From: Caldilineales bacterium
GTDB lineage: Bacteria; Chloroflexota; Anaerolineae; Caldilineales; Caldilineaceae
Reading direction: 5' to 3'
NCBI GenBank assembly: GCA_012271135.1
Contig: JAAXGZ010000152.1
Span: 18,940-82,939, forward strand
Length of the DNA stretch: 64,000 nt
The position numbers and the translations under genes are program-made. Below, piece by piece: positions 1 through 64,000 of this stretch (within the stretch, counting starts at the first letter, position 1; every line of letters starts with the position of its first letter). Below the pieces are notes generated by a model. The model worked only from the letters and a program-made list of their open reading frames with translations, searched no databases and was not told the origin of the DNA.

Positions 1-347
1 ACCGGGTGTGTGCAGAGGAGGCGGGGCGGTGGGCAGCGACGGGCACCGGCAGCACTCTGTAATGGACAGATCCTGAGGAAATTGGCGCATGGCACAACCC
101 CGTCACCCTGGATACCTCAATGCTACTAACCCCGTTTGGCTCTGTCAAACGGCTCGGACCCTCCGTGCGGTGGGGTTCGCAGGGGACAGAGTCCCTGCAA
201 TACCCCTGTTGGCAGGAGGTTGGCGTCATTTTCATATGAAGTTCATATACAACCTTAGGGTACCTGCAGGGACTTGGCCGCCGGCATCCGCCCGGCGGGC
301 CGACCGCCGGGAACCGTGGCTGCATGGGTCCGCGGGCCACTTGCTGT

Positions 348-377
348 TTGAATGCCGTTTGGCGCATAACCTATACT
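348..377 (+). promoter_or_regulatory. candidate sigma70-type promoter (TTGAAT-18-TATACT) upstream of lipoprotein gene
   Basis: TTGAAT at 348-353, 18-nt spacer, TATACT at 372-377, ~150 nt upstream of ATG 531. Confidence 0.4.
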
Positions 378-530
378 CACAGGCGGGCAGGCAGGTTACC
401 CTGCCGGGGTGCATGCGTGCCGGCGGAAATCGAACATGTCCCACACTCGGCGCACGGTCCACCGATCCCCGTACAAATCGACTAGGAGACTTGGTTGGCT
501 GAAGCCCGCGGTTTCGCACAAGGAGAATCC

Positions 531-1523
531 ATGACAAGAGTTAGATGGCTCCTCTTGCCCATCCTGTTGATGCTCATGCTGTCGGGTTGCGCACCGCGCA
601 TCTTCGGCGGCGATACGGCCGCGGCCGCCGAGACCGGCGGCATGGTGCTGGACCTGCCGTCCATCGTTCTGGACGTCGACAGCACCGGTGCGGTCTCCTC
701 CGAACAAATACCGCTGGACCTGATTCCCGGTCTCGGCGGCATTACCCTGCCCGAAGACATCGTGGCGGCCTTCGCCAGCAACGGCAACCAGTACTTGCAG
801 ATTGAGACCCACCCGAACGGTCTGGTCCTGTTCCTGGACGGCAAGCCCTTCTTCGGTTCCGTGTTCTACGACGACGACGTGTTGAACACCCTGGGGCCGG
901 TGCTGGAAGTCCTGACGGCCAGTCCCGATGATGCCGGCGACGAGGATGCGGCCGCCGAGGAGGAGTCCGAGGAACCGGATCTGGTGGAGTCGATGCTGCC
1001 GGTCCTGCGCAACCTCGGGATGGGTGTCACCCTCCGTCTCCCCGTGGCCGAGGGGACTGCCCGGCGCGACATGCCCAGCATCCGGGGCTACAAGAGAAAG
1101 ACGGCCGCCGACATGGCCAGGATCAAGCGGGAAGAACAGTCCCTCCGCGTCAACGAGGTGCCCATCCAGGTGGCTCCGGACGGGAGCCTGAGCACTTCCA
1201 ACTTCCTGGTCAGCATCATGCTGTCCCAGCTGCCGCCCGGTGTGGGCCTGCCCGAATCGGCCCTGGAGGGTTTGAACGAGCGAGGCATCACCTCATTGAC
1301 CCTGGCCACGCGTCCCGTGGGCCTGACGGTTGGCATCAACGGCAATCAGTTGCCCACCATGCTGTGGGACAGCGGCGAACTGGACAACGTCCTGGCCTGG
1401 GGTTCGGATTCCGGATACCTGGCCGAAAAGGTTCCCGAATTGTCGCCTCAGGTGTTGGGGATCGTTGTGCCTTTCCTGACGGGCAGTCCGTTCAACATCG
1501 AATTGATTCTGCCCAGCGGCTGA
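531..1523 (+). CDS. hypothetical lipoprotein
   Basis: ORF with ATG at 531 after AAGGAG; signal peptide and lipobox MTRVRWLLLPILLMLMLSGCAPR. Confidence 0.75.
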   Translation: MTRVRWLLLPILLMLMLSGCAPRIFGGDTAAAAETGGMVLDLPSIVLDVDSTGAVSSEQIPLDLIPGLGGITLPEDIVAAFASNGNQYLQIETHPNGLVLFLDGKPFFGSVFYDDDVLNTLGPVLEVLTASPDDAGDEDAAAEEESEEPDLVESMLPVLRNLGMGVTLRLPVAEGTARRDMPSIRGYKRKTAADMARIKREEQSLRVNEVPIQVAPDGSLSTSNFLVSIMLSQLPPGVGLPESALEGLNERGITSLTLATRPVGLTVGINGNQLPTMLWDSGELDNVLAWGSDSGYLAEKVPELSPQVLGIVVPFLTGSPFNIELILPSG

Positions 1524-1544
1524 TGCGGTCTGCACAGCCACGCA

Positions 1545-1584
1545 ACTGAAAAAGAAGGGCCGCCGAGAGGCGGCCCTCGTCGTT
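1545..1584. terminator. bidirectional intrinsic terminator
   Basis: Perfect 8-bp stem GGGCCGCC-GAGA-GGCGGCCC (1557-1576); read on the minus strand it is followed by a CTTCTTTTTC tract, so it suits the minus-strand tRNA cluster. Confidence 0.7.
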
Positions 1585-1676
1585 GAGGGACTGCATGGAT
1601 TGCGTGGCGGCCCGGCCGCCGGTTCCGGATGCCCGGGTGGGAACGGGCAGGATGCGGCCAACCGGAACGGCCGAAG

Positions 1677-1748
1677 TGGATCGGACAGGACTCGAACCTG
1701 TAACCCAGGAGTTATGAGCACCTTGCTCTGCCATTGAGCTACCGATCC
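1677..1748 (-). tRNA. tRNA with CAT anticodon (elongator Met or Ile2)
   Basis: Reverse complement GGATCGGTAGCTCAATGGCAGAGCAAGGTGCTCATAACTCCTGGGTTACAGGTTCGAGTCCTGTCCGATCCA; cloverleaf with CTCATAA loop; lacks initiator GGG/CCC anticodon stem. Confidence 0.93.
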
Positions 1749-1752
1749 GCAG

Positions 1753-1823
1753 AGCGGGTAGCGGGAATCGAACCCGCATATTCTGCTTGGAAGGCAGACG
1801 CTCTACCATTGAGCTATACCCGC
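1753..1823 (-). tRNA. tRNA-Gly(TCC)
   Basis: Reverse complement GCGGGTATAGCTCAATGGTAGAGCGTCTGCCTTCCAAGCAGAATATGCGGGTTCGATTCCCGCTACCCGCT; anticodon TCC. Confidence 0.96.
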
Positions 1824-1852
1824 ACGATCCGGCCGGGAGAAGCCGGACTTCA

Positions 1853-1929
<77 letters not shown>

Positions 1930-2223
1930 ACGAGAGGACGCCGATTTTACACCACCGCCGCCGGACCGGGAGATTGCGGAGTTGGCGGGGCGTTGTTCCG
2001 GTTTTGCTGATTTTGGTCCGAGCGGCCGGCGGCACGCCAAGAGCAAATGGCGTTCTCCGCCTTGGTGTCGGATCACATCGGTTGCCGCCCGGTACAGGCA
2101 GTTGAGCCCCCGTCTGCGGCCTTCACATCCGTCCGCACACGGTTTCGAAGCCGTGGGCATGTACCATTCAGCCGCCTCGTGCCATTCTTGGACCGTCAGA
2201 ACTCGGTTCCGATTCCAACCGAC

Positions 2224-4710
2224 ATGAACAACCACACGCTCCGGTTGCTGGAATTCGACCGCGTTCGCCGACAGTTGGCCGACCTGTGCCACTACAGCGG
2301 CGGTATCGAACTGGCCCGCAACCTGCAGCCAGGCCGTCGCCTGGCGTCCATTCAGGGGAGGTTGGACCTAACCTGTGAGGCCTACGCCTTTCTGGCAGAA
2401 CAGCCCGCGCCTCCGTTTGGCGGCGTCACGGACGTGGCGGAGCTGTTGTCCAGGGCCACGCGCCGGTCGATTCTGTTGGGTGCCGAGTTGCGGGATATCC
2501 GTATTCTGCTGGAAAGGACCGCCGCGCTGCAGAAGGTGTTTGGCAGTCAGGCGGAGGAGTACCCCGGCTTGGCCGAACTGGCCGCGCGCCTGCAGCCGTG
2601 CCCGCGGCTGGGCGCCGCGATCGCGGAGGCCGTGGACGAGCAGGGATCAATTCAGTCCGGCGCCTCGCCGCTGCTATCCTCCCTGCGCAACCGCATCCGG
2701 ATTGCCCAGGGCCGACTGTCCCGGACCTTGGAGGGGGTGGCCTCCAACGCCCGGTTGGCCCCCTATCTCCAGGAAGCCATCGTTACCCAGCGGCAGGGCC
2801 GTTATGTCGTCCCGGTGAAGGCCGAATACCGCGGCAAGGTGCGGGGTATCGTCCACGACCAGTCGGCCAGCGGCGCCACGGTGTTCGTGGAGCCCTTCCA
2901 GGTCGTGGAGCAGAACAACGAGCTGCGCGTACTGTTGGCCGAGGAGGAGACGGAGATCAGGCGCATTCTGACGGTGCTGACGGCCCAGGTGGCCGAAGCG
3001 GCCGCGGATATCGGCTACAACAACAGTGTGCTGGCCGAGCTGGACTTCACTCTGGCCAAGGGACGGCATGCCTGGGATCTGGAATGCACCGCGCCGGAGC
3101 TGCTGGCACCACCCGAATTCACGGTGCCCTATGCCGGCGAAGCGGAAGGTGAGGTGCAGGGAGCTCCGCCTCTGGGCCATCCCGGAACCTGCATCTGGCT
3201 GCGCAAGGCCCGCCACCCGCTGCTGCCGCGGGACGAGGCGGTGCCCCTGGACTTCGAGCTGGGACCGGAAACGACCCCGGCCGGCCACCGCCCGGCTCAC
3301 GTCGTGGTGATCACGGGTCCCAATACCGGGGGCAAGACCGTGGCCCTCAAGACGGTGGGCCTGTTGCAGTTGATGGCCCAGGCCGGCCTCATGATCCCGG
3401 CCGGTTCGGGCAGTCGCCTGACAGTCCTGCAATCCGTCTGGGCGGACATCGGCGACGAGCAAAGCATCGAGCAGAACCTCAGCACCTTCTCCAGCCACCT
3501 GACGAACATTGTCGGCATCCTTGAGGCTGCTGCCCCGGACAGCCTGGTGATCCTGGACGAGATTGGGGCCGGCACCGATCCGGAGGAAGGCTCGGCCCTG
3601 GCCTTGGCCCTGCTGGACCACCTGCGGCACCGGTCCGTCACCACCCTGGCCTCCACCCACTTCAGCGAAATCAAGCTGTACGCCCACAACACGCGCGGCG
3701 TCTCGAACGCGGCCATGGAGTTTGATGTGGAGTCCCTGCGTCCAACCTACCGGCTCACCATGGGTTTGCCCGGGAAGTCCAACGCCCTGACGATTGCCCG
3801 GCGGCTGGGGCTGGACCAGGATGTGGTCGCCCAGGCGGAAGGTCACGTGCAGGCCGACGCCGCCAGTGCCAACTCCATGTTGGAGGACATCCGCAAGGCG
3901 CGGCAGCAGGCCGTCGAGTCCCGGGCCGAGGCCGCGCGGGAAAGGGATTTGGCGGAACTGGCGCGCAAGGAACTGATGCTGCGCCTTAGTTCTGTCGAGG
4001 AGGATCGACAAGCCGTCCTGGCCGAAACCAAGGCCGAAATGGAGGGCCTGCTGGCGGAAACCCGGCGCGAAATGTCCCGGCTGCGCCGGACGGCCCGCAA
4101 CCAAATGCGGCCGGACAGATTGGGGAAAGGAACCGGGTCCCGATCCACGCCTTCATCCGAGACCGAGAAGGACCTGGCCGCCTTGGCGGCCAAGGTTCCC
4201 GCGGCCGCATCGGTGGGCATGCGGTCGACGTCCCTGAGAGTGCCCGGACAAATCGCCGTGGGTGATACGGTATGGGTGGGCCGTCTGCAAACCACTGCCA
4301 AGGTGACGGCCCTGCTGCCGGACGGCAAGCGGGCCGAGGTTCACGCCGGCGGCATGCGCTTCAAGGCCAAACTGCCGGAACTGGAACTGCGCAGCCGCGC
4401 ACAGGAGGAGGAGCCGAAGCCGGCGGCCGTGATGACAACGAGCAGGACGGCGGTCCGCGATGTGGCGACCGAACTGGACATTAGGGGCGCGCGGGTTGAG
4501 GCCGGGGTGGAAACGGTGAACCAGTACCTGCACGATGCCTGGGAGTGTCAGTTGCCTTGGGTGCGGGTCATTCACGGAAAGGGAACCGGGCAGCTGCGCT
4601 CGGCGATTCGGGATCTGATGCGGCGGCATCCCCACGTGGCCGGCGTGCGGTCCGGCGAGGCCGGCGAAGGCGGCGAGGGTGTAACCGTGGCGACCATCGG
4701 CAAGGACTAG
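2224..4710 (+). CDS. mutS2: endonuclease MutS2
   Basis: Walker A GPNTGGKTV, ABC/MutS signature, C-terminal Smr domain with ELDIRG and HGKGTG. Confidence 0.95.
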   Translation: MNNHTLRLLEFDRVRRQLADLCHYSGGIELARNLQPGRRLASIQGRLDLTCEAYAFLAEQPAPPFGGVTDVAELLSRATRRSILLGAELRDIRILLERTAALQKVFGSQAEEYPGLAELAARLQPCPRLGAAIAEAVDEQGSIQSGASPLLSSLRNRIRIAQGRLSRTLEGVASNARLAPYLQEAIVTQRQGRYVVPVKAEYRGKVRGIVHDQSASGATVFVEPFQVVEQNNELRVLLAEEETEIRRILTVLTAQVAEAAADIGYNNSVLAELDFTLAKGRHAWDLECTAPELLAPPEFTVPYAGEAEGEVQGAPPLGHPGTCIWLRKARHPLLPRDEAVPLDFELGPETTPAGHRPAHVVVITGPNTGGKTVALKTVGLLQLMAQAGLMIPAGSGSRLTVLQSVWADIGDEQSIEQNLSTFSSHLTNIVGILEAAAPDSLVILDEIGAGTDPEEGSALALALLDHLRHRSVTTLASTHFSEIKLYAHNTRGVSNAAMEFDVESLRPTYRLTMGLPGKSNALTIARRLGLDQDVVAQAEGHVQADAASANSMLEDIRKARQQAVESRAEAARERDLAELARKELMLRLSSVEEDRQAVLAETKAEMEGLLAETRREMSRLRRTARNQMRPDRLGKGTGSRSTPSSETEKDLAALAAKVPAAASVGMRSTSLRVPGQIAVGDTVWVGRLQTTAKVTALLPDGKRAEVHAGGMRFKAKLPELELRSRAQEEEPKPAAVMTTSRTAVRDVATELDIRGARVEAGVETVNQYLHDAWECQLPWVRVIHGKGTGQLRSAIRDLMRRHPHVAGVRSGEAGEGGEGVTVATIGKD

Positions 4711-4722
4711 GGGGACGGATCC

Positions 4723-4812
4723 GTGTGGCGACACTTTCTCGGTGACCTGATTCTGTTTCTGGCCATCCTCCTGGCCATCTATGTGGGCGTGGTCCTGCAG
4801 TTCTTTGGCTAA
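4723..4812 (+). CDS. 29-aa single-TM microprotein
   Basis: GTG ORF: MWRHFLGDLILFLAILLAIYVGVVLQFFG; GGGGGA Shine-Dalgarno-like upstream; fills the mutS2/HD gap. Confidence 0.45.
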   Translation: MWRHFLGDLILFLAILLAIYVGVVLQFFG

Positions 4813-4831
4813 CCGGCTGGCGGTGCCTGCG

Positions 4832-5503
4832 ATGGAAATGCAAGGACTGCCACTTGATGCGGAGGAGGTGCGTCCGCTCTATGCCGACGCCGATCCGATC
4901 CACGATTTCGACCATGTGATGCGGGTGGCCGCCCTCGGCTGGCACTTGGCCCGGGCGGAGGGGGCCGATCCCGAAATTGTGCGCACGGCTGCCCTCTTGC
5001 ACGATGTGCCCGTCGCCGGGACGGAGAGAGAGGATCACCATGTGGTTGCCGCGGAGCAGGCGTCGGACTTTTTGGTTGGGCGGAGCGTGCCGGCCGCAGC
5101 CATCGATCTGGTCGTGGACTGCATCAAGGGCCATCGCTTCCGTAACCGCGGTGCCGCCCGGAACAGCCTTGAAGCCAAGTGTCTGTACGACGCCGACAAG
5201 ATTGATGTGCTGGGCGCGATTGGCATTGTCCGTGCCTTTGCCTTTGCCGGTCTCCACGGCCATTCGCTGTGGCACTGTGCCACCTTCGCCGCTTCGGAAC
5301 AGGACCTCACTGCAGGGACATGGCCGTCCACGCCGGCCCTTGAGTGGCGAACCAAGCTGGACCGGCTGGTCGATTCAATGCATACGGCCAGCGGCCGCGC
5401 GCTGGCCGCGCAGCGGCACGCTGTTGCCCTGCGGTTTTGCCAATCCCTGCAGGCCGAGTACCTGCAGGCGATGTCACCCGATCCATTGAACCCGCAAGGA
5501 TAG
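4832..5503 (+). CDS. HD-domain phosphohydrolase
   Basis: HDFDHVMRVA...LLHDV...HH...DADKIDVLGAIGIVR metal-binding pattern. Confidence 0.85.
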   Translation: MEMQGLPLDAEEVRPLYADADPIHDFDHVMRVAALGWHLARAEGADPEIVRTAALLHDVPVAGTEREDHHVVAAEQASDFLVGRSVPAAAIDLVVDCIKGHRFRNRGAARNSLEAKCLYDADKIDVLGAIGIVRAFAFAGLHGHSLWHCATFAASEQDLTAGTWPSTPALEWRTKLDRLVDSMHTASGRALAAQRHAVALRFCQSLQAEYLQAMSPDPLNPQG

Positions 5504-5511
5504 GAGCCAAC

Positions 5512-6021
5512 ATGTCGTCGGTCAGTGAGCACAGGACCCGGGCCGAAGGCCTGGGCGCGGTTTCCATAGGTGTCCTGACGGTGAGCGACACGCGCGATCT
5601 GTCGACCGACAAGAGCGGCCAACTGATCCTCGATCTGGTGGCCGAGGCCGGACACAACACGGCGGAGCGTCGGCTGGTGCGGGACGAACCGGACCAGATC
5701 CGGGGCGCCGTCCTAGACCTGTGCGGGGCGGGTCTGGATGCCGTGCTGTCCAGCGGCGGCACCGGCATCGGCGCGCGCGACCAGACCTGCGACGTGGTCC
5801 GGCCTCTCCTGGAGAAGGAACTGCCCGGCTACGGCGAACTGTTCCGGATGCTGAGCTGGGAGGAGGTGGGTTCGGCAGCGATGCTGTCGCGCGCCGTGGC
5901 CGGGACCGTGGGTCGGACGCTGGTGTTCTGCATGCCCGGTTCGTCCAACGCCGTGCGCCTGGCCATGACCCGGCTCATTCTTCCGGAACTCCGCCATCTG
6001 GTGCACGAACTCCATCGTTGA
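5512..6021 (+). CDS. MoaB/Mog-family molybdenum cofactor biosynthesis protein
   Basis: [36 protein letters not shown] motifs. Confidence 0.92.
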
Positions 6022-6991
6022 GCACCAGCCGCGCGGCGGAACCGTGTGCGGGTCCGTCCACTCCCCAGGTGCGCCGCACAATGTACAGGGGCCGTCCCTT
6101 GACTTCGTCGTAGATGCGGCCCAGGTAGGCGCCGATGATGCCAAGGAAGATGAGCTGGACCCCGCCCAGCAACAGGACGCTGACCAGGGTCGTGGCTTGG
6201 CCGCCCAGGGCGTTGATGCCGCTCACGCGTAGGGCGATGACGGCCAGAATGCCGGCCAGTGCCAGCAGCGCCAGCAGGAATCCCAGATAGGAGGCCATGT
6301 AGAGAGGCTGGTAGCTGAAGCCGGTGACGGCGTCCAGCATGATGCGCAACATGGACCGCAGCGGATACTTGGTTTCCCCGGCGTAGCGTTCGGCGCGGTC
6401 GAAGCGGACCCCCGTCTGCCGGAAGCCCACCCAGCTGCTGAGACCGCGCATGAACCGGTGCCGTTCGCCCATGCCGCAGAGCACGTTCACAACCTGCCGA
6501 TCCAGCAGGCGGAAGTCGCCGGTGTCCAGTGGCAGGTCCACCCGCATCAGGGAACGCATGAGGCGGTAGAAGAGACTGGACGTGGCCTTCTTGAAGAACG
6601 ATTCTCCCTCGCGGCTGCGCCGGGCGGCATAGACCACGTGGTACCCCTCCCGCCACTTGGCGATCAGATCCCGGAGGACCTCCGGCGGATCCTGGAGGTC
6701 CGCATCCATGATGATGACTGCATCGCCGCGTGCGAAGTCCAGGCCGGCCGTAATGGCGATCTGCTGATTGAAGTTGCGGCTCAGGTCCACCACCTTGATC
6801 CTGGGGTCGCGCTGCTGCAGGGAGACCAGAATTTCCAGAGTGCGATCGCGGCTGCCGTCGTTGACGCAAATCAGTTCCCATTCGAGGTCGGGATCCTGAT
6901 CTCCGCCGTTCCAGGTCGCGATCAGCGTTTCACAGAACGTGCGGGCAACCGGTTCCTCGTCGTAGAACGGCACCACAACCGAGATCAGCAT
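5975..6991 (-). CDS. family 2 glycosyltransferase (GtrB/DPM1-like) with C-terminal TM helices
   Basis: [31 protein letters not shown], then two TM segments. Confidence 0.92.
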
Positions 6992-7190
6992 GGGGGGACG
7001 GGGGCACGGAAAGACAGGGAAATCCGGCAACGGAAAGCAGCGGCGGGCGGTGCTAACATGGGGGCCATTATCTCAAACCGGTTGGATCCTGCGTCCCCCT
7101 TTCGGCCCACAGTGCTGTCCCCTCCCGGGGCGCGCCACGGCGACAGGCCACAACGGCAGCCGCCGTTCCTGCATTGGCATTTCATCTCCC

Positions 7191-7865
7191 ATGAGTCTCT
7201 CTCGCAGCCTGCTGCGCCTGGCGGGTTTCGCGGGCGGAGCCCTGCTGGGCCTGCGCCTGCACTGGTTCCGACAGCCGCGGCCCTGGCCGCGGCAGCTGGC
7301 GTCCTGGCTGGACAGCGATCTGCGCCGCCGTTGGCTGGATCCGGTTTCCCTGCTGGACCCGATCGGGGTCCAGCCCGGCATGCATGTGCTGGAGGTAGGG
7401 TGCGGCACCGGGGTCGTGACCGAGGAGTTGGCGCGCCGCGTAGGCGAGCAGGGTACCGTGACCGCGCTCGACATCCAGATGGCACTGATTCAGCGTGCCC
7501 GGACGCGCCTTCGGGAGGCCGAGCTGGCGGATCGGGTGCGGTTTCTGTTCGCCGATACGGACGGCGCTCCGCTTGACCCACAGTCCGCGGACCTGATCGT
7601 GCTGGGTTCCGTGCTGGGGGAGATTCCCGATCCCCATCCCATGCTGACGACCCTGTTCGGCGTGGCCAAACCCGGGAGTCGACTTGCCATCTACGAGGAA
7701 CCACTCATGCCGGGCGCGCTGCCCCCTGCCATGGCCCAGATGCACCTGCATGCCGCGGGATTTCGGCGCGGCGGGCACATCCGGCAGCTGACCCACTGGC
7801 TGGGCGTGTACTACCGCGACGGGGATGAGTGGGACCCGAACCTGAAACCGGGGACCATCCTGTGA
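7191..7865 (+). CDS. class I SAM-dependent methyltransferase
   Basis: VLEVGCGTGVVTEELARR; N-terminal hydrophobic helix. Confidence 0.85.
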   Translation: MSLSRSLLRLAGFAGGALLGLRLHWFRQPRPWPRQLASWLDSDLRRRWLDPVSLLDPIGVQPGMHVLEVGCGTGVVTEELARRVGEQGTVTALDIQMALIQRARTRLREAELADRVRFLFADTDGAPLDPQSADLIVLGSVLGEIPDPHPMLTTLFGVAKPGSRLAIYEEPLMPGALPPAMAQMHLHAAGFRRGGHIRQLTHWLGVYYRDGDEWDPNLKPGTIL

Positions 7866-8977
7866 GTGATGAAGTCCGGCCGCGGCGCCTGGAGGAAAGT
7901 GTCGAGTCCCTGACCGGGGCCGATCTGCCCTTTCGCACCCCGGACCTGCCCGGCATCGGCGGCCGCATTCGGGTCCGGCCGGAGGATTTCCGGGTGACGG
8001 AGATCCCGGCCTACGAACCGGCCGGCCGCGGCCCCCACCTGTACGTGTCGGTGACCCGGACCGGCCACACCACGCCGGAGGTGGCGGACCTCTTGGCGCA
8101 GGCGCTCAATGCGGACAAAGGTGCAGTAGGCTATGCCGGCCTCAAGGACAAGCGGGCCTGCACCACGCAGACGTTCAGTGTGCTGGCGTCCAACGGGTTT
8201 GTCCCGGACGAAGAGTGGGTGGCCCGCCGCCTGGCCGCCGAGACCCCCTTGCAGGTCAATTGGATGCGGTGCCACGGCAACAAGCTGCGGACCGGGCATC
8301 TGCGCGGCAACCACTTCGACATCCTGGTTCGGTATCCCGACGCACCACCGGAGGAGGCGGTCGCCCGTGCGCAGGCCATCGCGGACGCCCTGAAGCGGGA
8401 CGGCCTGCCCAACTGGTTTGGTCCCCAGCGCTTCGGCCATGAGGGTCAAAATGTGATCAAGGGCTGGCGCATCGTGCACCGCGGTTGGCGCGCACACCGG
8501 CGCTGGCTACACAAACTCCTGCTGTCCGCCTACCAGTCCTGGCTGTGCAACCGCTACCTGTCCTTGCGCATGCACGAAGGCCTGCTGGATTGCTGTCTGG
8601 TCGGCGATGTGGCCCGCAAGCATGAAACGGGCGGCATGTTCCTGGTGGAGGATGCGGAAGCGGACTCCCGGCGGCAGGTTGCCGGCGAGATTTCCTTCAC
8701 GGCCCCGATGTACGGCCACAAGATGTGGGCGGCCGAAGGCGTTGCCGGCGAACTGGAGGAACGGATCCTGACCGAACAGGAGCTGGTCGGCTTCAATTGG
8801 CGACGGGGTAAAGTAACAGGTACCCGACGCACCGGCCGGCTGGTGCCCTCGGACCTGTCGGTGCGGAGGGAGGCGGACGGCATTCGGCTGTCCTTCTCGC
8901 TGCCGAAGGGCGGCTACGCAACGGCTGTGCTGCGGGAAGTCATGAAGATGGGCAATCCGGACTTGGCTGAGGATTAA
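7862..8977 (+). CDS. truD: tRNA pseudouridine(13) synthase TruD
   Basis: GYAGLKDKRACTTQ, NWFGPQRFG; GTG start overlapping the methyltransferase stop. Confidence 0.93.
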   Translation: MSDEVRPRRLEESVESLTGADLPFRTPDLPGIGGRIRVRPEDFRVTEIPAYEPAGRGPHLYVSVTRTGHTTPEVADLLAQALNADKGAVGYAGLKDKRACTTQTFSVLASNGFVPDEEWVARRLAAETPLQVNWMRCHGNKLRTGHLRGNHFDILVRYPDAPPEEAVARAQAIADALKRDGLPNWFGPQRFGHEGQNVIKGWRIVHRGWRAHRRWLHKLLLSAYQSWLCNRYLSLRMHEGLLDCCLVGDVARKHETGGMFLVEDAEADSRRQVAGEISFTAPMYGHKMWAAEGVAGELEERILTEQELVGFNWRRGKVTGTRRTGRLVPSDLSVRREADGIRLSFSLPKGGYATAVLREVMKMGNPDLAED

Positions 8978-8986
8978 GCGAGCGTC

Positions 8987-9652
8987 ATGCAAATTCCGCT
9001 CTTTCCGCTCAACACGGTGCTGTTTCCCGGTATGGTGCTGCCGTTGCAGATCTTCGAGCCCCGGTACCTGAAGATGGTGGCCCGTTGCCTGTCGGACGAA
9101 GGCTGCTTCGGCGTGGTGCTCATCCGCGAGGGCGGTGAGGTCGGACCAACGGCCGAGCCGTACGGGGTGGGCACGCTGGCCCGGATCCAGTCCGTGGACA
9201 AGGAACCCGGTGGAACCCTGAACATTGTGGCGGTGGGCGTCCGGCGGTTCCAGATCAACGAGATGCTGGAAGATCAGCCCTGGCCAAGCGCCGACATCAC
9301 GGAGTGGCCGATCGACCCGGGCGAGCCATCCACCGTGGAACGGCTGAGCGACCGGGTCCGGGAGTTGTTCGGGGAGTACCGGACCAATCTCAGCGAGGCG
9401 ACCAACCTGAAGCTGAAGATCAACAGCATCCCGGACGAGCCCGAGGCGTTGGCCTCGCTGGTGGCCATCGCGATGCAAATCGAGCTGCGGGACAAGCAGA
9501 AGGTGATCGAGGCCGAGACCCTCCCCGCCATGCTGGAGGCCGAGGTGGGGCTGCTGGCCCGCGAAAAGATGATTCTGGAGTATGTCAGGGACTCCCAGGA
9601 CCGCCAGAAGCATCTGCGTCTGGGTCCCACCGGTCAGATGTTCCTGAACTGA
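8987..9652 (+). CDS. LON peptidase substrate-binding (Lon N-terminal) domain protein
   Basis: IPLFPLNTVLFPGMVLPLQIFEPRYLKM. Confidence 0.92.
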   Translation: MQIPLFPLNTVLFPGMVLPLQIFEPRYLKMVARCLSDEGCFGVVLIREGGEVGPTAEPYGVGTLARIQSVDKEPGGTLNIVAVGVRRFQINEMLEDQPWPSADITEWPIDPGEPSTVERLSDRVRELFGEYRTNLSEATNLKLKINSIPDEPEALASLVAIAMQIELRDKQKVIEAETLPAMLEAEVGLLAREKMILEYVRDSQDRQKHLRLGPTGQMFLN

Positions 9653-9678
9653 CGGGCGTGCTAGACTAGTCGGCCTAC

Positions 9679-9753
<75 letters not shown>

Positions 9754-9879
9754 TTTTCCGACCCGGGACTCCGACGGTGGATTGCGCCGCGTTGGTGTCC
9801 GGTTCCCTTCCCCGCCTTCTTGCCTGTTACAATCCCGGCCCAGTTCAGGGTCGGCCTTGGGGTTTGGCCCTCAAAGCGT

Positions 9880-10120
9880 GGATCGGGCCATGTCCGGCAG
9901 ATCCCGACCGGATGCAGAGAGTTCCCGCCCCGGCTGCAAGCGGGAGTCCGGATCGCCGCCGGATACCACCCGGGAGCGGGACGGGACATCCGGCGCGGCC
10001 GGATTCAACCGTCCCCGGCAGGCTCCGTTACCGGCCGCATGAGCGGCGCCCGTGGGGCGCAAGCCAGGTGGAACCGCGAGCAGTGCATCGTCCCGGCGAC
10101 AACGCACTGCCGTTTTGATT
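9880..10120 (+). ncRNA. T-box leader upstream of thrS (boundaries approximate)
   Basis: AGAGAG motif 9916-9921, apical GGCTGCAAG at 9932-9940, candidate Thr specifier ACC(A) at 9965-9967, T-box AGGTGGAACCGCG at 10066-10078, then terminator hairpin GCAGTGC...GCACTGC-CGTTTTGATT. Confidence 0.85.
10080..10117 (+). terminator. conditional terminator of the thrS T-box leader
   Basis: GCAGTGC (10080-10086)/GCACTGC (10104-10110) followed by CGTTTTG. Confidence 0.75.
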
Positions 10121-10171
10121 CTGCGGATCGTCGGCCGACGGTCCCGAATGTGGATCAGGAGTTTAATCGCG

Positions 10172-12013
10172 GTGAGCAAGCAGCAAGGCACACAGGAAGA
10201 CAGGCTATACCGGATTCGGCACAGCGCGGCCCACGTCATGGCCCAGGCTGTGCGCGAACTGTATCCGGATGCCCGGCTGGCCATCGGACCACCGATTCAG
10301 GACGGCTTCTATTACGACTTCGACCTGGGCATGGAAAAGGGCCGGCCTCGCACCTTCCTGCCGGAGGATTTGGAGGAGATTGAACGGCGCATACGCCGCA
10401 TTATTGGTGGCCAGCATCCGTTTGTATACCGGGAGGTTAACGCCGACGAGGCCCGTGTCCTGTTTGCCGACGAACCCTACAAGCTGGAACTGATCGAGGG
10501 CTTGGTCGAGGGCACGGTGGACGAGTACGGCGAGGAAACCGAAGGCAGCCAAGTCATCTCGACCTACACCCAGGACACTTTCGAGGATCTGTGCCGCGGC
10601 CCCCACGTGGAGCACACGGGCCAAATTCCGATTGAAGGCGTCAAGCTGATGAGCGTGGCCGGCGCTTATTGGCGCGGCGACGAGCACAGGCCCATGCTGC
10701 AGCGGATCTACGGTACCGCCTGGGCGAACGGCAAGCAGTTGAAGCGGCACCTCAAAATGCTGGAGGAGGCCCGCCAGCGGGATCACCGCAAGCTGGGCCG
10801 CGAGCTGTCGCTGTTTGTCTTCGACGAGGAGGTGGGACCCGGCCTGCCCCTATGGCTGCCCAATGGCGAGGTCATCATCAATGAACTGGAACAACTGGCC
10901 CGCGAGATGGAGACGGCGGCTGGCTACCGCCATGTCCGAACCCCCCACCTGACCAAGGAAAGCCTGTTCCAGCGCAGCGGCCATCTGCCGTATTACGCGG
11001 ATTCCATGTATCCGCCCATGGAGATGGAGGGGGTGCGGTACTACATTAAGCCGATGAACTGCCCCATGCACCACAAGATCTACGGCAGCGAGCCCCGCAG
11101 CTACCGGGATTTGCCGTTGCGTCTGGCCGAATACGGCACCTGCTACCGGTACGAGAAGAGCGGTGAGCTGATGGGGCTCATGCGCGTGCGGTCGATGCAG
11201 ATGAACGATGCCCACATCTACTGTTCGGAGGAACAGTTCGCGGCCGAGTTCATGGGCGTGATCGATCTTTATCTGCACTACTTCCGACTGTTCGGCATCG
11301 AGCAGTACCAGATGCGGCTGAGTACCCACCATCCCAAGGGCCTGGGCAAGAAGTACGTGGACAATGCGCGACTGTGGGCGCGCACCGAGGACCTGGTCCG
11401 GCGCACCATGCAGGAGGGGGAGGTGCCGTACGTCGAGGTGGCGGACGAGGCCGCCTTCTACGGACCCAAAATCGACGTGCAGGTTTGGAGTGCCATCGGC
11501 CGCGAGTTCACGCTGGCGACCAACCAGGTCGACTTTGCCGTCCCGACCCGCTTCGATCTGGTGTTTGTCAACTCGGACGGCGTGGAGGAGACACCGCTTT
11601 GCATTCACCGGGCCCCGCTCAGCACGCACGAGCGCATGATTGGGTTCCTGACCGAGCACTACGGCGGCAACTTCCCCCTGTGGCTGGCCCCCGAGCAGGT
11701 ACGCATCGTTCCCATCACCGACGACCATGTGGTGTCCGCCGAAGCCTTTCAGGCGGCCTGCGAGGCCCGCGGCCTGCGGGCGGGAGTCGATGCCTCGTCC
11801 GCGCGCATGAACGCCAAGATCCGTCAGGCGCAGCTTCTGCGCATTCCGGTGATGGCGGTGATTGGGGACCGGGAGGTTGCTGACGATACCGTGTCCCTGC
11901 GGCTGCGCAGCGGCCAGCGGCGGCAGGGCATGCCCCGTGCTGCCTGCCTGGCGCGCGCCACCGACCTGGTGGCCGAACGCAGTGCGGATCTGACGGAACT
12001 GCTGGCCGCGTGA
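10172..12013 (+). CDS. thrS: threonine--tRNA ligase
   Basis: HSAAHVMAQAV, GPPIQDGFYYDFD, MNCPMHHKIY, RYEKSGELMGLMRVRSM; GTG start 10 nt after AGGAG. Confidence 0.96.
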   Translation: MSKQQGTQEDRLYRIRHSAAHVMAQAVRELYPDARLAIGPPIQDGFYYDFDLGMEKGRPRTFLPEDLEEIERRIRRIIGGQHPFVYREVNADEARVLFADEPYKLELIEGLVEGTVDEYGEETEGSQVISTYTQDTFEDLCRGPHVEHTGQIPIEGVKLMSVAGAYWRGDEHRPMLQRIYGTAWANGKQLKRHLKMLEEARQRDHRKLGRELSLFVFDEEVGPGLPLWLPNGEVIINELEQLAREMETAAGYRHVRTPHLTKESLFQRSGHLPYYADSMYPPMEMEGVRYYIKPMNCPMHHKIYGSEPRSYRDLPLRLAEYGTCYRYEKSGELMGLMRVRSMQMNDAHIYCSEEQFAAEFMGVIDLYLHYFRLFGIEQYQMRLSTHHPKGLGKKYVDNARLWARTEDLVRRTMQEGEVPYVEVADEAAFYGPKIDVQVWSAIGREFTLATNQVDFAVPTRFDLVFVNSDGVEETPLCIHRAPLSTHERMIGFLTEHYGGNFPLWLAPEQVRIVPITDDHVVSAEAFQAACEARGLRAGVDASSARMNAKIRQAQLLRIPVMAVIGDREVADDTVSLRLRSGQRRQGMPRAACLARATDLVAERSADLTELLAA

Positions 12014-12036
12014 CCGGTCCCGGACGGAAACCAAGT

Positions 12037-12066
12037 TTGAAGTTCGGTCGGTCGGAGTGCTAGAGT
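12037..12066 (+). promoter_or_regulatory. candidate promoter for infC-rpmI-rplT (TTGAAG-18-TAGAGT)
   Basis: TTGAAG 12037-12042, TAGAGT 12061-12066, between thrS stop and infC. Confidence 0.35.
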
Positions 12067-12139
12067 ATGCTTTGGAATCCGGGCAACGGAGTCCAAGCAG
12101 TGTTGGCCGGAAGCCATGCCTGACAGGGAGTAGAGAGCC

Positions 12140-12733
12140 ATAAGAAGAGGGAGACGCAACAACAACCGACGTCCGCAGATCGTCCTGCCGGACATCCGCG
12201 TGAACGAGCAGATCACCGCGCCTCAGGTGCGGGTGATTGACGATGCCGGCGAACAGATTGGGGTGATCGCCTTGGAAGAGGCGCGCGCCATGGCAACGGG
12301 GCGCCAGTTGGATCTGGTGGAGGTTGCCCGCAACGCCAATCCTCCAGTCTGCCGCATCATGGACCACGGCAAGTACATGTTCGACCGCCAGAAGCGGGAA
12401 CGTGACAAGCGTAAGGTTCAGTCGCGGGTGGAAGTCAAGGAGATCCGTCTCAGTCCGCGCACCGGCGAGCACGACGTGGCTATTGCGGTGGGCAAGATTG
12501 AACGGTTCATCGCGGACGGCTCGCGGGTCAAGGTGCGGGTGCGCTTCCGCGGGCGCGAGCGCTTCAACCAGGAAGTGGGCCGTCAGATGTTGCGCAAGGT
12601 GGCCCAGGAAGTCGCGGATTTCGCCACGGTCGAGTCCGAACCCTCCTCCGAAGGCAATACGCTGATCATGGTTTTGCTGCCGGCAACCCAGAAGAGCAGC
12701 GCGCCGGCCCGCCAGCGGGTGCCGGCCGCGTAG
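12140..12733 (+). CDS. infC: translation initiation factor IF-3 (probable AUA start; ORF track starts at internal GTG 12200)
   Basis: RVNEQITAPQVRVIDDAGEQIGV... IF-3 family; in-frame stop TAG 12131, AGGGAG 12125-12130, ATA at 12140. Confidence 0.92.
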   Translation: MRRGRRNNNRRPQIVLPDIRVNEQITAPQVRVIDDAGEQIGVIALEEARAMATGRQLDLVEVARNANPPVCRIMDHGKYMFDRQKRERDKRKVQSRVEVKEIRLSPRTGEHDVAIAVGKIERFIADGSRVKVRVRFRGRERFNQEVGRQMLRKVAQEVADFATVESEPSSEGNTLIMVLLPATQKSSAPARQRVPAA

Positions 12734-12744
12734 GGACGAGTGCC

Positions 12745-12954
12745 ATGCCCAAGATGAAGACCCACAAAGCCACCGCCAGCCGCTTCCGGATCACCCGGAA
12801 CGGCAAGGTCATTCGCCGCACCCAAGGCGGAGGCCACCTGCGGCGCAACAAGCATTCCCGCATGCGGCGGATCTACAAGAAGAACGTCGTGGGCAACGTG
12901 AAGAGCATGCGCAAGATGGTTCAGCGCATGGCTCCGGTTGTGGACAACAGCTGA
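12745..12954 (+). CDS. rpmI: 50S ribosomal protein L35
   Basis: MPKMKTHKATASRFRITRNGKVIRR. Confidence 0.97.
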   Translation: MPKMKTHKATASRFRITRNGKVIRRTQGGGHLRRNKHSRMRRIYKKNVVGNVKSMRKMVQRMAPVVDNS

Positions 12955-13009
12955 TCCGCACCGGCCGTCGTCGGTCGCCGGCCGGACCTGCACCAGGAAA
13001 CAGAGACAT

Positions 13010-13366
13010 ATGCCCCGTTCCCGCCCCAAGGTATACGCGCGCAATCGGCACAAGAAGGTGCTCAAGAGCACCAAGGGTCAGTTTGGCGGCCGTTCGCGCC
13101 TGTTTCGCACCGCCAACGAGGCGCGGCTGCATTCGCTGCACTACGCCTATCGCGACCGGCGCACCCGGAAGCGCGATTTCCGTCGCCTGTGGATTACGCG
13201 CATCAATGCCGCGACCCGCATGCACGACATGAACTATGGCCAGTTCATCCACGGCCTGAAGCTGGCCGAGGTTGAAATCGACCGCAAGGTCCTGGCGGAC
13301 ATGGCCGTCCATGACGAAGCCGGGTTCGCCGCCCTGGTTGACGTGGCGAGGGCCCAGTTGGCCTGA
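13010..13366 (+). CDS. rplT: 50S ribosomal protein L20
   Basis: MPRSRPKVYARNRHKKVLKSTKGQFGGRSRLFRTANEA. Confidence 0.97.
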   Translation: MPRSRPKVYARNRHKKVLKSTKGQFGGRSRLFRTANEARLHSLHYAYRDRRTRKRDFRRLWITRINAATRMHDMNYGQFIHGLKLAEVEIDRKVLADMAVHDEAGFAALVDVARAQLA

Positions 13367-13371
13367 CCCCC

Positions 13372-13460
13372 ATGCCCCTCGCAGGGGCATCCCGGCCGGG
13401 AGCTTCCCGGCTCTGGGACCGAATCCGGCCACGGCCCTCCACGCGAGGGCCGTTGTCTTG
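13372..13460 (+). terminator. cluster of hairpins downstream of rplT
   Basis: ATGCCCC-TCGCA-GGGGCAT (13372-13390), CCGGGA...TCCCGG, and ACGGCCCTC-CACGC-GAGGGCCGT (13431-13453) followed by TGTCTTGGGTGTT. Confidence 0.65.
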
Positions 13461-13667
13461 GGTGTTGAAACCCGGCCCATCCGGTCCAACGCCCGAGCCG
13501 GGCACGCAACGGCACGAACTTCGAGCTTGAAACCGATACGCAGCCGGGTGAAGTTTGGTGGTGTGTTGCACGATCGGCTCTGCGGCCTCTTCCATTCGTT
13601 GCCGGTGTGGGTGCTTCCATGTTTGTATCAGGAGTCTGAACGTGCAACCATGAGTCGGAATCGGCTC

Positions 13668-13692
13668 CATGTTTGCGCGCAGCGCAAACATG
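13668..13692. repeat. perfect 25-nt inverted repeat CATGTTTGCGC-GCA-GCGCAAACATG
   Basis: 11-bp arms read directly from sequence. Confidence 0.9.
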
Positions 13693-14225
13693 CGATCGTT
13701 GTTTGCAAATAGAAGGGTGAAATCCAAGCAAGGAATCGTTGGTGTGTTATCGTGACCTGTTGTGCAAACAACAGGCCGATGAAATTCCATGTTGGTGGCG
13801 GATGCGAACAGCCCTTCGTTGTCGAATTCAGAAACCAGCCATCTTCAAGCCGTTGACCGGCTTGGCTCCACGTAACCGGTGGCATCGTTCGTGCCCAGAG
13901 ACGGAGCCCAGTCTTCTTTTGGTCAAATCTGGTTTACTGCTTGTACAGGGGTTTCCATTCCAAGTCGTCGCGGATTGTGGCGTCGGCGATTTGGGGACCC
14001 CAAACTGGTTGGCCATGAGGCGAACAACCGATCCGGTTGGCTGGAAACATGGCATGCGATACCGAAGTGGTCCAGCCTGGAGATGGCCGCATACACCGAC
14101 GGACTCAAGCTGTTGACCGGGGTTTGGCCCAGTCGTCGGCATGGTCGACTGCCAGACATGAACTGCAACCAGGCGCCGCTGGCCGTCGGGAGGTGCCAAT
14201 CCATCGGGGCCGGGAAGGCAACAGG

Positions 14226-15380
14226 GTGAACCATTTGACCTCCTCTTTACGGGCCGGGCGATACGAGGAGCAGCCGGAAGGATTTCGGGCGTTCCTGCCC
14301 ACCGATCTTCCACCGAACCCACCGGTTGTCCTGTCCGAAGATCTGTCAATTCGACTGGAGCAAGCGAGCCACGCACTGGGGCGCTTGGACGGCATCATCC
14401 AAACTCTTCCCAATCCGGATAGGTTCGTAATGATGTACGTGCGGAGGGAAGCAGTTCTCTCATCACAGATCGAGGGTACGCAAAGCTCGCTTCTGGACCT
14501 CCTGGCAGCCGAGGCCCGGGTTTCAATTCCGGACACTCCTCACGACGTGTCCGAGGTGCTGAACTACGTCAGGGCGTTGAACCATGGTCTGAGGGCACTG
14601 GGTGATCAGGAGATCTCGGTCCCGCTCCTGTGCGAACTGCATGGCATTCTGCTGCGTGAGACACGAGGTTCTGAACTGTCTCCGGGAAAATTGCGCAACC
14701 AGCAGGTTTGGATTGGCCCAAGACACACTCCGATTGAACATGCATTGTTCGTTCCGCCGCCGGCCCACGCAGTGGCCCGTTCCATGGGCAGTCTTGTGGA
14801 GTACATCAATTCGCCCAAGGACCTGCCGACACTGGTCTGGATTGGGTTGGTGCATGTTCAGTTCGAGACGATTCATCCATTCCTTGACGGCAACGGTCGC
14901 CTGGGCCGCTTGTTGATTACGTTGTTGCTGCAGCGGGAAGGCAAGCTGCAACATCCCGTCTTGTACTTGTCACACTATTTCAAACGTCGTCGGCCGGAAT
15001 ACTACGCACATTTGCAGGATGTACGCGACACAGGTTCCTGGGAGAGCTGGCTCGTATTTCATCTGGACGGGATCGCGGATGTGGCCGACAAGGCAATCAG
15101 GGACGCACGCGCGATTCTTGAACTTCGGGAAACGGACCGCCTGACCATCGCTCGTGAACTGGCACACCAGTCCGGGATCGGTTACAGACTGCTGGACAAC
15201 CTCTTCGAACGACCAGTTGTCACAGTCCGGAATGTGATGGAGATGTTGGAGGTTTCCTATGACGTGTCTCGCAGGTTGATCCTGAAAATGGCCTCGTTGG
15301 GCATCCTGGATGAACTCGGGGATCGCAAGCGCAACAAGGCTTGGTTGTACCGGGACTACTTCAACCTGATCAGCGTTTGA
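14226..15380 (+). CDS. Fic-family protein (class II, N-terminal inhibitory motif) with C-terminal winged-helix-like region
   Basis: Catalytic HPFLDGNGRLGR; inhibitory-type SSQIEG; Fic_N-like N-terminus. Confidence 0.93.
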   Translation: MNHLTSSLRAGRYEEQPEGFRAFLPTDLPPNPPVVLSEDLSIRLEQASHALGRLDGIIQTLPNPDRFVMMYVRREAVLSSQIEGTQSSLLDLLAAEARVSIPDTPHDVSEVLNYVRALNHGLRALGDQEISVPLLCELHGILLRETRGSELSPGKLRNQQVWIGPRHTPIEHALFVPPPAHAVARSMGSLVEYINSPKDLPTLVWIGLVHVQFETIHPFLDGNGRLGRLLITLLLQREGKLQHPVLYLSHYFKRRRPEYYAHLQDVRDTGSWESWLVFHLDGIADVADKAIRDARAILELRETDRLTIARELAHQSGIGYRLLDNLFERPVVTVRNVMEMLEVSYDVSRRLILKMASLGILDELGDRKRNKAWLYRDYFNLISV

Positions 15381-15653
15381 GTACGGGTGGTTCAGGTACC
15401 GCGGCAAGGAGGTGACATTGGCCGGGACATCCAGTTGCACTGGACCATCGGTTCCGTATGTTTGGTTGTATAGCGGTTATGCCTCTCATCCCAGCATCGC
15501 TCCGGGATGGATCGCCACAGGCTTAGGGGTCCACGGCCTGAAGTTGCTCCCAGGCTTCTGCCATATCCTTTGCCAGCTTCGTATTGGATGCCATGCCAGT
15601 GCGCCCATGATTAATATATGAATATTGTATCATTTTTATATCGACCATTCACC

Positions 15654-15681
15654 CCGTCGGATCGGTTAGCCGATCCGACGG
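15654..15681. repeat. 12-bp stem hairpin next to an AT-rich stretch
   Basis: CCGTCGGATCGG-TTAG-CCGATCCGACGG; preceded by attaatatatgaatattgtatcatttttatatcg. Confidence 0.8.
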
Positions 15682-15809
15682 ATGCCTTGGCTCCGCATTA
15701 CACAGGGATCCGTTCCTCTGTCCCTCTGCCGGAGCCATTGGGACTTTCGCTGAGGGAATGTTTCAGGACATCGCTGTTGCCGGCTGACACGAATTGAGAA
15801 AGGCTTCCG

Positions 15810-18218
15810 ATGGACGGCATATCGATAGGGAATGAACACCTGCGCGTGGATGTCAGGCAGATCGAGGGTCTGCAATGGCTGGCGTTTCGGGTCGGGGATG
15901 AAGGCGGCAACTGGATGGACGTAGCCGTGACCGGCGCGCGGGCTCCGGTGTCCATTTGGCAGGCGGAGCGTCGGGCTGTCAGCGAAAGTCCGGAGATGAT
16001 CTGGGCACCGGCCAGCAGCGGAGATTTCCAACGCGACGTCGGCGGCTGGGACAGCGCAGAGGCGGAAGGGGACGAGCTTGTCCTGACCCGCAGGGCGGCA
16101 TCGATCGATGCCAGTCCTCTAATCGAGACCCGTGTCCGACTGGATGGGGAGTGCGGGGTCCATGTCCGGACCCGGATCCGCATTGCGGCTGCGATCAGGC
16201 TAGCCCGGTGCATGCATCATGTCTGGCTGGCACCGGGAGGCCGACTGGAAAGGTTCTGCGAGCCCCTGGACTTCGCTTGGCTGCCGAACCTGCACCGGAG
16301 CGAGGATCACATTTGTGCCGATCACTTCTTCCGCGCACCAACGGTTGTTGCGGTGGCCCGGGGCTGCCACGCGGCCCTGCTCCCAGACCTTGCCCTCATG
16401 GAAGCGGATGCCCCCGTGCCTTTGGCTCTGGACCTGCGGATCGAAGGTACCGGTCTGGAAGCACCGCGCCTCTCCTTCGGCTTCTGCGCCTCGGAGCCGG
16501 AAGGGCACGTGTACTTCCGCAGTGGCCCGGACCTTGCACCGGTACTGGAGAACCGGGTCCTGACCTGCGGCTTTCGCCTGTGGTTCGGACAGGAGGAGAC
16601 CCCCGGACAGGTCGTCGATCGAATCGTGCGGTGGCAGTGGCAGACGTACGGACACCCCCTGCTTAAGGAGCCGGAACCCCAGGTTCTCCCCTTCCGTCAG
16701 TACGGCACGCGCTATGTCTTCCGACACGAGTTGCCGACGAGTATTCGCAAGGTTGAGCGGCGGGGCTTGGAATGCGTTGGCATCGACAACCCTTACCGCC
16801 GCGGTGCCCAATTCCATGCCTGGGAAAACGATCTGCACGTCGGGTATGGCCTCAGGCACTATGCGGGGAGGCTGGACAACACGATGCTGCAGGAGGCAAG
16901 CCAGGGGATCCTCCACTTGTTCTCTGATACCCCGCGTACCGAAGGCGCCTTCCCCTGCATCTTCAACTTCGACGAAGGTGTCTGGGAGGGATCCCTGTTT
17001 TGGACGGCGCGCAGCGCGGATTGGCGCCGTGGGTTCGACACGGCAGCCATGTCCGTGTCGGCCTGGTGGCTGCTGCAGTGGGTACAGGACTTCCCCGACT
17101 TGGACCGAGAGCCGCTGCTGGAGCTTCTCACCGCCTACTGCGACTTTCTGGTTGGCAACCAGCTTGAGTCGGGTGCCATTCCCACCTACTTCGATGCGGA
17201 CCTTAATCCCCTACCACCACTCAAGGAGAGCGCCACCACGGCCATAGCGGGAGCCGTCCTGGCCTCCGCAGCCAACCTGCTGCTGAATCCGCTCTATACC
17301 CGTGCCGCCATGCGGGCCGGCTACTTCATTGCCGAGCAGGCCATTCCGCATCTTCGGTTCGACGACTTTGAGACCTTCTATTCCTGCAGCCCCAAACCCG
17401 TGGATGCCGTGGACTACTGGTCGGGCCTCCCGCCGCATACCAACCTCTCCATCCAATGGGCCTGCGACATGTACCTGGAGTTGTGGAAGCGCACGCGCGA
17501 GGAACTGTGGCTGGAGCACGGAATGCACCTGCTGAACATCCTCTCCCTGTACCAGCAGGTTTGGAATCCCGTGCACCTGCCCGGCCACCTGTTCGGCGGG
17601 TTCGGCGTGATGAACACGGACGGCGAATGGAACGACGGGCGGCAGGCCCGGTTTGTGTCCACGTACGGTGCCTGGTACTTGGCCACGGGGCGCACCGAGT
17701 ACCTGGAACGGGCGGTGGCCGCCTGCCGCGCCTCGTTTGCCTTGATGGACATCCGGGAGAACCACCTGAACAACATCAACACGGTGGAGATGCCGGACCA
17801 TGGCCTGCATCTGGGCTACGCGCCGGAAAACATCCACCACAGCGGCCGCGACACTGGCTATGGGTGGTCCGGCATGAACTGGAGTGCCGCCGGCGGCCTG
17901 GCGGCCAGCGCCTGGCTGGAACGGCATCTGGGTTCCGTCTTCCTTGATGTCTCGCGCCGCGTCGCCCATGGCATTGACGGGATGCGGGCCCAGGTCCTGT
18001 CGTGGACGGAGGAACGCGTGGAGTTGGAACTAGCGTCCGCCCTGCGCGATCTGACGCATCCGTACAACGGTCCCAGGGACATTGTGCTCCTGGCCGGGGG
18101 CTGGCAGTGGATGGACGAGGATCCCGACGATCTTGAGCTGGTGGTCAATGGCGAGGAACTGGGTGTCATCGAGGCCGAATTGCTGCAGGCCGGGCTGTCC
18201 CTGACCCTGGATGGCTGA
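15810..18218 (+). CDS. large (alpha/alpha)6 / six-hairpin glycosidase-like protein
   Basis: 802 aa, N-terminal beta-rich half, C-terminal aromatic-rich helical half (HAWENDLHVGYGL, WNDGRQARFVSTYGAWYLATG); no signal peptide. Confidence 0.5.
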   Translation: MDGISIGNEHLRVDVRQIEGLQWLAFRVGDEGGNWMDVAVTGARAPVSIWQAERRAVSESPEMIWAPASSGDFQRDVGGWDSAEAEGDELVLTRRAASIDASPLIETRVRLDGECGVHVRTRIRIAAAIRLARCMHHVWLAPGGRLERFCEPLDFAWLPNLHRSEDHICADHFFRAPTVVAVARGCHAALLPDLALMEADAPVPLALDLRIEGTGLEAPRLSFGFCASEPEGHVYFRSGPDLAPVLENRVLTCGFRLWFGQEETPGQVVDRIVRWQWQTYGHPLLKEPEPQVLPFRQYGTRYVFRHELPTSIRKVERRGLECVGIDNPYRRGAQFHAWENDLHVGYGLRHYAGRLDNTMLQEASQGILHLFSDTPRTEGAFPCIFNFDEGVWEGSLFWTARSADWRRGFDTAAMSVSAWWLLQWVQDFPDLDREPLLELLTAYCDFLVGNQLESGAIPTYFDADLNPLPPLKESATTAIAGAVLASAANLLLNPLYTRAAMRAGYFIAEQAIPHLRFDDFETFYSCSPKPVDAVDYWSGLPPHTNLSIQWACDMYLELWKRTREELWLEHGMHLLNILSLYQQVWNPVHLPGHLFGGFGVMNTDGEWNDGRQARFVSTYGAWYLATGRTEYLERAVAACRASFALMDIRENHLNNINTVEMPDHGLHLGYAPENIHHSGRDTGYGWSGMNWSAAGGLAASAWLERHLGSVFLDVSRRVAHGIDGMRAQVLSWTEERVELELASALRDLTHPYNGPRDIVLLAGGWQWMDEDPDDLELVVNGEELGVIEAELLQAGLSLTLDG

Positions 18219-18960
18219 GGTGGATGCCATGGTCGAACCGCTGCGCCTTGATCAGGTGGGATTCGAGGATCAGTCCGCGGTTCGTGTGGCAACGGGACTG
18301 ATCCGAACCGCCGGGTTACGGCTGCCGCTGCACGGACTGCTGCTGGGCGTGGCCGCCGTGCCAGCCTGGTGGGTGATAACCAATTCGGGCCATGTTCCGG
18401 TGGCCTCGCTGCTGGCCTGGTTGCTGACGGTTCCGCTGTGGTCTGCCCTGAGCTACCCCGTCGGGCGGGCCGCCACTGGCCGGGCTACGAATGGCCGCGT
18501 GATCCTGCAGCTCCTGGTGGTCCACTGGCGATCGGCGTTGCTAATCGGCCTGCCTCCGGTGGCGGGGTTTGGCCTGTGGGTGGCGATCGTCAATCTTCAA
18601 AGGACCGAACCGCCGTTGCCGGTTGCCGTGGGGATGGCGGGTCAACTTGGTGTGACCGCGGTGCTGGCGGTCGTGACCGTGCATGCCCTGACGGTTCGGG
18701 TGCTGTTCAACCTGCCGACCGGCCGGTCACTGCGGTACGGACTGGCCTTGGCCCTGCGCTGGCCGTTGGCCACGGTTGGCCTGATTGCCGGCGTCTGGCT
18801 TCTGGTCTTGGCGGCCAGATCCCTAGGAGAGGTGTTCTGGCTGCTATTGCCGGGCTTGACACACCCGTGCGCCGTTGCGGCCACGGTGCTTCTGTGCCGG
18901 CGCGGGCAGCAACTCGAGGTGGAAGCGGAGGCCCACATGTTGCAGGAGGACTTCCAATGA
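18211..18960 (+). CDS. integral membrane protein, YesL/DUF624-like
   Basis: ~5-6 predicted TM segments, coupled to the upstream glycosidase-like gene; family assignment tentative. Confidence 0.5.
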   Translation: MAEVDAMVEPLRLDQVGFEDQSAVRVATGLIRTAGLRLPLHGLLLGVAAVPAWWVITNSGHVPVASLLAWLLTVPLWSALSYPVGRAATGRATNGRVILQLLVVHWRSALLIGLPPVAGFGLWVAIVNLQRTEPPLPVAVGMAGQLGVTAVLAVVTVHALTVRVLFNLPTGRSLRYGLALALRWPLATVGLIAGVWLLVLAARSLGEVFWLLLPGLTHPCAVAATVLLCRRGQQLEVEAEAHMLQEDFQ

Positions 18961-20027
18961 CCAGATTGGTGTTTCTTGGCGGATTTCTGGGTGCCGGCAA
19001 GACGACGCTTCTGTTGCGTGCGGCCTCGATGTTGCAGGACCGCGGGCTGGAGGCCGGCTTTGTGACCAATGATCAGGGCAGCGACTTGGTGGACACCGCG
19101 CGGGGTGCTTCCGCGAAGCTGCCGGTGGCGGAAGTGGCGGGTGGCTGCTTCTGCTGTCGCTGGTCGGAATTGGCCGGAGCTTTGGAGACGTTGGCGGATC
19201 GAGGACCCGACGTCATCCTTGCGGAACCGGTGGGCAGCTGCACCGACCTGGCCGCCACGGTCCTTCGTCCCCTGCTGGTGCAGGGACCGGCGAACTTGGA
19301 CTTGGCTCCGCTTTCGGTACTGGTGTCAACGAACAACGCCTCGGCCCGCCGGTCGGCCAAGGTCGAATGGCTGCAGGATCAGCAGGTGAGGGAATGCCAC
19401 TGGCTGCTGCTCGGCAAGGCGGACCGCCTGTCGCCGGCGGACCGGGAGGCGCGGCGCGCGGAGTTGGCGGCTCTCTATCCGGGTGTGTCGCGCATCCTTC
19501 CGGTGTCCGGACGCACCGGGGAGGGTGTGGACGACTGGCTTGATCTGGTTCTGGGCAGGCCGGTGGACAATGTCGAAGTCCTGGACATTGACTACCGGAC
19601 GTATGCGGAGGCTGAGGCGGAGCTCGGTTGGCTGAATGCCGCGTGCGAACTGCGCAGTTCGCAGCCGCACAACCCATCCCAAATCGCCGAGACGATGGAG
19701 AGTCGCATGGCGGATCGGCTGGCGGCCGAAGGCGTGGAACTGGCTCACTTCAAACTACTGGTCAGGACGCCGACAGGGGCGCGCGCCGGCAGCCGGGTTT
19801 CCCATGCCGAATCCTGGGAGTGGGATTCGGATGCCCCGCTCTTGCCCGATTCCGGGGGTATGGAACTGGTGGTCAACCTCCGGGCCTTGGGCGCGCCCGA
19901 CGTGCTGTGGGATGCCTTGGTGGAGGCCCTCTCCAATCTGCAGGCGGAGTACAGCATCCGGTGGTACATGACCCGGTGCGAGGCCTTCCGGCCCCTCGCA
20001 CCCAAGCCGGAGATCCGGATCGCCTGA
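18957..20027 (+). CDS. CobW/P47K-like G3E GTPase
   Basis: FLGGFLGAGKTTLL, GGCFCC motif, LLLGKADR; ATGA overlap with upstream stop. Confidence 0.85.
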   Translation: MTRLVFLGGFLGAGKTTLLLRAASMLQDRGLEAGFVTNDQGSDLVDTARGASAKLPVAEVAGGCFCCRWSELAGALETLADRGPDVILAEPVGSCTDLAATVLRPLLVQGPANLDLAPLSVLVSTNNASARRSAKVEWLQDQQVRECHWLLLGKADRLSPADREARRAELAALYPGVSRILPVSGRTGEGVDDWLDLVLGRPVDNVEVLDIDYRTYAEAEAELGWLNAACELRSSQPHNPSQIAETMESRMADRLAAEGVELAHFKLLVRTPTGARAGSRVSHAESWEWDSDAPLLPDSGGMELVVNLRALGAPDVLWDALVEALSNLQAEYSIRWYMTRCEAFRPLAPKPEIRIA

Positions 20028-20095
20028 TCTTCGGCCTGCCGGCCCGACGGGGGTGTCATCGAGGAGCTTCGGGTCCCAGCGGATCTGCGCCCATA

Positions 20096-21592
20096 TCAGT
20101 GCAAACAGTGCCGATAGGTGTCCATGCGGTCGGTGAGAGCCAGCCGGTCGGTCAGCCTGGCCATCATGTCGGCCTTGACCGACAAGTGTGCGGGGTCGTC
20201 CCAAAGATTCCGCATTTCCAGTGGATCGTTTTCCAAGTCGTAAAGGACGCCGTCGCCGAAGCCGCCGTAGACGCAGACCTTCCAGCGTTCCGTGATCAGC
20301 ATGCGATAGCGGCACATCTCCGTGGAGATGCCGTCCTCGTCATATTCGATTAGTTTGCCTTCCTGCTGCGGCCGCGCCCCGTCCTCGATTACCGGCCGCA
20401 GGGATTCGCCGGGGAGAATGGCGCGGCGGGAGCGATGGCCGCCGCGCAGGTCGAATGCCTCCTGGCCCAGGCCGGCGTAGTCCAGGACCGTGGGGACGAA
20501 GTCCAAGTGGCTGACCGGCTGCGGAATCCGAGCTCCCTTCCGGCCATCCGGAGTGTGCCAGATCAGCGGCACGCGCACCACGGGTTCGTACGGCCAGGGT
20601 CCCTTGAGCAGCAGGTTGTGGGATCCCAGATACTCGCCGTGGTCGGAGAGGAATACCACGATCGTGTTGTCGGTCAGGCCAAGTTCCGTCAGGGCATCGC
20701 GCAGTCGGCCCATGCAGTCGTCGATGTGGGTGATCATGCCGTAGGTTTGGGCAATCGCCTCCCTTAGGATGCCCTCGTCCCAACCCCGGTGCGTGGGGCG
20801 GTCGAACCGTTCCAGGTAGCCACAGGGGTCCTCACTGCAGTCCCAGTTGTCGGGCAGCGATACGGATTCCGGGTCATACATTTCGCTGTACGGCCGCGCC
20901 GCGCAAAAGGGAGCGTGCGGATCGGGGAACGAGGTGACCAGGAAGAAGGGCCGGTCCCCCTGCCGACGCAGGAATTCGATGCTGCGCTCCGTAATCCAGT
21001 CGTTGTAGTGCCATTCGGACGGAACGGGCATGCGCCAGGTCTGGGGACCGGCCGAGGCATAGGCTTTCTCCCGGCTCAGTTCGGCCTTGGTTCCCGATCG
21101 CCTGGCCTCGACGTCGTTTACATAGTCGCCAAAGACATAGTTCACGTGGCCGCCCACGTAGTCGACACTCTGGTAACCGTAGTACGGCAGCGGCAGTTCC
21201 GTGATGTCGTGGCCGTTCCACAGTTCCTGGCTTTCCCACGAGGACGGCTGACCAGCCTCGTCCCGCGCCTCCGTGTTGAAGGGCTGCAGGTGGATTTTGC
21301 CCGCGCAATGGGTTCGATACCCATGTTCGGCCAAGAGGCCGGTGATTGTGGGAATGTTCTCGTCCAGGTTGCAGCCGTTGGTCGTCAGGCCGTGCTGGCG
21401 CGGGGTCAGGCCGGTGTGCAGCGAGGCCCGCGTGGGCGAACACACCGGATTGGTCGGGTAGGCCCGGTTGAAGTTGACACCGTCGGCGGCCAGCCGATCC
21501 AGGTTCGGCGTTCGGACTTCATCGTTGCCGTTCCAACCCAGGCAGAAACTGTTCATCTGGTCGACGATGATGACGAGGAAATTGGGGCGCAT
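20096..21592 (-). CDS. sulfatase (Cys-type arylsulfatase family)
   Basis: NFLVIIVDQMN, CSPTRASLHTG formylglycine motif, VFLSDHGEYLGSH. Confidence 0.93.
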   Translation of the reverse strand: MRPNFLVIIVDQMNSFCLGWNGNDEVRTPNLDRLAADGVNFNRAYPTNPVCSPTRASLHTGLTPRQHGLTTNGCNLDENIPTITGLLAEHGYRTHCAGKIHLQPFNTEARDEAGQPSSWESQELWNGHDITELPLPYYGYQSVDYVGGHVNYVFGDYVNDVEARRSGTKAELSREKAYASAGPQTWRMPVPSEWHYNDWITERSIEFLRRQGDRPFFLVTSFPDPHAPFCAARPYSEMYDPESVSLPDNWDCSEDPCGYLERFDRPTHRGWDEGILREAIAQTYGMITHIDDCMGRLRDALTELGLTDNTIVVFLSDHGEYLGSHNLLLKGPWPYEPVVRVPLIWHTPDGRKGARIPQPVSHLDFVPTVLDYAGLGQEAFDLRGGHRSRRAILPGESLRPVIEDGARPQQEGKLIEYDEDGISTEMCRYRMLITERWKVCVYGGFGDGVLYDLENDPLEMRNLWDDPAHLSVKADMMARLTDRLALTDRMDTYRHCLH

Positions 21593-21717
21593 TGGGAACT
21601 CGCTGTGGTTGCAGGTGATCAAGTAGGAGGCATACAGCCGGGGTTGGACGAACCCGGGGAACGCGCGGGCAGGTGCCAAGATGCTGCCGCATGTGTACTC
21701 CTTCGGCCAGCCGCGCT

Positions 21718-22134
21718 TTATGTGCCCCTATCCGGCTCGAAGGGATTCAACACGGGTACGCCGGCACGGTCGAAGTGGCGGACATTGCGGGTGACCACCG
21801 TCAACCCGTGGACGAGGGCGGTAGCGGCGATCATGAGATCGACGTTGTCGTATCCCAGAGATGCCGACAGCTGTCCCCAGCGCTGCGCCACTGCAACATC
21901 CAGGGACAAAACCCGGTCTCCGTACAGGGTGAGCAATCGGAACAACCAGACATCCAACGCGTGGGCGAAGGGAGCATTGTGGCGTTCCTGTTGCGTGATG
22001 CCCCGCCGTATCTCGCCAATGGTAACGGCACTCAGGAACAGTTCCCGGGGCTGGTGCTGCGCCGCCCATCGGGCGACCTGAGGGTGTCTGTCCGGTCTGC
22101 GGAGGGCAGACACTACGTTGGTATCCAGCAACAC
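21718..22134 (-). CDS. PIN-domain toxin (VapC-like)
   Basis: LLDTNVVSALRRP, DLMIAATA, TRNVRHF; start overlaps antitoxin stop. Confidence 0.88.
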   Translation of the reverse strand: MLLDTNVVSALRRPDRHPQVARWAAQHQPRELFLSAVTIGEIRRGITQQERHNAPFAHALDVWLFRLLTLYGDRVLSLDVAVAQRWGQLSASLGYDNVDLMIAATALVHGLTVVTRNVRHFDRAGVPVLNPFEPDRGT

Positions 22135-22391
22135 TACAGATCCACCGGGCGGGCATCCAGCGGCCAGCGCTCGAACTCGAAGTCGCCGCCTTTGGGTATG
22201 GCCAACAGGTGTTCCACGAATGTGGGCGTGTCGCTCGGTTCCTGCTTGCAAAGCCGTTCGTACTCTGCCACGGCCAGCACCACAACGGCGGGTTTGCCCC
22301 TGCGCGTCACTTGCTGGGGTTCGCCTGCCAAGGCGGCATCCACCACGGCGCTGAAGCGGTTCTTGGCATCCTGCAATTGCCATGTGGGCAT
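22134..22391 (-). CDS. Phd/YefM-type antitoxin
   Basis: MPTWQLQDAKNRFSAVVDAALAGEPQQVTRRGKPAVVVL. Confidence 0.88.
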   Translation of the reverse strand: MPTWQLQDAKNRFSAVVDAALAGEPQQVTRRGKPAVVVLAVAEYERLCKQEPSDTPTFVEHLLAIPKGGDFEFERWPLDARPVDL

Positions 22392-22429
22392 GTGACTTCT
22401 CCTGTCTAGACTGTCTAGCCAATTATGCC

Positions 22430-23125
22430 ACAAACAGCACGGATGAACCGATGAGCCGCCGCACGGCTGAGATGATGGCGGTGACCGACAGGTACATCAG
22501 CGATCGATGTCCCCGGGACTCTGTAGTCTCTGGTTCGGGACGGCAACTCGAAGGCGTCGTTGTCGGGCGCCGGGGGAATGTCGTGCAAGTGGTCCACAAA
22601 GTTGGGCATATGATCCGGTTGGTCTTGGCACAGCAAGTCCGTGGATACGGTATATGTAATATACGCATACCATTTGGGCTTGAATTTCGTCCCTTCCTGT
22701 CGGATGCGAGCCTGTCGGGGTGGGCAATCGGCATAGGGATTGTGGCCTTTGACCCGCAGCCAGCCGGCCTTGAGTACATACAGATGGCTATCTGATACCT
22801 TGACCTCCGAGGGAATGGTGAACCCATCCAGTGTGTGGTACTTACTCTTGAAACGGAGATAGCCCCCACCGGCAAAGAACGCCTGGAAGGCATCCGCCAG
22901 GTATTTGAGGGTGTATTTCACTTCCTTGTGCCCATAGTCCTGTAGCCAAGCATAATCCGATTCATTCCGCAGCGCCGTAACTCACATTCCATCCCGTAGA
23001 ACGATAGATTAGGAGGTTCAAGGCGTGTACCCGCTTGATAGGCCGCATATTCCTGTTGCTTGCGGGCCAGGAAATGGTTCCAGGCAAAGCGGCAGGCCCC
23101 GGCCTGTCCCGCCCAGCCTGTTAGA
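22430..23125 (-). pseudogene. decayed TnpB (IS200/IS605-type OrfB)
   Basis: QAGACRFAWNHFLARKQQEYAAYQAG..., frameshift, then LRNESDYAWLQDYGHKEVKYTLKYLADAFQAFFAGGGYLRFKSK...FTIPSEVKV...GTKFKPKWYAYITYTV; catalytic C-terminal half missing. Confidence 0.85.
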
Positions 23126-23133
23126 ATGGATAT

Positions 23134-24123
23134 TCAAGTAGCGGCAAAGCGACCGGTGACAAATGCCAATCCCTCGCCCACCATCACCGTAGGTGTATGC
23201 CGGAGAAGCAGGAGAACACCGTCGCGGGGGCTGACCACTTCGCTCTGTTCACGCCCGTACACATCCCGTATACAGCCAAGGCGCTGACCGGCCTGGACAT
23301 CAGCCAATAGCTCCGTCTCGCTTTCAAACAGTCCGGCGGACTGGGCCGAGATAAGGTAATCCAGGTTGCCATCACCCCATAGATGGTGGGTAGGTTGCTT
23401 GACGGGACAGGGTACTGGTCTCATCTGTAACATAGACATGATGTTGAGAATGCCCTGTGCATAGACAGTGATGGCTTCACGTCCGGCTCTGCCACCACCC
23501 GGTGTTTCTGTATACAGGCAGGGAATGCCTGCCGCATGAGCTACGGAAATGGTCCGGCCTGGAGGTACCGGTGGGGGATGTCCCCAGATGACGGCTGTTC
23601 CAAACGCCTTTGCCCCCTCCAGGCTCTGCTGGCCTGCAGGGGTATCCTCGTGGATGTAACCCACTAGGGTAGGGATATTGGACTGCGGACCACCACTATG
23701 TAAATCAATATAGAAATCCGCGTGGCGGATCAACTGCCGGTACATTACGTCCGCTATGCGTTCGGTTAATGTACCCGTGGTGGAACCTGGAAAAACCCGA
23801 GCCAGATTGCGTCCATCCACAGGACTGTTGCGGGTATGGGTCTCGAAAGCCGGTACATTGCTTACTGGCACCATGATGATTGTGCCACGCATGTGGTGGG
23901 GATCCAACTGTTGGTAAACACGAGGAATGGCTTGTATCCCTTCCATTTCATTGCCGTGTACACCGGCAGTTACTACCAGGATTGGACTCCGCACCTCACT
24001 GGTTGCATACAGAATGGGAAGTTGCCATGAGCCTCCTCCCGGACGGGGGCCAACGGTGACTTGGGTAAATCCCTTGTATTGTGGAACCAAGTCTGCAAGT
24101 TCAAATTCGAGGTTGGATGTCAT
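23134..24123 (-). CDS. succinylglutamate desuccinylase/aspartoacylase family protein
   Basis: GVHGNEMEG, FYIDLHSGG, C-terminal barrel-like domain. Confidence 0.85.
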   Translation of the reverse strand: MTSNLEFELADLVPQYKGFTQVTVGPRPGGGSWQLPILYATSEVRSPILVVTAGVHGNEMEGIQAIPRVYQQLDPHHMRGTIIMVPVSNVPAFETHTRNSPVDGRNLARVFPGSTTGTLTERIADVMYRQLIRHADFYIDLHSGGPQSNIPTLVGYIHEDTPAGQQSLEGAKAFGTAVIWGHPPPVPPGRTISVAHAAGIPCLYTETPGGGRAGREAITVYAQGILNIMSMLQMRPVPCPVKQPTHHLWGDGNLDYLISAQSAGLFESETELLADVQAGQRLGCIRDVYGREQSEVVSPRDGVLLLLRHTPTVMVGEGLAFVTGRFAAT

Positions 24124-24469
24124 AAAGGCAAAGACTCCGTAACACCAAAGGTTGCTCTGTGTTTTGGGGTTGACTTCAAGTGGAATGCCATAACGGGTTC
24201 GTGAAGTTCAACTGCAAGCAGGCAAAATCCAAGTTACACAGTCCATCATACAGGCAATGCTGATTCTGTGCAAACTGCCAAAGCAGATTCATGTCTGACT
24301 CCACGAATCTCTGGTCTGAAGTGGTGAAATCACGCAAGGCTGCTAAAAATGGACGTCGGATTGTGATTGAGACTTTCCAGGCACTACCTCCAGTTTTTCT
24401 GCACACCTTGCATGTGCCTTTGCAGTTGGGTTCCTTCTTCGTCAGGGCGTTAATTGAGACTATGCTCTA

Positions 24470-25623
24470 GTGTTGTGTCCCGGAAATAGCCGTGCATAAT
24501 CTCTGGATCTTGTGGAGGATGGAGTCGGCGGGGTCCGGGCGCCGGGGTTGCAGGGGTCGGTGAAGCGGCGAATCTTCGCCTTGAGCTGGGTAACGGAGGC
24601 AAAGGAGCCGCGGCGGATGGCCTTCTGCGTGATGATGCGGAACCGGATCTCGACCTGGTTGAGCCAGGAAGAGTAGGCGGGGATGAAGTGGAGATGGCAG
24701 CGGGGCCGGGCGGCCAGCCAACGCTTGACACGGGCGTGCTTGTGGGTGCCGTAGTTGTCGACGACGAGGTGGATGTCGAGGTTCGGGGGCACGTTGGCGT
24801 CGATGTGTCGGAGGAAGCCCGGGAACTCCTGGTGGCGGTGTCGCGGCCTGCACTGGGCGAGGACCCGGCCGGTGGCGATGTCCAGGGCGGCGAAGAGGGT
24901 GGTGGTGCCGTGGCGGAGGTAATCGTGCGTCACGCCTTCGACATAGCCCAGCCCGAGAGGCAGGAGGGGCTGGGTGCGCTCCAGGGCCTGGGTCCGGTTC
25001 TTCCCGTCGACGCGCAGCACCATCGCATGGTCGGGCGGATGGAGATGGAGGCCGACGATGTCGCGGACCGTCTCGACGAAGAAGGGATCGGTGGAGAGCT
25101 GGAAGTGCTTCTGCCGGTGGGGCTGGATGCTGAACGCGGTCCAGATACGCTGAACCGTGGACTTCGACAGCCCGATGACCTCGGCCATGGCACGACAGGT
25201 CCAGTGCGTGCTGCCGTCGGGGGATCGGGTCTCGAGCGTCTTCCGCAACAGCGTCATGACGCTGTCGTCCGGGATGGTGCGCGGCCTTCCCGGCCGGTGT
25301 TCGTCGTACAGGCCCATGAGGCCCTGGGTGCGAAAGCGTTCGCGCCACCGGCCGACCGTCTGGCGGCTGACGCGGAGCCGCGCGGCCACCGTCGTGTTGT
25401 CCAGGCCCTCGGCGCACAGCAGCACGATCCGGGCGCGGCGCACCAGGCCCGCGGGCAGACTGCGCGACCGGACCAGCGACGCGAGTTCCTCACGCGTGTC
25501 CCGGCTGACTTCAAGCAGCTGCAACGGACGTCCCCGGGCCATGGCCCCTTCCTCCTGCGGGCGGATGAGGAGCAAGATGCCTTGTCTTCGTCATTATGTC
25601 CACATACTTAAGGGACGCAACAC
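24470..25623 (-). mobile_element. IS630-type insertion sequence, 1154 bp
   Basis: Ends GTGTTGTGTCCC / GTGTTGCGTCCC (11/12 matched), flanked by TA inside CTAG at both ends. Confidence 0.9.
24477..25545 (-). pseudogene. IS630 transposase with probable C-terminal frameshift
   Basis: MARGRPLQLLEVS...VDGKNRTQALERTQP...VVDNYGTHKH...WLNQVE; the expected ending DSILHKIQRLCTAISGTQH is in another frame (track 24467..25417). Confidence 0.8.
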
Positions 25624-25929
25624 TAGTTACCGTATGGGGTGCAGTCGAGCTCGGAGTTGCGTTTCCGGCGTGCCAACAAGCTCGATCAGTGGCTTGAGGA
25701 CACCATCGCATGTTCTCCCTCCTGAATGTAGGCGACTCCGACCAACTACGGGGCCGGTTCCCAACGGAGTCAACGGTACAAGGACTGCTGTGTGGTTGAT
25801 CAAAGACAGGACCGTAAGCTTTCCACCCCATTCAAAGCGTCAGAAGGAGCACTTCAGCAGAGTGTGTTCGACCGTCACCCAAGCTTTGTCGGAGCCGGTT
25901 CTTTCCGTTTCCTGAGTTCCGACGTCATC

Positions 25930-26264
25930 GCGCCGTTGAAGTCCAGAACTTCAAACAACGGACGATCTCGGTTTCGCTGGAGCCTGGCATCGGATTTGGG
26001 CAACGCTTCGCCCACTCGATGGTCTCTTCCATGTTCGTTACTTGCCACAGCCAAAAGCCTGCCGCCAATTGCCAGTTGCCGCGAAGGGGCCGTCCGTGAC
26101 CGTGCGGTCCTGGCCATCAAACGCCACTCACTTGCCTTGAGACCTTCGCCAGCCAACAACACGTCTGCTTTGGTGAACTTGCCCATGGCCTCAAGGAGTT
26201 CGGTTGACAGCATCGTTCCTGATTCGCTGTCCCTGGTCGCCTTGAGCAACACCATCCCTTTCAT
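25930..26264 (-). pseudogene. frameshifted YciI/DGPF-domain protein
   Basis: MKGMVLLKATRDSESGTMLSTELLEAMGKFTKADVLLAGEGLKAS then, in other frames, TVTDGPFA and AGFWLWQVTNMEETIEWAKRCPNPMPGSSETEI. Confidence 0.8.
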
Positions 26265-27139
26265 CACCTTGGTCCTCGAATGGTCACGGGCGCGTGTCGC
26301 AGACCGGCACGCGCTTCCATAGTGGCGGAATGCCTGCCCGGATATGACTGCATTGGGCAACACCGCGGCGCGGGCGACATGACGCTCCGGCCAAGCGTGC
26401 GCTCGTCAGTGTACCGCCAGCCACACCACGAGGTGGACATCATCCTCGGTAATCTGCGGCAATGGTTTCGGGGGTTCGTAGGGTTCGAAGCCCAGTTCTT
26501 GATGACGGCCAGGATATTGCGAGCCTGAACTACGGGTTCGATTGAATCGTTCATGGCCTGTCGGAACCTGCGCACCGTTCGTTTAGGGCAGGGCGCGCTC
26601 AACGTGTCCACAGCTCGGTCAATGGCTTCCTGATTCTCCCCGGGTGGAGGGTTGGTGCGCACGATGTCGGCAGCCCTGCACAGTGCTCGGGGAATGTCGG
26701 GCTCGAGGTTGGACTTGTCGGCATGAAATTCCACTTGACGGCAACATCGTCCCGCGCAACCTGCCATGCCTCGTGGGCAAGGTCTGCAGTGTCGTTTGTG
26801 AGTTGCCGCGGTGTATGCCATCCGTTCGCAGGGCGCGCTGCATCCAAGCAGATCAGCGTTTCGTCGGGCAGAAGGGATCGGATGAATCCAGATTCTCCGT
26901 TGCCACAAAGCGGAACAGGGACTGTGAATGATCACCCACGCGGATGCAGAAGGCGCATCCGGCAATTGCCTTCGCCAAAGTCCTGGAAACACGTTCTACC
27001 AGAGCGAAACCGCGTCAGGCAGGAAAAGAACAGATGCAGATTGATTGAGCCGTGTAGCCGCGTAGCGTCTCGGCCCTGAAGCTAGAATTCGAAACCGTCA
27101 TGCGCTTGCGGGCGGACCAAGAAGGCTATACTGACTCTA

Positions 27140-27781
27140 GTGCACCTTTACGGAAGTGGTTGGGATCAGATGGAGGCCATCTTGCCCCCTCACGGACCCA
27201 AGCAGACGATTCTGGCAGGCAGCCGCGGTTTGACCTTGCAGGCAGCGGACCGCCCGGTCCTGGAACGGTGGGCGCGGTCGCAGGCCCTGTCCCACCGCCA
27301 AGTGCAGCGGGCGCGCATGCTGCTGGGGCTGGCGGAGGGCCGCACGCTGGCGGCCCTGGACCTCGACACCGGCAAGGTGTACTACGCCGACGCCAAGCGG
27401 CATCGGCACCAGGCATGCCTGGCCTTCCTGCGGCAGTGGGCCCGGCGCTTCCCCACGCAGCGGGTGCATCCGGTCCTGGACCACTACTCCCCCCACAAGC
27501 ACCGCAAGGTGAAGAGTGGACGGAAGGCCCACCCCCGCTTCCACTTTCACGTCACCCCCACCGCCTGCGCCTGGCTGAACCCGGTCGAGCACTGGTTCAG
27601 CGCCCTGCAGCGCCAGGGGCTGGCCCGCGGCTCCTTCGCCGACGTGGCCGACCTGCGGGCGACCCTCGGTCGCTACGTGCGCGGCCGCAACCGCCGGGCC
27701 GCGCCTCCGCCGTGGAACACCAGGGCCGATGAACTCCTGGCCCGCATCGCACAGATCCGAAGAACTTGCGGAATGGTGCAC
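27140..27781 (+). mobile_element. internally deleted IS630-type element, 642 bp, with one end-to-end ORF
   Basis: Ends GTGCACCTTTACGGAAGT / GTGCACCATTCCGCAAGT, TA within CTAG at both ends; ORF starts as IS630 N-terminus then fuses to ALDLDTGKVYYADAKRHRHQACLAFLRQ...VLDHYSPHKH...LNPVEHWFSALQRQ. Confidence 0.88.
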
Positions 27782-27898
27782 TAGGAATGTTTGTCTGCGC
27801 ACGGAAAGTTGTGCGTGTTTTGTCTTCTCAAACAAATTTTGACCATTGCATGTCTTTGTTACAATGCGAATCTCAAAACCGGATAACGGAGGAAGAGC

Positions 27899-29215
27899 AT
27901 GACTGCATCTCGTATTTCCCGGCGCAGGTTTTTTCAAGGTTTGTCTTGGGTGGGAGTTGGCACGGTGGTCGCTGCCTGCACACCCATGCCAGCACCCACG
28001 GTGACCGAGGAGGGAGTTCCCGCCGCCGAAGCCATCCACATTCGCTTTGCGGGATGGGGCAATACGGAGGAGCTGACTCTTTATGAGAACATTGCCGCCG
28101 CCCACATGGAGGAGGACTCAGGCATTGAGATAGAGAACCTGGGATTCCCGGGCTCGGACTATGCCCAAAAACTTTTTTCTTGGATAGCTTCTGGGGATCC
28201 GCCGGAGAACCTCCGTACCGGTACCCAGTACTTCCCCACGCTGTGGGCGGACGGTGTCTTGCTGGCCCTGACGGAGTACTTCAATAGCACGCCGGATCTG
28301 CTGGATGACGCCCAATACATGACGGTACTGTATGACATCTACACGTTGGACAATGAAATGTTCGCCACCGTGATCGGTCCCAATGTCATGGCGGCCTACC
28401 TGAACATGGATATGCTGTCGGAGGCTGGTCTTGAATACCCGGGTGCAGATTGGACCTATGACGATTACGCCGCCATGGCCGTGGCCATGACCGGCGGTGA
28501 AGGTATGGAAAAGACCTTTGGTTCCAGCAACGCCTACTGGTGGATGGTGTGGGAGAGCCAGCTGTGGGCCCGGGGCGGGGATCTCTTCGATGCCATTTAC
28601 AATCCGACTCGCTGCCTGCTGGACAGCGAGGAGATGATCGAGACCTGTCGGTGGTTCCAGGACATGGTACACACCCATGGGGCAGCTCCGACCGCCGGTG
28701 AGGCGGCCGGCTTTGAAGGCGGCTGGAATTCGGGCCGCATCGGCATGGAGATAACCGGTACCTGGGCGGTAAACGCCCGGCGTAAGATTGATGCCTTTGC
28801 CTGGGATCTGGCTCACCTGCCACGGGAAAAGCACCAAGCGTCGGCCCATGCAGCCGGAGGCATCGTGATTCCCAATACAGTCGCACATCCCGACGCAGCC
28901 TGGTCACACGCGGCGTACCATCAGGGAGATCGCGCCCAGGAAATGTATGCACGTGATGGACTGAATGCGCCCATTATGCTGAAGTGGGCTACGTCTCCGG
29001 CGTTCCTGGAACTGGAGGGGGCTCCCCCGCATCACTCAGCCCGCGTGGATGCCATGGCTTACTCCCGAAACAGGGACTTCTACTTTGCTCAGTGGACCGA
29101 GGTGCGCAACAAGGCATTCAATCCCGAGATGGATAAGCTGATGACCGGAGAACAAACGCCAGAAGACACGGCCCTCAACATGGCACAGAAGGCTCAGGAA
29201 ATCCTCGACGCCTGA
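27899..29215 (+). CDS. ABC transporter extracellular solute-binding protein (family 1), lipoprotein
   Basis: Twin-arginine SRRRFFQG plus lipobox VAAC; SBP_bac_1-like sequence. Confidence 0.9.
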   Translation: MTASRISRRRFFQGLSWVGVGTVVAACTPMPAPTVTEEGVPAAEAIHIRFAGWGNTEELTLYENIAAAHMEEDSGIEIENLGFPGSDYAQKLFSWIASGDPPENLRTGTQYFPTLWADGVLLALTEYFNSTPDLLDDAQYMTVLYDIYTLDNEMFATVIGPNVMAAYLNMDMLSEAGLEYPGADWTYDDYAAMAVAMTGGEGMEKTFGSSNAYWWMVWESQLWARGGDLFDAIYNPTRCLLDSEEMIETCRWFQDMVHTHGAAPTAGEAAGFEGGWNSGRIGMEITGTWAVNARRKIDAFAWDLAHLPREKHQASAHAAGGIVIPNTVAHPDAAWSHAAYHQGDRAQEMYARDGLNAPIMLKWATSPAFLELEGAPPHHSARVDAMAYSRNRDFYFAQWTEVRNKAFNPEMDKLMTGEQTPEDTALNMAQKAQEILDA

Positions 29216-29242
29216 CATCCCACATGCGGGATGTGTGATTGG

Positions 29243-29270
29243 CCTGCCCTGCAATGAGTTGCAGGGCAGG
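29243..29270 (+). terminator. hairpin between tandem SBP genes
   Basis: CCTGCCCTGCAA-TGAG-TTGCAGGGCAGG, perfect 12-bp stem, 28 nt after stop. Confidence 0.75.
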
Positions 29271-29282
29271 TTCCTTGAGGTG

Positions 29283-29315
29283 CGGCATCCGGTGAGTTCG
29301 TTTCCGGCATCCGGT
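29283..29315. repeat. direct repeat CGGCATCCGGT x2, 22-bp period
   Basis: Copies at 29283-29293 and 29305-29315. Confidence 0.85.
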
Positions 29316-29382
29316 CTGATTTCTGGGAATATTGTCGTTTGCTAGAATTCAGGTCGCGAGCGCAACACAGTGGAGGCTGGAC

Positions 29383-30699
29383 ATGGTCCGTATGCAACTT
29401 TCCCGGCGCCGGTTCTTGCAAGGTGTGTCTTGGTTGAGTGCAGGCGCCTTGGTGGCCGCCTGTACCGCCCCCATGCCTACTCTGGCAGGCATGGATGAAG
29501 GTGCGGCGGCTGAGCCCGTTCGCATCCGCTTTGCCGGATGGGGCAATACCGAGGAATTGACTCTCTATGAGAATATCGCCGCCGCCCATAGGGAAGAAGA
29601 CCCGGGCATCGAGATTGAAAACCTGGGGTTCCCTTTCTCTGATTACGCCCAGAAGCTGTTTGCTTGGATTGCCTCCGGGGATCCGCCGGAAAATCTGCGC
29701 ACGGGTACGCAGTTCTTCCCGACGCTGTGGGCCGACGACGTGTTGTTGCCGTTGACCGAATACTTCAATGTCGAGGAGAACTTCCTGGATGACAGCCATT
29801 ACATGACGGAGCTGTTCGACATCTACACCATGGATGACGACATGTTTGCAACCGTCATCGGTCCCAACGTGATGGCGGCCTATCTGAACATGGATATGCT
29901 GGAAGCGGCCGGACTGGAGTATCCCGCGGAAACCTGGACCTATGACGATTGGGTTGCCATGGCCCAGGCCATGACGGGTGGTGAGGGCATTGATCGGACA
30001 TTCGGATCCACCAATGCCTACTGGTGGATGGTGTGGCAGGTGCAGCTTTGGGCCAGAGGCGGCGATCTCTTTGATCAGGTATACGACCCAACGACCTGTA
30101 CGCTTGACAGTGAAGCCATGGTGGCCACTTGCCGCTGGCATCAGGATCTGGTGCACACCCACAAGGTAGCCCCCACCGCCGGCGAGGCGGCGGGTTTTGA
30201 AGGCGGGTGGAATTCGGGACGCATCGGTATGGAAGTCACCGGCACGTGGGCCGTGAACGCCCGCCGCAAGATTGACGCGTTCAGCTGGGATCTGGCGCAC
30301 CTCCCCCAAGATATGCACCAGGCCACGTCACATCTGGCAGGCGGCATCGTAATCCCGAAAACCGCCCGGAATCCAGATGCGGCCTGGTCGCACGCGGCCT
30401 ATCACATCAAGGACCGGGCCCAGGAGATGTACGCCATGGATGGCCTGAACGCGCCCATCATGCTGAAGTGGTCCAACTCTCCCACCTTCCTGGAACTGGA
30501 AGGGGCCCCTCCTCGCCACAAGATTCGCGTGGACGCCATGTCGTATTCGCGCAACCGGGACTTCTACTTTGCCCAGTGGACGGAAGTTCGCAACAAGGCC
30601 TTCAATCCAGAAATGGACAAGCTGATGACAGGTGAGCAGACACCGGAAAACACCGCTCGCAACATGGCCCGAAAGGCCCAGGAGATTCTGGACGGTTAA
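29383..30699 (+). CDS. ABC transporter extracellular solute-binding protein, tandem paralog
   Basis: SRRRFLQG plus VAAC lipobox; highly similar along its length to the 27899 gene product. Confidence 0.9.
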   Translation: MVRMQLSRRRFLQGVSWLSAGALVAACTAPMPTLAGMDEGAAAEPVRIRFAGWGNTEELTLYENIAAAHREEDPGIEIENLGFPFSDYAQKLFAWIASGDPPENLRTGTQFFPTLWADDVLLPLTEYFNVEENFLDDSHYMTELFDIYTMDDDMFATVIGPNVMAAYLNMDMLEAAGLEYPAETWTYDDWVAMAQAMTGGEGIDRTFGSTNAYWWMVWQVQLWARGGDLFDQVYDPTTCTLDSEAMVATCRWHQDLVHTHKVAPTAGEAAGFEGGWNSGRIGMEVTGTWAVNARRKIDAFSWDLAHLPQDMHQATSHLAGGIVIPKTARNPDAAWSHAAYHIKDRAQEMYAMDGLNAPIMLKWSNSPTFLELEGAPPRHKIRVDAMSYSRNRDFYFAQWTEVRNKAFNPEMDKLMTGEQTPENTARNMARKAQEILDG

Positions 30700-30773
30700 C
30701 ACACGGTACCCAGAATCAACACACTTCCATCTGGAATTTCCTGGCAGACAGCCAAGACAGAAGGGAACTTCGT

Positions 30774-30816
30774 GCGGCAGTTGCCCGGTCTCGACTCCGG
30801 ACCGGGCAACTGCCGC
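30774..30816 (+). promoter_or_regulatory. strong intergenic hairpin between SBP and permease genes
   Basis: GCGGCAGTTGCCCGGTC-TCGACTCCG-GACCGGGCAACTGCCGC, perfect 17-bp stem. Confidence 0.9.
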
Positions 30817-30846
30817 CAGACTACCTGAAGGCAGGGAAACCGACTT

Positions 30847-31764
30847 GTGATTGGACGTCTTTTGGCTTCCCGGGGCCGGAATCTTACCCGGCGGGAAGCC
30901 CTCGAGTGCTACCTGTTTATTTCCCCGGTATGTATCGGACTTCTGGCTTTCACCATTGGCCCCATATTGGCTTCCCTCTATTTCAGTTTCACGGAATACA
31001 ACATTATCCGGGCACCGAAGTGGGTGGGTCTGGGAAAGTTCCATGACCTGATACAGGATGAACTGTTTTGGCAGTCCCTTAAGGTAACAAGCCTGTATGT
31101 GGTCATGCACCTGCCGCTAAGCCTGGTGCTGGCGTTGGGCATCGCCCTGCTCATGAACCAGAAAGTGCGTGGCATCATATTTTTCCGTACTGTCTATTAC
31201 CTGCCGTCAGTCGTGTCCGGTGTGGCCGTGGCACTGCTGTGGATGTGGATTTTCAATCCCGAATTTGGTATTCTCAACACGCTGCTGGCTTTGGTCAACA
31301 TCCGGGGACCGGCATGGCTCTTTGATGAGCACTGGTCCCTGCCGGCGATTGCCCTCATGAGTTTGTGGGGTGTGGGTGGCAGCATGCTGATCTACTTGGC
31401 GGGCCTGCAGGGCATCCCCAGCGAACTGTACGAGGCCGCGGAGATCGACGGTGCGTCTCGCTGGCGCCGGTTCTGGTTCATTACGTTACCGCTGTTGAGT
31501 ACCGTGATCCTGTTCAACCTGGTGATGGGCCTCATCGCGTCCTTCCAGGAGTTTACGCCGGCCTATGTCATGACCAGCGGAGGGCCGAATTTCTCCACCT
31601 TGTTCTACAACTATTACCTGTACGAGAACGCGTTCGAGTACCTGTACATGGGCTATGCCTCCGCCATGGCCTGGGTCCTGTTGGTGATTGTGCTGATCCT
31701 GACGCTGCTGGTATTCAAGTCCTCGCCCATGTGGGTGTTCTATCAGGAACGACAGAAGGAATAG
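30847..31764 (+). CDS. sugar ABC transporter permease (MalF/UgpA type)
   Basis: EAAEIDGASRWRRFWFITLPLL EAA motif, 6 TM. Confidence 0.93.
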   Translation: MIGRLLASRGRNLTRREALECYLFISPVCIGLLAFTIGPILASLYFSFTEYNIIRAPKWVGLGKFHDLIQDELFWQSLKVTSLYVVMHLPLSLVLALGIALLMNQKVRGIIFFRTVYYLPSVVSGVAVALLWMWIFNPEFGILNTLLALVNIRGPAWLFDEHWSLPAIALMSLWGVGGSMLIYLAGLQGIPSELYEAAEIDGASRWRRFWFITLPLLSTVILFNLVMGLIASFQEFTPAYVMTSGGPNFSTLFYNYYLYENAFEYLYMGYASAMAWVLLVIVLILTLLVFKSSPMWVFYQERQKE

Positions 31765-31766
31765 CT

Positions 31767-32627
31767 GTGTCTGTAGCCCAGGGCACGAGCAGGACTACGG
31801 CGCGGCGCCTTGAACATTTCTTAACCTACTTGTTGCTGGTCACCGGGGGGGTGGTCATCTGTATCCCGTTCTTCTGGATGATCTCTACCTCCCTGAAGCA
31901 GCAGATGGATGTCTACCTCTTTCCCCCCCAATGGATCCCCGAGCCAGTGCAGTGGGACAACTATCGACAGGTCATGACCTTCTGGCCCTTTTGGACCTAT
32001 GTCGGCAACAGTGTCTTTGTCAGTGTGGGTTCGATCGTCGGCAAGCTGATTGCCAGTTCGCTGGCGGCCTATGGGTTCGCCCGTTTGCGGGCGCGCGGCC
32101 GGGATGTCATTTTTGTCATTCTGCTCAGTACCATGATGCTGCCCAGTCAGGTGACGCTGATTCCCCAGTTCATCCTGTTCAGCAAGCTGCGCTGGATTGA
32201 CTCGTTCAAGCCGTTGGTGGTACCGGCGTTTTTCTTAGGGCCATTCTACGTTTTCCTGCTGCGTCAGTTCTTTATGACCATCTCCTTTGAACTGGAAGAC
32301 GCGGCGCGCATGGACGGGTGCAATTCGCTGCAGGTCTTCTACCGCGTGATTCTGCCTCTCTCGATGCCGGCACTGGCCATAGTTGCCATCTTTGAATTCC
32401 GGGGACGTTGGAATGATTTCCTGGAACCGCTGATCTTCTTGAATTCGCCGTCCAAAAGAACGCTGGCGCTGGCGCTCCAGTTTTTCCAGGGTTCGGAAGG
32501 TGTGTTGCCTCAGCTGCATCTGCTGATGGCCGCCTCTTTCCTGAGCATGGTACCCCTGTTGGTGTTGTTCACGGTGGCCCAGAAGCGGTTCATCCAAGGC
32601 ATTGTCTTCACGGGGATCAAAGGCTGA
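31767..32627 (+). CDS. sugar ABC transporter permease (MalG/UgpE type)
   Basis: EDAARMDGCNSLQVFYRVILPLSMPALA; GTG start. Confidence 0.93.
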   Translation: MSVAQGTSRTTARRLEHFLTYLLLVTGGVVICIPFFWMISTSLKQQMDVYLFPPQWIPEPVQWDNYRQVMTFWPFWTYVGNSVFVSVGSIVGKLIASSLAAYGFARLRARGRDVIFVILLSTMMLPSQVTLIPQFILFSKLRWIDSFKPLVVPAFFLGPFYVFLLRQFFMTISFELEDAARMDGCNSLQVFYRVILPLSMPALAIVAIFEFRGRWNDFLEPLIFLNSPSKRTLALALQFFQGSEGVLPQLHLLMAASFLSMVPLLVLFTVAQKRFIQGIVFTGIKG

Positions 32628-32731
32628 CCACAGGCGCCAACATTGCCTTTTTCCAGTTATCGTGTGTCCCGACCTCCCTCCTGCACCAGTTGCCGAGTCT
32701 TGTCCACGATTCACTGGAAGCTTCCGTCAAT

Positions 32732-34168
32732 ATGAATGACACCCGACCCAATATTCTTTTTTTCTTCGCGGATCAGTACCGCCATGATGCACTCGGCCTG
32801 AACGACGCGGCTGTGGTACAAACTCCCGGCCTCGATGATCTGGCAGCGCGCGGCATGCGGTTCTCGCATGCCTTTACCCCCACTTCTCTCTGTTCGCCTG
32901 CCCGAGCTTCCCTATTGACAGGACTCTACGCCCATAATCACGGCTTGCTGGCCAACATGGGCAATTTCAATGGGGTCTTCGATCGGCAGCTGTTGGACCA
33001 CGTGGGTTACCCCCAGTTGCTGGGACGCAACGACTACGATGTGCACCATGTGGGCAAGTGGCACCTGCCTGCCGATGACAACCCGATCCATTGGGGGTTT
33101 CAGTCCTTTGCATCGGACTCGCACTACGCTGCGGAAAAAAGGAATCTGGGGCTGGAAGCGGATCGGGCCAAGGAAGTGCAACGGTTGGAATGGGGTGGCT
33201 CGGCACCGTTCTGTGGTCGTTCCCAACTTCCAGCCGAGCAATTGCAGGAGGCGTGGGCAGCGGACAGGACCATTGCCTTGCTGGAAGAGCAGGCGACCCG
33301 GGATCAGCCGTTCATGATCTGCACCTCCTTCTTCGGCCCCCATTTCCCCTACAGTGTGCCCGCCCCCTACGACACCATGTATGACCCGGATTCAGTGGGA
33401 CGCTGGGGCAATTTCGAGGAAACTTTCGCTGGTAAGCCGCTCATTCAGCAAAAGGAGATGTTGCGCTGGAACGCCAGTCACTTGACCTGGGCTGACTGGC
33501 AGCGGGTGATCGCCCATTACTGGGGCTATTGTACGTTTATCGATGCTCAGATCCAAAGCGTGCTGGAGCGACTGGAGGCACTGGAACTGGCTTCGAATAC
33601 CATCGTGGTTTTCGCCAGTGACCACGGCGACATGTTGGGCAGTCACCGGCTGTTCAACAAAGGTATGTATATGTATGATGAGACGTACCGCATCCCGTTG
33701 ATTATTCATTGGCCGGGAGTGACTGAAGGCGGATCACACTGCGATGCCTTTGTCAATCTGGTCGATCTGATGCCTACGTTGCTGGAGTGGGGAGGCGCAG
33801 AGGAACCCGCCGAGTTGGATGGTCGTTCCCTGGTTCCTCTGCTGCACGGTGCGACTCCGGCGGATTGGCCCGATGATGTGTATGCGGAATTCCATGGGTA
33901 TGAGTCCGCCCTGTTCACCCAGCGTATGGTACGCACCCGGAACTGGAAGTACATATACAATCCGGGTGCCGAGGACGAACTGTATGATGTGGCCAGTGAT
34001 CCGGGTGAATTGCGCAATTTGGCTGAAGACCTCGGATATAAGCATGTGCTCCGGCGCATGAAGGATCGTCTGGTTGCTTGGCTGAACCGCACTCGAGACG
34101 ACATAGGTTCAGAAGACAGCTGGAAGGGTTCTCCCTACGATCTGTATATTACGCAGAGAGAACGATAA
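32732..34168 (+). CDS. sulfatase
   Basis: RPNILFFFADQYRHDALG, CSPARASLLTG, VFASDHGDMLGSH. Confidence 0.94.
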   Translation: MNDTRPNILFFFADQYRHDALGLNDAAVVQTPGLDDLAARGMRFSHAFTPTSLCSPARASLLTGLYAHNHGLLANMGNFNGVFDRQLLDHVGYPQLLGRNDYDVHHVGKWHLPADDNPIHWGFQSFASDSHYAAEKRNLGLEADRAKEVQRLEWGGSAPFCGRSQLPAEQLQEAWAADRTIALLEEQATRDQPFMICTSFFGPHFPYSVPAPYDTMYDPDSVGRWGNFEETFAGKPLIQQKEMLRWNASHLTWADWQRVIAHYWGYCTFIDAQIQSVLERLEALELASNTIVVFASDHGDMLGSHRLFNKGMYMYDETYRIPLIIHWPGVTEGGSHCDAFVNLVDLMPTLLEWGGAEEPAELDGRSLVPLLHGATPADWPDDVYAEFHGYESALFTQRMVRTRNWKYIYNPGAEDELYDVASDPGELRNLAEDLGYKHVLRRMKDRLVAWLNRTRDDIGSEDSWKGSPYDLYITQRER

Positions 34169-34971
34169 GGGAACACAAAGGCTCTTGTTCCTTCAGTGGC
34201 GTTTGATGCCCTGGCGTTGCCAAGGGCAACGATTGTCTCTTGGGCCGCAGTCCACCCGGAAGACCTGTACTTTGGCTGTCAAGTCGATTGGTTGGATTGC
34301 CGTATTGCAATTGCCCTTGGCTCTGTCAGAGTTGCAGGCAGGCTCCCCAAATTCGACGCTCCTGTTGTCAACTGCCTGCCGCAGCGTGCGAACGGCATGC
34401 CAATGGGAGGTCAAGTGTGCATCAAAACGCCGTTGATGTTCCTTGTGATGTTCAAACCGACGACGAGAATCGCTGGCGGGGGTGACCCGGTGTCATCCGT
34501 TGGTCTTGCGGGAGAGTCGTTTTTGGTCCTCGGCGCAGGCGAAAAGCGGCAGCCGAAAAAGGACGGTGATGGCATGTTCGTACGCGTCTTTGAGGTTCCG
34601 GGACTTGTGCTCCATCGGCTGTCGATGCCGACGTTGGCAACTTCACGTTGTTCGCCGATCCTGGTTGGAGATCGTTTGTGTACCACCTTGGCCTGAACCA
34701 GAGCCATGGCACCGTGCCGGCGCAACGCACGTGCGCTTGTACGGCTGTATGTTCCTTCCACTCGTCGCGTCGATGAGCAAAAGCTGTACCGGGAGACTCT
34801 GCCTGCCTAATACGGGTTGGTGGAGGTTGGTGGAACGCCGACAGGGTCGGAAAACCGGATTCTCATGGTCGGCCGCAAGAAAAAACGGCTGCTTCCCACC
34901 TGTGTCGTTCCCAGTGACCCGTGCGCTGCTTTGGAAGTGGTGGCAGTTCGCAGCGTCTCCAAACAGGCCTC

Positions 34972-36477
34972 TCAGGCACCGCAGTAGCGGTAGTTGTCCA
35001 TCCTGTCGGTCAGGGCAAGACGATCACCCAGTTTCGCCAGCATCTCGGCCTTCACCTGGAGGTGTCCGGGATCGTCCCAGAGGTTCTGCATTTCCAACGG
35101 ATCGTTTTCGAGGTCGTAGAGCACGCCTTCCCCGAAACCGCCATAGATGCAGATCTTCCAGCGTTCCGTGATCAGCATGCGGTAGCGGCACATCTCCTGC
35201 GACACGCCGTCCTCGTCGAACTCCATCAGCTTGCCGTCCTGCTGCGGCCGGGCTCCCGTGTCGATGACGGGCCTCAGTGATTCGCCGGGCAGGATCGCGC
35301 GTTGTGCCTGTTGGCCTCCCCGCAGGTCGAAATCCTGCTGGTCCAGGCCTGCGTAGTCGAGGACCGTCGGCACGAAGTCCAAATGGCTGACCGGCTGTGA
35401 CACCCCCATGCCCTGCTGTCCTCCGGGCGCGCGCCAGATCAAGGGCACGCGCACAACGGGTTCGTACGGCCAGGGGCCCTTGAACAACAGGTGGTGCGAC
35501 CCCAGGTAGTCGCCGTGGTCGGAGAGGAATACGACGATGGTGTTCTTGGTCAACCCGCATTCGTCCAACGCACTGAGCAACCGTCCCACGCAGTCGTCGA
35601 TGTGGGTGATCATGCCGTAGGTCTGGGCAATGGATTCCCTCAAGACAGCCTCATCCCAGTTGCGGTGCATGTTTCGGTCACCCATGTCAAACCGCTCCAG
35701 GTAGCCGCACGGATCCTCGAGGTGGTTCCAGTTGTCGGGCAGCGAGACGGCTGCGGGGTCGTACATCTCGCTGTAGGGTTTGGCGGCGCAGAAGGGATGG
35801 TGCGGGTCCGGGAAGGAGGTCACAAGAAAGAAAGGCTGGTCTTCCTGCGCAGACAGGAAGTCGATGCTGCGCTCGGTGATCCAGTCGTTGTAGTGCCATT
35901 CGGGCGGGATGGGCATGCGCCAGGTCTGCGGGCCCGCGGAGTAATAGGCCTTCTCCCGGCTCAGTTCGGCCTTGGTGCCGGGCCGCTTGGCCTCCACGTC
36001 GTTTACGTAGTCCCCGTTGACGTAGTTCACGTGCCCGCCCACGTAGTCCACGCTTTCGTAGCCGTAGAACGGCAGCGGCAGTTCCTTGATGGTGCCGTCG
36101 TTCCACAGGTCCCGGCTTTCCCAAGTGGCCGGCTGGCCGTCGTCGTCCCGCGCATCGGTGCTAAAGGGTTGCAGGTGAATCTTGCCGACACAATGGGTCC
36201 GATAGCCGTTCGCAGCCAGCACACCGGTCACGGTGGGAATGTTTTCGTCCAGGTTACAGCCATTGGTGGTCAGGCCGTGCTGGCGCGGGGTCAGGCCAGT
36301 GTGCAGTGTCGCCCGCGAGGGTTGGCAGACCGGGTTGGAGGGGTAGGCCCGATTGAAATTGACTCCCTCTGCGGCCAGCCTGTCCAGATTGGGCGTCCGG
36401 ACTTCATCGTTGCCATTCCAGCCCAGGCTGAAACTGTTCATCTGGTCGACGATGACGACAAGGAAGTTGGGCTGCAT
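34972..36477 (-). CDS. sulfatase, close paralog of 20096..21592
   Basis: CQPSRATLHTG (CxPxR); near-identical blocks to the 20096 sulfatase. Confidence 0.93.
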   Translation of the reverse strand: MQPNFLVVIVDQMNSFSLGWNGNDEVRTPNLDRLAAEGVNFNRAYPSNPVCQPSRATLHTGLTPRQHGLTTNGCNLDENIPTVTGVLAANGYRTHCVGKIHLQPFSTDARDDDGQPATWESRDLWNDGTIKELPLPFYGYESVDYVGGHVNYVNGDYVNDVEAKRPGTKAELSREKAYYSAGPQTWRMPIPPEWHYNDWITERSIDFLSAQEDQPFFLVTSFPDPHHPFCAAKPYSEMYDPAAVSLPDNWNHLEDPCGYLERFDMGDRNMHRNWDEAVLRESIAQTYGMITHIDDCVGRLLSALDECGLTKNTIVVFLSDHGDYLGSHHLLFKGPWPYEPVVRVPLIWRAPGGQQGMGVSQPVSHLDFVPTVLDYAGLDQQDFDLRGGQQAQRAILPGESLRPVIDTGARPQQDGKLMEFDEDGVSQEMCRYRMLITERWKICIYGGFGEGVLYDLENDPLEMQNLWDDPGHLQVKAEMLAKLGDRLALTDRMDNYRYCGA

Positions 36478-36485
36478 CGGATTCG

Positions 36486-37337
36486 CTATCCCTTTAGGCC
36501 GGTAAGGGCTATGCCCCGGATGATCTGCCGCTGGAACAGCAGGAAGGCGATCACCACCGGAAAGACGGCGATGAAGGCGCCGGCGTTCTGGACGGCGAAG
36601 TTGCGCTCGTATTCCGCCGCGAACGTGGCCAGGCCGACCGCCAGCGTGTACTTGGCGGTGTTGGTCAGGACCACCAGGGGCCAGAGCAGGTTGTCCCAGT
36701 TGGCCAGGAACTGGATGATGCCCAGGGCCGCCAGCGACGACGGCACCAGCGGCAATGCCACGAACACGAACAGGCGCGGCTCGCTGGCGCCGTCGATGCG
36801 TCCGGCGTCCAGCAGCTCGTTGGGCACACTGTGCATGAACTGGCGCATCAGGAAGATTCCGTAGGGGGTCACCACGGCCGGAACGATGATGGAGGCGTAG
36901 GTGTTGAGCAGGTTGGCCCAGAGCACCACTTGGTAGTGGGGAATCAGCAGCATGGGGCCCGGGATCATCATCGTGGCGATGATCACGTAGAACATCGGTT
37001 CCTTGAAGCGGAAGTCGTACTTGTTCCAGACGAAGCCCAGGTAGGCGGAGGTGAGCACGCTGAGCGGCGTGGCCACGCCGGTGACCAGCAGGCTGTTCAT
37101 GAAGTAGCGGCCGAACTTGATCTTCGTCCAGGCTGCAATCAGAGGTTCCAGCGTGAAGGTCTTGGGCAGGAAGGAGGGCGGATACTGGCTGATTTCCGCC
37201 TCCGCCTTGAAGGTGGACATCCCCATCCAGAGGACGGGGAAGAGCATGGCGAAGGCCCCGATGAACAAGAGCAGGTACAGGAGCACCGCCCCGGGATCGA
37301 TGCGCAGGCGGATGCGCCGGGCAGTGGCGGTGGTCAT
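36486..37337 (-). CDS. sugar ABC transporter permease (MalG type)
   Basis: LDAGRIDGASEPRLFVFVALPLVPSSLA, 6 TM. Confidence 0.92.
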   Translation of the reverse strand: MTTATARRIRLRIDPGAVLLYLLLFIGAFAMLFPVLWMGMSTFKAEAEISQYPPSFLPKTFTLEPLIAAWTKIKFGRYFMNSLLVTGVATPLSVLTSAYLGFVWNKYDFRFKEPMFYVIIATMMIPGPMLLIPHYQVVLWANLLNTYASIIVPAVVTPYGIFLMRQFMHSVPNELLDAGRIDGASEPRLFVFVALPLVPSSLAALGIIQFLANWDNLLWPLVVLTNTAKYTLAVGLATFAAEYERNFAVQNAGAFIAVFPVVIAFLLFQRQIIRGIALTGLKG

Positions 37338-37344
37338 GGTCCGG

Positions 37345-38298
37345 TCAGGCTCCGATATCCCATGAACTGCGCAGGAAGCGCAACTGCACGAAGGTCATCA
37401 ACATGATGATGCCGAACAGGATGAAGGAGATGGCCGCGCCGTAGCCGAACCGGAACAGCTGGAAGGTCTTCTCGTACAGGAGCAGCACCACCGTCGTGGT
37501 GGAGAAGAGAGGGCCGCCCGCAGTCATCACATACATGGGCACGAACACCTGCAGGCTGTTGATCACCCCGACCACCACCACGAAGGAGAGGGCCGGCATC
37601 AACAGTGGCAGGGTGATGCGGAAGAAGCTGGCCCGTGCCCCGGCCCCGTCGATTTGGGCCGCCTCGTAGTAGGTTTGCGGAATGTTCTGCAGGCCCGCCA
37701 GCAGGATGATCATGCGCACCCCCAGGAACTTCCAGAAGCCGAACAGAATCAGGCTGTTCATGGCGTGCTGGGGGCGCGTGAGCCAGCCGATCTCCGGCGG
37801 CGGAGGCAGGTTCAGGAAGTCCGCCGTGGCGAAGATGGAGGTGTTCAGGATGCCGAACCGGGGCTGGTAGATGAACTCCCACACCAGGGCCACGGCTACC
37901 ATGCCGGTTACCGTGGGCATGAAGTAGCTGGCCCGCAAGAAGGCCTGGAACCGCTTGACCGAGTTGATCATGACGGCGACCAGGAGACAAATGACGGTGC
38001 CCAGGACCACATTGCCGAAGGCAAACTCGAACGAGTTGCCCATGGCCAGCCAGAAACGCTGGTCCTTAAACAGAGCCTCGGCATAGTTGTCCAGGCCCAG
38101 GAATTCCTGGGTTGGACGCAGCGGCTGCCAGTCGAAGAAGCTGTAGATGAACGTGTAGATGAAGGGGAATACGGTCCAGATCAGGAAATACGCGGCGGCC
38201 AGCACAATGGCGCCGGCAATCATGGCGTTCTGGCCTGCCAGCCGAATGCGATGGGGGCTTGCGGCCTCAGGCCGCAGCAAGCGTGAAAGGAAGGCCAT
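37345..38298 (-). CDS. sugar ABC transporter permease (MalF type)
   Basis: YEAAQIDGAGARASFFRITLPLLMPAL; real start is ATG 38298, not the 39597 track ORF. Confidence 0.92.
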   Translation of the reverse strand: MAFLSRLLRPEAASPHRIRLAGQNAMIAGAIVLAAAYFLIWTVFPFIYTFIYSFFDWQPLRPTQEFLGLDNYAEALFKDQRFWLAMGNSFEFAFGNVVLGTVICLLVAVMINSVKRFQAFLRASYFMPTVTGMVAVALVWEFIYQPRFGILNTSIFATADFLNLPPPPEIGWLTRPQHAMNSLILFGFWKFLGVRMIILLAGLQNIPQTYYEAAQIDGAGARASFFRITLPLLMPALSFVVVVGVINSLQVFVPMYVMTAGGPLFSTTTVVLLLYEKTFQLFRFGYGAAISFILFGIIMLMTFVQLRFLRSSWDIGA

Positions 38299-38319
38299 GG
38301 GATTTCTTGCGGTTTCTGG

Positions 38320-38356
38320 ACGGGAAGGCAACCGGGAGCACCGGCTGCCTTCCCGT
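38320..38356 (-). promoter_or_regulatory. intergenic hairpin between SBP and permease genes
   Basis: ACGGGAAGGCA...TGCCTTCCCGT, 11-bp perfect stem with inner CCGG/CCGG. Confidence 0.85.
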
Positions 38357-38369
38357 GTCCATGTGCAAA

Positions 38370-39854
38370 CTACGGCTGGTCCGGAATCATCAGGTTGGCG
38401 TGCTTGTAGTTGCGCTCGATGATGTTCCAGTCCTCCCGCTGGGCCAGTTCGGCGTCGATGAACTGCTCCGCCTGTGCCATGGCATCGTCGATTTCCGTAC
38501 CGCCCACGAGAATTGGGCCAATCAAGGCATCGTTGATGCCGACGTTGTAGACCGCCGGGGTGTCGTTCACAATCCCCCACTCCACGGCTCCCGAAATCAC
38601 GTTGGCCACCTGGTCCTCCTGGACTTCGGGCAGATCGATCAGCTTGTTGTAGGGCGGAATGAAGCCGTTGCGCAGGGCCACGGTGTGCGCGACCCGATGG
38701 TCGCTGCTGTACAGGAAGTGCCAGAAGTCCCATGCCACGGCCTTCTCGGCTTCGGGCGCGAAGGGATTCACGACGGCTTCCACGGCAAACCGGATGTTGC
38801 CGTAGGCGGGTTGGAAGGTGCCGTCGAACGTCGGGATGGGGGCGGCGAACCACTCCAAATCGGGGTTGTTGCGGCGCAGGACCGAAGTGACCCAGGAGAA
38901 GTCGGCGATGATGGCCGCGGTCTCCGACGTGAAGGAATCCAGCCGACTGGGCATCTCCGGATCCACGACGCGGTCCACCTCGTGCAGGTCCTTGATGAAC
39001 TGCAGGGCGTTGCGGCTCTCCTGGTTGTTGATTTGAGTCCGCTTGCCGTCCTGAGTGAACAGGTATCGTCCCTGCTGGTAGCAGCCGTTCTTGTGGAAAG
39101 TGGGCCAGTCGGCCTGGAATCCGGCCCGCACGATTCGATCCTGGCTGTCGTACCGGGTCAGCGCCTTGGCGACCGTGCGCAGGTCGGACCACGACTTGGG
39201 CGGTTCGTCCACCGAGAAGCCTTCCTCTTCCCACAGACGCGTGTTGATGTACATGACGGGCATCATGGTGCCCATCGGGAGGAAGTGGCGGCTGCCCGGT
39301 GTGCCGGTGGGGCAGTCCATGGCACCTTCGGAGAACGCGACCCAGTTGTCGTCCAGGAACTTGCGGTTGGCCACGTGCTCCGGCATCGGATCCATCAAGC
39401 CACCGTCGCAGAACTCGGTCAGCTGTGACGTGTGCATGTGCCAGAGGGCCGGTCCCTGGCCCGCGGGCACGTTGACCGTGAGCTTGGTCCAGTACTCGCC
39501 CCAGGACTGGTTGGACACGTTGATGGTGACGTTGGGATACAGCTTCATGTATTCCTCGGCCCAGCCCAGTTCGTACTCGTACCGATCGAGGGCCCACTCC
39601 CAGTATTCGAGCGTGATCGGTTCCCCGTGGTTGATGCTGTCCTTCTGGACATAGGGGATGCCGGTGGCGGCATTGGACAGGTCGAAGACGTTGTCGGGGA
39701 CCTCAATCGTGCCGATTTCCACCACAGGGCCCATGTCGGACGGCATGTCGCCGTCTGCCTGGCCGGCGGGTGCACACGCGGCAACAGCGGCAGTGGCAGC
39801 CATGCCTGCGCCAAGACGTAGGAAGGACCTTCGGGTCAATCGCGTGTCATGCAT
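38370..39854 (-). CDS. ABC transporter extracellular solute-binding protein, lipoprotein
   Basis: LTRRSFLRLGAGMAATAAVAAC; SBP_bac_1-like. Confidence 0.9.
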   Translation of the reverse strand: MHDTRLTRRSFLRLGAGMAATAAVAACAPAGQADGDMPSDMGPVVEIGTIEVPDNVFDLSNAATGIPYVQKDSINHGEPITLEYWEWALDRYEYELGWAEEYMKLYPNVTINVSNQSWGEYWTKLTVNVPAGQGPALWHMHTSQLTEFCDGGLMDPMPEHVANRKFLDDNWVAFSEGAMDCPTGTPGSRHFLPMGTMMPVMYINTRLWEEEGFSVDEPPKSWSDLRTVAKALTRYDSQDRIVRAGFQADWPTFHKNGCYQQGRYLFTQDGKRTQINNQESRNALQFIKDLHEVDRVVDPEMPSRLDSFTSETAAIIADFSWVTSVLRRNNPDLEWFAAPIPTFDGTFQPAYGNIRFAVEAVVNPFAPEAEKAVAWDFWHFLYSSDHRVAHTVALRNGFIPPYNKLIDLPEVQEDQVANVISGAVEWGIVNDTPAVYNVGINDALIGPILVGGTEIDDAMAQAEQFIDAELAQREDWNIIERNYKHANLMIPDQP

Positions 39855-40661
39855 ACGACACTCCTGTTTTGAATGGATAGAAGTGGCGTGATCTGCGCCA
39901 CGTTGCCTAGGGCAAGTATATCCAGTCCGGCCAACCGCCTTCTTTCGGTGGTTCTCGAGACCAGGAAGCCGCGATCCGACAAGGCTTGGGTTCCGACTGT
40001 GGGCTACGTGGTTGACAAGGTCGGGCCGACGGGTGCTTGTGCCGAAGTGGTTGTTGCCGGATCACCACAAGTCGGCTGTACTGCTCCCAAAGGGAGTAAT
40101 CGCGAAGACGATCGAAGACTTCACAACGGGATCGCACCACGAAGCATTTCCGGCAGATGCCTCAACCCCCTGTAGGCCCGACTGCTCGGACCGTGCCGTA
40201 CGTATCCGATGGTATGGCATGCCCTGTCCGCAGCGTTGAATCGCGGACATGTACAGGTTTCGGCAGACTGGAGATGCCGCAAAGGAGGCGACCGTGTCGG
40301 AAACGGCAGTCCGGGACATGGGGAAAAGCCCGGTATGGGGATCCTGTTCTGACCAGACGACCGGGACGGACCGGCGTTGCGCTGCCTTTCCGATTCAGGG
40401 CATCGGCTGCCGCAGGTGTTCAATGGAGGCGGCAAACGAACCACGTGCTGCGCATGGGACGAGATGTATGCCGGGGATGGAGTGGAGGTACTCCCGCGGA
40501 GGGCAGACAATCGGGTTGACGGGCGTGGGGCAAACCATTCGGCCCTGCTGTCTTTCGGGCTGCGGCTCGGGGGACGCCTAAAGGTCAGAGACCCCCCAAG
40601 TGGAAATGTCAAATGGCCCGTGTCCGATTCGAATCGATGGCGGATCGGGCCGGTGCCGCGC

Positions 40662-41516
40662 TCAGCCCTTAACTCCCGTAAATACAATGCCTTGAATAAA
40701 ATACTTCTGGGCAAAGAAAAAAATAAGTACCACTGGCAGCATCGCCACCAGTGACGCCGCCATCAGCAGGTGCCACTCCGTGTAGTTCTGATCCTGAAAT
40801 GAGCGCAGGCCCAGGGCAATGGTGTACTTGTCGCGGGAGTGCAGGTAGATCAACGGGCCGAAGAAGTCGTTCCAGGATCCGTTGAACATGAAGATTGCCA
40901 CCGCTGCCAGGGCCGGCTTGGACAAAGGCAGTACGACGCGCCAGTAGATGCCGAAGTTGGACGCGCCGTCGATGCGGGCGGCATCGTCCAGATCCAGCGG
41001 TATCGACATGAAGAACTGGCGCAGCAGAAAGGTCAGGAACGGTCCCCCCAGCCAGTTTGGCAGCACCAGCGGCACAATGGTGTCGATCAGCTCCATGTGC
41101 TTGAAGACCACGAACTGGGGAATCATCGTCACCTGGGGCGGTAGCATCATGGTGGCCAGCATGATCAGGAACATGGCTTCCCGGCCACGCCAGCGCAGGC
41201 GGGCAAAGGCAAAGGCCACCAGCGAACAGGACACGATTTTGCCCACGACATCCAGCAGGGTGATGACCACCGTGTTCCACACGTACTTGCCAAAGGGCAC
41301 CAGCCGAAAGATGTCGGCATAGTTCTCCCAGTGGAACGTCCGGGGAATCCATTCCGGGGGCAGGGACATGACGGTCCCCAGACTCTTGAGCGAGGTGGAC
41401 AGCATCCAGGCCAACGGGATCATGAGGAAAAATCCCCCGGCCACCAGGACGAGGTGCGACAACGCGGTCTCCCATGTGGGAAGCCGCGGTCGGTTGTCAT
41501 GTGCCGAAACGGTCAT
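40662..41516 (-). CDS. sugar ABC transporter permease (MalG type)
   Basis: DDAARIDGASNFGIYWRVVLPLSKPALA. Confidence 0.93.
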   Translation of the reverse strand: MTVSAHDNRPRLPTWETALSHLVLVAGGFFLMIPLAWMLSTSLKSLGTVMSLPPEWIPRTFHWENYADIFRLVPFGKYVWNTVVITLLDVVGKIVSCSLVAFAFARLRWRGREAMFLIMLATMMLPPQVTMIPQFVVFKHMELIDTIVPLVLPNWLGGPFLTFLLRQFFMSIPLDLDDAARIDGASNFGIYWRVVLPLSKPALAAVAIFMFNGSWNDFFGPLIYLHSRDKYTIALGLRSFQDQNYTEWHLLMAASLVAMLPVVLIFFFAQKYFIQGIVFTGVKG

Positions 41517-41525
41517 CGCGGGGCT

Positions 41526-42434
41526 TCAGCGCGACTTCAGCTCACCGGCGTAGAACACCCAGAAGCCCGAGGAGCGGTATACCAGCAGGGTCAGGACCAG
41601 GATGTAGCCAAACAAAATCCAGGCCAGCACGGAGGCATAGCCCATCTTGAAGAACTGGAAGGCGTTCCGGTACAGGTACAGCACGATGAACAACGTGGCT
41701 TCGTGGGGCCCCCCGTTCGTCATGATGAGGGCCTGGGTAAAGATTTGCAGGGCCGTGATGATGCCGATGACCAGGTTGTAGAACAGCACCGGCGTAATCA
41801 TGGGCAGCGTGATGTGCCAGAAGGCGGCCCCGCGTCCCGCCCCGTCCACGCGCACCGCTTCATACAGTTCGGACGGCACCCCCTGCAGACCCGCCAGGTA
41901 GATGACGATGCCTCCCCCCACATGCCAGAGGGACATGCCGATCATCGACGTGAGAGCCCAGTCCTTGTCGCCCAGCCATCCGGGGCCGACAATGTCGAAA
42001 CGGGCGAGAAAGGAGTTGATGAGGCCGAAGTTCGGGGCGTAGATCCAGCGCCACAGCAACGCCACCGCCACACCTGACAGCACCGATGGCAGGTAGTACA
42101 CGGTGCGGTAGAACTGGAGCCCCCGGATCCGGGTGTTGAGCAGCAGCGCCACGCACAGGCCCAGCAGAATCTGCAGTGGCACGCTGACCACCGCATAGAT
42201 GGAGGTGACCTTGAGGGCCTGTCCCACCTTGGGATCGTCGGTCAGGGCCTTGTCGAAGTTGGCCCAGCCCACCCACTTGGGCTGGGTGAGCACATCGTAT
42301 TCCGTGAAGGCAAAGAAGGCGGATGCGATCATGGGCCCTACCGTGAAGAGCAGGAATCCCAGGAGCCAGGGCGACGCGAACAGCCAGCCATCCCGCTCCT
42401 CGCGTCGCCTCATCGGGCTGGATGGCGGGATCAT
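41526..42434 (-). CDS. sugar ABC transporter permease (MalF type)
   Basis: YEAVRVDGAGRGAAFWHITLPMI; ATG at 42434 preferred over 42470 GTG inside the hairpin. Confidence 0.92.
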   Translation of the reverse strand: MIPPSSPMRRREERDGWLFASPWLLGFLLFTVGPMIASAFFAFTEYDVLTQPKWVGWANFDKALTDDPKVGQALKVTSIYAVVSVPLQILLGLCVALLLNTRIRGLQFYRTVYYLPSVLSGVAVALLWRWIYAPNFGLINSFLARFDIVGPGWLGDKDWALTSMIGMSLWHVGGGIVIYLAGLQGVPSELYEAVRVDGAGRGAAFWHITLPMITPVLFYNLVIGIITALQIFTQALIMTNGGPHEATLFIVLYLYRNAFQFFKMGYASVLAWILFGYILVLTLLVYRSSGFWVFYAGELKSR

Positions 42435-42458
42435 GGATGGCAGGTCATGTGGAGCAAA

Positions 42459-42489
42459 GAGTGGCCGCACAATCGTTGTGCGGCCACTC
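42459..42489 (-). promoter_or_regulatory. intergenic hairpin between SBP and permease genes
   Basis: GAGTGGCCGCACAA-TCG-TTGTGCGGCCACTC, perfect 14-bp stem. Confidence 0.9.
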
Positions 42490-42524
42490 CTCCCGCGCAG
42501 GGCATGGATGGATGCGGAACGGGG

Positions 42525-43850
42525 TCAGCCGATGATCCCGTTGATTTCCGCAGTCAGGTCGGTAGCCAGTTGGGCGGCGGGTTTGGAGCCGTCCCACAGG
42601 GAATCCAGGCCGGTGGTAATCGCCTGCACGATTTCGGATTCATTGGGATGCGCCGGCCAGGCACGGCCCTCGCCCCGGAGCAGCATCTCGGGGAAGACAT
42701 TGTTGACGGCGTGGCTGTTGCACCGTTCGCATTCGTAGTTCTTGTACCAGTCCTGCTCCACCAGTGACTTGCGGGACGGATGGGCGTACCCCCGGCTGAT
42801 GCGCAGGCGCTGCCCTTCGGGGCTGCAAATCCAGGCGGCCAGGAGATAGGCTTCGTCGGGCACCTCGGAACCGGACCAGATTGAAGTCCAACCGATCAGC
42901 AGGCGGGTCAGGCGACTGCCGTTGTTGCTGAGGGGCAGCGGGGCAGCGTCAAACTGGAAATCCTCGATGGAACGCAGGCCACCCAGACAGCCGCGCACAC
43001 ACCAGAAGGAACCGAGCGTTCCGGACGTGAAGCGATCGAACATGCCGAGCTCGCTCAGGGCTTCGGGTCCGGGAGCGCTGCCGTCGTCGACCACCAGGCC
43101 CTGCATCCATTCCAGGGCCTCAATGGCTTCGTCGCTGTCCAGCAGGCACTGCGTACCGTCCTCGTTGAGGATTTCGCCCCCGTTGCTCCAGATGGTGCCC
43201 AGCCAATTGGGATGGCCGATGCCGTAGTGTGTGGTAATGGAACCGTCGACCTGGGTCAATGCGGTTCCCGCGGCCGACATGTCGGACCAGGTGGTGTCCC
43301 AGTCGGGGTAGGGCAACCCGGCTTCGTCATACAGATCGGCGTTGTACCAAATGCCTTCCGGCGCGCCGTCGTTGGGCAGGGCCAGGAGCTGTCCCTTGAT
43401 GATGCAGGCGTTGACATGGGCATCGAAGAAATCGTCGAAGACGGTCTCGTCGGGATGCTGCGCCACATAGTCGTCCAGCGGGACGTAGACATCCTTTTCC
43501 GCCAGCGAACCGAAATATCCAAACAGGGTCTTGAAGGTGTCCGGAGCCGTGCCACCGGACAGCATGGTCAACAGCTTGTCGTTGTAGGCCTGGCCGTAGC
43601 CCGTTCCTGCCGGCGTGTACTGGCCGTCAATCTCGGGATACCGGTTGTTGAATTCCTCGAACACCGGTGCGAAGTCGGCATCTTCATTGGTGCTTCCGGG
43701 CACCATGAAGGTTACGGTGACGGGTTCGGGCATGGCCGCTTCTTCTGCGGACGGTGCCGCGACCGGTACGCAGGCCGCAAGCAGGCCGGTGGACACACCC
43801 AGCCCAGTCATCTGCAGAAATGTGCGACGCGTAAATTTACCTTTGCTCAT
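42525..43850 (-). CDS. ABC transporter extracellular solute-binding protein, lipoprotein
   Basis: FTRRTFLQMTGLGVSTGLLAAC; SBP_bac_1-like. Confidence 0.9.
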   Translation of the reverse strand: MSKGKFTRRTFLQMTGLGVSTGLLAACVPVAAPSAEEAAMPEPVTVTFMVPGSTNEDADFAPVFEEFNNRYPEIDGQYTPAGTGYGQAYNDKLLTMLSGGTAPDTFKTLFGYFGSLAEKDVYVPLDDYVAQHPDETVFDDFFDAHVNACIIKGQLLALPNDGAPEGIWYNADLYDEAGLPYPDWDTTWSDMSAAGTALTQVDGSITTHYGIGHPNWLGTIWSNGGEILNEDGTQCLLDSDEAIEALEWMQGLVVDDGSAPGPEALSELGMFDRFTSGTLGSFWCVRGCLGGLRSIEDFQFDAAPLPLSNNGSRLTRLLIGWTSIWSGSEVPDEAYLLAAWICSPEGQRLRISRGYAHPSRKSLVEQDWYKNYECERCNSHAVNNVFPEMLLRGEGRAWPAHPNESEIVQAITTGLDSLWDGSKPAAQLATDLTAEINGIIG

Positions 43851-44035
43851 GTCATTGTCTCCAGTTTGGCGGCGAACCATGGACAGAGCCCGATTGACCA
43901 GGAGCAAGGCACACCTCGCAGTGGGCAGCCGAGCGGGGTTGAATTCTACCCAACCCCGGGAATCGGCCAATCGCGTCAGTCAGGGCTCACTACGGTGCGT
44001 CCGACGGCCGGTTCCCGAGTGTAGTTGGCCAGCGT

Positions 44036-45775
44036 TCACCATCCGGCTGCGTAGGCCGTGGTCCGTGGGTCTGCGCCTCCGGTGAGAATGCCCGACTCGG
44101 AATCCACGGTGATGGCACACACGCGGCTGACCATTCCGCTCCAATCACCATCTTCTTCCAATAGGTGTCCCCGGTCCCGCAGGGTGGATCTGGCCTCTTC
44201 CGCAATCCGCGTCTCCACGGTCACCACGCCTTCGCGCGTGATGTGGGGCCAAAACGAATTTGGGAAGCTGTGGGTGATGACCCGCGGGGCTTCAATGGCG
44301 GATTGCGGATCCATGCCGAATTCAACGATGTTGAGAAAGACCTGGAGCATGCCCTGCACCTGGGCGTCGCCACCGGGACATCCAAAGGGCATGTAGGGTC
44401 GGCCGTTGCGCAGTACCAAGGCCGGATTGGGGGTTAGGCGAGGACGTTTGCCCGGCATGAGGGACGAAGCGTGATCGGGGTCCAACCAACTCTGGGTGCC
44501 CCTGTGGGATATCGGGAAGCCTAGTCCCGGCACCACCGCAGCCCCTCCGACGCCGTCGGAGGGAGTGGCGGAAAAGGCATTGCCCTGTCCGTCCACTACA
44601 CAGAGATAGGTGGTGTCGCTCTCCCAAGGTAGATTTCTGTCCGCACTGGAGTTTCCTGACGAAGCCTCCCGGGCAGGGGCATCCTGCTTGTCGGGTTCGA
44701 AGAGCCAGGGATCGCCGCACGGCGGCATGGAAGGCGCCGCTTGGCGGGGATCAATCCGTTGCCGGCGCATGTCGGCGTATTCAGCATGCAACAGTCCCTG
44801 CATGGGCACGTTCACGAAGCCGGGATCGCCAAAATAGGCATCGCGGTCGGCAAAGGCCAGCTTGAGTGTTTCCAGCAGAACATGCAGATAGTCCCCGGAG
44901 TTGTGCCCCATCGCCCTGAGTTCCAGGCCTTCCAGCACGTTCAGGGCCATCAGGAGTGAAGGACCTTGACACCAGGGTCCGCAACTGTTGACTTCCAGAT
45001 CCCGATAGCGGATGGTTTCGGGTGCTTCCACCAACACTGTGAAGTCCGCCAAATCCTCATAGGTCAGCAGGCTTCCCTGCCGTTGGTGAAACTCGGCAAT
45101 CTCCCGCGCGATATCTCCCTTGTAAATCAGATCGCGAGCCGCGCGGATGCCCTTTGTGCGAGCACCGGCTTGGTTGTGCTCCGCATCGATCATGCGCTGG
45201 AACGTATTGGCCAAATCAGGTTGCGGGAACAGTTGGCCTACCGGCACGGGCTCCCCTACCGGTAGGAATGTGGACGCCGTTGTGGCATAGGTGCGGAAGG
45301 AAGGGCCCTGGAGCGCCTTGTGGAACCGTTCATCCACCGGCCTGCCATCCTGGGCCAACTCCAGGGCTGGTTGCACCACCTCCTCGAAGGTCATGGTTCC
45401 CCACCGGGCCAGGGCACTCAGCCAGGCATCCGGAGCCGCGGGCGTTACCGTCCGCGGCAGGCCTTCGGGCATGTCGCCGTCGTGGTGTTCCATGAAGTGC
45501 TGAATGCTGGCGGCCTTGGGCCAGCGGCCCAGACCACTGATCGTTTCCACGGGCTTGCCATTGCCGGGGCCGAACATGATGGGTGCTACGCCGCCGAAGT
45601 TCGCCGATTCCGGCACAACCACATTGAGGCACAGGCCGGCGGCCACGCCGGCATCGGCAGCATTGCCCCCTTGCTCCAGAATCCGCAGGCCAGCCATGGT
45701 GGCCAGATTGTGATCGGTGGAGATGAGGTGGCCTCTGCTGCGGAACGGGGGACGTGTGGTTTCCATGGGCTTCAC
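44036..45775 (-). CDS. gamma-glutamyltransferase family protein
   Basis: GNAADAGVAAGLCLNVVVPESANFGG, DTTYLCVVDGQGNAFSATPSDG, PFGCPGGDAQ. Confidence 0.92.
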   Translation of the reverse strand: MKPMETTRPPFRSRGHLISTDHNLATMAGLRILEQGGNAADAGVAAGLCLNVVVPESANFGGVAPIMFGPGNGKPVETISGLGRWPKAASIQHFMEHHDGDMPEGLPRTVTPAAPDAWLSALARWGTMTFEEVVQPALELAQDGRPVDERFHKALQGPSFRTYATTASTFLPVGEPVPVGQLFPQPDLANTFQRMIDAEHNQAGARTKGIRAARDLIYKGDIAREIAEFHQRQGSLLTYEDLADFTVLVEAPETIRYRDLEVNSCGPWCQGPSLLMALNVLEGLELRAMGHNSGDYLHVLLETLKLAFADRDAYFGDPGFVNVPMQGLLHAEYADMRRQRIDPRQAAPSMPPCGDPWLFEPDKQDAPAREASSGNSSADRNLPWESDTTYLCVVDGQGNAFSATPSDGVGGAAVVPGLGFPISHRGTQSWLDPDHASSLMPGKRPRLTPNPALVLRNGRPYMPFGCPGGDAQVQGMLQVFLNIVEFGMDPQSAIEAPRVITHSFPNSFWPHITREGVVTVETRIAEEARSTLRDRGHLLEEDGDWSGMVSRVCAITVDSESGILTGGADPRTTAYAAGW

Positions 45776-46064
45776 ATTGGCTTGCTTCGCTTGTTAATAC
45801 GGAGACAGTGTAGAGGGCTCCGGAACCTGTCTGGAACCGAACGCAGAGCACGGCTTGGACCGTGTTCCCGGTCGGCATCCTGCTCGCGGGTGGATTCCCG
45901 TTGGTCAATGGTCGATTTGAGGCCGACTTCGCTTGCCAAACAGTCCATGTGGCACTTTTTTTGAAGTATGTCCCAAGCTTGTGCCTCAGTCTCTCCGTGC
46001 GGCAGTATTGGGTATCGTGGAAGGTTTCCGAATTCGGCCCTGCAAGGATCCTGGGAAGAACAAA

Positions 46065-46982
46065 ATGGCTCTCACAACAAAACTCATCCGGCTGGTTTTG
46101 ACGGCCAGTCTGCTGTTGGTTGCCTGTTCGTGCACGTTGGTGGTTCCCCCGCCGACGGGCACCCCCACCGCCCTGAAACTTGGGTTGCTGCTCAATTACA
46201 CGGGCTCGCCGGAAGCGTCCGCGGATCGGGAACGGGCCTTCAACCTAGCGATCAGCCACGCCAACGCCGGTGGCGGTGTGCTTGGACAATCGGTGACCGG
46301 GATCACGGCGGATGCCACCTCCGATCCACAGGCTGCCGTGGCTGCCGCTCGCCACCTGATCGAGGTTGAGGGTGTCCATGCCATCGTCGGCCCAAACGCC
46401 AGCGCGGCCGCGTTGCCGATCGCGGAAACCGTGGCTGGCCCAGCAGGTATCCCGGTGATCAGTCCCTCCGCCACCTCGCCCCAACTCTCGACGGTTTCCG
46501 ACAACGATTTCTTCTTCCGTACGGCTCTCTCCGACGCCATCCAGGGGCTGGTCCTGGCCTCGCTGACCCGGGAGCGCGGGTTCGACAGTGTCGGGTTCAT
46601 TTACGTCGATGACGCCTACGGGCAGGGACTGGCTGTTGCCTTTGCCCGAGTGTGGGACGGAAGGTTGCGGTCCGTTGCCTTGGACGTGAACCAGACAACC
46701 CATCTCGAGGCGTTGCGGGAGAGTGCCGGGAGCGATGCCCAAGCACTGGTGGTAGTAGCGCATGAGGATCAAGCCCTGGCCCTCATCCGGACGGCTCTGG
46801 ACGAGAGCCTCTTTGATCAATTCGTCTTTGGCGACGCAGCCAAGCGCTTGCGTCTGGTACAAGAGATCGGGGGAGCCCACTTGGGCGGCATGTATGGCAC
46901 TGCCGGGGCGTCGGCTCCTGACAATGACGCGACCCCGGAATGGGAAGCCGCCTTCATCATCGGTTCAGCCAGTGAGGGGTGA
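46065..46982 (+). CDS. ABC transporter periplasmic-binding lipoprotein (LivK/type I receptor family), apparently C-terminally truncated
   Basis: LLVACSC lipobox, KLGLLLNYTGSPEASADRERAFNLAISHANAGGG; stops after EWEAAFIIGSASEG. Confidence 0.8.
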   Translation: MALTTKLIRLVLTASLLLVACSCTLVVPPPTGTPTALKLGLLLNYTGSPEASADRERAFNLAISHANAGGGVLGQSVTGITADATSDPQAAVAAARHLIEVEGVHAIVGPNASAAALPIAETVAGPAGIPVISPSATSPQLSTVSDNDFFFRTALSDAIQGLVLASLTRERGFDSVGFIYVDDAYGQGLAVAFARVWDGRLRSVALDVNQTTHLEALRESAGSDAQALVVVAHEDQALALIRTALDESLFDQFVFGDAAKRLRLVQEIGGAHLGGMYGTAGASAPDNDATPEWEAAFIIGSASEG

Positions 46983-47074
46983 CAAGATCACCGGGCCGGG
47001 TTCCGGATGCACCTTGGTCAATCCTCGGACAGCATGCCGGCGGATATCCGCCGACGGCGCAACAGCCTCGGGTT

Positions 47075-48226
47075 CTACCGCCGGGCGGTCCGGCGGGGAC
47101 GAGGGTCGACGGGAGGGGAATCGGTCTTCAGCCACGACACGCGCAACACATATCGGTGGCAGCCTTCCACAAAGAGCAGCATGCCGCCTCCCACCGCGAG
47201 GGCCATGGAGGCATTGAAGGGCAGCCATATGCTCAGGAGGCCCGTGGCGCACACCAGCACCGTGCTGCCTGTTCGCAGACCCACGCCGGACAGGACAGCC
47301 AGCAAGGATACCCCGGCCACCACCGCCAGGGATTGCGCGGGCAGGCCATCCAAGGGAACCACCGGCTCGACCAGCATGGTCATGCCACCCAGCACCGTCA
47401 CGGGGCGCAGCGAAACCGGGAGCCAGCTGCGAATCACATAACGAGCCCGTTGCCAGCGTTGGTTGAAGGTGCCGTCGGTTGTCCAGGTACCGGTCATCCA
47501 AAGCCAGTCGCGGCCAAAACCGGCTGCGACCAGCAGGGCCACAATCCAGGCACCCAGCTCGATCAGCTGCCTGTCGGTGCCCGGCCAGACACATCCCACC
47601 ATCAGGATGCTTTGCCAGGCCGCGGCCCGGCGGCGGCTGTCGCTGGCCGGCCAGGGATGGTTGGTCAGGCCGTTGCGCACACGCAGTGCCTGTCCCGCCA
47701 CGAACAGCGGCCTCAGCAGGGCCACCCCCAAGTACCAGGGTGGCAGCAGGTGCCACAGGGCACCGAGCAGGGAAACCACGAACAGGCCCGCACTGTCCGT
47801 CTCGATGTCCAGCCGTTCGCCCAGCAGGGACACCTTGTTGGTGCGCCGGGCCAGCCAACCATCCGTTAGATCCAGCAGCATGAACACGACCACGAGCAAC
47901 GTCGCCGCGGCCCGAGCCTGCGGCCATGCCCCGTTGACAAACGGCGGGATCAGGCCCGCCAGCAACGCCAGGACCAGGCCGCGCAGAACGGACATGGTGT
48001 TCCCAGGCCCCAGTCCCGTAAACGGTGCATCGGGCTGCCCCACCGGATGGTTGGCGTCCAGGTTGAACCACAGAATCGCCAGGATGGCTGTGAGGACGCC
48101 TGCGGCCACTACGGCACGCAGCCACAGGCCCGAGCCGTCCATGGTCCCGAGATAGGCGGTTCCGGCGGCGATCGCGGAGAGGCCGGCGACAAATAGGACC
48201 AGGGCCTGCTGGCGCGATGTATTCAT
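47075..48226 (-). CDS. CDP-alcohol phosphatidyltransferase family membrane protein
   Basis: DLTDGWLARRTNKVSLLGERLDIETD matches D(x)2DG(x)2AR(x)8G(x)3D(x)3D. Confidence 0.9.
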   Translation of the reverse strand: MNTSRQQALVLFVAGLSAIAAGTAYLGTMDGSGLWLRAVVAAGVLTAILAILWFNLDANHPVGQPDAPFTGLGPGNTMSVLRGLVLALLAGLIPPFVNGAWPQARAAATLLVVVFMLLDLTDGWLARRTNKVSLLGERLDIETDSAGLFVVSLLGALWHLLPPWYLGVALLRPLFVAGQALRVRNGLTNHPWPASDSRRRAAAWQSILMVGCVWPGTDRQLIELGAWIVALLVAAGFGRDWLWMTGTWTTDGTFNQRWQRARYVIRSWLPVSLRPVTVLGGMTMLVEPVVPLDGLPAQSLAVVAGVSLLAVLSGVGLRTGSTVLVCATGLLSIWLPFNASMALAVGGGMLLFVEGCHRYVLRVSWLKTDSPPVDPRPRRTARR

Positions 48227-48259
48227 GCCGCAGGCCGGTCGGCCGTCCGGCCTGCGGCA
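48226..48259 (-). repeat. 13-bp stem hairpin overlapping the CDP-alcohol transferase start codon
   Basis: TGCCGCAGGCCGG-TCGGCCGT-CCGGCCTGCGGCA. Confidence 0.9.
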
Positions 48260-48278
48260 CTGGTCGGCCTTGGTCTTC

Positions 48279-49667
48279 TCATCTGGGATCTTGCAGCGGT
48301 ATCTGTACCCAGACTTCCTGTACGCCGTCTACCCACGGGGCTATTACATAGGGCTCCAAGGTGATCAGAAGCCAAAGCTGGCCGTGTCGGTGGACCGGGT
48401 TCCAGCCGGAGATGTCATCCAGGCTTTGCAACCCGTTGTCCACCCACTGAAGGGCCATGGCGCGATCCTGTTCCGGGTCGAGGGCCGCGGTGCGATGCTC
48501 CTTGGCGGCCTGCACGATCAGTGCCAGCGCCTCGTCCTCGGACACTGCCAGCAGGTCGGTCAAGGCAACCGGGTTTCCGGAGCCGGTGAATGTCCAAGTG
48601 TCAATGGACAGGTTGCCGTGAGCGCCACCGGTGTAGAACCAGAGAATCAAGCGGCCGCTGTGCAGGCCATAGGGTGCCCAGTACAGGTCGCTAGCTGCGG
48701 TCATCAGTTGCCAGGGCAACAGGGCGGTAAATGGCATTTCCCGTGCGAACTCCACGGCGGAGGCTTGTATGGCCTGGATTTGGTTGTCGATCGCGGTTTG
48801 GCCGGCCTGGGCCAATGACGGAATCAACGCCAGCAGGCCGGTGGTTGCCTCGGACTGAAAGACCAAGTCGGGATCCGGGTCCGTCGGCGGAAGGTTGGGG
48901 ACAAAGTGCAGGCTGTTCAATAGATCGGACAGATCCTCTGTGGGGATGGGCGTGCTGGAGAAGAACGCCAGAATGGGTATCCCGCCTAGTTCGCGCAGAG
49001 CAGGGGTGGGTTCGACCACCAGGTAGCGGTTGTTGGCGAAGCTCCCGTCGAGATCCAGCAGACTCCGGGCCTGGCTGCCCGACAGCAGCCAGGCCTGCTG
49101 TTGCGGTGCGGCGCCTCCCTCCAGCCAGGGGATGTTCCTTGTAGTCAGTGTGACTGCCTCCCAGGAATCGGAGTGCAACGCCACGTGCGCGCCGAAGGCG
49201 TCAAAATCGACGGCGTTGTCTACCCACATTGCCACGGCGAATAGATTGCCCTTGCCTGCATCGCGGAAACCCACAGCCGCGAATTCCCGCTGCCATGCCA
49301 GACTGCCTGATCCCTGCCACACCGGACTGTCCCCGACCACGAAGTCGTCAAAGCGCCCGGCCTTGAAACTGGTAGCATAGACCTGCAACTGAGCCAGTTG
49401 AATGTTCGACAGGTCGGACATCGGCTTCCAGCTGTCGCTGGCTAGGTCGAAGACGTGCCATGGCTCCGCGATGCACGTCCAGGCATGGGCGCGCGTGGTC
49501 AGTTGTTCGAGGACGGATTGTTCATTCTGACAGGCCAGTTCCTGGGCCTGCACCGTCCCTGGAAGGACGACCAGTCCAAACAGGCACACCAGTGTCACCG
49601 CGGCCAGGGCTCTTGGACTCCAGTTGCCGCGCCGGCCGGGAAGGCTCGCGCGTTGGGTATTGGCCAT
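48279..49667 (-). CDS. secreted protein with C-terminal DUF3298/RsiV-like domain
   Basis: Signal peptide to VQAQE; LWFYTGGAHGNLSIDTWTF...APWVDGVQEVWVQIP; AGGAGG RBS. Confidence 0.65.
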   Translation of the reverse strand: MANTQRASLPGRRGNWSPRALAAVTLVCLFGLVVLPGTVQAQELACQNEQSVLEQLTTRAHAWTCIAEPWHVFDLASDSWKPMSDLSNIQLAQLQVYATSFKAGRFDDFVVGDSPVWQGSGSLAWQREFAAVGFRDAGKGNLFAVAMWVDNAVDFDAFGAHVALHSDSWEAVTLTTRNIPWLEGGAAPQQQAWLLSGSQARSLLDLDGSFANNRYLVVEPTPALRELGGIPILAFFSSTPIPTEDLSDLLNSLHFVPNLPPTDPDPDLVFQSEATTGLLALIPSLAQAGQTAIDNQIQAIQASAVEFAREMPFTALLPWQLMTAASDLYWAPYGLHSGRLILWFYTGGAHGNLSIDTWTFTGSGNPVALTDLLAVSEDEALALIVQAAKEHRTAALDPEQDRAMALQWVDNGLQSLDDISGWNPVHRHGQLWLLITLEPYVIAPWVDGVQEVWVQIPLQDPR

Positions 49668-49827
49668 CAGCGGCCTCCTCGGAAACTTATGGTGTGATCG
49701 CACTGTCCGCATCCGACAGGTAGGTGTATCAAGCGCACCGGCCGCGGACAGTGTTGGTATCCGTTTCGACTCCGTGTGGCGGAGCCGGACCATTCACCTT
49801 CGGTGCGGGGATGGCGGCCCTGGCCAG

Positions 49828-51453
49828 TCAGCGCACCAGGGAGAACTGCCGTTCCTCGCAGGTGATGCACTCCACCAGAGCGGTCCGTCCTGCGGCATTC
49901 TGCTCCACCGCATCCTTGATGGCGGGGATAATATCAGCCGGATCGGTTACCTTCACGGACCAGGCACCCAGGGATGCGGCCAGGTTGGCGTATTCCCCCG
50001 ACAGGAACTTGGTTCCGTACTTCTCGGTTGCGACCGGCAGGTGCTTCTCGTATCCGCCCATGGCCGAGTTGTTGATCAACAGCGTCAGGATCGGCACCTT
50101 GGAGCGCACGGAGGTCTCGATGTCCATGCCGCACATGCCCATGGCGGCATCGCCAACAAAATTCACCACCAGCTTCTCCGGGGCGGCCAGCTTGGCGCCG
50201 ATGGCCAGGCCCAGCGAATAGCCCAGTTGGGTCGACTTGCCCCAGCCGATGTAGGTGTTGGGCTTGCAGGTCATGTAGAAGGGGGAAATCTGGTCGCGCG
50301 GGTTGCCGGAGTCGGCGGTCACGATCGTGTTGGACACGTCCACGGCCTGCTGCAGGTCATGGATGACCCGGTAGGGATTGATCGGTGTTTCGTCGGAGTT
50401 CAGCTTCGGTCCCCATTCCTCTTCCCAGGCACTACGCAGTTCCCTGACTTTGCCGGCCGAGTCCTTCTCCGTCGCGGTGCCGCGGGCCTTGATCGCCGCC
50501 AGTAGGGCCTGCAGGACCAGTTTGGCATCGCCCATCAGTGCTTGGTCCAGAACCAGGTCCTTGTTCAGGTCCCGTTCGTCCAGGGCGGCGTGGATCACCG
50601 TCTTGCCGGGTGGAATCGGGGTGCTCAGAAACATGCGGGTGAAGCTGGTGCCGACACCGAACAGGCAGTCCGCTTGTGCCAGCATGTGCTTTACCTGGGC
50701 CGGGCCGGTGTAAGTGCCGCAGCCCAGCGACAGCGGATGATCTTCGGGGAAGCTGCTCTTGCCCGGCAAGGTGGTCATGACCGGGGCCTGGAGTAGTTCG
50801 GCCAGTTCCACCAGCTCGTCGGTGGCCTCGGCATAGAGAACACCCTGACCCGACTGGATGACCGGCCGCTGTGCTGCCAGCAACAGTTCGGCCGCCCGGT
50901 CCACATCGGCCGGATCGGGGCCGTAGCGCACTGGTCGCACGGGTTCGTAGTCCACACTGTCGCCGAACTCGGCGGAACCCACGTCGGATGGCAGTTCCAG
51001 CATTACGGGGCCGGGCGTGCCGGACCGGAGCATCTGGTAGGCCCTGCGCAGCATTTCGGGCGCGCGTTCTGGGGTGTTGATGCAGGCCACCCACTTCGTC
51101 ACGTGCTGGTAGTTGCGGCTGGCGTCGAACTCCGGCGGCACATCGGTTCGGGAGACACCGCCCTGTCCGGGCAGAATCAGGACCGGCACGGAGTCGGCAT
51201 AGGCTTGTGCCACGCCGGCGAAGGCGTTCTCGATTCCCGGTCCGGCCTGCATGCAGCACACGCCGATGCGGTTGCCGTTGTGGATCCGGGAGAAGCCGTC
51301 GGCGATGTTGATGACGGTGCGTTCGGTGCGCGCCAGAATCGGGCGTATGTCGCCTGCCGCCGCGTAATCGATCAGCGGATTGGCGGGAAAGCAGCTGAGG
51401 AACTCCGTGCCCTCGCGCTTGAGGATTTCAACGACAGCTTGATAGACGTTCAT
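49828..51453 (-). CDS. thiamine pyrophosphate-dependent enzyme (acetolactate synthase large subunit-like)
   Basis: VINIADGFSRIHNGNRIGV, GDAAMGMCGMDIETSVRSKVPILTLLINNSAMGGYEKH. Confidence 0.9.
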   Translation of the reverse strand: MNVYQAVVEILKREGTEFLSCFPANPLIDYAAAGDIRPILARTERTVINIADGFSRIHNGNRIGVCCMQAGPGIENAFAGVAQAYADSVPVLILPGQGGVSRTDVPPEFDASRNYQHVTKWVACINTPERAPEMLRRAYQMLRSGTPGPVMLELPSDVGSAEFGDSVDYEPVRPVRYGPDPADVDRAAELLLAAQRPVIQSGQGVLYAEATDELVELAELLQAPVMTTLPGKSSFPEDHPLSLGCGTYTGPAQVKHMLAQADCLFGVGTSFTRMFLSTPIPPGKTVIHAALDERDLNKDLVLDQALMGDAKLVLQALLAAIKARGTATEKDSAGKVRELRSAWEEEWGPKLNSDETPINPYRVIHDLQQAVDVSNTIVTADSGNPRDQISPFYMTCKPNTYIGWGKSTQLGYSLGLAIGAKLAAPEKLVVNFVGDAAMGMCGMDIETSVRSKVPILTLLINNSAMGGYEKHLPVATEKYGTKFLSGEYANLAASLGAWSVKVTDPADIIPAIKDAVEQNAAGRTALVECITCEERQFSLVR

Positions 51454-51666
51454 AGGCACCGCTGATCAATGGCAGGTTGGGGCGGAAGGGCGGACATCAC
51501 AGGGCGGAGGCAGGCCATGGTCCTGGAGAGGTGTCACGCAACCTGCCCCGTACGTCCGGCGTAAGTATATTGTAGGTTCAGCCGTTGGCTTCCGCCTGTT
51601 GAAGTCGGGGGCGGCCATGCGGTCCAGGCCGACCGGGCATACGAGCAAACTACCCATCTGAGATAC

Positions 51667-51870
51667 ATGGACGAATCCCTCCTTTCCTGCAGCGGCTGCT
51701 TCGTGGCCCTGCTCCTTGCTTTCGTGGTGCTCGTCGCTTTCGGCGCGTTCCTGGGCATCCTCGGCGGGGTGATTTCCGCCGTGTTCGGTTTGTTTGCCGC
51801 CATCCCGGGTTGGCTCTGGCTGGTGATTCTTGTGGTTGCAATAGTTGCCATGTGGCAGCGTCGGAATTGA
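51667..51870 (+). CDS. 67-aa hydrophobic membrane protein
   Basis: MDESLLSCSGCFVALLLAFVVLVAFGAFLGILGGVISAVFGLFAAIPGWLWLVILVVAIVAMWQRRN, two TM segments. Confidence 0.55.
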   Translation: MDESLLSCSGCFVALLLAFVVLVAFGAFLGILGGVISAVFGLFAAIPGWLWLVILVVAIVAMWQRRN

Positions 51871-52284
51871 TGATGCGGTTGGACGGCGCGGATCGTTCCT
51901 TCGAAGTACCCAAATTCTGCGGAGGCCGGGGATGGCCTCGACATCGAACAAATCGCAAGGGTCGCAGGTACCCGGCACTGCCCCATTCTGGGGGGCGGCC
52001 TGGAGACGGCAATCGAGGACTTGGCCTCTACCACGTCGCAATCGGAACCTGACCCTCGCGCGGCTTTCCCCGTTGCATCTTGTTCGCTGTGTAGAGGCCG
52101 AAGTCCGACTCTCAAACTCTCTGGCTCAGAACCCCTTTGGCCTGAGTGTGCTGTCGACGCTGTTCAGCAGATTTCCGATCCCCCCGCATCCGTAGCAGGT
52201 CGCCGTAGCATCGCTTAACGGCTGATGTTGGCTTCGTTCCGGCCCTATGAGTGAGGCCACCCCTGTCTCGGTACAGGTATTGAA

Positions 52285-52686
52285 TCACCCCATGCGAACG
52301 TACTGTACGACTACGCCCAGACCCGGCGCTCGTGAAAGCCTCCCGTCGGCAGTCATCAGAGGGAGACCGTGAGTGTGTGCAACTGCGACGTAGAAGGCAT
52401 CGTAGACGCTGATATTCCGGCGGTATTGCCAAGCCAAAGGGGCCAGGGATTGGTGCGAGACGCGATCCACCGGCCAATGGACCAGGTCTTCGACCACCAT
52501 CTGCGCCCGCGTTTCTTCAAGCTGCCCATTCAGCACCGCCCGCCGCAGCACCGACAGCACTTCCGCGTCCATCAATTCGGGTGCCACCAACGAGGAGTCC
52601 TCGATGGTGGCAGCCACCGTCAGACCAAGGGGCGTCCTCAGAAGATACTCGACAGCGACCGAAGCGTCGACAACATACTGGCTCAT
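52285..52686 (-). CDS. PIN-domain toxin (VapC-like)
   Basis: YVVDASVAVEYLLRT, ELMDAEVLSVLRR, VYDAFYVAVA, LMTADGRL. Confidence 0.9.
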   Translation of the reverse strand: MSQYVVDASVAVEYLLRTPLGLTVAATIEDSSLVAPELMDAEVLSVLRRAVLNGQLEETRAQMVVEDLVHWPVDRVSHQSLAPLAWQYRRNISVYDAFYVAVAHTHGLPLMTADGRLSRAPGLGVVVQYVRMG

Positions 52687-52916
52687 CCAGTATCCTGCTC
52701 GCGGATGGAGCGTTCTTCCATGAGCAGTGCCGACGCTTCCCCACCCAGATTGGTCTTGGGGCGCTGGGCCAAACGTTTCCGCCAGTCCTGCCTGGCCAAC
52801 TCCCGCTCGACGGCAGCAAGTACGATGGCGCTTATGGAACAGCGGTTCTCACGGGCGTGAAGGCGCAGACGCTCATGAAGGTCGTCAGGTATATTCTTTA
52901 CTTGTAGATTGCCCAT
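52683..52916 (-). CDS. FitA/RHH-type antitoxin
   Basis: MGNLQVKNIPDDLHERLRLHARENRCSISAIVLAAVERELAR; ATGA overlap with toxin. Confidence 0.88.
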   Translation of the reverse strand: MGNLQVKNIPDDLHERLRLHARENRCSISAIVLAAVERELARQDWRKRLAQRPKTNLGGEASALLMEERSIREQDTG

Positions 52917-53035
52917 GTCATGAATATTGCATGATTGGAGCATGAACTACCAAACCGTTGGGGTGTTACAACTTGGTTTCAGCTTGGTTGGCCTCGGCCC
53001 GAGTCCGTTATATGGGTATCGCCAAGTCGGGACAG

Positions 53036-55636
53036 CTATGTCATGTGTAGCCGCAGCAGGAGATCCTGAAACTGGATCTCCATGCTCTCGGCGTTGAGTG
53101 GGGTGGCTGTGTAGGGATTGTCGATGTGGGGGTAGCCCGACAGCGGAACCTCTTCACCGTTCTTCAGGAGCGGGCCGGTCCAGCCAAACTCATAGCGGTC
53201 GCCGCGCAGGCTCTCGAAGCGGACATCCAGCCCCTCTACCTCCAGCGGCAGCTCCAGTACGCGGGCGCGGAAGTCCCTGAACTCGCCGTCCTGTTCGCGG
53301 CGGCCCATCTGCAGCGTCCACACCACCTGGGAGCCTGCCGCCCGTAGGTCCTGTCGGGTCGTCGGGCCGGTTTGTGCCATGCGCAGCGGGGCCGACGCCG
53401 TTAGTGCCAGATAGCCGTTGCCCTTCATGCCGAAGGCCCAGTTCCGCTGGATGTAGTAGGCGTCGAAGGCCTGGGCCGGAAAATGGGCGTGCGTGAAGCC
53501 CATCCAGTCGTCCTCGCCCAGATCGTGCAGGGCGAAGAGTACGTCCCTGTCCTGCGCCACTCTGGGCAGCCGCACATGGCCGTGCCAGTAGTTGGGACGG
53601 TGGGAGCCGTCCTCGCTGGTCAGCGGCGGATGCGTGACGAAGACCACGGCCTCCGGGGACAGGGTGGCCTGCCAGATGTGCTCCTGCACGCCCGGTTCGC
53701 CGGGCCGGTGGTCCTGGGCGGCTGCCAGCATATAGTCGGGAGTGCGGTAGGTGGCCTTGTTGACTTCCCAGGCACCGGACTCGCGATCCAGTTCCGGCTC
53801 AAGTTCCCCGGCATGCCGCTCCCGGCTCCAGATTTCCGCTGCCGGATCGCGGGCGATGGCCTCGATTACGGGCGGCAGGCGGTAGTTGACGGCACAGGCC
53901 AGCGAAACGGTGCCCAGCACGTGGTCGTTGTGCATGCCCATGCCCCACAGCATGCGCCCCAGGCCCGATGTGGGCTCGCGGTAGGCGGCCTTGAGATAGG
54001 GGGCGTAGCTGCGCCCGTGGGTGGAACCGAACACACCGCGGTAGGAGTTGACCGCCATGCAGAAGAACAGCTTGTCGAGCACCACCACGGCCATTTCGTG
54101 GACCGTTTCGTCTTCCGCCAGGTCGGCCAGGTGCGTGAGCGCCAGGACATCCTCTTCGAAGTAGGTGTTGGAGTCCCACTCGCGGAAGCCGCCGGCGGCC
54201 CGCTTGCGCAGCCAGGCCAAGGCGCGTCGCTCGCCCAGGTCCTTGTGTTCGGCACCGGTCAGGCCGCTGTTGCCGAAGCGGTGGCGGGGATAGAGCTGGC
54301 CAGCCAGGACTTCGCAGGTGTGGAACAGGATCTGGTGGTTCTCGGTCCAGAAGCACATGGCGTCCTGCCCCGGTTCGTCCATCCAGTAGCGGAAGCCCAG
54401 GATCACGTCCCGCAGTTTGGTGCGGAGATCCGCCGGGAAATCCGATTCATCCCCCCAGCGATGGAGACAGCCCAGGATGCCGGTCAGGTGGAAGTCGCTG
54501 CAGTCGGACCGGCCGGAGATCTCGGCGGCCGTTGTGCGGAACTGCTCCCAGTCCACTTTGTCCCACTGACCCAGTTCCAGGCGGGCCATTTCGTGGAAGA
54601 CGGTACCCTTTTCCGCTGCTGCATGGCGCAGTGCTTCCTCGCGCCGTTGGCTCCAGGTGCCGAAGTGCCGGTCCGAATAGGCCACGTTGCCGTTGAGCCA
54701 GGCCGGGAACCGGCGAAAGTGCCGCCGGTTGTGCGTGTAGTACTCCACCAGTGGGGGCAGCACCAGAATCTCGTACTCGTCCTGGGGGTACTGGTAGGTG
54801 TTGCCCAGGGTCATGAAAGGCAGCTTGCGGCCTTGGGTCTGCTGCTCGGAGTAGATGCGCCCGTCGATCCGTTGCAGGCGGACCACGAGTTCGCGTTCCA
54901 GCGGTTTGGTTTCCGGCCAGTGCAGTGTCACCGGGGACGCGCGGTCGAAGGCGCTCCGGTTCAGGTAGGCATCATCCAGGACCTCGGAGAACTCCCGGTG
55001 TTCCTTGGCCCACCGGGAATCCGCCGACACAAACCAGGCGGCTGCCGGCGGTTCCGGCAACTGCAGGGCCATGACCATGGGGGAGGCCCGCAGCGCAATC
55101 GCGGTGAACCGCACCAGAAGTTCGACTTGGCCGGCCGGCAGGTCCAGGCGGCCGGTCGTCGTGACCGGTGCCTGCAGGGAGAAGTGGTCCACTTGCCAGG
55201 TGTGGCTGCCGTTGACCCAGACGTCCGCCGGTCCGTTCGACGTAAGCCGGACCTCTCCCGACCAGTCCTCCTTCAGTTCCGCATGGGTGATGGCCCAGCA
55301 GTGAACCGAGTGCGGCGTGTGGGCAAAAGCGGTGCCGTAGAGGAAACGGTCTTCCCGTACCCGGACTACCTGCCAGCGCAGGGGCTTGTCGTCCGGAAAG
55401 GGACTGGCGAACTCCACAAAGGGCCCCCGGATGCCGGGGTTCGTGCTGTGCAGCCGGGTCGCAGCGGCCCGGCGGAACTCGGCTTCCGGCTTGCCGGAAG
55501 CCATCGAATCGGACAGCTTCTGCAGGCGGGGACCGCAGAACAGCCATTCCCGGATGAAGCCGCGCTCGTCCGGCCCCAGGGCCGGCAGTAGGGTCCTGGT
55601 CGCCGGTTCCGCCGCTCGGCCCGGATCAGTCGTCAT
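53036..55636 (-). CDS. large putative glycan-processing enzyme (alpha/alpha-toroid-like)
   Basis: 866 aa; WTENHQILFHTCEVLAGQLYP, FREWDSNTYFEEDVLALTHLADLAED, THGRSYAPYLKAAYREP; no signal peptide; overlaps oppD stop. Confidence 0.5.
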   Translation of the reverse strand: MTTDPGRAAEPATRTLLPALGPDERGFIREWLFCGPRLQKLSDSMASGKPEAEFRRAAATRLHSTNPGIRGPFVEFASPFPDDKPLRWQVVRVREDRFLYGTAFAHTPHSVHCWAITHAELKEDWSGEVRLTSNGPADVWVNGSHTWQVDHFSLQAPVTTTGRLDLPAGQVELLVRFTAIALRASPMVMALQLPEPPAAAWFVSADSRWAKEHREFSEVLDDAYLNRSAFDRASPVTLHWPETKPLERELVVRLQRIDGRIYSEQQTQGRKLPFMTLGNTYQYPQDEYEILVLPPLVEYYTHNRRHFRRFPAWLNGNVAYSDRHFGTWSQRREEALRHAAAEKGTVFHEMARLELGQWDKVDWEQFRTTAAEISGRSDCSDFHLTGILGCLHRWGDESDFPADLRTKLRDVILGFRYWMDEPGQDAMCFWTENHQILFHTCEVLAGQLYPRHRFGNSGLTGAEHKDLGERRALAWLRKRAAGGFREWDSNTYFEEDVLALTHLADLAEDETVHEMAVVVLDKLFFCMAVNSYRGVFGSTHGRSYAPYLKAAYREPTSGLGRMLWGMGMHNDHVLGTVSLACAVNYRLPPVIEAIARDPAAEIWSRERHAGELEPELDRESGAWEVNKATYRTPDYMLAAAQDHRPGEPGVQEHIWQATLSPEAVVFVTHPPLTSEDGSHRPNYWHGHVRLPRVAQDRDVLFALHDLGEDDWMGFTHAHFPAQAFDAYYIQRNWAFGMKGNGYLALTASAPLRMAQTGPTTRQDLRAAGSQVVWTLQMGRREQDGEFRDFRARVLELPLEVEGLDVRFESLRGDRYEFGWTGPLLKNGEEVPLSGYPHIDNPYTATPLNAESMEIQFQDLLLRLHMT

Positions 55637-56690
55637 AGAGGACGCAGCGGACCTTGTGGTCTCCCGGCAGCGTGTGCAGGGTCGGATTGTCCGTGTCGCA
55701 TACCCCCCGCACGGCATCGTGGCAGCGCGGGTGGTAGGGACAGCCCTTGGGGATCGAGTAGGGATCGGGAACGACCCCGTGAATGGCGGTCAGGCGGCTG
55801 GTCAGGCCCTCTACGGACTTCCGGCCCAGCTTGGGAATGGAGTGCAGCAGCGACCGCGTGTAGGGATGTTTGGGGTCGTAGAAGATTGAGTTGACATCGG
55901 CCATTTCGACCACTTCGCCCAGGTACATGACCACGACGTAGTCCACCATCTGGGCGATCACTCCCAGGTCGTGGGTGATGAAGATGATGGCCATCCCGAA
56001 CTCTTCCTGGAGTTCCTGCATCAGGGCCAGGATTTGGGCTTGGGTGGTGACGTCCAGGGCGGTGGTTGGCTCGTCGGCGATCAGCAGGCTGGGCTGGCAC
56101 GACAGGGCCATGGCTATCATCACGCGCTGCCGCATGCCGCCGGACAGCTCGTGGGGATAGCGCTTGAGGACTCCCTCCGGCTGGGGTAGGTTGACCCGCC
56201 GCAGCATCTCGACCGTGATCTCCGTGGCCTCCTCTTGCGAACAGTCCCGGTGCAGCGAGATGGCCTCGATGATTTGGGCTCCGATCGTGTGGACCGGGCT
56301 CAACGAGGTCATGGGTTCCTGGAAGACCATGGAAATGTCGCCGCCGCGTATGGACCGGGCCAGCGAGCCCTTGGGATCAATCTGGGCCATGTCCACGGTT
56401 TCGCCAGGCCGGTCCGCGGTCGGAGTGCGGTGGAAGAGGATCTCGCCTTGCACGATGCGGCCGGGCGAAGGCACGATCGACAGGATCGATCGGGCCGTTA
56501 CGGACTTGCCACAGCCCGATTCGCCCACCAGACCGATGGTCTGGCCGCGATTGACGGTGAAATCCACACCTTCCAGCGCGTGTACGACACCCTGGTCCAT
56601 GAAGAAGTGGGTCTTGAGGTCCCGGATCTCCAACAGGGCCTCGTCGGTGTCAATTGAAGTCGGGGCGTGGCCGTTGCTTGCCTGGTCCAT
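55626..56690 (-). CDS. ABC transporter ATP-binding protein (OppD/DppD type)
   Basis: [31 protein letters not shown]-terminal GCPYHPRC. Confidence 0.95.
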
Positions 56691-56712
56691 GGTCGGGTGT
56701 GAGGGCTGTCGG

Positions 56713-57909
56713 TCAGGCGTACGGGTCGGCGGCATCGCGGATGCCGTCGCCCAGGAAGTTGAAGGCTAGGACGGAAAGCACCACGGCGGCACCGGGCAAC
56801 AGAAGCCAGGGGGCCAGGGCGACCGAGCGCAGGTTCTGGGCCTCCTGGAGCAGCACGCCCCAGGAGATGGCCGGGGCGCGCAGGCCGAGACCGATGAAAC
56901 TCAATCCGGTTTCGGACAGGATCATGCCCGGCACGGCCAAGGTCAGCGAGGCGATGATGTGGCTCATGAAGGACGGCATCATGTGGCGCAGGATGATGCG
57001 GATCTCGCTGGAGCCGGAGAAACGAGCCGCCATCACGAAGTCCTCTTCGCGCAGGGAGAGGAAGCGGCCGCGCACCACCCGGGCCAAACCCGTCCAGCCG
57101 ACGAAGGCCAGCAACACGGTCACCATGAAGTACCGGACGATGATGTCCATGTCGATCGGCAGGGCGGCCGCCAAGGCCATGATCAGGGGAATCTCCGGGA
57201 TGGAGCGGATGAATTCGATCAGCCGCTGGATGGCATTGTCCAGGGTGCCGCCGTAGTAGCCGGAGATGCCACCCAGGATGAGGCCTAGTACCAGGGAGAT
57301 GATGACGCTGACCAGGCCGATGGTCAGCGAGACGCGGGCTCCGTAGACAATCCGGCTGAACAGATCACGGCCGAGGCGATCCGTGCCCAGGATGAACAGA
57401 CCCTGTCCCTGCACCACTCCGAGCGACCGTTCCTCGATGAGGGCGTCAATGCCGAACAGGTGTCGGTCGGTGCTCCACAGGCTCCAGGCCTCGTACTCCT
57501 CGGTGCGCACGAAGAAGCGGATCGGATACACGACCTCCTTGTCCTCCGTATAGATTCTCCTCGCGGTTTCCAAATCCATCTTAGTATTGACACCGTAGAT
57601 GAACGGGCGCTGCAACCGTCCATCGTGCACCCACCGAATGCGGCTGGGCGTGGACAGCTGATATTGGATGAAGCTGGTTTCCGGCAGGTAGGGTGCCACC
57701 CATTCGCACAAGGCGGCGATGAAGTAGAGGATGATGAACAGGATGCCGGAGATGACCGCCATGCGGTGCTTGATAAAGCGCCACCACATCAACTGCAGGT
57801 AGGACGCCACAAACAGCTTTTCGTCCTCGGCGACCGCCTCTTCCAAAGCGGGTGGCCCCTGGGGAATGTCCGGGGTGCGGTCGATCCAGGCGATCTCTTG
57901 TTGGGGCAC
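56713..57909 (-). CDS. ABC transporter permease (OppC/DppC type) with large extracytoplasmic insertion
   Basis: GTDRLGRDLFSRIVYGARVSL, FVMAARFSGSSEIRIILRHMMPS; GTG start approximate. Confidence 0.92.
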   Translation of the reverse strand: MPQQEIAWIDRTPDIPQGPPALEEAVAEDEKLFVASYLQLMWWRFIKHRMAVISGILFIILYFIAALCEWVAPYLPETSFIQYQLSTPSRIRWVHDGRLQRPFIYGVNTKMDLETARRIYTEDKEVVYPIRFFVRTEEYEAWSLWSTDRHLFGIDALIEERSLGVVQGQGLFILGTDRLGRDLFSRIVYGARVSLTIGLVSVIISLVLGLILGGISGYYGGTLDNAIQRLIEFIRSIPEIPLIMALAAALPIDMDIIVRYFMVTVLLAFVGWTGLARVVRGRFLSLREEDFVMAARFSGSSEIRIILRHMMPSFMSHIIASLTLAVPGMILSETGLSFIGLGLRAPAISWGVLLQEAQNLRSVALAPWLLLPGAAVVLSVLAFNFLGDGIRDAADPYA

Positions 57910-57956
57910 GGAACTGGGAGCGGGTTGGCGTTGGCAGGGAACCGGTAGTCGTCGGT

Positions 57957-58946
57957 CTACTGTTCGAGTCTGATGCGCGGGTCGACAATGGCCAGCAGCA
58001 CGTCGGAAATGAGCGTGCCGATGATGGTCAGGGTGCTCAGCATGAATAGGAAGGTGCCGGCCAGGTACATGTCCTGGGCGGTCAAGGAACGCAGCAGCAT
58101 GGGCCCGGTGGTCTGCAGGCTCAGGACCATGGCCACCAGTGTCGTGCCGGAGATGAGCGAGGCCAGGGACCAGCCCACCGTGCTGAAGAAGGGGTTCATG
58201 GCCACCCGCACCGGATACTTCCAGATAAGCTTGGTCTCCTTGACACCCTTGGCCCGCGCCGTTTCGACGTAGGGCTTGTTCAACTCGTCCAGCAGGTTGG
58301 CGCGCGTGATGCGGATGTTGCCGGCCGTGCTGGAGACGGCAACGATGAACATGGGCACCCAGATGTGGGCAAGCATGTCCATGATCTTGGCCCAGCTCCA
58401 GGGGGCCAGCATGTACTCCTCGGAAAAGAGACCGCCCACATTCATGTTCAGCTGCGAGTGGGCGAGATAGAGGATGATCAACGCCAGCAGGAAGCCGGGG
58501 ACGCCCAGTCCGATGAAACTGAACGCGGTCATGCTGTAGTCGAGGATCGAGTATTGGTTGGTGGCTGAATAGACCCCGATCGGAATGGCTATGAACCAGC
58601 TCACCAGGAGCGCGGACATGGAAAGGACGACCGTGAGGGCCAGCCGTTCCCAAATCAACTCCGCCACAGGCTTCTGCCATTCCATGGACTGTCCCCAGTC
58701 CCCCTTGGTCGCGATGCCCTTGATCCACTTCCAGTATTGGACGTAGATCGGCTGACCTAGTCCGTAGCGTTGGGCTAGGGCTTCCAGTTCTTCCTCGTCC
58801 ACCAAATCCCCTTCCTGGGCCAACTGGGCCGCATAGGAGGTGAGGAAGTCACCGGGTGGCAGCTGAATGATGGCAAAGGAGAGGATCGAGATGGCGGCCA
58901 GCGTCGGAATCATGAACAGAATCCGACGGATGATGTACAGCAGCAT
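57957..58946 (-). CDS. ABC transporter permease (OppB/DppB type)
   Basis: YIIRRILFMIPTLAAISILSF, YVETARAKGVKETKLIWKYPVR. Confidence 0.94.
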   Translation of the reverse strand: MLLYIIRRILFMIPTLAAISILSFAIIQLPPGDFLTSYAAQLAQEGDLVDEEELEALAQRYGLGQPIYVQYWKWIKGIATKGDWGQSMEWQKPVAELIWERLALTVVLSMSALLVSWFIAIPIGVYSATNQYSILDYSMTAFSFIGLGVPGFLLALIILYLAHSQLNMNVGGLFSEEYMLAPWSWAKIMDMLAHIWVPMFIVAVSSTAGNIRITRANLLDELNKPYVETARAKGVKETKLIWKYPVRVAMNPFFSTVGWSLASLISGTTLVAMVLSLQTTGPMLLRSLTAQDMYLAGTFLFMLSTLTIIGTLISDVLLAIVDPRIRLEQ

Positions 58947-59000
58947 GTCGAATCGGGCTTAGCAACTCCGGTCCACAGGCGGCCGGAAACCACAAATCAT

Positions 59001-59050
59001 GGCCGGACGGCAGGGACCCGCTGTGGTGCAGGTCCCCACCGTCGTCGGCC
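59001..59050 (-). promoter_or_regulatory. imperfect long hairpin between SBP and oppB genes
   Basis: GGCCGGACGGCAGGGACC...GGTCCCCACCGTCGTCGGCC. Confidence 0.65.
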
Positions 59051-59074
59051 GGCTATGCAATCGCGGGCGGGGGC

Positions 59075-61096
59075 TTAGGAGTGGTCCGCCGGATTGTCCC
59101 AGTAGTAGGTTTCGGTGTGAAGCAGATGCTCGTCACCGGTGGTGTCGTCCAGCGGGAAGCCTTCCAGGTAGCCCATGAAGCCGTTCTTCACGATCACGAG
59201 CTTGGGAGCCTCGCCCAGATAGCCAATCATCGGCAGCTCCTCGGCCCAGATGTCCAGGACCTGCGTGAAGAGCTCGTTGCGTCGGGCATCGGAGGGCTCG
59301 ACGTTGATCTGGTCCATGATTTCCCAGATGTCCCAAATCCAGTGGCCTGCCGGCGGCTCCTCGGAGTTGGGATCAACCCCGTCGGTGTTGCGGTACAGGC
59401 CCCAGGCCACACCCCAAGGGCGGTCAATCATCGTGCCTTCGAAGATCCAGGGAGCCACGATGGGCAGGACCGTGCGGTCACCACCCCAGAAGGCCGCCTC
59501 AATCTCGTTGGCCCGGAAGTGTTCCGTATAGAGGGAGCGTTCGAAGTACTGGTACGTGGCGGTGATGCCTACTTCCGCAAAGTACTTGACGATTTGCAGG
59601 ATGGCATCCTCGCCCTGCGTACCGGGTGAGGCCGTGCCTTCGACGATGAAGCTGAGGACTTCGTCTGTGCCGGGCCAGAGGCGCTGACCAGCATCGTTCT
59701 TTTCGCTGTAGCCGGCTGCGTCGAGAAGCTGGTTGGCCATGTCCGGGTCATACTCGATGTAGGCGCTGGCCTGGGCCATGTTCGCCTGCGGCGAGCTGTT
59801 AAGCGGGCTGTACTGACGCGGGGTCAGGAGACCGTCGAAGACCAGCTCGTTGAGCGTGACGCGGTCGACCGCCACCGACAGGGCCTTGCGGACGTCGGAG
59901 TTCTGGAAGAGTTCGCGCAGGCGCGGATTCTTGGTGGTCTGGTTCAGCTGGATGGCCGTGTGGCCGGAGGCGTAACCCAGGTAGACGGAGTAGTCCCCGC
60001 TCTCCTCGTTTTCCTTGAACAGGGTGAAGCTGTCGAGGGAGACGTGGCGGCCCTGGAAGTCGATCTCGCCGTTGATGATGCGCAGCTCGAAGACGTCGGG
60101 CGTCTCGAAGAGGCGGTGGTTGACGTGATCGATGTAGGGCAGTTGCTGGCCGCCGGAATCCACGAACGGGAAGTACGGGTTGCGCTCCATGACGAAGAGC
60201 TCGTTGGACAGCTCGTTGGCGGCCTTCCACGGGCCTAGGGAGGGCAGGTCCGGGTTGAGGTACCACCAGCGGCGGTCCTCGTAGTACTCGTTCCAAGCGT
60301 TGAAGCCGGCCTCCTCGGTGGCGGCCTGCAACCCGTCCTGGTCGTCGGTCAATTCCATGTGGAACTGCGACAGGTAGTGCCCCGGCAGGTAGATGCGGCG
60401 TGTGGTGCGCAGGGTTTCGTAGATGAACAGCGGCTTGGGTTCGTTGAACGTGTAGGTCGCGCTGTAGTCGTCCCCGGCGCTCAGGCCCATCGTCTCACCG
60501 CCCGACTGCCAGCGCGGGTGGACGGAGGGGTTGATGTCCGTGTTGAGGAGATCGTTCTCGTACCACCAGAGGAGGTCGGCCGAGGTGAACGGAGCGCCGT
60601 CGGACCACTTGGCGCCTTCGCGCAGGTTGAAGGTCCAGGCGGTGGCATCCTCGTTGATCTCCCAGGACTCGGCCAGGCGGGGTTGGACGTTCAGGTCCTG
60701 GTCGTACCAGCCAAGACCGCGGTCCTGCATTTTGGTGGGCCCCCACCGGTCGGATACGCCCCTAAAGCCGCGGCGCATCACGCCGCCGTAGTTGCCGTTG
60801 GAACCGCCAGCGTTGGGCAGCACGCCCGGCGTGCTGGGCAGACGCTCGTCGACGGGCGGCAGGGCGCCGGAGGAGACCATGTCGGCCAGCATCGGTGCTT
60901 CCTTGTAGGTGCCCGTGTCCATGGCTTCCTCTGCAGCCGGGGCCGCGGGGGCCTCTGCAGCCGGGGCGGCTTCCTCGGCTGCCGGTTCGCCACCGCCACC
61001 GCAGGCGACAACTACCGCGCCGGCTGTGGTTACCGCCGACACGCGCATGAACTCACGGCGCGAAAAAGCGTGAGTCCTAGTCCGTTTCCGGGTCAT
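59075..61096 (-). CDS. ABC transporter substrate-binding protein, family 5, lipoprotein
   Basis: SRREFMRVSAVTTAGAVVVAC; LAESWEINEDATAWTFNLREGAKWSDGAPFTSADL. Confidence 0.95.
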   Translation of the reverse strand: MTRKRTRTHAFSRREFMRVSAVTTAGAVVVACGGGGEPAAEEAAPAAEAPAAPAAEEAMDTGTYKEAPMLADMVSSGALPPVDERLPSTPGVLPNAGGSNGNYGGVMRRGFRGVSDRWGPTKMQDRGLGWYDQDLNVQPRLAESWEINEDATAWTFNLREGAKWSDGAPFTSADLLWWYENDLLNTDINPSVHPRWQSGGETMGLSAGDDYSATYTFNEPKPLFIYETLRTTRRIYLPGHYLSQFHMELTDDQDGLQAATEEAGFNAWNEYYEDRRWWYLNPDLPSLGPWKAANELSNELFVMERNPYFPFVDSGGQQLPYIDHVNHRLFETPDVFELRIINGEIDFQGRHVSLDSFTLFKENEESGDYSVYLGYASGHTAIQLNQTTKNPRLRELFQNSDVRKALSVAVDRVTLNELVFDGLLTPRQYSPLNSSPQANMAQASAYIEYDPDMANQLLDAAGYSEKNDAGQRLWPGTDEVLSFIVEGTASPGTQGEDAILQIVKYFAEVGITATYQYFERSLYTEHFRANEIEAAFWGGDRTVLPIVAPWIFEGTMIDRPWGVAWGLYRNTDGVDPNSEEPPAGHWIWDIWEIMDQINVEPSDARRNELFTQVLDIWAEELPMIGYLGEAPKLVIVKNGFMGYLEGFPLDDTTGDEHLLHTETYYWDNPADHS

Positions 61097-61283
61097 GGAA
61101 ACATCTCCTTGGATTGGATTGAGAACGTAGGTTCGGCTGGAGGCAGCCAAGACCGCGACCCGCGCTCCACGCGCACAGGATCGTCGGGCCGTTTAGTATA
61201 CACGGTTGGCGCTGATCGAAGCCGACTGCCGCCATTGGAAACGCGTCCCGGCTGCGACAGGATCCGGCCAGCCACCGCCGGCT

Positions 61284-62408
61284 TCAGTCCCAGTCCAGCG
61301 AACCGCCGGTCTTGTAGTCCGTGACCCGCGTCTCGAAGAAGTTCTTCTCCTTCTGCAGGTCGATGATCTCGGACATCCAGGGGAAGGGGTTGGCTGGCTG
61401 CGGGAACAGTGGGGCCATGCCCAGCTGCTGGCAGCGTCGGTTCACAATGAAGTGCATGTAGGTTTCGCACTGCTGCGCGTTCAGGCCCAGGAAGCCGTTG
61501 GGCATGGTGTCCCGGCTGTAGCCGATCTCCAGCTCGCAGGCCTCGAGGAACATCTGCCGGACTTCGCGCTGGAAGTCCGGGGTCCACAGGTGGGGGTTCT
61601 CGATCTTGATTTGGTTGATGACGTCGATGCCGAAGTTGAGGTGTACCGATTCGTCCCGCAGAATGTACTGGTACATCTCGGCCACGCCGATCATCTTGTT
61701 GCGCCGGCCCAGCGACAGGATTTGGGCGAACCCAGTGTAGAACCACATGCCCTCGAAGATGACGTAGAAGGCGATCAAGTCGCGCAGGAACGACTGGTCG
61801 GCCGCCGGCGTGCCGGTGCGGAAGTCCGGGTCGGCGAAGGTCTGGGTGTACTGCAGGGCCCAGGCCGCCTTGTCCGTGATGGAGGGAATCTCCCGGTACA
61901 TGTTGAAGAGTTCGCCTTCGTCGAGGCCCAGGCTCTCGCAGATGTACTGGAACGTGTGGGTGTGGATGGCCTCCTCGAACGCCTGCCGCAGCAGATACTG
62001 CCGGCACTCGGGATTCGTCAGGTGACGGTAGATGGCCAGGACGATGTTGTTGGCCACCAGTGATTCGGAGGTGGCGAAGAAGCCCAGGTTGCGGCTTACC
62101 ATGAGCCGTTCGTCGGCGGTCAGACCCGAGGCCGACTTCCAGAGCGCAATGTCCGCCTGCATTGCCACTTCCGTGGGCATCCAGTGGTTGTTGCAGCCGG
62201 CCAGGTACTTCTCCCAGGCCCACTGGTACTTAAGGGGGAGCAGCTGGTTGACATCGGCCTGGGCGTTGATCATGGCCTTTTCGCTGACCATGACGCGCCC
62301 GGCTCCGCGATCGATACGGCCCAGGCCGGAGCCGTCCGCCGTGTCGGCGGGCGGGGACATGGTCGGGACGGATATCGTGGGTGTCGGAGAGTTCCAGTTG
62401 AGGGTCAT
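61284..62408 (-). CDS. nrdB: ribonucleotide-diphosphate reductase beta subunit, class Ic-like
   Basis: [67 protein letters not shown]; Phe at radical-Tyr position. Confidence 0.95.
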
Positions 62409-62477
62409 TGGTGGGTGGGGTTTGGTGAGGGGGGTAACTGGATGGGAAAGCACTGGCGCAGCGGGATCGGGCGACTG

Positions 62478-63515
62478 TCAGTCCGCCCAGTTCAGAATCA
62501 GGCCCAGGGTCTCCGGGTTCCACGCGGTCAGTTCGGCGTATGCGGCCGGCGCGTCCTCCCAGGCGAAGCGGTGGGTAACCAAACCGGCAACCTGGAGTCT
62601 GCCACTGGCCAGGCAGCGCAGGACCAGGCGGTGGTCGTCCGCCAGCGTCCAGTAACCGGGGGCGCTGTCGGCGGCGGGCCGGACGGAATTGTGCGCGCCG
62701 ATCAGGGTCAGTCCCGTCTTGTGGACGTCCCGGTAGAAGTTGACGTCCGGCGTGTTGCCCCGCGTACTGCCCAGCAGCACCAGACGGCCCTGGCGGCCGA
62801 TGACATCAAAGGCTGCCGTCACGGCGGCGGGGTGTCCGGTGGCATCCACCACCACCTGCGGTTTGCCACCGTCACAGAGGGCCGCGATTCGGTCCAGGTA
62901 GTCGCCCTGCATTTGCAGGGCCGCATCGGCGCCCAGCTCCCGGGCAAGTTCAAGTCGGGTGTCGTCCACATCCAACGTCAAGGCAGGCACCGCGCCGTTG
63001 AGCTTGGCCCACTGCATGGCCAGGAGGCCGATGATGCCCGCGCCCAGCGTGGCGACGCCTTCGCCCAGCTCGATGCGGGCCTTGCGCACTCCCTGCAGGG
63101 CAATGGCGGCCATGAAGAAGAAACAGGCCTGTTCGCTGGCGAGATCGTCCGGTACGGGCGTGCAATGCTGCGGCTGCACGGCCGCAATCCGCTGATGTTC
63201 AACGGGCACGGCCAGCCGGTCCCCCTCCGCCCAGCCGGAGACCTCGGCGCCAACCTCGACCACTTCCGCCACCATGCTGTAGCCGGCTCCCATCGGATAG
63301 TTTCGGGCGGTGTTTTCGAGGCCCAGCAGGAAGGCTCGTTCGGTGCCGGGGCTGATCAGCGAAGCGACGGCCCGAACCAACAGTTGGTTCGGTGCGCAGA
63401 CGGGTAGATCGGAGTGGACGAGTTCGGCGACACCGGGTGCGGTGAACCGGACCTGGGTGTTCAAGGCTCGGGTAGGGGGATGCGGGTTCGGGATGCGCAC
63501 AGCACCCGGGGCCAT
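62478..63515 (-). CDS. zinc-type medium-chain dehydrogenase/reductase
   Basis: LISPGTERAF, GAGIIGLLAMQWAKLNGA Rossmann motif. Confidence 0.87.
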   Translation of the reverse strand: MAPGAVRIPNPHPPTRALNTQVRFTAPGVAELVHSDLPVCAPNQLLVRAVASLISPGTERAFLLGLENTARNYPMGAGYSMVAEVVEVGAEVSGWAEGDRLAVPVEHQRIAAVQPQHCTPVPDDLASEQACFFFMAAIALQGVRKARIELGEGVATLGAGIIGLLAMQWAKLNGAVPALTLDVDDTRLELARELGADAALQMQGDYLDRIAALCDGGKPQVVVDATGHPAAVTAAFDVIGRQGRLVLLGSTRGNTPDVNFYRDVHKTGLTLIGAHNSVRPAADSAPGYWTLADDHRLVLRCLASGRLQVAGLVTHRFAWEDAPAAYAELTAWNPETLGLILNWAD

Positions 63516-63670
63516 GACGCAAACCGGGCACAATCAAAGCACTATATCGTAACCAGATTCGCGCTGAACGCCGACGTTTTTGGAGAGGCAGGCACTGTTT
63601 CAATCTCGTTGATATGGGTGGCGGTCCGTCCTGGGCCTATCCTCCGTACCCGTGGGCTTCCTGCGTCGCT

Positions 63671-64000
63671 TCAGGCCATGCTGCGGGCCATCAGGCGCAC
63701 GAAGTTGAGGGCGCCGGCCTCGGTCTTCAGCCCCCGTGCCAGGCGGGCCCGGGGCTTGAAGCGGCCAAACCAGCCCTCGAGCCGGTTGGTGGAGGCGGGC
63801 ACCTTGGGGTTCCCCTGGCTACGCACCCGTTCGTGCCAGCGTTCCACGAGGTGCCACAGCAGCTTGCGCACCTCCGGCCGCAGGCGCACGCGGCCCTGCA
63901 TCACCGCTTCCCAGAGCGCCAGCAGGACGGGCCCCGCCTCCGGTGGTCGCTCCCGGGCCAGGCGTTGCAGGATCGGCAGCAGGACCCGGTCCAGTAACCG
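63671..64000 (-). mobile_element. C-terminal part of a transposase, cut by window edge
   Basis: RLLDRVLLPILQRLARERPPEAGPVLLALWEAVMQGRVRLRPEVRKLLW...ASTNRLEGWFGRFKPRARLARGLKTEAGALNFVRLM. Confidence 0.7.

Follow-up and report, generated by a model that had tools for sequence, protein, structure and literature searches.

The DNA analysed here is a stretch of 64,000 nucleotides (the window) from a Caldilineaceae MAG. On its forward strand it carries thrS, the gene for threonine--tRNA ligase, which starts with a GTG at position 10172 and codes for a protein of 613 amino acids that matches TIGR00418 at 612.7 bits (cut-off 383.65). Pfam detects the SAD, core and anticodon domains in ThrS; a TGS domain was not found by Pfam. 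The protein begins near the SAD (second additional) domain, and the family orthologs appear to begin likewise. Relatives of thrS are found in the Caldilineaceae and in other Anaerolineae (Chloroflexota); in a sister genome, the Caldilineaceae MAG IRC1_bin_30, ThrS is 97% identical. The tRNA-Val gene that the original prediction had placed just upstream is tRNA-Val(GAC) at 9679-9753. Upstream of it (7829-9652) lie a gene for a TruD-like tRNA pseudouridine synthase and then one for a stand-alone LON substrate-binding-domain protein. Among the four species of the genus compared here, tRNA-Val is kept beside the leader only in G000 and G003.

The region between tRNA-Val(GAC) and thrS had been read as a T-box riboswitch controlling thrS, with limits at 9880-10120. 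A cmscan with an E-value threshold matched RF00230, the Rfam T-box family, at 9870-10098 on the forward strand over the complete model (1-219 of 219; 44.3 bits, E 1.3e-8), which together with the TIGR00418 match downstream bears out that reading. A search of the whole genome (4.05 Mb) returned the leader as one of four RF00230 matches (E 2.5e-8). The score is about half the RF00230 gathering score of 93, and a default Rfam scan of the window lists tRNAs only; routine annotation misses this leader because it scores below the gathering threshold. With its terminator the element proper spans approximately 9870-10121 on the forward strand, so that the predicted element is there and its 5′ end had been set about 10 nt too short. 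The features upstream of and within the leader are as follows.

9679-9753: tRNA-Val(GAC), upstream of the T-box leader.
9825-9833, + strand: probable extended -10 element TGTTACAAT (TGn-TACAAT, with TACAAT at 9828-9833), from conservation.
9870-10098, + strand: T-box leader RNA, full RF00230 model 1-219, from the covariance-model (CM) match and pair conservation.
9876-9977, + strand: Stem I with basal helix, specifier loop, AGAGAG internal loop and distal loop, from CM alignment and pair table.
9917-9922, + strand: AGAGAG internal loop of Stem I, from motif reading and CM alignment.
9932-9940, + strand: Stem I distal loop GGCUGCAAG (the motif GGCTGCAAG), from motif reading and CM alignment.
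9965-9967, + strand: specifier codon ACC (Thr), followed by A9968, aligned to the RF00230 specifier position.
9979-9984 / 10009-10014, + strand: Stem II, from CM alignment and pair table.
10016-10030, + strand: IIA/B element with CCGTTA, from CM alignment and pair table.
10046-10060, + strand: Stem III, whose six GC pairs do not vary among the four species.
10063-10097, + strand: antiterminator GCCAGG-[UGGAACC]-GCGA ... UCGU-CCCGGC, from CM alignment, folding and pair table.
10066-10078, + strand: T-box sequence motif AGGTGGAACCGCG, from motif reading.
10069-10072, + strand: UGGA bulge of the antiterminator, which pairs with U73-CCA of tRNA-Thr.
10080-10116, + strand: terminator hairpin GCAGUGC/GCACUGC (stem 10080-10086 / 10104-10110), then CG and UUUU (10113-10116), from invariance and minimum free energy (MFE).
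10111-10120, + strand: sequence after the terminator stem, CGTTTTGATT, from motif reading.
10172-12013, + strand: thrS, threonine--tRNA ligase, 613 aa, the regulated gene (TIGR00418).

All the sequence motifs on which the prediction was built (AGAGAG, GGCTGCAAG, ACC-A, AGGTGGAACCGCG, a terminator-type hairpin and CGTTTTGATT) are found in the claimed order, and Stem II, the IIA/B element and Stem III are all present in the CM alignment and the pair table. The ACC proposed as the Thr specifier in Stem I falls at the specifier position of the model; it is invariant in the four genus species, and the family orthologs have the same codon. The AGUA of the specifier loop (loop-E/S-turn) is gone in the genus, where AUGU stands opposite GAU (AUAU in G003). 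The family orthologs have AGUA/GAA, and the loss is a genus-specific departure. T-boxes typically have AGUA opposite GAA but can do without it, as the AGGU in the ileS T-box of this genome shows.

The UGGA bulge is complementary to U73 of tRNA-Thr(GGU), as judged from the tRNAs of the sister species and the family: tRNA-Thr(GGT) genes with discriminator T occur in the three sister species (G001-G003) and in G004, G005, G009 and G031. The bulge is UGGG in G003, and pairing with U73 is kept there by a wobble. A pattern search of the window's own assembly (37 tRNAs detected, 30 loci typed) did not find tRNA-Thr(GGT), and the sole tRNA-Thr seen in this MAG carries the anticodon CGT. The same search found one tRNA-Thr(GGT) in each of the three sister genomes. 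The missing gene is probably a gap in the MAG, which is 94.5% complete.

Across the four species, 40 of the 47 pairs of the RF00230 model are canonical in every member. The element (9870-10121) differs from its sisters at 7-12 of 252 sites (approximately 3-5%), compared with approximately 15% at third codon positions of thrS, which points to strong sequence constraint on the leader. Within so close a genus, pair support means conservation, not covariation, and an invariant pair alone is no evidence. Searched against RF00230, the sister orthologs gave no match at E 1e-4 in G002 and G003 and 38.2 bits in the third species. The unconstrained MFE structure of the 251-nt leader does not contain the T-box fold, and its energy is no better than that of shuffles; nor do the folding energies of the switch region stand out clearly from those of shuffles (z about -0.9 or weaker). 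In these folding models, thermodynamics alone neither favours nor contradicts the T-box fold.

It is at the downstream end that the leader departs from the usual plan. The antiterminator GCCAGG[UGGAACC]GCGA...UCGUCCCGGC has one A·C mismatch (10066:10094), which is A·A in G003; the pair table gives A·C and G·A as mismatches. Folded in isolation, the switch region of each of the four genus species adopts the terminator hairpin as its MFE structure, and neither the seven pairs (7/7) nor the U tract varies among them. With UUUU the U tract is short. Consensus scans of the leader for promoters and terminators list neither this terminator nor a -35/-10 pair. The hairpin pairs the apical loop of the antiterminator (10080-10086) with downstream RNA (10104-10110) and leaves the antiterminator 3′ strand UCGUCCC in the terminator loop; an intrinsic terminator that competes for this strand is not what the thrS leader has. 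The CGYCC strand lies inside the terminator stem in 39/39 other thrS-proximal T-boxes of Anaerolineae, a count tallied by eye that covers the comparators whose terminator the script could fold. The terminator architecture is a departure specific to the genus. A terminator-type hairpin had thus been predicted correctly, and its non-canonical, non-overlapping form had been missed. Antiterminator and terminator would still exclude each other topologically without the usual shared strand, because the two together would form an H-type pseudoknot with no nucleotide to span a helix of 7-8 bp. Since its terminator lacks the shared strand, we class the element among the T-box leaders but call its platform class I-like rather than standard class I.

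The analysis shows to which family the leader belongs, its specifier and matching tRNA, its target gene, its conservation and its alternative helices. That it binds tRNA, that termination takes place and which way the response runs are inferred, and control of thrS is most likely exerted by tRNA-dependent antitermination. Stem I would read tRNA-Thr(GGU) through the ACC specifier. The free UCCA end of an uncharged tRNA would pair with the UGGA bulge and stabilise the antiterminator (10063-10097), and with the antiterminator held, transcription would continue into thrS. A charged tRNA would leave the antiterminator unsupported, and the hairpin 10080-10086/10104-10110 with its UUUU would halt transcription before the gene. 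Since the terminator pairs the apical loop of the antiterminator with downstream RNA, formation of both at once would require an over-tight pseudoknot, and the two states would be mutually exclusive.

Taken as a whole, the data are best explained by a class I-like Thr T-box controlling thrS (probability about 0.82). The element is a genuine Thr T-box riboswitch, a known kind of switch at a new locus; it is mostly ordinary, and its off-switch end is unusual in this genus. The weak points of the case are the score at half the gathering value, the missing AGUA, the antiterminator mismatches and the short U tract. The unexceptional MFE of the region would also suit chance motifs in GC-rich intergenic DNA, a leader peptide or a ThrS-bound operator. 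We consider these explanations very improbable, since covariance-model and comparative evidence contradict them: the match to RF00230 is full-length with an E-value of 1e-8, the orthologs score 100-118 bits, and specifier, tRNA discriminator and target gene all agree. That the leader is a decaying, non-functional T-box, which after loss of a peptidase gene now stands before thrS and is shedding its contacts, would account for the low score, the lost AGUA, the antiterminator mismatch and the restructured terminator. We regard decay as improbable, given a divergence of 3-5% against approximately 15% across the four species and the retention of specifier, UGGN, T-box motif, terminator helix and U tract; the one change in the bulge (UGGG in G003) still pairs with U73.

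A further explanation places the control, mainly or additionally, at translation. It draws on features between the terminator and the start of thrS.

10113-10160, + strand: predicted hairpin after the terminator, from folding and pair table (z-score only -0.88).
10113-10121 / 10152-10160, + strand: outer helix UUUUGAUUC / GGAUCAGGA of this hairpin, invariant, no covariation.
10125-10132 / 10137-10144, + strand: inner helix of this hairpin, covarying in the four species.
10157-10161, + strand: thrS Shine-Dalgarno sequence (SD) AGGAG, mostly covered by the outer helix.
10167-10173, + strand: UCGCGGU over the thrS GTG start, complementary to ACCGCGA of the T-box motif (10073-10079), from a complement search.

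With charged tRNA, ACCGCGA would pair with UCGCGGU, a stretch reaching over the first two bases of the GTG start, and the SD would be held in the hairpin formed with the U tract. If the tRNA is uncharged instead, ACCGCGA would be drawn into the antiterminator and the start would be freed. The complement to the start region measures 7-8 nt in all four genus members, G002 reaching 8 nt. In 26 relatives from outside the genus it never exceeds 5 nt; nearly all of these have no thrS immediately after the T-box. Among the window's 40-nt tiles, 0.65% reach at least 7 nt of complement to ACCGCGA by chance. The MFE structures of G000 and G001 contain the start-codon helix, and the inner helix covaries: pair 10129:10140 is CG, UA, UA and UG in the four species, and 10128:10141 and 10130:10139 change without losing their pairing. 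Both ACCGCGA:UCGCGGU and UUUUGAUUC:GGAUCAGGA are invariant in the four species, which are so close that they amount to little more than one event, and TCGCGGTG occurs 4 times in the window against 4.3 expected, neither rarer nor commoner. Against translational control stand also the full conservation of the terminator, stem and U tract alike, and the folding with a forced antiterminator, which gave no consistent release: SD accessibility rose only in G003 and the start codon stayed largely paired in G000. Tested in this way, a clean translational switch did not emerge consistently, and we judge it unlikely that translation is the main or an additional target of the T-box in this genus.

Class II (translational) T-boxes have been described in Actinobacteria (TBDB, PMC7778990). 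Their sequestrator would have a parallel in the pairing predicted between T-box strand and thrS start; unlike class II T-boxes, the leader has a full-length Stem I, Stem II, the IIA/B element and a U-tract terminator, and its translational control is a prediction. With class I thrS-type leaders of RF00230 it shares the AGAGAG loop, the distal GCUG-AA loop, the ACC specifier, Stem II, the IIA/B CCGUUA, Stem III, the UGGA bulge facing U73-CCA, a terminator with U tract and thrS downstream. It differs from them in the lost AGUA, the A·C mismatch, the antiterminator 3′ strand outside the terminator and the score below gathering.

The class I-like T-box has counterparts at the orthologous locus of other Caldilineaceae, where the order is tRNA, ACC T-box (100-118 bits), M20-type peptidase (approximately 1.2 kb, PF01546) and thrS. 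Position downstream of a tRNA gene, specifier and bulge are the same as in the window; the peptidase standing before thrS, the canonical terminator and the higher score are different. The upstream tRNA had been recognised in the original prediction, and that it is a conserved feature of the family locus had not. A tRNA gene lies approximately 10-90 nt upstream of the Thr T-box in L007, L019, L022, L025, L027, L031 and L033. The T-box-controlled peptidase-thrS operon suggests that cells starved of threonine respond in part by breaking down peptides. A search of a literature library for T-boxes associated with a peptidase and threonyl-tRNA synthetase gave no match. Searching the four genus species for the peptidase gave no close copy: their best matches are 24-29% identical, compared with 57-58% in G004 and G009. 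Because the peptidase is spread through the rest of the family, it was presumably lost in the genus and not gained elsewhere. The T-box of the genus therefore acts directly on thrS, with its motif approximately 100 nt upstream of the gene. One could speculate, with considerable doubt, that this former peptidase-thrS T-box, now adjoining thrS, has rebuilt its platform and that its 5′ strand has come to alternate between two partners, the antiterminator and the thrS start codon, so that control would be translational or dual. If true, this would extend such control to T-boxes outside Actinobacteria and offer a snapshot of a conversion between T-box classes. The genus-specific platform is also a small natural experiment, in which the off-state of a riboswitch was changed and the sensor kept.

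T-boxes were present in 61 of 61 genomes searched, from genus to class level, and are therefore normal in these lineages; T-boxes of Chloroflexi (ileS, trpE and trpB-like in Dehalococcoides) were reported in 2008 (PMC2494555). The window's genome has three more with matching specifiers, before trpE (specifier UGG, 97.5 bits), valS (GUC, 79.6 bits) and ileS (AUC, 63.9 bits); valS was confirmed by a profile match, and trpE and ileS were named from their translations. The ileS T-box (L003, 1501-1758, minus strand), divergent to purH, is also weak in score and has AGGU for AGUA. In GC-rich Chloroflexota, real T-boxes go undetected at the routine Rfam threshold; they are recovered when motif reading is combined with a covariance search at low threshold and with gene context.

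Upstream of the leader, TGNTACAATCC (9825-9835 in the window) is present in all four genus species. Homology of G001 and G002 to the window starts just upstream of it, and the DNA further upstream is unrelated. Because the leader is kept from there down where the upstream DNA was replaced, TGTTACAAT is probably the extended -10 element of the leader promoter. In these two sister species (L037, L038) a rearrangement breakpoint lies right at the leader promoter (window 9800-9830).
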